This document shows, one piece after another, positions 1 to 31,604 of a stretch of 31,604 nt of DNA. The notes under the pieces are model-generated. The model ran no database searches. It was not told the DNA's origin and worked only from the letters and a program-made list of their open reading frames with translations. The stretch lies in NCBI GenBank assembly GCA_025934635.1, contig JAICWX010000075.1:1-31604 (forward strand), in the 5' to 3' direction. The position numbers and the translations under genes are program-made. This DNA comes from Streptosporangiaceae bacterium. GTDB taxonomy: Bacteria > Actinomycetota > Actinomycetes > Streptosporangiales > Streptosporangiaceae. The stretch's first letter is position 1, and the number at the start of each line of letters is the position of its first letter.

Positions 1-1376
1 ACTTCCTCGGCCAGCGTCCCGTACCGGCCGAGCAGGTGCTCGACGGCCTCGCGGGGAACGCCGTAATCCTCGGCCAGCCTCGACGTCGCGGCCTGGACCG
101 CGGCCAGCCCGTCCGCGCCGAGCAGCGGCACCTGGTCGGTCACCGACCCGGGCACCTCGCGGCCGAGACGGCCGAAGTCCGCCACGGCGGCGTCGATCAC
201 GTCGCGGGCCATCAGCCGGTAGGTGGTGAACTTCCCGCCCGCGATGCTGGCCAGGCCCGGGACCGGCACGTCGACGACGTGCTCCCGGGACAGCTTGGTG
301 GTGGGCTTGCCGCCGTTCCCGGCCTGCGGGTCGACCAGCGGCCGCAGCCCCGCGTACACGCCGACGACGTCGGCGCGGGTCAGCGGGCGGGCCAGCACCC
401 GGTTGGCGGCGGTCAGGATGTACTCGACGTCGTCCTCGGACGGCGCGGGCTCGGCCCGGTCCCCGGACCAGTCGGTGTCGGTGGTGCCGACGATCCAGTG
501 GTCCCCCCACGGGATGAAGAACAGGACGCTCTTATCGGTGCGGCAGATCATCCCGGTGTTGGCGTCCAGCGCCGCCCGCGGCACCACGATGTGCACGCCC
601 TTGGACATCCGCACCCTGTAGCCGGCCTTGACCCCGGCCAGCTCGTGCACCACGTCGGTCCACACCCCGGCGCAGATCACCACGGTCTCCGCCGCCACCG
701 TGAGCTCGCGCCCGGTCTCCTCGTCGCGCACCCGCGCCCCGGCGATCCGGTCCCCGTCCGGCGAGCGCACAAGCCCGGTCGCGCTGACCCGGGTGGCCAT
801 CACGGCGCTGTTCGCCGCCGCGGTGCGGGCCACCGTCAGCGTGTGCCGCGCGTCGTCGACCTGCGCGTCGTAGTAGAGCATGGCGCCCGCGAGCCGCTCC
901 GGCGACAGCGCCGGCGCCCGCTTGAGCGCGCTCTTAGCGGTCAGGTGCTTGTGCCGGGGCACCGGTCGCTTGGTGCCTTCCATCGAGTCGTACAGGACCA
1001 GGCCCGCCCCGACGTAAGGCCGCTCGACCACCTTCTTGTACAGCGGGTACATGAACGAGACCGGCTTGACCAGGTGCGGCGCCAGCTTGGAGACCAGCAG
1101 GTCGCGTTCCCGCAGCGCCTCGTAGACCAGCTTGAAGTCGAACTGCTCCAGGTACCGCAGCCCGCCGTGGATGAGCTTGCTCGACCGGCTCGACGTACCC
1201 GAGGCCAGGTCCCGCGTCTCCACCAGGGCCACCCGCAGGCCGCGGGACGCGGCATCCAGGGCCGCTCCGGCCCCCGTTATCCCGCCGCCGATGACCAGGA
1301 CGTCGAACCGTTCCGCCGCCAGCCGGCTGAGCATCGCGCCGCGGTCCCGAGCATCGAGAGCTCCGTTACCCGCCAT
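1..1376 (-). CDS. glpD: Aerobic glycerol-3-phosphate dehydrogenase (partial, C-terminus beyond left edge)
   Basis: Oxidises sn-glycerol 3-phosphate to dihydroxyacetone phosphate with FAD at the membrane, passing electrons to quinone. The reading frame is open from the start to the left edge (about 458 residues; the family is usually 500-570). Near the N-terminus the FAD-binding Rossmann stretch VLVIGGGITGAG is followed by SSRSSKLIHGGLRYLEQFDF, a hallmark of GlpD. Further on IVGTTDTDW and YAGLRPLVDP are typical of the FAD-dependent oxidoreductase domain, and the helical C-terminal domain has begun where the window ends. ATG codons lie at 1382 and 1376; the second has an AGGGGG site 7 nt upstream, so it is preferred. 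Divergent from glpK across about 110 bp, which fits a shared glycerol-responsive control region. Family call is secure; only the end is missing. Confidence 0.95.
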   Translation of the reverse strand, partial: MAGNGALDARDRGAMLSRLAAERFDVLVIGGGITGAGAALDAASRGLRVALVETRDLASGTSSRSSKLIHGGLRYLEQFDFKLVYEALRERDLLVSKLAPHLVKPVSFMYPLYKKVVERPYVGAGLVLYDSMEGTKRPVPRHKHLTAKSALKRAPALSPERLAGAMLYYDAQVDDARHTLTVARTAAANSAVMATRVSATGLVRSPDGDRIAGARVRDEETGRELTVAAETVVICAGVWTDVVHELAGVKAGYRVRMSKGVHIVVPRAALDANTGMICRTDKSVLFFIPWGDHWIVGTTDTDWSGDRAEPAPSEDDVEYILTAANRVLARPLTRADVVGVYAGLRPLVDPQAGNGGKPTTKLSREHVVDVPVPGLASIAGGKFTTYRLMARDVIDAAVADFGRLGREVPGSVTDQVPLLGADGLAAVQAATSRLAEDYGVPREAVEHLLGRYGTLAEE

Positions 1377-1485
1377 CACCATTCCCCCTGAGCCGGGATT
1401 GTTTCCCCGTTCCCTAGAGTATGTACATCGTCAACCTAGCCGCAAACCGTGACAGCGGGATGTACTGGCGCTTAAAGGAGACACC
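1377..1485. promoter_or_regulatory. Divergent glpD/glpK control region with repeated ATGTAC motif
   Basis: The 109-bp gap between two divergent glycerol genes must hold both promoters. It contains a perfect 8-nt palindrome ATGTACAT at 1421-1428 and a second ATGTAC at 1460-1465, about 39 bp apart, which could be operator half-sites. The glpK ribosome binding site AAAGGAG is at 1474-1480, 5 nt before its GTG. That the sites bind a glycerol regulator (IclR/GylR-like, as known in Streptomyces) is inference; no regulator gene is adjacent in the window. Confidence 0.4.
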
Positions 1486-2991
1486 GTGGCCGATTTCGTC
1501 GGAGCCGTCGATCAGGGCACCACCAGCACGAGGTTCATGATCTTCGACCACTCCGGCGCCGAAGTGGCCCGGCACCAGCTGGAACACACCCAGATCATGC
1601 CCCGGCCCGGCTGGGTGGAACATGATCCGGCCGAGATCTGGGAGCGCACCCGCACGGTGATCGAAACCACACTGCGGCGGGCCGGACTGCGGGCCGCCGA
1701 TCTCGCCGCCGTCGGCCTGACCAACCAGCGGGAGACGACCCTGGTGTGGAACCGGCGCACCGGCCGGCCGTACGGGAACGCGATCGTGTGGCAGGACACC
1801 AGGACCGACCGGATCGCCGCGGCCCTGGACCGGGACGGCCGCGGCGACGTGATCAGGCACCGGGCCGGGCTGCCGCCGGCCACCTATTTCGCCGGCGGCA
1901 AGCTGCAGTGGATGCTCGACCACATCGACGGCCTGCGGTCCGACGCCGAGCGCGGCGACGCCCTGTTCGGCACGGCCGACAGCTGGCTGCTGTGGAATCT
2001 CACCGGCGGGGTCCACGTCACCGACGTCACCAACGCCAGCCGCACCATGCTGATGGACCTGCAGACCCTCGACTGGGACGACGAGCTTCTCGGCTTCTTC
2101 ACGGTGCCGCGCCCGATGCTCCCCGAGATCCGGCCCTCGTCCGTGCCCGACCCGTACGGTACGACCAAGGCCGACGGCCCGTTCGGCGGCGAGCTGCCGG
2201 TCACCGGCATCCTCGGCGACCAGCAGGCCGCGACCGTGGGACAGGTCTGCTTCGCGGTCGGCGAGGCCAAGAATACGTACGGAACGGGTAACTTCCTGCT
2301 GCTGAACACCGGCACCGAGATCGTCCGGTCGAAGTCCGGCCTGCTCACCACGGTCGCCTACAAGTTCGGCGCGGACCCGGCCGTCTTCGCTCTCGAGGGG
2401 TCCATCGCGGTGACCGGCTCCGCCGTGCAGTGGCTGCGCGACCAGCTCGGCATCATCAGCGCCGCGACCGACAGCGAGGTGCTCGCCGCCCAGGTCGAGG
2501 ACACCGAGGGCTGCTACTTCGTGCCGGCCTTCTCCGGCCTGTTCGCGCCGTACTGGCGGGCCGACGCGCGCGGCGCCATCGTCGGACTGTCCCGCTTCCA
2601 CACCGGCGCGCACCTGGCCCGCGCCACCCTGGAGGCCATCAGCTACCAGAGCCGGGACGTGGCCGAGGCGATGGAACAGGACGCGGGCGTCCGCCTGGAG
2701 GTACTCAAGGTGGACGGCGGGGTGACCGCCAACGACCTGGCCATGCAGCTGCAGGCCGACATCCTCGGCGTGCCGGTGAGCCGCCCGGTCGTCGCCGAGA
2801 CCACCGCCCTCGGCGCCGCCTACGCGGCCGGCCTGGCCACCGGGTTCTGGCGCGACACCGACGAGCTGCGCGCCAACTGGCACGAGTCCAGGCGCTGGAC
2901 CCCCACCTGGACCGAGGACCGCCGCGCCGGCGGCTACGCCGGCTGGCGCAAAGCCATCCAGCGCACCCTCAACTGGATAGACGTCGACTAA
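1486..2991 (+). CDS. glpK: Glycerol kinase
   Basis: Phosphorylates glycerol to sn-glycerol 3-phosphate with ATP, feeding the divergent glpD. The protein has 501 residues, the normal length. FGGY-kinase features in order: N-terminal ATP-binding loop [16 protein letters not shown] (residues 5-20), TNQRET near 86, the [13 protein letters not shown] signature, [12 protein letters not shown] with the presumed catalytic Asp at residue 245, [11 protein letters not shown] after it, and the C-terminal FGGY signature beginning DGGVTAND. The start is GTG, chosen because AAAGGAG sits 5 nt upstream and the product then begins just before the ATP loop. A glycerol-uptake facilitator gene is not next to it. 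The stop is followed directly by a dispersed repeat (2991-3027). Confidence 0.97.
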
Positions 2992-3027
2992 AACCCTTCC
3001 CCCGAACGAGTCCCGTCCCCGCCCCGC
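2991..3027 (+). repeat. Dispersed repeat, copy A
   Basis: Bases 3001-3027 are identical to 22176-22202 (27 of 27). Both copies are also preceded by AAACCC, with 4 nt between it and the identical block here and 5 nt at copy B. Copy A begins at the last base of the glpK stop codon. Confidence 0.8.
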
Positions 3028-3066
3028 TCCCGCTACCCCCAGCCCCTAACCAGGCCCCCCGCCCCC

Positions 3067-3110
3067 GCCGCGCCCCCGCGCGCGCCGCGCCCCCGCGCGC
3101 GCCGCGCCCC
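3067..3110. repeat. 17-nt GC-only tandem repeat, 2.6 copies
   Basis: The unit GCCGCGCCCCCGCGCGC occurs at 3067-3083 and 3084-3100, then GCCGCGCCCC at 3101-3110. It is pure G/C and could form strong secondary structure in the 3' region of glpK. No coding function is evident. Confidence 0.85.
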
Positions 3111-3283
3111 TGGCCTCCACCCCCGCGGAAGTCGGTGTGCCACCGGGTACCTTCTTCCGTACCCTGTGCGCCACCCACTCCGCCGGCCGACACGCTGGGA
3201 ACCGGGTCCTCGTCCTCAGTATCCGCATCCGCACCACCAGCCCCGCCTTCACCTCATTCCGGCTCCGCCCAGCTCCCGGCAAC

Positions 3284-3337
3284 GGCATGGATGCTCCATC
3301 AATGCCGCGGGAGCGGCATCGATGCTCCATCGATGCC
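3284..3337 (+). repeat. Double-hairpin element, locus A
   Basis: Two 23-nt imperfect palindromes (3284-3306 and 3315-3337) are separated by 8 nt. The second is perfect: arms GGCATCGATG and CATCGATGCC around a CTC loop. The first has one mismatched pair. Locus B at 17944-17997 has the same two-hairpin layout, the same 8-nt spacing and the same GATGCTCCATC core, in the opposite orientation. It lies 33 bp beyond the 3' end of primPolC. Confidence 0.85.
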
Positions 3338-3369
3338 GTTAGCCGCGGCCTCCAGGACACGCAGCCGGG

Positions 3370-4707
3370 CTAGCCGTCCTCGCGACCCTCGGGGCGGAAG
3401 CCGGCCCAGGGGTCGTAGTCGACCTCGAGGGGCTCCTGCGCCGGCCGCTCCGCCTCCGGGACGTGCCGCAGGTTCAGCCGGATCCGGTACCAGGCCGAGC
3501 TGCGCCCGCGCATCGCGTCGACCAGCACGTCAGCGGCCTCCAGCAGCGGCCAGACGTCGCCGTGCCGAGCCTTCCACCGCTCCAGCCCCGCCATCGCCTC
3601 GGCCTTGGTCTCCGCCCGCGCCACCTCGATCAGCGGCATCGTGCTCTGCCGGCGCCCCGTGGGGCTCTTGGCGCCGGTCCCCGAAGCCGCGCCAGAACCA
3701 GAACCGGCACTGCGCCGCTTGGACGGCTGGACCCGGGGCGCCTCGCCGGACTGCTTGTCGTAGTGCGGCGGCCACGGCGCGTCCGGCAGCCCGGCCGCCT
3801 CGTCCCTGGCCGCGAGCTCGAGCAGCCCGTACAGCGACCCGGCCGCCTCGTCCATCTCCGCCCAGGGGTCGCCGATCCGCGCGAACCGCTCCGGCATGGT
3901 CGCGATGGTGTACGCGGCCGGATCGCACGTCGGCACCTCGGCCCAGGTCAGCGGCGCCGATGCCCGCACGTCGGGCACCGGGCGCAGCGAGTAGGCCGAC
4001 GCCACCGTGCGGTCCTTGGCGTTCTGGTTGTAGTCCACGAACACGCCGTGCCGCTCTTCCTTCCACCACTTGGACGTGGCCAGGTCGGGAGCCCGCCGCT
4101 CGATCTCCCGCGCCACCGCCACCGCCGCCCGGCGCACGTCGGCGAACTCCCAGCGCGGGAAGATCCGGGCGTAGATGTGGATGCCACGTGATCCGGAGGT
4201 CTTCGGCCAGCCGGTGAGGCCGAAGTCCGCCAGCACATCCCTGGCCACCATGGCCACGTCCCTGATCTGCGGCCACTCCACCCCGGGGACCGGGTCGAGG
4301 TCGACCCGGAGCTCGTCCGGGTGGTCCAGGTCGGCGGCGCGCACCGGGTGCGGGTTCAGGTCGATGCAGCCCAGGTTGACCACCCAGGCCAGCACGGCCT
4401 CGTCGGTGACCACCACCTCGTCCGCGGTCCGGCCGGACGGGAAGCTGAGCTCCACCGTGCCGACCCATTCCGGCCGCTTGTCCGGCGCCCGCTTCTGGAA
4501 GAACGGCTCGGCCTCGGCGCCGTTCACGAACCGCTTCAGCGCCATCGGCCGGCCGCGCACGCCGCCCAGCGCGCCGGGCGCCACCGACAGGTAGTAGCGC
4601 ACCATCTCCAGCTTGGTGACCCCGGCGCGGGGAAAGTACACCTTGCTCGGGTTGCTGACCGCGACCTCGTGCCCGGCCAGCTCCAGGATTTCCTTCTTCT
4701 CAGCCAT
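3370..4707 (-). CDS. LigC-associated primase-polymerase (LigD polymerase-domain family)
   Basis: Archaeo-eukaryotic primase-type polymerase that fills short gaps, preferring ribonucleotides; in mycobacteria the homologue beside LigC (PrimPolC) acts in gap repair. The protein has 445 residues from ATG at 4707. Catalytic motifs are visible: DLDP (Asp136 and Asp138), SGSRGIHIY (171-179) and VDYNQNAKDRT with the third metal ligand at Asp225. A low-complexity Ser/Gly/Lys linker (about 325-365) joins a C-terminal segment WKARHGDVWPLLEAADVL often found in stand-alone actinobacterial members. The start codon lies inside the end of the upstream ligase gene (8-nt overlap), indicating translational coupling; a longer in-frame extension upstream of 4707 only reads through the ligase gene. 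Ku and the LigD nuclease domain are not in the window. Confidence 0.92.
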   Translation of the reverse strand: MAEKKEILELAGHEVAVSNPSKVYFPRAGVTKLEMVRYYLSVAPGALGGVRGRPMALKRFVNGAEAEPFFQKRAPDKRPEWVGTVELSFPSGRTADEVVVTDEAVLAWVVNLGCIDLNPHPVRAADLDHPDELRVDLDPVPGVEWPQIRDVAMVARDVLADFGLTGWPKTSGSRGIHIYARIFPRWEFADVRRAAVAVAREIERRAPDLATSKWWKEERHGVFVDYNQNAKDRTVASAYSLRPVPDVRASAPLTWAEVPTCDPAAYTIATMPERFARIGDPWAEMDEAAGSLYGLLELAARDEAAGLPDAPWPPHYDKQSGEAPRVQPSKRRSAGSGSGAASGTGAKSPTGRRQSTMPLIEVARAETKAEAMAGLERWKARHGDVWPLLEAADVLVDAMRGRSSAWYRIRLNLRHVPEAERPAQEPLEVDYDPWAGFRPEGREDG

Positions 4708-5791
4708 GAGGACTCTCCGCCGGACGGCCTTGCAGGATCTCGCCCAGGTTGAAGCTGACCGGTTCCTCGAGCTGGGCGTAGGTGCAGGAGCGTGGTTCCC
4801 GGTCTGGGCGCCAGCGGTTGAACTGCGCGGTGTGCCGGAACCGCGGGCCCTCCATGTGGTCGTAGCGCACCTCGACCACCCGCTCCGGCCGCAGCGGGAC
4901 GAACGACAGGTCCTTGTTGGCATTCCACCGGCTGAACATGGCTGCCCGCGGCGTCCGCTGCGCGGGCTGCTCCTCCGCCCAGTTCCACGGGTGCTGGTCG
5001 AACGTGGTGACCAGCGGCTGCAGCTCGGCGAAGAGCTCGATCCGCTTCTCCATCGGGAAGGCGCCGATCACCCCGACGCTGGCCAGCTTGCCGTCGTCCT
5101 TGTACAGCCCGAGCAGCAGCGACCCGATGCGGTCCTCGCCGCTCTTGTGCACCCGGTAGCCCGCCACGACGCAGTCCGCGGTGCGCTCGTGCTTGATCTT
5201 CTTCATCACCCGCTTGTCCGGCTCGTAGATGCCGTCGGCGGGCTTGGCGATCAGGCCGTCCAGGCCCGCGCCCTCGAACTGGCCGAACCAGCCCGAGGCC
5301 ACCGCCCGGTCGGTGGTCACCGGGGTCAGGTGAATGGGGGAGCGGACTCCGGCCAGCGCCTTCTCGAGCAGGGCCCGGCGCTCGGCGAAAGGGTGCTCGG
5401 TGTAGTCGACGTCGCCCAGCGCCAGCAGGTCGAACGCGATGAAGTGGCCCGGCGTCTGGACCGACAGCAGCTCGACCCGGCTGGCGGCCGGGTGGATCCG
5501 CAGTTGCAGCGCGTCGAAGTCGAGCCGCCTGCCCGAGCCGTCCGGGACGACGATCTCGCCGTCGATGACGCACCGCTCCGGCAGCTCGGCCCTGACCGCG
5601 GCCACCAGCTCGGGGAAGTAACGCGTCATCGGCCGCTCGTTCCGGCTCCCGATCTCGACCTCGTCGCCGTCCCGGAACACGATCGACCGGAAGCCGTCCC
5701 ACTTCGGCTCGAACACGTAGTCGCCGCTCGGTATCGCTCCCACCGGCTTGGCCAGCATCGGCGCCACCGGCGGGTTGACAGGAAGATCCAT
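4700..5791 (-). CDS. ligC: ATP-dependent DNA ligase, LigC type
   Basis: Seals nicks using ATP. The 363-residue protein closely follows mycobacterial LigC in length and motif order: the N-terminus LPVNPPVAPMLAK, motif I EPKWDGFR with adenylated Lys30, GSRNERPMTRYFPEL (motif Ia/III region), CVIDGEIVV, GLDGLIAKP (motif IV) and MKKIKHERTADCVVAGYR (motif V), followed by an OB-fold tail ending GRPAESPHG. ATG at 5791 is chosen over an upstream in-frame start because GAGGAAG lies 8 nt before it and homologues begin with M-x-LPV. It overlaps primPolC by 8 nt, so the two are expected to be made together. A tetR gene ends 58 nt upstream on the same strand, so a longer transcript is possible. Confidence 0.95.
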   Translation of the reverse strand: MDLPVNPPVAPMLAKPVGAIPSGDYVFEPKWDGFRSIVFRDGDEVEIGSRNERPMTRYFPELVAAVRAELPERCVIDGEIVVPDGSGRRLDFDALQLRIHPAASRVELLSVQTPGHFIAFDLLALGDVDYTEHPFAERRALLEKALAGVRSPIHLTPVTTDRAVASGWFGQFEGAGLDGLIAKPADGIYEPDKRVMKKIKHERTADCVVAGYRVHKSGEDRIGSLLLGLYKDDGKLASVGVIGAFPMEKRIELFAELQPLVTTFDQHPWNWAEEQPAQRTPRAAMFSRWNANKDLSFVPLRPERVVEVRYDHMEGPRFRHTAQFNRWRPDREPRSCTYAQLEEPVSFNLGEILQGRPAESPHG

Positions 5792-5849
5792 GCCCCCAGC
5801 TTCCTCGGTCAGGTCCGCTATCCGGGTTACTGCCCGCTCCCTCCGACGA

Positions 5850-6455
5850 TCATGCCGCACCCCCGGTCATCATGGCCAGCAGCCCGCTGGCCTGCTCGCG
5901 GAGCTCGGCCAGGGACGGGATGGCCGGGCCGCCCGCGCCGGCCAGCGCGTAGAAGGCGGTTCCCTCCATCCAGGCGATGAGCCTCCAGGCGTCGCGTTCG
6001 GGATGGGCGGAACCGGTCGCGGCGAGCACCGCGGCCACCTGGACGCGGATGGCGCGGCCCATCGCGTCGTAGGTGGCCCGCAGTTCCGCCCGCTGGGTCG
6101 CCTCCAGCGCCAGCTCGAACCGCGCGAGCACCCGCTGCCGGGCACCGGGGTCGGTGACCCACCGGTGCAGCACCGCCGCCAGCCCGGCCGCCAGCCCCGG
6201 CCCGCGCAGCTCGTCCGGCCCGTCCAAATCGCCCAGCTGGCTCTCGCCGTCGGCGGTTTCCAGCTCGCCGATCCGGGTCAGGGCCAGCGTCAGCAGCGCC
6301 GCCCGGGTACGGGCGTAGTTCGACGTCGTGCCGGGCGGCAGCCCGGCTGCCTGGTCGACGGCGCGGTGGGTGAGCCCGCGCGCGCCCTGCCCGGCCAGCA
6401 CGGCGATAGCGGCGTCGCCGACCTGCCGGGCGCGCGCGCTCGGTGCGATGGTCAC
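5850..6455 (-). CDS. TetR-family transcriptional repressor
   Basis: 201 residues from a GTG start at 6455, the only usable start in the frame. The N-terminal domain shows the TetR helix-turn-helix: ARQVGDAAIAVLAGQGARGLTHRAVDQAAGLPPGTT in two overlapping helices, ending in the usual Tyr-x-x-x-x-x-LL (SNYARTRAALL). The C-terminal half is a helical ligand/dimer domain with an IAWMEGTAFYAL segment. It is divergent from the flavin monooxygenase, and the 91-bp gap carries three related palindromic sites made of ACTACA/TGTAGT half-sites. The natural inference is autoregulation and repression of the monooxygenase until a substrate or product binds. The ligand is unknown. The start lacks a strong ribosome binding site. 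Confidence 0.92.
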   Translation of the reverse strand: MTIAPSARARQVGDAAIAVLAGQGARGLTHRAVDQAAGLPPGTTSNYARTRAALLTLALTRIGELETADGESQLGDLDGPDELRGPGLAAGLAAVLHRWVTDPGARQRVLARFELALEATQRAELRATYDAMGRAIRVQVAAVLAATGSAHPERDAWRLIAWMEGTAFYALAGAGGPAIPSLAELREQASGLLAMMTGGAA

Positions 6456-6476
6456 CTGGCCAAGTCTAGCTGCGTC

Positions 6477-6530
6477 ACTACAGGTGTAGTAAGCTGCACT
6501 ACAGATGTAGTGCACACAGGATGTAGTACA
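6477..6530. promoter_or_regulatory. Three-site TetR operator between tetR and the monooxygenase
   Basis: Site 1 (6477-6490) is the perfect palindrome ACTACAGGTGTAGT. Site 2 (6495-6514) is a perfect 20-nt palindrome, TGCACTACAGATGTAGTGCA. Site 3 (6511-6530) keeps the right half ATGTAGT but has a degraded left half. The centres of sites 1 and 2 are 21 bp apart, two helical turns, so two dimers could sit on one face. Position between divergent genes, one encoding a TetR protein, makes this its operator with high likelihood. Confidence 0.85.
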
Positions 6531-6546
6531 CGCAGTGGAGGCAGAC

Positions 6547-7707
6547 ATGACAGCCAGCGGGCACGCGGTCGTGGCGGGCGCGGGTATCGGCGGCCTGACC
6601 GCGGCGGTGGCGCTGCGACGGCAGGGCTGGGACGTGACGGTCTTCGAGCGGGCCGCGTCACTCGAGCCGGTCGGCGCGGGCCTCGGCCTCGGCCCGAACG
6701 CGCTGCACGCCCTCGACGCCATCGGCCTCGGCGCCGAGGTGCGCGGTTTCTCCGCGATCGAGGGCGACGGCGGGATCCGCCGCCCGGACGGCCGCTGGCT
6801 GGCCCGCACCGAGCTCAGCGCGATCACCGAGCGGTTCGGCGATCCCCAGCTCATGACGCTGCGCGCCGATCTCGTCCAGCTGCTGGCGGGCCGCCTTCCT
6901 GACGGCACGGTGCGCACCGGCGTGACCGTCACCCGCGTTGACCCGGGCGACCAGGTCAAGCGGGCCCGGGTCACCACCAGCGCGGGCGACCTCGACGCCG
7001 ACCTGGTGGTGGCGGCCGACGGCATCCGCTCGCCGGTCCGCGCGGCCCTGTTCCCCGCGCACCCGGGCCCGCGCTACTCGGGCTGCACCACCTGGCGGTT
7101 CGTCGCGCCGCGGCCCGACCGGAGCCCGAGCCCGGCCGAAACGTGGGGGAGGGGGACCCTGTTCGGCACCTTCCCGCTGGCCGACGGCCGGGTCTACTGC
7201 TACGCGGCCGCGTTCGAGCCGGCCGGCCCGCGCCACGACGACGAGGCGGCCGAGCTCAAGCGCCGGTTCGGCGGCTGGCACGACCCGATCCCCGGCCTGA
7301 TCGGCTCGGTGTCCCCCGAGCAGGTGCTGCACGACGACGTCTACTGGATGGCCGACCCGCTCCCGGCCTACCACCACGGCCGGGTCGCGCTCCTCGGCGA
7401 CGCCGCCCACGCGATGACCCCGCACCTCGGCCAGGGCGCCTGCCAGGCCATCGAGGACGCGATCGTGCTGGCCAGCGTGGCCGCACCGGGCACTACCCCG
7501 GACCTCGCCGCCTACACCGCCGCCCGGCTGCCCCGGACCCAGAAGGTGGTCCGGGACTCCTACCGGGCGATGCGCCTGTCCGGCCTGACGTCCCGTCCCG
7601 CCATCGCCCTGCGCAACGCCGGCGTCAGCCTGGTCAGCCGCCTCGGCCCCGGCCTGATGCTCCGCCAGCTGGAGCCGCTCGCCTCCTGGACCCCGCCGCC
7701 GCTGTAA
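6547..7707 (+). CDS. FAD-dependent aromatic-ring monooxygenase (class A flavoprotein hydroxylase)
   Basis: A 386-residue single-component flavin hydroxylase of the PHBH/UbiH family, expected to use NAD(P)H and oxygen to hydroxylate an aromatic or polyketide-like substrate. Motifs: GAGIGG (residues 11-16) for the FAD ADP moiety, VVAADGIRSPVR (DG motif around 153-164), and ALLGDAAHAMTPHLGQGACQ (GD motif, 281 onward). ATG at 6547 has GGAGG 5 nt upstream, preferred over an in-frame GTG at 6535 that lies within the operator/leader. Controlled in all likelihood by the divergent TetR. Its 3' end faces the short-chain dehydrogenase 8 nt away. The substrate cannot be read from sequence. Confidence 0.92.
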   Translation: MTASGHAVVAGAGIGGLTAAVALRRQGWDVTVFERAASLEPVGAGLGLGPNALHALDAIGLGAEVRGFSAIEGDGGIRRPDGRWLARTELSAITERFGDPQLMTLRADLVQLLAGRLPDGTVRTGVTVTRVDPGDQVKRARVTTSAGDLDADLVVAADGIRSPVRAALFPAHPGPRYSGCTTWRFVAPRPDRSPSPAETWGRGTLFGTFPLADGRVYCYAAAFEPAGPRHDDEAAELKRRFGGWHDPIPGLIGSVSPEQVLHDDVYWMADPLPAYHHGRVALLGDAAHAMTPHLGQGACQAIEDAIVLASVAAPGTTPDLAAYTAARLPRTQKVVRDSYRAMRLSGLTSRPAIALRNAGVSLVSRLGPGLMLRQLEPLASWTPPPL

Positions 7708-7715
7708 TCCACGGT

Positions 7716-8558
7716 CTAGGACGACAGCGCCCAGGCCTCGCTGCGCTGCCACAGGTCGGCCGCCAGCTCAGGCGTGGCCACCGGACTCGGCGCGCGCTCC
7801 GCGCACTTGTCGTAGAACAGCCCGCTGTCCGCCGCCACCGCGGGCGACGTCGCGCAGTACAGCGACGTCTCCGCCCCCTGCGAAACGGTCAGCATGCGCC
7901 GCTCCATCAGCGGCCGGACCGGCCACGGCACCCGCCGCCAGATATCCGACGCCACCACGCCCGGGTGCAGCGCGTAGGTGGTGACCCCGGTGCCCGCCGT
8001 CCGCCGCGCCAACTCCGAACTGAACAGCACGTTGCACAGCTTGGACACCGCGTACTCGCGCATGCCGGTCAGGCCGCGGATGGAACGGCGCAGCGCGTCC
8101 CAGTCGATCCCGCGGGCGCCGTAGTGCGCGTCGCTGGACACCGTCACCACCCGGGCCGGCGCGCTGGCCTCCAGGCAGCCGAGCAGCGCGTTCGTCAGCA
8201 CGAAGTGCCCGAGGTGGTTGACGCCGAACGTCAGCCCGAACCCCTGCCTGGTCAGGCCCCGGTGCCCGGCCACGCCGGCGTTGTTCACCAGCCCGTGCAG
8301 CGGCTCGCCCCGGGCGAGAAACGCGGCGGCGCAGGCCCGCACCGAGTCCAGGTCGGCCAGGTCCAGCGGCAGGAACGACACCGCGGAATTCCCGGTTGCG
8401 GCCCGGATCCCGTCCACGGCGGCCAAGCCCTTCTCCGGGGACCGGCTCGCCACGTAGACGCGCCCGCCCCGCCGGGCCAGCCCTTCCGCCGTAGCCCGCC
8501 CGATCCCGGTGTTGGCCCCGGTCACCAGGAACGTCCGCCCCGCCAGCTCACTCGTCAT
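7716..8558 (-). CDS. Short-chain dehydrogenase/reductase
   Basis: 280 residues with the classical SDR pattern: cofactor loop TGANTGIG (13-20), NNAG (92-95), catalytic Ser in VVTVSSDAHYG (141-142) and YAVSK (Tyr169, Lys173). The segment GVNHLGHFVLTNALL and the Ser-Asp-Ala-His after the active-site Ser resemble the retinol-dehydrogenase/WWOX-like 'oxidoreductase' subgroup, which uses NADP(H) on lipophilic alcohols or ketones. ATG at 8558 has GAGGAG about 10 nt upstream. It is convergent with the monooxygenase and separated from the permease by a hairpin terminator, so it probably forms its own transcript. Substrate unknown. Confidence 0.9.
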   Translation of the reverse strand: MTSELAGRTFLVTGANTGIGRATAEGLARRGGRVYVASRSPEKGLAAVDGIRAATGNSAVSFLPLDLADLDSVRACAAAFLARGEPLHGLVNNAGVAGHRGLTRQGFGLTFGVNHLGHFVLTNALLGCLEASAPARVVTVSSDAHYGARGIDWDALRRSIRGLTGMREYAVSKLCNVLFSSELARRTAGTGVTTYALHPGVVASDIWRRVPWPVRPLMERRMLTVSQGAETSLYCATSPAVAADSGLFYDKCAERAPSPVATPELAADLWQRSEAWALSS

Positions 8559-8597
8559 CTAAAACAGGCTCCTCATATGAATGCGCGGACCGCACAG

Positions 8598-8639
8598 CGC
8601 GAAAGCCCTGACACCCACCGTGGTGCCAGGGCCTTCGCG
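8598..8639 (-). terminator. Hairpin terminator behind the APC permease
   Basis: A long stem-loop begins 12 nt after the permease stop: outer arms CGCGAA/TTCGCG, then GCCCTG/CAGGGC and CACC/GGTG with single mismatches between. No U-run follows, as is usual in high-GC actinomycetes. It also separates the permease transcript from the downstream short-chain dehydrogenase. Confidence 0.7.
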
Positions 8640-8650
8640 ATCAAAAGAAC

Positions 8651-10276
8651 CTACTCGACCGGGATCTCCTTGTTGATCAGGCCCAGGTCGATGCCCTGGC
8701 GCCGGCGGACGATGCGCGCGCCCACGTAGATCAAGATGGCGAGCACGTACATCGCGCCCATGTAGACCAGCGAGCCCTTGTTGTTGACGAAGTAGGCGTC
8801 GTTGCTCAGCCACTCGTACAGGTTGTACCCGAGCAGCCCGATCGTGATCACGCCCGCCACCGGCACGATCGGCACCCCCGCCACCTTGAACTTGCTGGCC
8901 GGCGAGGCGGCCCACAGGTCCGGCTTGCGCCACGGCAAGATGACCACCGCGATCGCGCTGCCCAGGTAGGTCACCGCGATGACCAGCGTGGCGTCCAGCG
9001 TGTAGGTCGCGAACGTGGTGTTGTACGCGTACAGCGCGGCCAGCCCGACGGCCGGCAGCAGCATCAGCACCAGCGAGGCGACCGGCACCCGGCGCTTCTC
9101 CGAGACCTGCGCGGCCGCGTCCGGGAGCACCCGGTCGAAGGCGGCGGCGAAGATGACCCGGGTCGAGGACAGGAACAGCGTGCCGACCCAGCCGAAGAAC
9201 CACAGGCTCATCAGCAGCAAGATGATGACCTGGACGGCGCTGTTGTGGATCAGCCAGGAGGCCATCAGCACCGGGTACGGGAAGATGGGCAGCGCCGACT
9301 TGCCGGCCGCGTACCAGTCCGCGTTCACGTTCATGTAGAAATTCCAGCCGAACGTCTTGGCGAACAGCAGCAGGAACGCCACCGACAGCAGCACGGTGGT
9401 CCACAGGCCCGCGAACATGCCGGTGAACACGCGCTTGAAGTCGCTGGCGCCGCGGATCTCGCCGTACAGCGTGGTGCCCCAGTTCGGCCACAGCAGGTAG
9501 AACATCATCAGCGGCACCAGCAGCATGCTGTCCCGGAACGAGCCGCCGAAGCCGAACCCGGGCGCGGTGTAGCCGACGTTCTTGGCCGCGTCGGTGTTGG
9601 TGGCCTCGTAGAGGTGGTTCGTGCCGAAGATCCGGCTGGTCGCGCTGTCGAAGGAGGAGATGAAGGTGGCCTTGCTGTTGACCAGCAGCAAGATGGCGAT
9701 GACCGCGAAGCCGACCATGCCGCCGATGAAGCAGTACTTCTGCAGCCGGGCGTAGCCGGCCATGCCCACCGAGACCAGCACGCCGGCCAGCGCGATCGTG
9801 ATCAGCGTGACCACGAACTTGCCGTTGCTCGAGGCGAACCAGGTGGCGCCGCTCGGCGACCCGAGGGTGGCCCAGATCGGCTGGAAGAACTCCTCGGACA
9901 GCACCGCGCCGTAGATCGGCGCCCACAGCCACAGGATGAACCACCACCCGGTGGCGGCCAGCACGAAGCCGATCCCGCTGCCCAGGATGCGGCTCTGCCA
10001 GACGTAGTCGCCGCCCGCCCGCGGGATCGTGACGACCAGCCCGGCGTACGCGATGACCAGGAACGAGACCCAGACACCGGAGATCAGGATCGAGGTGAGC
10101 AGGGATCCGCCGGGGAACGTGGACTGGTAGGCCCACTCGACCATGCCCAGCGTGACCACGTTGGTGGACAGGGTGGCGTAGATCGTCGAGTCCCTGACCG
10201 ACCAGCCGCGAACGAGGCCGGTCGCCTTGCGGAGGAAGAGAGTCGGTCTCTCTTCCCCGAGCGCTCCTGTGGTCAT
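8651..10276 (-). CDS. APC-superfamily amino acid/amine permease
   Basis: 541 residues with about 12 hydrophobic segments, starting ATG at 10276 with GGAGGAGA 5 nt upstream. The first membrane pair carries the APC-type sequence YAGLVVTIPRAGGDYVWQSR (the PRAGG motif of the amino acid-polyamine-organocation family), and the end is a charged cytoplasmic tail RIVRRRQGIDL. A long extra-membrane insertion (about residues 205-255) between central helices is larger than in classical amino acid permeases. Likely imports an amino acid, amine or related solute by proton symport; substrate not readable. It is the last of four same-strand genes but has its own 162-bp upstream gap and terminator, so separate transcription is likely. 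Confidence 0.88.
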   Translation of the reverse strand: MTTGALGEERPTLFLRKATGLVRGWSVRDSTIYATLSTNVVTLGMVEWAYQSTFPGGSLLTSILISGVWVSFLVIAYAGLVVTIPRAGGDYVWQSRILGSGIGFVLAATGWWFILWLWAPIYGAVLSEEFFQPIWATLGSPSGATWFASSNGKFVVTLITIALAGVLVSVGMAGYARLQKYCFIGGMVGFAVIAILLLVNSKATFISSFDSATSRIFGTNHLYEATNTDAAKNVGYTAPGFGFGGSFRDSMLLVPLMMFYLLWPNWGTTLYGEIRGASDFKRVFTGMFAGLWTTVLLSVAFLLLFAKTFGWNFYMNVNADWYAAGKSALPIFPYPVLMASWLIHNSAVQVIILLLMSLWFFGWVGTLFLSSTRVIFAAAFDRVLPDAAAQVSEKRRVPVASLVLMLLPAVGLAALYAYNTTFATYTLDATLVIAVTYLGSAIAVVILPWRKPDLWAASPASKFKVAGVPIVPVAGVITIGLLGYNLYEWLSNDAYFVNNKGSLVYMGAMYVLAILIYVGARIVRRRQGIDLGLINKEIPVE

Positions 10277-10315
10277 AAGTCTCCTCCGGTATCCTAAGTT
10301 GTCAGGTTTTATCCG

Positions 10316-10330
10316 TTAGGTAAGGTTAAG
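10316..10330. promoter_or_regulatory. Possible iron-box half-site upstream of the permease
   Basis: TTAGGTAAGGTTAAG matches the left half of the DtxR/IdeR iron-box consensus (TTAGGTTAGGCTAACCTAA) well but the right half poorly. It sits in the AT-richer 162-bp gap 40-54 nt upstream of the permease start. Weak evidence; recorded as a candidate only. Confidence 0.2.
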
Positions 10331-10438
10331 AGGGGTTATTTCACAGAGAAATTGTTCAACTAGCGGCAATATAGGGTCTTGACGAGGCCCGCGGCGATGC
10401 CGTTTGCGAAGTCGACAGTTCACATTCCGTTATTCTCG

Positions 10439-11377
10439 TCAGCCGTTCACGAGAATGTACTTGCCGACCTTTCCCTTCTTCTCGTTCAGGTCGAGGACCG
10501 CGCCCTGCAGCACGCCGTCGGTGTAGGAACTGCCCGGGTTCATGGCCAGCGTCCGGCCGAGCTTGGCCACGCCCCGGCTTTCGTGGATATGCCCGTGCAC
10601 GGACAGCGCGGGCGCGTACTTGAGGATCGCTTCCCTGACCGCCTTCGAGCCGACCGGCTTCATGACCGCGCCGCCGTGGATCGGCCGCATGGTGTCGTCC
10701 AGGGCCGGGGCCTCGTCCAGGCCGGTGCCGTAGGGCGGGGCGTGGAAGTTGAACACCGCCCGGCCCATGTCGGGGATCTGCGCCACGACCTCGTCGATCT
10801 TCGTGGCGAGCACGTCCTCGGGCGCCTCACGGAAGGTGTTCCACGGCGTGGGGTTGGTCCAGCCCATCGAGGCCAGGGAGAAGCCGCCGATGTCGATCAC
10901 CTTGGACTCGGCGAAGCTGACGCACGGGGACTGCTCGATGATGTCGTCGATCTCCCAGATGTCGTCGTTGCCGCCGTTGAGGATGCACGGGATATCGCCG
11001 CCGCGCAGCTTGCCGTCGGCCATGTCCAGCCAGCGGTCGAGGCCGCGGGTCATCTCCAGGGTGAACCGGCGGTCGACCGAGCCGTCCTCGGTGTTCAGCG
11101 CGTCGAGCTCGTCGGGTTCCATCACCGAGGGATAGGAGCCGCGGTCGCGGATCTGGCGCTGGACCTGGTCCAGCTCGGCCTGGGTCTCCAGCCGCATCCG
11201 CTGGCCGCCGAACGTGACCTCCCAGTAGCCCGGCATGGACAGGATGGGAATCAGGGCCTTGCCGGTCACGTCTCCGCCGAGGATTACCATGTCGGCCTTG
11301 TAGAAGGCGGCTGCGTTGAGGAATTTCCGCCAGCAGATCTCGGAGCCATGAATATCCGTGGCGAAGAAGACTTTCAT
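10439..11377 (-). CDS. Calcineurin-like metallophosphoesterase
   Basis: 312 residues with all five metallophosphoesterase motifs: FATDIHGS (Asp8, His10), ILGGDVTGK, LNGGNDD, FHAPPYGT and VHGHIHES. This two-metal fold hydrolyses phosphomonoesters or phosphodiesters, including nucleotides. ATG at 11377 is used because the protein then starts directly with the first strand and AGGAAGG lies about 10 nt upstream; an in-frame TTG at 11407 has no site. The gene begins 37 nt after the nucleotidyltransferase-like gene and probably shares its transcript. A roughly 70-residue insert after the second motif (rich in Arg, Glu, Asp) is unusual and might set specificity. Cytoplasmic; substrate unknown. Confidence 0.9.
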   Translation of the reverse strand: MKVFFATDIHGSEICWRKFLNAAAFYKADMVILGGDVTGKALIPILSMPGYWEVTFGGQRMRLETQAELDQVQRQIRDRGSYPSVMEPDELDALNTEDGSVDRRFTLEMTRGLDRWLDMADGKLRGGDIPCILNGGNDDIWEIDDIIEQSPCVSFAESKVIDIGGFSLASMGWTNPTPWNTFREAPEDVLATKIDEVVAQIPDMGRAVFNFHAPPYGTGLDEAPALDDTMRPIHGGAVMKPVGSKAVREAILKYAPALSVHGHIHESRGVAKLGRTLAMNPGSSYTDGVLQGAVLDLNEKKGKVGKYILVNG

Positions 11378-11414
11378 CGCGGCGGCGCCTTCCTGTCGCT
11401 CGGTCAAACGAAAA

Positions 11415-12200
11415 TCAGTGATCGACTTCTTCGGGCAGTTCGTACCAGCGCACCCGGTCGCCCACCCGGGCCCGGGTTTTCCACTTCAGGCTCTTCGGCG
11501 CCGATTCGGCCACCTCGAGCAGCTGCTTGGCCTGGGTCAGGGCGTCGAACCGCGGATACGGCGGCGCCAGGCCGGGCTGGGCGGAGAGCAGGTCGGGCAG
11601 CTTGGCCAGGTTGCCCGTCACCGTCCGCCACCAGCCCCAGTCGGCCGCCAGCACCACGCCGAACCGGTCGGGGTCGATGGCCGGGCGGGCGGAGTCCCGG
11701 CCGACCCGCAGGCCGGACAGCAGGTGGAAGATGTCGTGTGCGTCCTTGGCGTTGAGCTCGACGATCTGGAGCTTGGAGAGCAGCAGGTCAGCCGGGTCGA
11801 GGGTCATCGAGGTGGGGGAGCCGAACGAGGCCTTGAAGTCCAGCGTGTGGCACATCGACAGCCGGTCCACCATGACGTCGATGGGGCGGCCGGACGGGGC
11901 GGTGAAGTACATCTGCCGGTCCCCGTTGAGGTTGTTGAACCGCTTGTCGGGCTCGCAGCCCGCGCTCGCCAGGTAATCGGCGACCTTGCGGCGGCTCTTG
12001 CCCAGGCAGGCCAGGTCGATGTCCTGCCCGGCCCGCAGCCGGGGCGGGAAGTCGGGGCAGAGGACCCGGACCCCGAGGCCGCCGAGGATCTTGAGCTGGT
12101 AACCCGCCTCCGACGCGCCGCGCACCAGCCCGGTGGCCTCGGGCAACGGGTCGCTGGCGGCGTTCTCCCCGAAGCCGCGACCCTCATGTGGTGTGGTCAT
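11415..12200 (-). CDS. Nucleotidyltransferase-fold protein, AbiEii-like
   Basis: 261 residues. The polymerase-beta-type signature is complete: LGGLGV, then DIDLACLG (two metal-binding Asp), then the third Asp in RPIDVMVD. Downstream, DPADLLLSKLQIVELNAKDAHDI resembles the Lys...Lys-Asp-x-x-Asp segment of AbiEii/MNT-type toxin nucleotidyltransferases (split here by reading as LLLSKLQ and NAKDAHDI). The family transfers nucleotides to RNA or protein; AbiEii members are toxins in type IV systems. No AbiEi antitoxin is adjacent; instead a phosphoesterase follows 37 nt downstream. ATG at 12200 has GAGGAG 9 nt upstream. Assignment to the fold is good; a toxin role is only an inference. Confidence 0.75.
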   Translation of the reverse strand: MTTPHEGRGFGENAASDPLPEATGLVRGASEAGYQLKILGGLGVRVLCPDFPPRLRAGQDIDLACLGKSRRKVADYLASAGCEPDKRFNNLNGDRQMYFTAPSGRPIDVMVDRLSMCHTLDFKASFGSPTSMTLDPADLLLSKLQIVELNAKDAHDIFHLLSGLRVGRDSARPAIDPDRFGVVLAADWGWWRTVTGNLAKLPDLLSAQPGLAPPYPRFDALTQAKQLLEVAESAPKSLKWKTRARVGDRVRWYELPEEVDH

Positions 12201-12324
12201 GCCAGGTTGCTCCTCGTCTAGCCCCGTGCCAGTTCGATCATGGTGACGGACAGCCGGTCTGTCTAGTTTTCAGGTTAAGAATCCCACGTTGTGGGGCTAT
12301 GGCTCGACAAGAAGGCACGAACCA

Positions 12325-12368
12325 GCCCCGTTCGGGATAAAAAGACCTTTCATTCTTCCGAACGGGGC
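12325..12368 (-). terminator. Hairpin overlapping the betA-like stop codon
   Basis: Perfect 11-bp arms GCCCCGTTCGG (12325-12335) and CCGAACGGGGC (12358-12368) enclose a 22-nt AT-rich loop. The right arm encodes the last residues of the GMC oxidoreductase and its stop lies in the loop. A terminator or mRNA-stabilising 3' structure for that gene is the simplest reading. Confidence 0.6.
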
Positions 12369-14044
12369 AGGCTTTCCCCCACCTCAACCTGCGTGCGGTC
12401 GCGGCGGAAGAACGGGACCGGCTCGGCTGGCAGCGGCGTATTGCCCAGGATCAGGTCGGCCGCCTTTTCCGCGGTCATCATCACTGGCGCATAGATGTTG
12501 CCGTTGGTGACATAAGGCATCACCGAGGCGTCGACGACCCGCAGCCCCGCCAGGCCGTGCACCCGCAGGCTGCCCGGGTCGGTCACCGCCATCGGATCGG
12601 TGCCCATCTTGGCCGTGCAGCTCGGGTGCAGCGCCGTCTCCGCGTCCCGGGCGACCCAGGCCAGGATCTCCTCCTCGGTCTGCACCGACGGGCCGGGCGA
12701 CAGCTCGCCCGAGCTGTAGTCGTCGAAGGCGGGCTGGGTCAGGATCTTCCGGGCGATCTGGATCGCCTCCACCCATTCCCGCTGGTCGGTCGGCGTCGAC
12801 AGGTAGTTGAACCGCAAGCTCGGGTGCACGCCCGGGTCGGTCGAGGTGATCTTGCAGGTGCCGCGGGAATCGGAGTACATCGGGCCGATGTGCACCTGGT
12901 ACCCGTGGCCGCCGGCCGGCTGGGTGCCGTCGTACCGGATCGCGATCGGCAGGAAGTGGAACATCAGGTTCGGGTAGATCACGCTGTCGTTGCTGCGGGC
13001 GAAGCCGCCGCCCTCGAAGTGGTTGGTGGCACCGGGCCCGGTCCGGCCGAACAGCCACTTGGCCCCTACCAGGGGCCGGTTGCGCCACTTGAGCGCGGGC
13101 GCGACCGAGACCGGCAGCTTCGAGCCGTACTGGACGTAGACCTCCAGGTGGTCCTGCAGGTTCTCGCCCACGCCGGGCAGGTCGGCGATCGCGGCGATGC
13201 CGAGCGCGCCGAGCTCGGCGGCGTTGCCCACGCCGGACAGCTGGAGCAGCTGCGGGGTGTTGATCGCGCCGCCGCACAGGATCAGCTCGGCCGACCGGAC
13301 CCGCTTGGCCTTGCCCTCGTGCCGGAACTCGATGCCGACTGCCGTGCTGCCCTCGAAGATGATCTTGGTACCGTACGCCCGGGTGACCACGGTCAGGTTC
13401 GGCCGGCTCATCACCGGATACAGGTAGGCCCGGGCGGCGGACAGCCGCCGGCCCCGGTGGACGTTGCGGTCGAACGGGGCGAAGCCCTCCTGCCGGTAGC
13501 CGTTCACGTCGTCGGTGAGCTGGTAGCCGGCCTGCTGCACGGCGGCGAAGAACGCGCCGAACAGCGGGTTGTCGGCCGGGCCGCGCTCGAGCACCAGCGG
13601 CCCGGTGTGCCCGCGGAACGGGTCGTCATCGTCCGCCGCCAGGCAGTTTTCCATCCGCTTGAAGTACGGCAGGCAGTGCGCGTAGTCCCATTCGGCCATG
13701 CCGGGGTCGGCCGCCCAGCGCTCGTAGTCCAGCGGGTTGCCGCGCTGGAAGATCATCCCGTTGATGCTGCTCGACCCGCCCAGGACCTTGCCCCGGGCGT
13801 GGTAGATCCGGCGCCCGTTCATGTGGGGCTCCGGCTCGCTGGAGTACTTCCAGTCGTAGAGGCGGTTGCCGATGGGGATGGTGAGCGCGGCCGGCATGTG
13901 GATGAACGGATCCCAGCTGTAATCCGGCCGGCCGGCCTCGAGGACCAGCACCCGGCTGCCCGGGTCGGCGGACAGCCGGTTGGCCAGGGCGCTGCCCGCG
14001 GATCCGCCGCCTACGATCACGAAGTCATAGGTACGCGCTGCCAT
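12350..14044 (-). CDS. betA: GMC-family oxidoreductase, choline dehydrogenase (BetA)-like
   Basis: 564 residues, close to BetA length. FAD-binding [15 protein letters not shown] (GGGSAG at 12-17), the GMC signature [18 protein letters not shown] (about 82-99), the second signature [16 protein letters not shown], and the C-terminal catalytic region HPSCTAKMG (His473) and [11 protein letters not shown] (Asn516). Choline dehydrogenase oxidises choline to betaine aldehyde, giving the osmoprotectant glycine betaine; other GMC members oxidise alcohols or sugars. GGGAGG lies 5 nt before the ATG. A betaine-aldehyde dehydrogenase is not adjacent, so the substrate stays open. A hairpin overlapping its stop and a 149-nt gap separate it from the next same-strand gene. 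Confidence 0.85.
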
Positions 14045-14127
14045 CGTGCCTCCCGCGGGTTTTGAGTGCTCTTACCCCTCGGCGTCCTTCCTTAGCCCCC
14101 CAACTCTCCTAGGCCTGCTTGTCTTTC

Positions 14128-16596
14128 TCAAGCCTGGGTGGCGGCGTCGAGGTTCGCGCGCACGGCCTGGGTCATCTGGTCATCGGGTCCGAGGTAACGC
14201 TCGCAGTCGGACAGGGCCCGCTGCAAGACCGCGACGACATCGGCCAGTCGGCCGGCCGTGTAGTAGGCGGTGGCCAGGTTGCACCGGGTGGTCAGCGTCT
14301 CCTCATCGCCCGGGCCGAGCATCCGCTCGCTGTCGGCCAGCGCCCGCTCGTACTGGGGGATCGCGTCGGCCATCCGGCGCGCCTGCAGGTAGGCCGCGGC
14401 CAGGTTGGACCGCGCGGTCAGGGTGTCGCGGTGGTCGGGCCCCTGGACCCGCAGCCGGTCGGCGAGCGTCCGCTCGTACAGCGGGACCGCGTCGCGCAGC
14501 CGCCCGGCGCTGCGGTAGGCGTAGGCCAGGTTGGCCCGGGCGGCGATGGTGTCCGGGTGGTCGGCGCCCTCGGTCCGCTCGCGGTCGGCCAGCACCTGCT
14601 GGTACTGCGCGATGGCGTCCTTGGCCTTCCCGGCCGCGCGGAACGCCGAGGCCAGGCTGGCCCGGGCCGTGATCGTGTCCGGGTGGTCGGGACCGTGCAT
14701 CCGCTCCTGGTCGGCCAGCGCCCGCTGATACTGCGTGATGGCGTCCTTGGGCCGCCCGCCGGCCGCGTAGGCGGCGGCCAGCCCGGCCCGGGCGGCCAGC
14801 GTGGCGGGGTGGCCGACGCCGAGGTGGCGCTCGGCCTCGGTCAGCAGGGTCTCGTAGGCGGCCAGCGCCTGCCGCGGCTGGCCCGCCGCCCGGTAGGCCT
14901 GGGCCAGGCTGGCCCGGGCGTCCAGGGTGACCGGGTGGCCGGTGCCGAGCATCCGGGCGGAGTCGCCCACCGTCCGCTCGTACAGGGCCACGGCGTCGGC
15001 CGGGCGGCCGGCGCTGACGTAGGCGTGCGCCAGGTGGGTGCGGGCCGCGATGGTCTCGGGGTGCTCGGGACCCTGGTTCTGCTCCCGCTCGGCCAGTGCG
15101 GTCTGGAACACCGAGACGGCGTCCGCGGACTTGCCGGCCGCCTCGTAGGCGGCGGCGAGCCGGTCCCGGGCGACCACGGCGTTGGCGTGATCCGCGCCGA
15201 GCAGCCGGGTGCTGGTGGCCACCATCGACTTCCAGTACGTGATGGCCGCCTCGGACAGCCGGCTCTGCTCCAGCGAGAGGCCGGCCCGGAACAGCAGCGG
15301 GTGGGCCTCCGGCTTCCACAGCAGCGCGCCGTCGCTGGTCCGCAGCGTCGCCGCGCAGTCCCGCAGCGCCTGCTCGAGGTCGAGCTCCGCCGGCTGGGTA
15401 CCTGGGCCTGACGGCGGGCCGCCGTCGCCGTCCGGCCAGCTCTGCAGCAGGGCATCGGCGGCGGCCAGCACGGCCTGCTCCACGTCGGCGGCCGGCAGGT
15501 AGGCCCGGACCGCGGCCTGCACGCTGGCGTGCAGCTGTACGGTGCGCACGGAGCTGCCCGGGTCGATGGTGACCAGGCCCGCCTGCGCCAGGTTGTTGAT
15601 GGCCGCGCGCACCGTGGCCTGGTCGGCCGCGTTCGCGGTGCTCGGCCGGCCGGTGACGTAGCCGCAGGCGGCCGGGCTGGTCAGCACGGCGCCGGGCACG
15701 CCGTGGCCGTCGAGCATTGCCGCCAGTACCAGCGTCGGCCAGGCCAGCCCGGTCGGCGGCAGCTCGTGCGCGCACTCCGCGGCCAGCGACCAGGTGGCCA
15801 GCACGGCCGCGGAGACGCCGGGCACCGCGGGCATGTGCCGGCGTCGTTCGGCCAGCAGCGCGCGGTACTCCCGGCAGCCCTGCCCGCGCACCTTCATCAC
15901 CGCGGTGGCCTGCGCCAGCCCGAGCGGCAGCCCTTCCAGGTCCTCGCCCAGGTCCAGCGCCTCGATCCGCTGGTCCGGGTAGTCCGACAGCCGGGAGGTG
16001 AGGTAGTCCAGCGCCTCGCGGCGGTTCAGCCCGCTGACCCCGATGACGCGCAGGCCGGCGAACCCCGGGCCGTCGAAGGCCGAGCCCGGCAGCCGGCTGG
16101 TGATCAGGACCCGGCCGCAGGCGCCGGCCGGCCACAGCCCGTCCAGGTCGCTCAGCTCGGCCAGGTCGTCGAGGATCAGCGCCCACGGCTGCCTGGTCCG
16201 CTCCAGCCAGGATACGAACCGGGCCGCGGCCGCGTCCGCGCTCTCGTCCAGCGGGCTGGCGTCGGTCACGTTCGCCGCCTGCGCGAAGCCGGTCACGATC
16301 GAGTCCCGGCTGGCGCCGTTCACCCAGACCAGGACCTCCGCCGCCCGGGTATTCCACATCGTGTGGGCGAACTCGACCGCCAGCTGCGTCTTGCCCGTGC
16401 CGCCCTGGGCGGCCGGGGCCAGTTCGGTCTCGCCGCCGTGGACCAGCACCGCGGTCTCGCCGAGGCGGAGGGTGCCGGCCAGCCCGGGTCCGGCCAGCTC
16501 GCGCGGGAAGTAGGAGCGGGCGAGCGGCGGGACGATCCCGGACAGCAGTACGCCGGGACCCGAGCCTGACCCGGATTCTGCGTACGGCGTGGCCAT
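14128..16596 (-). CDS. NB-ARC/TPR STAND ATPase
   Basis: 822 residues. A short N-terminal segment with no recognisable effector is followed by an NB-ARC-type NTPase: P-loop GGTGKT (65-70), kinase-2 LILDDL (140-145), VLITSR (163-168) and a GLPLGLAQA motif (222-230). After a winged-helix-like middle region comes an array of eight full and one half tetratricopeptide repeats of exactly 42 residues, from about residue 465 to the end, each of the form GxDHxxTxxAxxxLAxAYxxAGR-xxDAxxxYExxLxDxxR. The repeat type is the kinesin-light-chain-like TPR common in actinomycetes. STAND proteins of this build sense a ligand through the repeats and oligomerise on ATP binding; roles include regulation and phage defence. 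Partner unknown. ATG at 16596 has AAGGG about 10 nt upstream. Confidence 0.88.
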   Translation of the reverse strand: MATPYAESGSGSGPGVLLSGIVPPLARSYFPRELAGPGLAGTLRLGETAVLVHGGETELAPAAQGGTGKTQLAVEFAHTMWNTRAAEVLVWVNGASRDSIVTGFAQAANVTDASPLDESADAAAARFVSWLERTRQPWALILDDLAELSDLDGLWPAGACGRVLITSRLPGSAFDGPGFAGLRVIGVSGLNRREALDYLTSRLSDYPDQRIEALDLGEDLEGLPLGLAQATAVMKVRGQGCREYRALLAERRRHMPAVPGVSAAVLATWSLAAECAHELPPTGLAWPTLVLAAMLDGHGVPGAVLTSPAACGYVTGRPSTANAADQATVRAAINNLAQAGLVTIDPGSSVRTVQLHASVQAAVRAYLPAADVEQAVLAAADALLQSWPDGDGGPPSGPGTQPAELDLEQALRDCAATLRTSDGALLWKPEAHPLLFRAGLSLEQSRLSEAAITYWKSMVATSTRLLGADHANAVVARDRLAAAYEAAGKSADAVSVFQTALAEREQNQGPEHPETIAARTHLAHAYVSAGRPADAVALYERTVGDSARMLGTGHPVTLDARASLAQAYRAAGQPRQALAAYETLLTEAERHLGVGHPATLAARAGLAAAYAAGGRPKDAITQYQRALADQERMHGPDHPDTITARASLASAFRAAGKAKDAIAQYQQVLADRERTEGADHPDTIAARANLAYAYRSAGRLRDAVPLYERTLADRLRVQGPDHRDTLTARSNLAAAYLQARRMADAIPQYERALADSERMLGPGDEETLTTRCNLATAYYTAGRLADVVAVLQRALSDCERYLGPDDQMTQAVRANLDAATQA

Positions 16597-16868
16597 GGCG
16601 GACAGCCCTTTCTCGCCCTCGTCCCCTGTTGTGCCTGAATTTTGAAGATCTTCCAGGTCACAGGTCCAGCTGGAACGCGCGGCCCGATGCTGTTGGCATG
16701 ATACGTCGCCGCCGCCTGCTAGCTATATGGGGGATAAGGCGCTCTATGCGTCAATCTTACGAAAGCTGTAATTGTCCATGTACTCTCCGTATCGAGATGG
16801 CGTGGTGCGATTCTAGTGCGATCGTGCCGGCTGTATCCTGTTTTAGCTGTATCTCGCCTCTGTGCTGG

Positions 16869-17006
16869 TCAGCCGTGGGCTACCGACTCTAGTTGGTCCC
16901 GCACGGCCCGGGTCAGCGGGTGGTCGGGGCCGAGGTAGCGCCCGCTGTCCGCCACCGCCCGCTGCAGCAGCGGGACGGCGACGGCCGGCCTCCCGTCCGC
17001 CGGTCC
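16869..17006 (-). pseudogene. C-terminal remnant of a second TPR protein
   Basis: Read on the minus strand, the tail GRPAVAVPLLQRAVADSGRY and then LGPDHPLTRAVRDQLESVAHG ends in a stop. It aligns with the last one and a half repeats of the adjacent STAND protein (GRLADVVAVLQRALSDCERY and LGPDDQMTQAVRANLDAATQA). Upstream the frame runs into short tandem repeats, and no nucleotide-binding domain or further TPR is present. It appears to be the tail of a tandem paralogue whose body was deleted. It is upstream of, and in the same orientation as, the intact gene. Confidence 0.75.
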
Positions 17007-17059
17007 CAGGAGAGACTCGCGTCCCAGGAGGAACTCACGTCCTAGGAGAGACGACTCAC
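17003..17059. repeat. 18-nt tandem repeat, 3 copies
   Basis: Units GTCCCAGGAGAGACTCGC (17003-17020), GTCCCAGGAGGAACTCAC (17021-17038) and a 21-nt third copy with a 3-nt insertion (17039-17059). It abuts the TPR remnant exactly where its homology ends, so replication slippage there may have accompanied the loss of the gene body. Confidence 0.8.
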
Positions 17060-17226
17060 CAGGTGCCCGGAGCTGGCGACGGGCACCGTTCTGCACGTGC
17101 ACCACAGTCCGGTATAAGGAATGCTAGTGGCGATTCCCCGGTGTGGCTATATGTAGCGAAAAAGTGCATAAAAGACCCGAATGCCGCTTCCATTGGGATC
17201 TCGTGGCTGGTCACGCCCGGCCGTCG

Positions 17227-17244
17227 CCGGGACCGCGGTCCCGG
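17227..17244. repeat. 18-nt perfect palindrome
   Basis: CCGGGACCGCGGTCCCGG is fully self-complementary. It lies in gene-free DNA, so no target gene can be named; it may be an operator, a cruciform or chance in GC-only sequence. Confidence 0.5.
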
Positions 17245-17557
17245 CGCGGCGATGCTTCGTTATGAACCTGAGATTCCCTTCCCAGGGCCGGTCCCGGCGC
17301 AGTCCGCGCAACTATCCGTGATCCGCACCAAACCACCACGTAATTGCGCGGCGGTATTTTAATGCTCAATTACCAGGCCTATGGGCCCTTCGGCTCCTTG
17401 GTTCGTTTCCATCCACCCGCCCCCGCGTTCCCGGCCCGCTCCCGCCACTCTCACCCCGCTCCCGCCACCCCCGGCAAGGCCCCGGCGTCGCCTCGCCCGT
17501 CTCACATCGCTCTCGCCTGTTATCCGTGCCGCGAGCCACTCCGCTTGGCTTCGTACT

Positions 17558-17634
17558 CGGCACGATGTGACATTGACCCGGTTATAACCGGCACAATGTG
17601 ACGTAGTGCCAGAACGAAATGGTGCCGGAGTGAC
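17558..17634. repeat. Multiple short repeats resembling an insertion-sequence end
   Basis: CGGCACGATGTGAC (17558-17571) and CGGCACAATGTGAC (17589-17602) are 31 nt apart. Between and overlapping them is the palindrome CCGGTTATAACCGG (17578-17591), and a third looser copy (GCCGGAGTGAC) lies at 17624-17634. Several copies of one short motif at a terminus are typical of IS21-family ends. No istA/istB frame is left, so this would be a remnant; the assignment is tentative. Confidence 0.4.
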
Positions 17635-17735
17635 ATGAGTGACAGATGCCCGCCACCCCGGAGCGGCTAGCAATAATCCGCGGTGACATTCGGCATAACG
17701 CCCGCCCCGACGGGACAGCTCACGCAGAAGACGGA

Positions 17736-17929
17736 TCAGGTCACGCAGAACTCGTTACCCTCCGGGTCGCGCGGCGCGATCGAATTATCCCGGTCACTCT
17801 CGTTTTCCAGGCCAGGGTGGCGCCGGCCGCCACCAGTTGCTCGACCTTCTCGCTGACGAGCTGCTCGCGCTCTTCGCCGCGGACGTCCCGCCCGGCCACG
17901 CGGACGTCGAGGTGGACCCGGTTCTTGGC
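17736..17929 (-). pseudogene. Glyoxalase-fold (VOC) protein, frameshifted C-terminal remnant
   Basis: On the minus strand one frame reads AKNRVHLDVRVAG then LVSEKVEQLVAAGATLAW, the usual third-quarter sequence of actinobacterial VOC proteins. The expected C-terminal motif, DPEGNEFCVT followed by a stop, is present only in the next frame (stop at 17736-17738). A single-base loss near 17813 would explain the switch. The N-terminal half is missing; the homology stops about 15 nt from the double-hairpin repeat at 17944. Both lesions argue for true decay rather than a sequencing error. Confidence 0.75.
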
Positions 17930-17943
17930 TCAAAGCAGCTGAC

Positions 17944-17997
17944 GGCATCGATGGAGCATCCATGCTGCCGGGACGACATCGATGGAGCATCGATGTC
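17944..17997 (-). repeat. Double-hairpin element, locus B
   Basis: Two 23-nt palindromes at 17944-17966 and 17975-17997, again 8 nt apart, in the opposite orientation to locus A (3284-3337). The 17975 copy is perfect with arms GACATCGATG and CATCGATGTC on the minus strand; compared with locus A's perfect copy the second base pair changed from G-C to A-T on both sides, a compensatory change. It lies where the VOC remnant is cut. Confidence 0.85.
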
Positions 17998-18170
17998 GCT
18001 ACCGGGAGCCCGGTTAGGCTCGGCGCGGGCGACGGGCGGGGCCTGTGGTGCCGGAGCCCGGCCGTGGGAGCAGGTCGAGGAGCGTGCCGCCGAGCTCGCC
18101 CGAAGAGCGGCCCGCGACCCGCAACTGGCCCGGAAAGCCACCGCCAGCCCGCGGACCGAACCGGGCCCTC

Positions 18171-18218
18171 CCCGCCTCCCATGGCCCGCCGCCCTCCCGC
18201 CTCCCATGGCCCGCCGCC
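18171..18218. repeat. Tandem duplication of 23 nt
   Basis: Bases 18171-18193 are repeated exactly at 18196-18218 (period 25), beginning CCCGCCTCCCATGGCCC. The surrounding frames contain no recognisable protein. Confidence 0.75.
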
Positions 18219-18327
18219 GCCCTGGAAGCCGAGCGAGGCGCTCAGCTCCGGTCGCTGCGCCGCCGGGCCGGGCAATAGTGAATCGCGGCCGTATCCGGGC
18301 CGCCGCGCCGGGTCATTACCGTGTCGA

Positions 18328-18344
18328 ATTGGCTGGACCAATTA
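18328..18344. promoter_or_regulatory. FadR-like palindrome upstream of the GntR gene
   Basis: AATTGGCTGGACCAATT has 6-bp arms AATTGG/CCAATT around 5 nt and resembles the TTGGTCNGACCAA type of site bound by FadR-subfamily GntR proteins. It lies about 145 bp upstream of the GntR start and could be an autoregulatory operator. Inferred from pattern and position only. Confidence 0.4.
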
Positions 18345-18448
18345 CCCTAATATAAGCTCGCATTTTCTGTGGTCATGCTACCGGCCGATGGGCGTGGCGC
18401 ATACACTCCGAGCAGCCAGCGGTAATCGAATCCGCCGGATCGGCTGGC

Positions 18449-18454
18449 TATAAT
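18449..18454 (+). promoter_or_regulatory. Perfect TATAAT -10 box of the GntR gene
   Basis: TATAAT followed by ATTC lies about 35 nt before the presumed GTG start and is striking in such GC-rich DNA. No good -35 hexamer is visible at 16-18 bp, so an activator or extended contacts may be needed. Confidence 0.45.
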
Positions 18455-18488
18455 ATATTCGCGGCCGTACGGGGAGGTGCAGGCACCA

Positions 18489-19157
18489 GTGCCCCTCTCG
18501 CAGGAGCGTCGTCAGGCTCAGCCGGAGGCCCTGCTGTCCTACATCGAGAAGCAAATCAAACAGTCGGTTGTTTCTGGCGAGCTGAAGCCGGGCGCCAAGC
18601 TTTCGCCCAGCGCGGTCGCGGCCAACCTGGGCGTATCCCATATCCCCGTGCGCGAGGCGCTGACCTCGCTCGCTGCGTCCGGGTACCTCGAGCACAAGCC
18701 GCGGGTCGGCTTCTTCGTCCGCATCCTGTCGTCCGAAGATCTGGCCGATATTTACCGCTGGCGCGAGATACTTGAGCGGGAGGCATTCATGATGGCCATC
18801 CCCCGGCTCACCGGCGACGATATCGAGGAAATGCGCAGGCTGTGCGGCCAGATGCGCAAGGTGGCCGGCTCCGTGCAACGGCGCGAATACCTGAACCTTA
18901 ATCGGCAGTTTCATTTCATCGCCTTCCGTCCGGCCGGCAGCGACCGGCTGCTCCGCTTCCTCACCTATCTCTGGGATGCTGCCGCGCCCTATACCTTCGC
19001 CGGCCTGGTCGACGCCGAGAAGGCCCAGCGGGACCACGAGCGGATGATCGGCCGGTTCGAGGCGCGCGACGTGGACGGGATCATCGAGCTGATGACGCAG
19101 CACCGCGGTCTCGCCGTCGAGGCCGTCGCCCGCTGGGAAGCCCGCGAGCGCCCCTGA
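18489..19157 (+). CDS. GntR-family regulator, FadR subfamily (FCD domain)
   Basis: 222 residues. The N-terminal winged helix-turn-helix shows the GntR pattern GELKPGAKLSPSAVAANLGV, then SHIPVREALTSLAASGYLE. The C-terminal FCD helical domain contains DIYRWREILEREA, LNRQFHFIAFRPAG and DHERMIGRFEARDVDG...MTQHR, with the His and Asp spacing expected for metal/ligand binding. FCD regulators usually sense carboxylic acids. GTG at 18489 is chosen because GGGGAGG (18471-18477) precedes it; the alternative GTG at 18477 overlaps that site and is unlikely. A perfect TATAAT and a FadR-like palindrome lie upstream. Neighbouring genes do not reveal a regulon. Confidence 0.88.
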   Translation: MPLSQERRQAQPEALLSYIEKQIKQSVVSGELKPGAKLSPSAVAANLGVSHIPVREALTSLAASGYLEHKPRVGFFVRILSSEDLADIYRWREILEREAFMMAIPRLTGDDIEEMRRLCGQMRKVAGSVQRREYLNLNRQFHFIAFRPAGSDRLLRFLTYLWDAAAPYTFAGLVDAEKAQRDHERMIGRFEARDVDGIIELMTQHRGLAVEAVARWEARERP

Positions 19158-19211
19158 CCGGCCAGCCGGCCAGCAGGCCAGCAGCGCCGGCCGGGCACCA
19201 AGCCGACGACG

Positions 19212-19259
19212 CCAGCCAAGCGCAACCAGCCGAGCGCAACCAGCCGAGCACAACCAGCC
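19212..19259. repeat. 14-nt tandem repeat, 3.4 copies
   Basis: CCAGCCAAGCGCAA (19212-19225), CCAGCCGAGCGCAA (19226-19239), CCAGCCGAGCACAA (19240-19253), then CCAGCC. It sits directly left of the DnaA-box cluster. Confidence 0.8.
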
Positions 19260-19267
19260 TGCCCTCG

Positions 19268-19487
19268 TTGTCCCCACTTCAGTGGTTACGCCGAGTAACG
19301 GCCACGAAAGCGACCATCGGTGGTTTTCAACTAATCTCAGCCCCGGTCGTCCACATGGCTGCACAGTTCTCCACAGCCCCGGGGGCCTTCCCCGCTAGGG
19401 CGAGCCCGTGACCGTGTCCACAGCATGGAGATCGTTATCCCCGCCTCGTCCACAGAACGGCCCGCTTTGTCCACATGGCAATCCACA
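19268..19487 (+). promoter_or_regulatory. Cluster of DnaA-box-like sites
   Basis: All on the plus strand: TTGTCCCCA (19268), TCGTCCACA (19347), TTCTCCACA (19367), GTGTCCACA (19414), TTATCCCCG (19435), TCGTCCACA (19446), TTGTCCACA (19467) and CAATCCACA (19479). TTGTCCACA is the preferred DnaA box of Streptomyces, and the 19467 copy is perfect. Six sites end in TCCACA within 141 bp. The chromosomal origin normally lies between dnaA and dnaN, which are absent here, so a DnaA-titrating cluster, as described outside oriC in Streptomyces, is the likeliest role. DnaA control of the downstream NUDIX/dapF genes is an alternative. Confidence 0.7.
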
Positions 19488-19573
19488 GACCCGCGGAGGT
19501 AGCGTGCTTCTTCCTGGGTAGTGAGGGACCCAGGTAAGGGTGGGGATTTCTGGGGCGCGGCAAGGCGGTCACT

Positions 19574-20107
19574 ATGAGCAGAGCCGACGGCACCGCGATC
19601 GTTGCGACGGTTGAGCATCGCCGCAGGGTGGTCGTGGACGTCATCCTCTTGCTGATGAGGAACGGGCGCATCCTGTTGCGGGAGCGGGCCAACACGGGTT
19701 ACGGGGACGGTGCCTACGAACCTCCGACCGGCCAGCTGGCCGACCGGGAAACGATCGTGGAAACGGCGATCCGGGTCGCCTCGGCCGAGGCGGGGATCGC
19801 CATCCGGGCCGAGAACGTGTCGCTGGCGCATGTCATGCACGACGTGTCCGGCAGCGGGCGGATCGCGTTCTTCCTGAGCGTCTCCGGCTGGCCGGGCGAG
19901 TTCATCTCGCCGGACGCGCGCTGGTTCCCGACCGCGAACCTGCCCACGAACATGCTCGACCGGTCCCGGGTGGCGCTGCGGAACTACGCCGAGGGCATGC
20001 GCTTCTCCACTTACCCGGCGTTCGGCCCGGCCGGGACCGGCGGCGGCCCCGCGCTCTACGGCACCCTGCACGAGGCGGCACCCTGGCAGGACGCCTTCAG
20101 CGCCTGA
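19574..20107 (+). CDS. NUDIX-fold protein with degenerate catalytic box
   Basis: 177 residues. The beta-strand RVVVDVILLLMRNGRILLRER and the helix region GQLADRETIVETAIR-VASAEAGI place it in the NUDIX hydrolase family; the tail RIAFFLSVSGWPGEF and ARWFPTANLP is typical of small actinobacterial members. The canonical box is GX5EX7REUXEEXGU. Here the G, the first E and the R are kept, but the Glu after Arg is Val and the first Glu of the EE pair is Ala, leaving a single metal-ligand Glu. Hydrolysis of nucleoside diphosphate-linked substrates is therefore doubtful; a binding or sensing role is possible. ATG at 19574 has AAGGCGG about 7 nt upstream. dapF begins 44 nt downstream. Confidence 0.85.
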   Translation: MSRADGTAIVATVEHRRRVVVDVILLLMRNGRILLRERANTGYGDGAYEPPTGQLADRETIVETAIRVASAEAGIAIRAENVSLAHVMHDVSGSGRIAFFLSVSGWPGEFISPDARWFPTANLPTNMLDRSRVALRNYAEGMRFSTYPAFGPAGTGGGPALYGTLHEAAPWQDAFSA

Positions 20108-20138
20108 CGGCCCCGGGGCAACCCCTATAACCCCCGGA

Positions 20139-20151
20139 TAAGCTAGCCCCG
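20139..20151 (+). promoter_or_regulatory. Likely leaderless promoter of dapF
   Basis: No ribosome binding site precedes the dapF ATG. Instead TAAGCT (20139-20144), which fits the TANNNT -10 consensus of actinobacteria, is followed by 7 nt and then the ATG. That spacing puts the transcription start on the A of the start codon. Confidence 0.5.
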
Positions 20152-21132
20152 ATGGCCGAGATCCTGAACGCGCACGGCTCGCGGAACGACATCTTCGTCG
20201 TCCCGCTGACGCCACGCGACTTCGCTTCCGACGACGAGCTCACCGCCTTCGTCCGGCGCCTGTGCGACCGGGCCGGCCCGTTCGGCGGGGACGGCGTGTA
20301 CTTCTACGACGCGGCCCCGCCGGTCCCCGAGGCCTGGTTCTTCAACCCGGACGGATCGTCGGCCGAGTTCTGCGGCAATGGCATGCGCTGCCTCGGCCGG
20401 GTCATCCTGGATCTGCGCCAAGCCGATACCGCCAAGATCCGCAGCGGCCAGGCGCAGTACACGGTCCGCCGCGGCGCCACCACCGGGGAAGGTGTCCGGC
20501 AGGTCAGTCTCGAGCACCCCGCCGTCGATTTCACCCCGGTAAAACCCGTGGTCACCGGCCGGAACCCGCTGACCGAGGCCCGCCTGCCCGAGCTCGACCC
20601 GGCCCTGACCTTCACCGCCGTCACGATCCCGAACCCGCACCTGGTCGCCGCGGTCGACAAGTACGTCGAGGCCGACCTGATCGCGATGGGGGAGCAGGTG
20701 GCGGCCCGCCGCGACCTGTTCCCGGCCGGAGCCAACCTGTCGGTGCTGCTCCCGCTGACGCACGACCATGACGAGGTCTTCGTCCGGACCTTCGAGCGCG
20801 GCGCCGGGCTGACCGCCTCCTGCGGCTCCGGCATGGCCGCCGCCCGGGCGGTCTGGTCCCGCATCGGCGAGGCCGGCCCCGAGCGCGCGGTCCTGATCCG
20901 CAACGCCGGCGGCACCGCCACGGTGTCGCTGGAGGTTCAGGACGACGGATGGCACCCGGTCGTCAACGGCAACGCCACCCTCGTCTACCGCGCCGAAGTC
21001 GACCCAGCCGCCCTCGCCGCCGGGCGAAGCGCGGACAAAGCCATGTACGACGAAGAAGAACGCGCCTACGCCGCCCTGGAAGAGCGGAACGCGACCCGCC
21101 TGCGCGAAGCCGGCGTCGAAACCGGGACGTAG
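20152..21132 (+). CDS. dapF: Diaminopimelate epimerase
   Basis: Interconverts LL- and meso-diaminopimelate for lysine and peptidoglycan synthesis without a cofactor, using two Cys. Both are present: FNPDGSSAEFCGNGMRC (Cys74) and ERGAGLTASCGSGMAAA (Cys224). The N-terminus HGSRNDIFVV matches the family's HGxxND motif. At 326 residues it is longer than the usual 270-290 because of a charged C-terminal extension (about 290-326), the last residues of which are encoded by a tandem repeat that also supplies the stop. Some positions (FGGDGVYFY, GSRNDI) differ from the commonest actinobacterial sequence, so this could be a second copy, which cannot be settled from the window. It appears to be leaderless. 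Confidence 0.9.
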   Translation: MAEILNAHGSRNDIFVVPLTPRDFASDDELTAFVRRLCDRAGPFGGDGVYFYDAAPPVPEAWFFNPDGSSAEFCGNGMRCLGRVILDLRQADTAKIRSGQAQYTVRRGATTGEGVRQVSLEHPAVDFTPVKPVVTGRNPLTEARLPELDPALTFTAVTIPNPHLVAAVDKYVEADLIAMGEQVAARRDLFPAGANLSVLLPLTHDHDEVFVRTFERGAGLTASCGSGMAAARAVWSRIGEAGPERAVLIRNAGGTATVSLEVQDDGWHPVVNGNATLVYRAEVDPAALAAGRSADKAMYDEEERAYAALEERNATRLREAGVETGT

Positions 21133-21164
21133 AAACCGGGACGTAGAAACCGGACGTAGAAACC
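21118..21164. repeat. 14-nt tandem repeat spanning the dapF stop codon
   Basis: GAAACCGGGACGTA occurs at 21118-21131 and 21132-21145, then with one base missing at 21146-21158, followed by GAAACC. The dapF stop TAG (21130-21132) falls at the first junction, so slippage here can alter the protein's C-terminus. Confidence 0.85.
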
Positions 21165-21165
21165 A

Positions 21166-21184
21166 AGGCGCGGAGACCGCGCCT
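21166..21184. terminator. Hairpin between convergent dapF and decarboxylase-like gene
   Basis: Arms AGGCGCG (21166-21172) and CGCGCCT (21178-21184) around a 5-nt loop. It lies between two convergent stops and overlaps the stop of the minus-strand gene, so it may serve both transcripts. Confidence 0.55.
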
Positions 21185-22172
21185 AGATCACGTACTCCTC
21201 ACGGGTCTCCGCCGCGAACAGCTCCTCCACCGGACGCTGCCGTTCGATCAGCCCCTGCTCGAACGAGTACCGGACAAACGTTCCCAGCGTCTCGGAATTC
21301 CCCGCCAGCCCGTACGTCCAGTAGTCCGCGCCCATCAGGTGCCGGGTCCGCTCCGCCTCGGCGTACCCCCACGGCAGCAGCGCCGCCAGCGCCGCCGTCT
21401 CCGCCACCCGCGCGGCCGCCCCCCGCCGGGCCTGCTCGAACGCCTTGTACAGGGACTGCGCCAGCCACGGCCGCTGCTCGTAGACATCACGCCTGAGCAC
21501 CACCACGTGCATGACCGGGAAGATCCCGGTCTCCGCGAAGTACCGTTCCTCTTCCGCGCGGGCATCAGGAAACAGCCGCCGCACCCGCCCCTCGGCAAAC
21601 CCGTGCGGCACCCGCGGCGTATACAGCGCGTCGAGCTCGCCGTCGGCCAGCAGGCCCGCCAGCGTCGCCCCGCCCGGGATCGGCGAAACGTCCACGCCCG
21701 GCGGCGCGGCGTGCGCCAGCTTGGCCACCCGCCCGGGCGCGTGCTGCCCCCCGGTCCGGTACCGGACCGAGGTCACCGGCAGCCCGTGCCGCTCGGCCAG
21801 GATCCCGCGGATCCACACGTTGGCGGTCAGCTGGTACTCGGCCACCCCCACCTGCCCGCCCGCCAGCCCGGCCGGCTCGGTGACCGGGCTCGCCGCCGGC
21901 ACGTAGATCCCGTTGTGCCGGAACGAACGCGACAGGAACACCGGGATCGCCACGAACGGCGCGTCCGCATCCAGGCTGATCAGGTAGGACGACAGCGACA
22001 TCTCGGCCGCGTCGAACTCCCGGTGCCGGGTCATCCGGAAGAACGTCTCCTCGACCGGCAGCGTCAGGACGGTCAGCTCGACCCCCTCGGGCCGGATCTG
22101 CCCCCGCGCCAGCGCGGCGGTCCGGTCATAATCCCCGCACGCCAAAGTCAAAGGCACAAGCACGAAACCCAT
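21183..22172 (-). CDS. 4,5-dihydroxyphthalate decarboxylase / solute-binding-like protein
   Basis: About 329 residues of the family containing Pseudomonas 4,5-dihydroxyphthalate decarboxylase, which has a periplasmic-binding-protein fold. Characteristic stretches: LTLACGDYDRTAAL at the N-terminus, LPVEETFFRMTRHREFD, AEMSLSSYLISL, FRHNGIYV, and VGVAEYQLTANVWIRGIL. No signal peptide is seen, which favours an enzyme over a secreted receptor. The start is uncertain: ATG at 22172 lies inside a dispersed repeat, while in-frame GTG codons at 22163 and 22157 would give a product starting just before PLTLACGDYDR, like homologues; none has a good ribosome binding site. No phthalate-pathway genes are adjacent. 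Confidence 0.82.
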   Translation of the reverse strand: MGFVLVPLTLACGDYDRTAALARGQIRPEGVELTVLTLPVEETFFRMTRHREFDAAEMSLSSYLISLDADAPFVAIPVFLSRSFRHNGIYVPAASPVTEPAGLAGGQVGVAEYQLTANVWIRGILAERHGLPVTSVRYRTGGQHAPGRVAKLAHAAPPGVDVSPIPGGATLAGLLADGELDALYTPRVPHGFAEGRVRRLFPDARAEEERYFAETGIFPVMHVVVLRRDVYEQRPWLAQSLYKAFEQARRGAAARVAETAALAALLPWGYAEAERTRHLMGADYWTYGLAGNSETLGTFVRYSFEQGLIERQRPVEELFAAETREEYVI

Positions 22173-22202
22173 TATCCCGAACGAGTCCCGTCCCCGCCCC
22201 GC
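22165..22202 (+). repeat. Dispersed repeat, copy B
   Basis: Bases 22176-22202 equal 3001-3027 exactly; both are preceded by AAACCC. Here it covers the upstream region and the possible ATG of the decarboxylase-like gene. Confidence 0.8.
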
Positions 22203-22285
22203 CAACCCCACCCCTCTCAGCTGCGCAAGCGCGTCCCTGCAGCTCCGTCTGGGCCGCAACCGGGCGGCCCGTCATACTGTGGGGC

Positions 22286-22961
22286 GTGAGCGGCGACATC
22301 GTGGGACGGCCGGCCGGCGCCGTGCTGATCCCCCGCAGGCGGCCCGGTTCGCCGCGCTCACCGGCGCCGACCCGGACGGGCTGGTGCTGAACGTGACCGG
22401 GTGGAACAAGCTGGTCCTGCTCGGCCCGGACCGGGTGTTCCTGTTCCCGCGGGCGGCGGCCGGAGTGGAGTGGTTCGAGCGGGAACTCGCCGTCTATCAG
22501 GCCCTGGCCGCGACGCGGCTGGATATCGTGCCGCGCCTGCTGGGCCGCTGGCAGGATCCGGCCGCCTACCCGTTCCCGTTCGCGGCCGTCACCCGCCTGC
22601 GCGGTGCGGTGCCCGCCGAGCCCGAGGCTCTCATCGGCCAGCTCGGCCAGGCCATCGCCCGCTGGCACGAGCTCGAGCCGCCGGCCGTCCTGGCCGGGAC
22701 TGGGAGACGGCCCGGATCGACCGCCCCTTCTGGGATTTCGACTTCGGCGAGTGGGGCACCGGCCTGTGGCGGCGCCACCGCCGCGACTTCACCGCCCTGT
22801 GGGCTCAGGGATGGCACGCCTACGCCCAGGTGCGAGGCCTGGATACGGACCCCCGCCCGCTAGAGACCGCCTTCCGCCTCCGGCACGCGCTGGCGCTGCT
22901 GACCGACCCCGGCGACCCGGCCGTCTCCGGCACCCCCGAGGAGCACCTCACCCACCTGTAG
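22286..22961 (+). pseudogene. Aminoglycoside-phosphotransferase-like kinase, catalytic core deleted
   Basis: The N-lobe is intact in one frame: ARFAALTGADPDGLVLNVTG, WNKLVLLGPDRVFLFPR, VEWFERELAVYQAL, and AIARWHELEPPAVLAG. At about 22690-22702 the frame changes and the text resumes as DWETARIDRPFWDFDFGEWG (the segment after the metal-binding Asp in homologues) through ALALL to a stop at 22961. The stretch between, which should carry the Brenner motif HGDxxxxN, is absent. The combined length (about 225 residues) is 60-70 short of family size. Near the start, GTG at 22286 is in yet another frame, so a second lesion around 22330 is possible. The last 100 bp overlap the convergent histidine kinase gene. 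Confidence 0.75.
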
Positions 22962-24341
22962 CGGCTGCGCCCCCGCCGGCGGCGGGAACACGACCTCGAC
23001 CGCCAGCCCCCCCGCGGTCCTGGTCACCGCGCGCAACTCGGCCCCGTGCGCCGCCGCGATCGCACTGACAATGGCCAGCCCGACCCCAAGGCCCCCCTGC
23101 TCCGTACGGTCCTGTTCTCCGCGGCCCCGTTCCACGCGGCGGCCTTCCGCCAGCCGCTGGAACGGCTGGAAGAGCCGGCCGAGCTGGTCCGGCGGGATGA
23201 CCGGCCCGGTGTTGGTGACCGCCAGGAACGCCCGGTCGTCCCGCCGGCCCGCCGTGATCTCGACTCGCCCGCCGGGCACGTTGTACCGGATCGCGTTGTC
23301 GGCCAGATTGGCCGCCAGCCGCTCGGCCAGCCGGGAATCACCCAGCGCCGGGGCCGGCCCGAGGTCAGCGGCCACCGTCACCCCGCGCTTGTGCGCCTCG
23401 TCCCGCCTTCCCTCCAGCGCCTCGGCCACCACCGCCCCCAGGTCGAACGGCTCGAACGCGGCCAGGCCGCGTTCGCCCCGGGCCAGCGTGAGCAGCGCCG
23501 CGATCAGGCGCTCCTGCTGCTCGCCCGCCGCCAGCGCCCGCTCGCAGGCCAGCCGGAGCGAGGCGTCCGTGGCCTGCCGGTCGCGCAGCGCCACCTCGAG
23601 CAGGGTGCGCTGCCGGGCCAGCGGGGTCCGCAGCTCGTGCGAGGCGTTGGCGACGAACTGGCGCTGCGCCCGGAACGAGGCATCCAGCCGGCCGAGCAGC
23701 TGGTCGAAGGTGTCGCCGAGCTCCTTGAGCTCGTCGTCGGGGCCGGTCATGGCGATCCGCTGGTGCAGGCTGCGCGCCGAGATCCGGCGGGCGGCGGCGG
23801 TGATCGTCCGCAGCGGCCTGAGCACCCGGCCCGCCATCAGCCAGCCAAGACCGACCGAGACCACCGCCATGATCCCGAACGCCACTCCCGACTCGATCAG
23901 CAGCTGGTCCAGCGTGTCGCGGCGCAACCCGGCCGCCTCGGCCTGGACCGCCTTCTGGCAGGCGGCCATCTGCCCGTTGGCCGGCACCGGGCCGGCATCC
24001 GGCGGGGCGCAGGCGGTAGCGGCGCTGGTCCCGCCGCCGATGACGATCTCCTGGCTCGGCCCGCCCGCCCCGGTCCCGCCGCTGGTCCCGGACTGGAACG
24101 TGACCGCCCCCGGCAGCTGCTGAGCCACCAGAAGATACGTGATGACCAGCAAGCACGCCCCCGAGGCCAGGAACAGCCCGACATACAGCGCGGTCAGCCG
24201 CAACCGCACCGTCCGCCGCGGCCCCCGCCACCCGAACCCGCCCCGCGCCCCCCGGCACATCAACCCGCCCCCCGGCCCCCGCCACCCGAACCCGCCCCGC
24301 GCAGGCGGCGGTGGCGGTGGCGGTGGCAGCGTCGCGTTCAT
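22860..24341 (-). CDS. Two-component sensor histidine kinase
   Basis: 493 residues. Cytoplasmic Pro/Gly-rich N-terminus (1-43) with GGFGWRGP twice, first membrane helix about 47-73, extracytoplasmic Gly/Ser-rich loop (74-148) with a Cys pair at 111 and 128, second helix about 149-170, HAMP to about 222, H-box SHELRTP with phospho-accepting His235, N-box NLADNAIRYN, and G2 box GLGVGLAIVSAIAAAHG. The ATG overlaps the response-regulator stop as ATGA, so the pair is co-translated. The C-terminus after VEVVFPPP runs on about 38 residues into DNA shared with the phosphotransferase pseudogene, suggesting a shifted stop. It probably signals to the adjacent regulator to control the nearby exporter. 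Confidence 0.93.
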   Translation of the reverse strand: MNATLPPPPPPPPARGGFGWRGPGGGLMCRGARGGFGWRGPRRTVRLRLTALYVGLFLASGACLLVITYLLVAQQLPGAVTFQSGTSGGTGAGGPSQEIVIGGGTSAATACAPPDAGPVPANGQMAACQKAVQAEAAGLRRDTLDQLLIESGVAFGIMAVVSVGLGWLMAGRVLRPLRTITAAARRISARSLHQRIAMTGPDDELKELGDTFDQLLGRLDASFRAQRQFVANASHELRTPLARQRTLLEVALRDRQATDASLRLACERALAAGEQQERLIAALLTLARGERGLAAFEPFDLGAVVAEALEGRRDEAHKRGVTVAADLGPAPALGDSRLAERLAANLADNAIRYNVPGGRVEITAGRRDDRAFLAVTNTGPVIPPDQLGRLFQPFQRLAEGRRVERGRGEQDRTEQGGLGVGLAIVSAIAAAHGAELRAVTRTAGGLAVEVVFPPPAGAQPLQVGEVLLGGAGDGRVAGVGQQRQRVPEAEGGL

Positions 24342-24997
24342 GCCGGGATCCGGTAGCCGGCCTGGGCCAGCGTCTCGATGACCGGCGGGTCGCCGAGCTT
24401 GCGCCGCAGCCGGCTGACCGTGACCTTGACCGCGCTCGTGAACGGGTCGGCCATCTCGTCCCACACCCGCTCGAGCAGTTCCTCGGCGGAAACCACCCGC
24501 CCCTGCGCCGCCAGCAGCAACTCGAGCACGCCGAACTCCTTCGGTCCCAGTTCCAGCGGCCGGCCAGCGCGGATCGCGGTCCGCCGCGCCGGGTCGAGCC
24601 GCAGGTCGCCGCGCTCCAGCACCGGCGCCAGCGACGGCTGGGCCCGGCGCAGCAGCGCCCGCAGCCGCGCCACCAGCTCGGCGAACGCGAACGGCTTGGG
24701 CAGGTAGTCGTCGGCCCCCAGGCCGAGCCCGTCCACCCGGTCCTCGATGGTGGCCGCGGCCGTCAGCATCAGCACCCGGCTGCGCCCCCCGGCCCGCACC
24801 AGCTCGGCGCACACCTCGTCCCCGTGCCGCCCCGGCAGGTCCCGGTCCAGCACGATCACGTCATAGTCGGTGACCAGCGCCCGCTCCAGCCCCTCCGCCC
24901 CGTCAAAGGCGACGTCGACCGCCATCTGCTCCTGCCGCAGCCCGGCCCCGATCGCCTCGGCCAGCTCGCCGTCATCCTCGATCACCAGCACCCGCAC
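24338..24997 (-). CDS. OmpR-family response regulator
   Basis: 219 residues. Receiver domain: acidic pair in VLVIEDDGELAEAIG (Asp8, Asp9), phospho-acceptor Asp51 in VIVLDRDLPG, and the conserved Lys in DDYLPKPF. C-terminal winged helix: LELGPKEFGVLELLLAAQGRV then VSAEELLERVWDE and VTVSRLRRKLGDPPVIETL. GTG at 24997 is preferred over ATG at 25045 because GGAGGG lies 5 nt before it and the first strand begins immediately. It is co-translated with the kinase. The mirrored direct-repeat operator at 25893-25981 has the 11-bp period this family reads. Confidence 0.95.
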   Translation of the reverse strand: MRVLVIEDDGELAEAIGAGLRQEQMAVDVAFDGAEGLERALVTDYDVIVLDRDLPGRHGDEVCAELVRAGGRSRVLMLTAAATIEDRVDGLGLGADDYLPKPFAFAELVARLRALLRRAQPSLAPVLERGDLRLDPARRTAIRAGRPLELGPKEFGVLELLLAAQGRVVSAEELLERVWDEMADPFTSAVKVTVSRLRRKLGDPPVIETLAQAGYRIPA

Positions 24998-25113
24998 GCC
25001 AGCCCTCCAATCACCAGCCACCACCGAGCCCGCCGACCCATCCACCAGCCACCTAACCCGCTCTACGCCCAGCCCCAGCGTGCCCGCACATTCTCAGCCG
25101 CAGCTCCGCATCC

Positions 25114-25200
25114 GCCCGGCCTCTCCTCCAGATGCCGCCCACGCCCGGCCTCTCCTCCATGTGCCGCCTAGGCCTGGCCTCTCCTCAACGCACCCGCATC
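25114..25200. repeat. 29-nt tandem repeat, 3 degenerating copies
   Basis: Units start at 25114, 25143 and 25172, each beginning GCCCGGCCTCTCCTC or GCCTGGCCTCTCCTC. Copies 1 and 2 are close; the third diverges after 15 nt. The array is flanked by the two 15-nt copies of CCCCAGCGTGCCCGC, as if a larger unit had duplicated. Confidence 0.75.
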
Positions 25201-25247
25201 CGTGCGGCCCCCGCCCCAGCGTGCCCGCCCACTCCACGAGGGTGCGC

Positions 25248-25303
25248 TCATGATCGTGAAGGGTTCACTACGTTTCCTGATATAAAACTCTTCGCGATCA
25301 TGA
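25248..25303 (-). terminator. 18-bp stem-loop behind the DUF5666-like gene
   Basis: Arms at 25248-25265 and 25286-25303 (beginning TCATGATCGTGAAG; ending TTCGCGATCATGA) pair over 18 positions with two G-T-type mismatches, around a 20-nt AT-rich loop. The hairpin starts 10 nt beyond the gene's stop, so termination is the simplest role. Confidence 0.6.
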
Positions 25304-25312
25304 AAATCTCGG

Positions 25313-25834
25313 TCACTCGGCCGGATCCTGGAGAGTGATGGTGACCAGGTGGCTGGGGGTGCCGGTGATCTGAGCGGCCACCTTGTCGCCGACCTTGACG
25401 CCGCCGATGCCGTGCGCGCGGCCGGTAATCCGGGTGGCACCGGTAATGGCGGCCGTCACCGAGGGTCCCGTGCCGCCGATGGTGATCGACGTACCGCTGA
25501 CCGCGAGCACCCGGCCGGTGAGCAGCATCCGCAGCTGCCCGTTCCCGTTCCCGCCCGCGTTGCCGGGCAGTCCGGGCAGCGTCGGCAGGCCGGCGCCGTT
25601 GCCTGACGACGCGGGAGCCGACGCGGCCGACGTGGCACCTCCAGCCGCACTCGCCACCGGGGCGCCCCTGACCAGCAAGAACCCCGCGGCCACGCCGACC
25701 GTCGCGGCCACCACCGCGACCGCCGCCGCCAGCCAGCCCGAGAATCTCCAGGCGCCCCCGCGCCGCCGGCGCTTCCCGTTCCCCGTCGGCCAGCCGTTGT
25801 CCTCGCCGCCTGGTCGTTCGTCGTCGCTTTCCAT
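25313..25834 (-). CDS. Membrane-anchored DUF5666-like protein
   Basis: 173 residues from ATG at 25834 with GGAGGAG 8 nt upstream; an in-frame extension upstream is ignored for lack of a site. A charged cytoplasmic N-terminus (GNGKRRRRGGAWRF) precedes one membrane helix, about residues 32-54, then an Ala/Ser/Gly/Pro/Asn-rich spacer and an exported beta-rich domain: LLTGRVLAVSGTSITIGG, VTAAITGATRI and VKVGDKVAAQITG, the pattern of DUF5666 (OB-like) domains. It is divergent from the ABC exporter and next to the two-component system, with a shared mirrored operator between. Likely an envelope accessory of that system; activity unknown. Confidence 0.8.
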   Translation of the reverse strand: MESDDERPGGEDNGWPTGNGKRRRRGGAWRFSGWLAAAVAVVAATVGVAAGFLLVRGAPVASAAGGATSAASAPASSGNGAGLPTLPGLPGNAGGNGNGQLRMLLTGRVLAVSGTSITIGGTGPSVTAAITGATRITGRAHGIGGVKVGDKVAAQITGTPSHLVTITLQDPAE

Positions 25835-25892
25835 GTCGCGGGCTCCTCCCTCGCGCGCCTTCGCGGTCGCGGTCCACTGTGGCCGGTGCATG

Positions 25893-25981
25893 GTTGCACG
25901 CCAGTTACACCGCGACGCCGCCACCCAGCAGACCCCAGCAGACCCCGGGAAACCCGGAAACCCGTGTAACCCCCGTGCAAC
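25893..25981. promoter_or_regulatory. Mirrored OmpR-type operator between DUF5666-like gene and ABC exporter
   Basis: On the plus strand GTTGCAC-GCCA-GTTACAC (25893-25910); on the minus strand GTTGCAC-GGGG-GTTACAC (25964-25981). Each is a direct repeat of GTTRCAC with 11-bp period, the arrangement bound by OmpR/PhoB-family dimers. The two copies face each other in a divergent promoter region, one oriented to each gene. Between them are tandem AGCAGACCCC (x2) and GGAAACCC (x2). Binding by the adjacent response regulator is inferred from architecture and position. Confidence 0.75.
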
Positions 25982-26005
25982 TGCCCGCCGCGTAGACCTG
26001 CCGCC

Positions 26006-27475
26006 ATGTTCTTTCTCACCTATCTCAGGCGCGAACTGCGCCGCCGAATGCGACAGGCGATCTTCATCGCCATCGGCCTGGCCATCGGGATCGGCCTGGT
26101 CATCACCGTGCTGGGCGCGTCCTCCGGGGTGAAGGCGGCCCAGGCCAAGGTGCTCAGGGCGCTCTACGGCATCGGCACCGACGTCACCGTCACCACCAAG
26201 CCCACGCCGCCGAAGGGCGCACAGGGGAGCGCCCCCGTCTCCGGCCAGGCGACCTCAGGCGGTGGCCCAAGCGGATCGAACGGCGGCCCCCGCGCCCAGG
26301 CCTGCATCAACGGCAAGTGCTACACCAGCGGCACCATCGACACCCTGGACAGCGGCGAATACGGGCCGCTCGGTACCGCCACCATCGCCAAGATCGCGCA
26401 CCTCAGCCACGTAAAAGCGGCCGCGGGCGGCCTGGTCCTGACCGACAACCGGATCGTCCTCCCGACCGGCTCGAACTCCCGGCTCGTGCCCCCCACCTCG
26501 GTCAGCGTGAACGGCACCGACCTCACCCACCCCAAGCTGGGCCCGCTCAGCAACGCCGAACTCGCCAAGGGCCGCACGTTTACCGCAGCCGACAAAGACG
26601 CCTCCGTGGCCGTCATAGACGGCAACTACGCCACCGCCCACAAGCTCCACATCAAGGACACGGTCACCGTCGCCAACAAGAAGTTCACGATCATCGGCAT
26701 CGTCACCCAGCCGCAGGCCAGCAGCCCGCCGTCGGTGTACATCCCGCTCGCGCGGGCCCAGGCGCTGGCCACCAGCCCCGCTACCGGCAAGTCGATGAAG
26801 AACGAGGTCAACACGGTCTACGTGACCGCCGCCAGCGCCACCGCCATCGGCGCGGTGCAGCAGGAGATCGCGCACCTGCTGCCCACGGCCACCCTCACCA
26901 GCTCCGCCGACCTGGCCGGCGAGATCACCGGGTCCGCGGCGAGCGCCGCCAAGCTGGCCGGCGCGCTCGGCAAGTGGCTAGCGGTGCTGGTGCTGATCGC
27001 CGCCTTCGCCGTCGCCAGCCTGCTGACCATGGCCGCGGTGGCGCGCCGGGTGCCCGAGTTCGGCACGCTCAAGGCGCTCGGCTGGCGCAGCAGCCGGATC
27101 GTCAGCCAGGTGCTCGGCGAGTCCGTCGGCACCGGCATCGTCGGCGGCCTGGCCGGCGTCGGCCTGGGCTTCGCCGGCGTGGCCATCATCGACCAGGTCG
27201 CGCCCAAGCTGTCCGCCAGCGTCCCGGCCGCCGGCGGCACCGGACCGTCGACCCACGTCATCGGAGCAGGCGCAGGCGGCGGCCCGGGCGGGTCCCTGGT
27301 CGGCCCGGCGGCGAGCCACGCCACCATCGCGGTCCCGATGTCCGCCTCGGTCACGGCCACCGCGATCGTCCTCGCCGTGCTGCTCGCGGTGGCCGGGGGA
27401 CTGATCGCGGGATCGTTCGGCGGCTGGCGGGCAGCCCGGCTCCGCCCGGCGGCCGCGCTGGCCCGCGTGGCCTGA
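26006..27475 (+). CDS. ABC exporter permease, MacB/FtsX type
   Basis: 489 residues. First membrane helix about 18-40 (FIAIGLAIGIGLVITVLGA), then a long extracytoplasmic MacB-like domain (about 45-310) with a Gly/Ser/Pro-rich entry and a close Cys pair in ACINGKCYTSG, then three C-terminal helices (about 325-350, 375-400, 455-478) forming the FtsX domain with the typical ARRVPEFGTLKALGWRSSRI coupling region. Such permeases work as dimers with an ATPase in mechanotransmission or export of peptides/lipids rather than import. No clear ribosome binding site precedes the ATG. The ATPase gene begins 20 nt after the stop. Probably controlled through the mirrored operator upstream. Confidence 0.9.
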   Translation: MFFLTYLRRELRRRMRQAIFIAIGLAIGIGLVITVLGASSGVKAAQAKVLRALYGIGTDVTVTTKPTPPKGAQGSAPVSGQATSGGGPSGSNGGPRAQACINGKCYTSGTIDTLDSGEYGPLGTATIAKIAHLSHVKAAAGGLVLTDNRIVLPTGSNSRLVPPTSVSVNGTDLTHPKLGPLSNAELAKGRTFTAADKDASVAVIDGNYATAHKLHIKDTVTVANKKFTIIGIVTQPQASSPPSVYIPLARAQALATSPATGKSMKNEVNTVYVTAASATAIGAVQQEIAHLLPTATLTSSADLAGEITGSAASAAKLAGALGKWLAVLVLIAAFAVASLLTMAAVARRVPEFGTLKALGWRSSRIVSQVLGESVGTGIVGGLAGVGLGFAGVAIIDQVAPKLSASVPAAGGTGPSTHVIGAGAGGGPGGSLVGPAASHATIAVPMSASVTATAIVLAVLLAVAGGLIAGSFGGWRAARLRPAAALARVA

Positions 27476-27495
27476 ACCCAAGGGAGACAACGCAC

Positions 27496-28221
27496 ATGGA
27501 CATCACCCACGAGACCGCGCCCCCGCCGGCCAGCAGCCTGTACCGGCTGACCGGGGTGAGCAAGACTTACCGCAAGAACGGCCGCGAGATCCACGCGGTC
27601 CGCGACCTGGACCTGGAGATCAGGGCGGGGGAGTGGCTCGCCGTGCAGGGCAAGACCGGGCACGGCAAGAGCACGCTGCTCCAGCTCCTCGGCGGCCTCG
27701 ACCGTCCCACGCAAGGCCAGCTCGCATTCGCCGGCCACGACCTCGCCACCGCGGCCGAGTCCAAGGTCAGAAAGGTGAGAGCCAACTCGTTCGGCTTCAT
27801 CTTTCAGTCCTTTAACCTGATCCCCACGCTGACCGCGGCGGAGAACGCGGAGGCGGCGCTCATCCCGCTCGGCCTGCCCGGCCAGGACCGGCGCGAACAA
27901 GTACAAGCCGCCCTGGACAGCGTCGGGCTCGGCGACCGCGCGCAGCACCTGCCCGGTGAGCTGTCCGGCGGCCAGCAGCAGCGCGTCGCGATCGCCCGCG
28001 CCCTGGTCAAGCGGCCCCAGGTAGTCCTGGCCGACGAGCCCACCGGCAACCTGGACGAGGACACCAGGGACGAGATCATCGGCCTGCTCGACACGCTGTG
28101 GCGTGAACGCGGGCTCACGCTCATCCTGGTCACCCACGACAGCGCCATCGCCCGCCGCGCCCAGCGGATCGGGGTGATGGCCCGCGGCCGGCTCTCCATC
28201 CGCCAGGACACCCGCGCCTGA
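27496..28221 (+). CDS. ABC exporter ATPase, MacB/LolD type
   Basis: 241 residues with all ABC motifs: Walker A GKTGHGKST (52-60), Q-loop FIFQSFNLIPTLTAAEN, signature LSGGQQQR (156-163), Walker B VVLADEPTGNLD (176 onward) and the switch His in LILVTHD. The SFNLIPTLTAAEN and EPTGNLDEDT stretches are typical of the MacB/LolD/FtsE subfamily. His in the middle of Walker A, where Ser is usual, is uncommon but keeps the essential Gly-Lys-Ser. ATG at 27496 has AAGGGAGA 8 nt upstream. It follows the FtsX-type permease gene by 20 nt and pairs with it. Confidence 0.95.
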   Translation: MDITHETAPPPASSLYRLTGVSKTYRKNGREIHAVRDLDLEIRAGEWLAVQGKTGHGKSTLLQLLGGLDRPTQGQLAFAGHDLATAAESKVRKVRANSFGFIFQSFNLIPTLTAAENAEAALIPLGLPGQDRREQVQAALDSVGLGDRAQHLPGELSGGQQQRVAIARALVKRPQVVLADEPTGNLDEDTRDEIIGLLDTLWRERGLTLILVTHDSAIARRAQRIGVMARGRLSIRQDTRA

Positions 28222-28227
28222 CCGCCC

Positions 28228-28255
28228 GCCCGGCGCGGATCCGTCCGCGCCGGGC
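28228..28255. terminator. Bidirectional terminator between ABC ATPase and zwf
   Basis: Perfect 12-bp stem, arms GCCCGGCGCGGA and TCCGCGCCGGGC, with a TCCG loop, placed 6 nt after one stop and 8 nt after the other of two convergent genes. Confidence 0.85.
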
Positions 28256-28263
28256 AAGACGCG

Positions 28264-29760
28264 CTACACGTGCGGCAGGTGCCAGTGATACGGCGTGATC
28301 AGCCGCTTCATCGACTCCGGGCCGTACGACCCGACCGGGTACGGCTCGACCGGCGGCGGGTTCTCCAGCAGCGGCGTGGAGATCTCCCACAGCCGCTCGA
28401 TCCCGTCCGACCGGGTGAACAGCGACGGGTCGCCCACCATGGCCATCAAGATCAGGTGCTCATAGCCCTCGAGCGCATGAGACTCGGCGAACGAGTTCTT
28501 GTAATGGAACGCCATCTCGGCGTTGCCCAGGCTCATCCGCGCGCCGGGCACCTTGGTCAGGAAGTAGATCTTGATGGCGCCGGGGTCGGCGAAGTCGATG
28601 ACGATCTCGTTCTGCCGGCCGTACGGGGTGTCCTTGCGGTGCGCCGGGAACATCCGCATCGGCGGCGGCTGGAAGCCGAGCGTGATGACCTGCCGGGAGA
28701 CCCCCATGGCCTTGCCCGAGCGCAGGAAGAACGGCACCCCGTGCCAGCGCCAGTTGTCCACCTCGGCCCGCACCGCGACCATCGTCTCGGTGTCCGAGTC
28801 GGGCGCCACCCCGGGCTCGGACCGGTACCCCTCGTACTGGCCGCGCACCACGTTCCTGGCGTCGATCGGCTTGACCGCCTCGAACACCTTCTCCTTCTCG
28901 TCCCGCAGGTGCTTGGCCGACAGCGACACCGGCGCTTCCATGGCCACGAACGCCAGCACCTGGAACAGGTGGGTGACCACCATGTCCCGGTAGGCGCCGG
29001 TCGCGTCGTAGAACTCGCCCCGTCCCTTGATCGTCAGCGTCTCCGGCACGTCGATCTCCACGTAGCGGATGTGCTGCCGGTTCCAGATCGGCTCGAACAG
29101 GCCGTTGGCGAACCGGAACGCGAGGATGTTGTCGACCGATTCCTTGCCCAGGAAGTGGTCGATGCGGAACACCTGCGACTCGGGGAAGACCGCGTGCACC
29201 GCCTCGTTCAGCTTCCGGGCCGAGGCCAGGTCGGTGCCGAACGGCTTCTCGATGATGATCCGGGCGTCCTTGGCCAGGCCTGACTCGCCGAGAAAGCCCA
29301 CCACCGAGGTGAACGCGGCCGGCGGCACGGCCAGGTGGTACAGCCGCCGCGGCGTGCCGCCGATCTCCTTCTCCGCCCGCTGCACCGCCTCGACCAGCGT
29401 CCCGTAGTCGTCCGGCTCGGCGGGCGCGAACGACAGGCGCTCGGCGAACGAAGGGAACGACGGGTCGGTCGGCTTGGTGATGCAGAAGTCGGCGCACGCC
29501 TCCTCGGCGTGCTCCCTGAACTGCGCGTCGGTCAGTGCGAACTTGGCCGGGGAGGACCCGATCACCCGGTAGTCACGAGGCAGCAGCCCGGCCGCGTGCA
29601 GGTGGAAAAGACCGGGCAGCAGCTTGCGCTTGGCCAGGTCGCCGGTGGCGCCGAACAGCACGATGACGTGGTTGTCCGGCTTCGGGGAGTTGTTCCCGTC
29701 CCTCAACCGCGGGGATCCGCTCCGGGGCTTCAGCGTCTCGTTCGCCGATGGTTCGCTCAT
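28264..29760 (-). CDS. zwf: Glucose-6-phosphate 1-dehydrogenase
   Basis: First step of the oxidative pentose phosphate path: glucose 6-phosphate plus NADP to 6-phosphogluconolactone. 498 residues, normal length. Dinucleotide-binding FGATGDLAKRKLLPG (36-50), EKPFGTDLASARKLN, the active-site motif RIDHFLGKE (199-207; Tyr is commoner than Phe at position 203) and GRGEFYDATGAYRDMVVTH. A disordered N-terminus (1-29) precedes the fold. ATG at 29760 follows the gnd stop by 10 nt, so the two are co-transcribed. In most actinobacteria opcA (an allosteric subunit) and pgl follow zwf; here a terminator and a convergent ABC gene come next. Confidence 0.97.
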   Translation of the reverse strand: MSEPSANETLKPRSGSPRLRDGNNSPKPDNHVIVLFGATGDLAKRKLLPGLFHLHAAGLLPRDYRVIGSSPAKFALTDAQFREHAEEACADFCITKPTDPSFPSFAERLSFAPAEPDDYGTLVEAVQRAEKEIGGTPRRLYHLAVPPAAFTSVVGFLGESGLAKDARIIIEKPFGTDLASARKLNEAVHAVFPESQVFRIDHFLGKESVDNILAFRFANGLFEPIWNRQHIRYVEIDVPETLTIKGRGEFYDATGAYRDMVVTHLFQVLAFVAMEAPVSLSAKHLRDEKEKVFEAVKPIDARNVVRGQYEGYRSEPGVAPDSDTETMVAVRAEVDNWRWHGVPFFLRSGKAMGVSRQVITLGFQPPPMRMFPAHRKDTPYGRQNEIVIDFADPGAIKIYFLTKVPGARMSLGNAEMAFHYKNSFAESHALEGYEHLILMAMVGDPSLFTRSDGIERLWEISTPLLENPPPVEPYPVGSYGPESMKRLITPYHWHLPHV

Positions 29761-29770
29761 CGCAGCAGCC

Positions 29771-30799
29771 TCAGGCCTTCTTCTCCGCGTGCCCGCCGAA
29801 CTCCGAGCGCAGGGCGGACAGGACCTGCCCGGTGAACGCGCCCAGGTCCCGGGACTCGAACCGCTCGTACAGCGAGGCGGCGATGACCGAGGCGGGCACG
29901 CCCTCGTCCACCGCGGCCAGCACGGTCCACCGGCCCTCGCCGGAGTCGGATACCCGGCCGCTGAAGTCGGACAGGTCGTGCGACTTGGCGAACGCGGCCG
30001 CGGCCAGGTCGACCAGCCAGGAACTGACCACCGAGCCGCGCCGCCACACCTCGGCCACGTCGGCCACGTCGATCTGGTACTGGTAGGCCCAGGGGTCACG
30101 CAGCGGCGTGGTCTCCGCGTCGATCTCGCCCTGGTGCAGGCCGATGTCGGCGCTCTTGATGATGGACAGGCCCTCGGCGATCGCGGCCATCATGCCGTAC
30201 TCGACCCCGTTGTGCACCATCTTGACGAAGTGCCCGGCCCCGTTCGGCCCGCAGTGCAGGTAGCCCTGCTCGGCGGTGCCGCCCTTCTTCAGGCCGGGCG
30301 TGGGCTCGGCCGAACCGCGGCCGGGCGCGATGGTCAGGAAGATCGGGTTCAGCCGCTCGACGGCCTTGTCCTCGCCGCCGATCATCAGGCAGTAGCCGCG
30401 GTCCAGGCCCCAGACGCCGCCGCTGGTGCCGACGTCCACGTAGTGCACCCCGAAGGCCTTGAGGTCCCGGGCCCGGGCGATGTCGTCGCGGTAGTAGGAG
30501 TTCCCGCCGTCGATCACCACGTCATCGGGCTCGAGCAGCGGCTTGAGCTGCTCCAGGGTCGCGTCGACGAAGCCGGCCGGCACCATGATCCAGATGTTGC
30601 GCGGCGCCTCCAGCTTGGCCACGAAGTCCTTGAGGCTCTCCGCCCCGGTCGCGCCCTCGCCGGCCAGCGCCTTGACCGCGTCGGCGTTGACGTCGTAGGC
30701 CACGCACGTGTGGCCGTCCCGCATCAGCCGCCGGACGAGGTTGGCGCCCATCCGGCCGAGGCCGATCATCCCCAGTTGCATCGGCGAGTCAGTTGGCAT
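29771..30799 (-). CDS. gnd: 6-phosphogluconate dehydrogenase, decarboxylating, short form
   Basis: Oxidises and decarboxylates 6-phosphogluconate to ribulose 5-phosphate. 342 residues, so it belongs to the short (YqeC/GndA-like) class rather than the 470-residue dimeric class; short forms often prefer NAD. Motifs: MIGLGRMGANLVRRL (11-25), IDGGNSYYRDD, VDVGTSGGVWGL and the catalytic HCGPNGAGHFVKMVHNGVEY. The start at 30799 has AAGGA about 10 nt upstream; the alternative ATG at 30781 has none. It lies between pgi (72 nt upstream) and zwf (10 nt downstream). If it is NAD-specific, this operon would yield one NADPH and one NADH per hexose, an inference from class only. Confidence 0.95.
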   Translation of the reverse strand: MPTDSPMQLGMIGLGRMGANLVRRLMRDGHTCVAYDVNADAVKALAGEGATGAESLKDFVAKLEAPRNIWIMVPAGFVDATLEQLKPLLEPDDVVIDGGNSYYRDDIARARDLKAFGVHYVDVGTSGGVWGLDRGYCLMIGGEDKAVERLNPIFLTIAPGRGSAEPTPGLKKGGTAEQGYLHCGPNGAGHFVKMVHNGVEYGMMAAIAEGLSIIKSADIGLHQGEIDAETTPLRDPWAYQYQIDVADVAEVWRRGSVVSSWLVDLAAAAFAKSHDLSDFSGRVSDSGEGRWTVLAAVDEGVPASVIAASLYERFESRDLGAFTGQVLSALRSEFGGHAEKKA

Positions 30800-30871
30800 G
30801 GCTGGTCAGTCCTTACATCGTTGTCAGCGGGCCTTGCACATTTCCTAAGGGCCTTTTAAAACCTTTGATCC

Positions 30872-31604
30872 CTAACGAGCTTTGAGCGAGCGGTACTTAC
30901 GGATCAGCGCGTTCGTGGAGGAGTCGTGATCCAGGTCGGGCTCGCCCGCGCTGGTCAGCTCGGGGATGATCTTGACCGCGAGGACCTTCCCGAGCTCCAC
31001 GCCCCACTGGTCGAACGAGTCGATGTCCCAGATCGCTCCCTGGACGAACACGCTGTGCTCGTACAGGGCCACCAGCGCGCCCAGGATCCGCGGCGTGAGG
31101 ATCTCGGCCAGGATCACGTTGGACGGCCGGTTCCCCTCCATCACCCGGTGCGGCACCACGTTCTCGGGGGTGCCCTCGGCCCTGACTTCTTCCTCGGTCT
31201 TGCCGAAGGCCAGCCCCTGGGCCTGGGCGAACACGTTGGAGGAGAGGATGTCATGGTGATCGCGGATCGGGTTCAGCGTCTTGCCGAACCCGATCAGGTC
31301 GACCGGGATGATCGTGGTCCCCTGGTGGATGAGCTGGTAGAAGCTGTGCTGGCCGTTGGTGCCGGGCTCGCCCCAGAAGACCGCCCCGGTGTCGTAGGAC
31401 ACGTGCGCCCCGGCCAGCGTCACGTGCTTGCCGTTGGACTCCATGGTGAGCTGCTGCAGGTAGGCGGGGAACCGCTTGAGGTACTGCTCGTACGGCATCA
31501 CGCCGTAGCTCTGGCAGCCGAAGAAGTCGCGGTACCACAGCGCCAGCAGCCCCATCAGCACCGGCAGGTTGGCCTCCAGCGGCGCGGTCCTGAAGTGCTC
31601 GTCC
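30872..31604 (-). CDS. pgi: Glucose-6-phosphate isomerase (partial, N-terminus beyond right edge)
   Basis: Interconverts glucose 6-phosphate and fructose 6-phosphate. The window holds the C-terminal 243 residues (the whole enzyme is usually about 550). Visible: [20 protein letters not shown], the [20 protein letters not shown] block, [29 protein letters not shown] with the catalytic Glu and His region, and a tail with QWGVELGK carrying the C-terminal active-site Lys region. The frame is open to the right edge with no lesion. It is first in the visible operon pgi-gnd-zwf. Pairing an isomerase with the two oxidative enzymes allows fructose 6-phosphate to recycle through the oxidative branch. 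Confidence 0.97.

Follow-up and report, generated by a model that had tools for sequence, protein, structure and literature searches.

A conserved array of DnaA-box-like sites at the putative promoter of a presumed NUDIX-dapF operon in Streptosporangiales

The box array and its genomic setting

The window (the whole 31,604-nucleotide stretch analyzed here) contains a gap, flanked by a GntR/FCD gene (18477-19157) and a gene encoding a NUDIX-fold protein (19574-20107), that is overlapped solely by mechanical minus-strand ORFs, in keeping with its earlier description as gene-free. The NUDIX gene is followed after only 44 bp by dapF, from which we infer that the two genes are cotranscribed. The gap harbors six plus-strand TCCACA cores within 138 bp (19350-19487), starting at positions 19350, 19370, 19417, 19449, 19470, and 19482, while the opposite-strand core, TGTGGA, is absent from it; six such cores, one of them in a perfect box and all in one orientation, are what the first-pass annotation had described. 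The features are as follows.

19212..19259, plus strand: 14-nt tandem repeat, outside the conserved element and missing in the closest relative
19268..19276, plus strand: near-match site TTGTCCCCA, outside the conserved element and missing in the closest relative
19347..19355, plus strand: S1, weak DnaA-like box TCGTCCACA; all 18 aligned elements have a TCCACA core here
19367..19375, plus strand: S2, weak DnaA-like box TTCTCCACA; core retained in 16 of the 18 elements (not in L102 or L130)
19414..19422, plus strand: S3, weak DnaA-like box GTGTCCACA; by core match and element alignment
19446..19454, plus strand: S4, weak DnaA-like box TCGTCCACA; by core match and element alignment
19467..19475, plus strand: S5, strong and perfect DnaA box TTGTCCACA, first half of a double box
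19479..19487, plus strand: S6, CAATCCACA, a weak box separated from S5 by 3 bp and completing the double box
19500..19505, plus strand: putative -10 element TAGCGT (TANNNT), exactly 12 nt past the S6 core, assigned from sequence only
19574..20107, plus strand: NUDIX-fold protein (PF00293) whose Nudix box is degenerate, first gene of the presumed operon
20152..21132, plus strand: dapF, diaminopimelate epimerase (PF01678, TIGR00652, both catalytic Cys motifs)

The conserved element runs from the first box through the -10 box (19347-19505), and S6 occupies the position where a -35 element would stand. Eight sites had initially been claimed: nine-mers with at most one mismatch from TTGTCCACA occur at six positions (19268, 19347, 19367, 19414, 19446, and 19467) and CAATCCACA at 19479 provides a seventh, weaker site, but no clear eighth was found in the gap. 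The 14-nt repeat, described earlier as lying next to the cluster, and the site at 19268, counted as part of it, are both present but are not regarded as parts of the array, since the closest relative lacks both and keeps the rest of it.

Dinucleotide shuffling of the window (1000 shuffles) gave a maximum same-strand TCCACA count per 140 bp of one (821 shuffles), two (177), or three (2), compared with six in the array. Sites with up to two mismatches are not enriched over the window as a whole (48 versus 40.8 expected, with 13 of 100 shuffles equally high), and the signal thus resides in the cluster. These shuffle counts, together with the conservation across relatives described below, lead us to reject chance clustering.

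Two further features of the window deserve mention. A large TPR-repeat protein (by Pfam), with an N-terminal part that by eye resembles an NB-ARC ATPase, is encoded at 14128-16596 on the minus strand. ORFs that by eye resemble parts of the LigD ligase of nonhomologous end joining lie near the operon in the window (4700-5860, minus strand) and in L004, L006, L007, L008, L009, and L012, in some cases with an adjoining polymerase-like part.

Conservation and distribution of the array

A scan with the NUDIX protein returned 13 loci, 12 of which (L001-L012) are actinobacterial and derive mostly from Streptosporangiales MAGs, plus Trebonia kvetii (9.3 Mb), a named strain among the 12 genomes; L013, a weak NUDIX match from an unrelated bacterium, lacks the array. 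The array is found upstream of the NUDIX gene in all of L002-L012, and L001 begins within it such that the last two boxes alone are visible. In the L001 genome (G002), a second contig, C142, has the complete array, with a GntR gene adjoining it just as in the window, and breaks off shortly past the NUDIX start. Loss of the motifs in close relatives, which would have spoken against the original proposal, was looked for and the motifs proved to be conserved instead; relative to its closest relative, the six cores of the window differ solely at the free position of S5 (TTGTCCACA versus TTATGCACA). The upstream neighbor is a GntR gene in the window and G002, a DUF4282 gene in Trebonia, and a BNR/sortilin-like gene (named by likeness to that of Trebonia) in L002 and L003, whereas NUDIX followed by dapF is constant, which argues that the array belongs to the downstream genes.

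A sequence-only model of the array (R1), built from 12 elements, gave 17 matches with E <1e-13 in the 12 genomes (150 candidates scored per genome), comprising 12 NUDIX elements and five others. The latter are located upstream of MazG-like genes (L102, L130, L140, and L146) and a PRA-PH gene (L064). The L146 protein matches the MazG alignment at 8.4e-39, and that of L102 falls below the Pfam cut-off for MazG-like proteins (23.6 versus 27 bits); a nucleoside 2-deoxyribosyltransferase gene (PF05014) adjoins the latter on the opposite strand. With the window included, copies of the array thus number 13 upstream of NUDIX(-dapF) and five upstream of pyrophosphohydrolase genes of the MazG/PRA-PH type, and these sequence comparisons identify the array as a conserved promoter module.

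These 18 elements (window and G002 C142 included, L001 excluded as incomplete) share a common architecture. Successive core starts are separated by 18-21, 45-48, 32-33, 21-22, and 11-12 bp (typically about 20, 46, 32, 21, and 12 bp), values that carry a slight bias toward regular spacing because the best core was picked from within 1-3 bp of its expected place and, for S4, also from 11-12 bp further upstream. In L007 and L010, the S4-S5 spacing is 32 rather than 21 bp as a result of an 11-bp insertion, which adds TTGTGCACG or TTGTGCACT, a TTGTGCAC-type box, 2 bp before S5. S5 and S6 start 12 bp apart, leaving a 3-bp gap, in 17 of 18 elements, and TANNNT occurs exactly 12 nt past the last core in all 18. 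A search for TCCACA-N25-28-TCCACA-N11-13-TANNNT, which requires no choice of best core, returned 12 matches from 10 of the 12 genomes and none for the reversed control; ten of these are NUDIX promoters and two are MazG/PRA-PH promoters, and G007 and G010 were missed because of the insertion. In an alignment of ten NUDIX elements that excludes L007 and L010 (11-bp insertion) and G002 C142, identity is 97.5% in the core columns and 47% in the spacers. Most NUDIX elements (L004 to L012) also have a T-rich TTTTCC-like motif ≈13-14 nt upstream of S1, which may represent a seventh box in degenerate form; at this position, the window has only TTTTCAAC.

Counting 16-18 nt upstream from the -10 box leads to a hexamer between S5 and S6 that bears no resemblance to TTGACA, and the promoter therefore looks to be activator-dependent or of the -35-less kind. 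Promoters without a -35 element are known in actinobacteria.

Within the 345 genomes of the order, a spaced S2-S3-S4 triple occurs at 26 places, against six for the reversed control. These correspond to one NUDIX array in each of the 12 genomes (12 in all), one PRA-PH array, one site upstream of dnaB, three dnaN/oriC sites (two inspected, the third near-identical), and nine simple tandem repeats as judged from the matched letters. A stricter pattern, applied to 345 genomes of the class, gave one match, taken for chance, and one reversed-control match; since this pattern misses true elements (at least those of the window, L004, and G002 C142), absence of the array outside the order is only indicated. 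A MazG search returned matches in 20 of 345 genomes and added the module in two further genomes (L211 and L214). No array was found at the close MazG orthologues L212 and L213, at 12 more distant MazG loci (L215-L226, with L227, L229, and L230 outside this count), or at the PRA-PH homologue of Trebonia.

The NUDIX protein departs from the Nudix box, Gx5Ex7REUxEExGU, in that the Glu of RE is lost in all 13 sequences, window included, and L008 alone has an intact EE pair. NUDIX matches occur in 172 of 345 genomes, with the 12 orthologues at E ≤1.8e-70 and the next match at 4.2e-38; all 18 of the outside homologues inspected keep RE..EE, and in none of these 18 was the array, or any TNCACA core, found in ≈450 nt upstream. 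Judged by these residues, the array-linked protein is unlikely to be an ordinary Nudix hydrolase. Window DapF scores 132.7 bits against the TIGR00652 cut-off of 114.65, and the array-linked DapFs of five of the 12 relatives fall below that cut-off. The array-linked DapF is the only one found in 11 of the 12 genomes, most of which are MAGs of uncertain completeness, and in G007 it was found as two pieces at one place. The sole second DapF in the 12 genomes (L232, on G004:C31) scores 225.7 bits and is closer to TIGR00652.

Resemblance of the sites to DnaA boxes

The consensus DnaA box is TTATnCACA (PMC5742627). Among 108 element sites, variation within the core is found mainly at the n of this consensus (C in 87, G in 18, T in 2, and A in 1), and the other five core positions are kept in 101-108 of the 108. 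S5 is a TTNTNCACA-type DnaA box at the putative promoter, and S1-S4 and S6 match that type in part. The TT of S5 is retained in 17 of 18 elements, and S5 fits TTRTNCACA in 11 of 13 NUDIX elements, with C at position 4 in L004 and L011; L064, L102, and L140 have a degraded S5 core.

We compared the flanks of 61 exact cores from 12 elements (S5 from the window only) with those of oriC boxes and of 32 isolated TCCACA sites. G at +6 is found in 84% of element sites, 84% of oriC boxes, and 28% of isolated sites, and a purine at -1 in 79%, 87%, and 38%, respectively. The TT content had been expected to favor DnaA but did not, with T at -3 in 33% of element sites, 78% of oriC boxes, and 25% of isolated sites, and T at -2 in 18%, 74%, and 6%. 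We read the element, from these base preferences, as weak boxes around one strong box.

The arrangement of S5 and S6 conforms to the rule from E. coli ChIP-seq, according to which DnaA in vivo prefers box pairs 2 or 3 bp apart, with one extra base pair between paired boxes weakening binding (PMC11317965), and the boxes adjoin a core promoter in the form of the predicted TANNNT. Among 15 oriCs of the order, 93 same-strand spacings fall within 6-16 bp, namely 9 (15), 11 (31), 12 (45), and 14 bp (2). Ten oriCs of the group itself (n = 21) have spacings of 9 (2), 11 (3), 12 (8), and 13 bp (8), and the E. coli rule may not hold exactly here, given how common the 13-bp spacing (4-bp gap) is. The array and the oriCs of Streptosporangiales, in the dnaA-dnaN gap, both use TCCACA(G) boxes, with same-strand spacings of 11-13 bp in oriC; many oriC boxes carry TT and several oriCs use both strands, whereas the array boxes lie all on one strand, are mostly weak, and, from S1 to S4, are more widely spaced (20, 46, and 32 bp) than the 11-12 bp of oriC arrays.

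When R1 was applied, with stricter filters (13 candidates per genome), to 200 genomes of the order, 54 had a match at E 1e-4. The best-scoring 29 of 58 listed places (besides those of G001) were inspected, with genes named by likeness, and comprise 17 oriCs (dnaA-dnaN gaps), six sites upstream of dnaB, one upstream of dnaA, one inside the dnaA coding sequence, and four without a replication link. R1 shares its core with oriC boxes, and this result thus shows motif kinship rather than binding; the oriC matches in part reflect the TCCACA richness of both.

The genome-wide motif count that had been proposed was made on the 12 related genomes, where TCCACA triplets within ≈80 bp number 43 (0 to 9 per genome) against four for the reversed pattern; such clusters are rare. 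Sixteen of 30 fetched triplet loci were inspected and include one NUDIX array, one PRA-PH array, six rplI-dnaB gaps, two sites on the 5' side of dnaA (one of them, L070, placed there by its neighbors alone), and six without an evident replication link. The clusters upstream of dnaB in the rplI-dnaB gap (L049, L050, L051, L054, L057, and L061) resemble DnaA boxes, with S18 and DnaB Pfam-checked in L057 and the genes of the others named by likeness. Six other genomes of the order likewise have a cluster of this kind at dnaB. In L074, which lies outside the group, one is found upstream of dnaB with a MATE-like gene adjoining.

Predicted control by DnaA and competing explanations

The comparative evidence argues well for two earlier proposals, that DnaA boxes here lie outside oriC and that they form a replication-linked switch for NUDIX-dapF; we consider it likely, on these genome comparisons, that DnaA regulates transcription of the two genes via the array. 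The S5-S6 double box would cover about -45 to -25 of a promoter consisting of a TANNNT -10 box with no recognizable -35 box, and S1-S4, in the same orientation and at fixed spacing, would extend ≈120 bp further upstream. DnaA would anchor at S5/S6, most likely in its ATP form given that most boxes are weak and that ATP improves the binding of S. coelicolor DnaA to such boxes (PMC3411110), and spread cooperatively over S1-S4. Bound at S5/S6, it would contact the stretch corresponding to the -35 region and change the use of the promoter by RNA polymerase; we lean slightly toward activation over repression. Expression of the NUDIX-like gene and dapF would thereby be tied to replication initiation, as would, in some relatives, that of the MazG/PRA-PH pyrophosphohydrolase genes.

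Double-box promoters of this general kind are described in E. coli (nrdA, purH, polA, and nrdD), where same-direction boxes 2-3 bp apart lie upstream of the gene, one box is often degenerate, as here, and several targets are likewise nucleotide-metabolism genes (PMC11317965). The array departs from these in several respects: it has four additional weak boxes at wide, constant intervals; its distance to the -10 box is constant; and it recurs at several genes, with dapF, NUDIX-like, and MazG genes as targets. The sda gene of B. subtilis has an upstream box array. DnaA binds the sda promoter directly and regulates the downstream gene, a role like that predicted here, although the genes are unrelated (PMC8203912).

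The strongest competitor is a dedicated transcription factor other than DnaA that recognizes NNRTCCACAG and regulates a small regulon of NUDIX-dapF and MazG/PRA-PH genes. Such a factor could account for the fact that five of the six sites mostly lack the TT of strong DnaA boxes, for the conservation of S6 and of the ATGG flank after S5 beyond what a DnaA box needs, and for an element found only in part of one order, as expected of a lineage-specific regulator. However, variation at the n position and the 3-bp spacing of the double box speak for DnaA, the +6 and -1 preferences are those of oriC boxes, and a DnaA-like core in another transcription factor would have to be a coincidence; we consider this explanation unlikely.

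We regard as quite improbable a DnaA reservoir, also proposed in the first-pass annotation, or a datA-like locus at which the array titrates or inactivates DnaA and restrains initiation, its link to a promoter being incidental. Like the array, datA and the clusters known from S. coelicolor and B. subtilis consist of DnaA boxes outside oriC; the essential boxes of E. coli datA point in the same direction, as here, and the S. coelicolor and B. subtilis clusters are reported to repress untimely initiation (PMC5742627). A reservoir is also consistent with the small number of TCCACA triplets per genome. Independence from a promoter or gene is nonetheless what the array fails to show: in contrast to those clusters it adjoins a -10 box, at a fixed 12 nt in every element, it recurs at the promoters of other, unrelated genes, and it stays with its downstream gene while the upstream neighbor varies; its boxes, moreover, are mostly weak. 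A second or cryptic replication origin is very improbable, for although box density is like that of oriCs from the same lineage, ten relatives have TCCACA boxes (two or three exact cores in six of them) in the gap from dnaA to the next long ORF (dnaN by position), and the window boxes have a single orientation, lie at a -10 box, and are flanked by GntR/FCD and NUDIX-dapF with no dnaA or dnaN adjoining, among the ten window ORFs scanned, or, by eye, in the gene list, which agrees with the original view that this is probably not the origin.

Returning to control by DnaA, we tentatively extend it, at somewhat less than even chances, to a reusable module responsive to ATP-DnaA that has spread to several unrelated genes, including those for what is apparently the only diaminopimelate epimerase of the lineage, a catalytically degenerate Nudix protein, and, in some species, nucleotide pyrophosphohydrolases. 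DnaA has been characterized as a transcription factor in few species, and its regulons differ greatly among them (PMC8203912). A six-box promoter architecture recognizable in sequence would allow DnaA control to be tested readily in actinobacteria, and, if the prediction is correct, the supply of cell-wall and lysine precursors and the cleaning of the nucleotide pool would be coupled to chromosome initiation. To our knowledge, DnaA would then be connected directly to a dap gene for the first time. Within the literature collection searched, no paper joins dapF and "DnaA box" or MazG and "DnaA boxes," and the two matches to Nudix and "DnaA boxes" look, by listing, like genome papers.

Finally, five of the 12 genomes contain a second DnaA-box-like array (L131, L132, L134, L135, and L136, at ≈1501-1680 in each) beside an ORF that by eye is amidohydrolase-like, although the neighbor in L135 looks different. 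This array mixes TTATCCACA, TTATGCACA, and TTGCGCACA, in most cases closes with a CCACAG..CTGTGG inverted pair, and is a possible datA-like locus.
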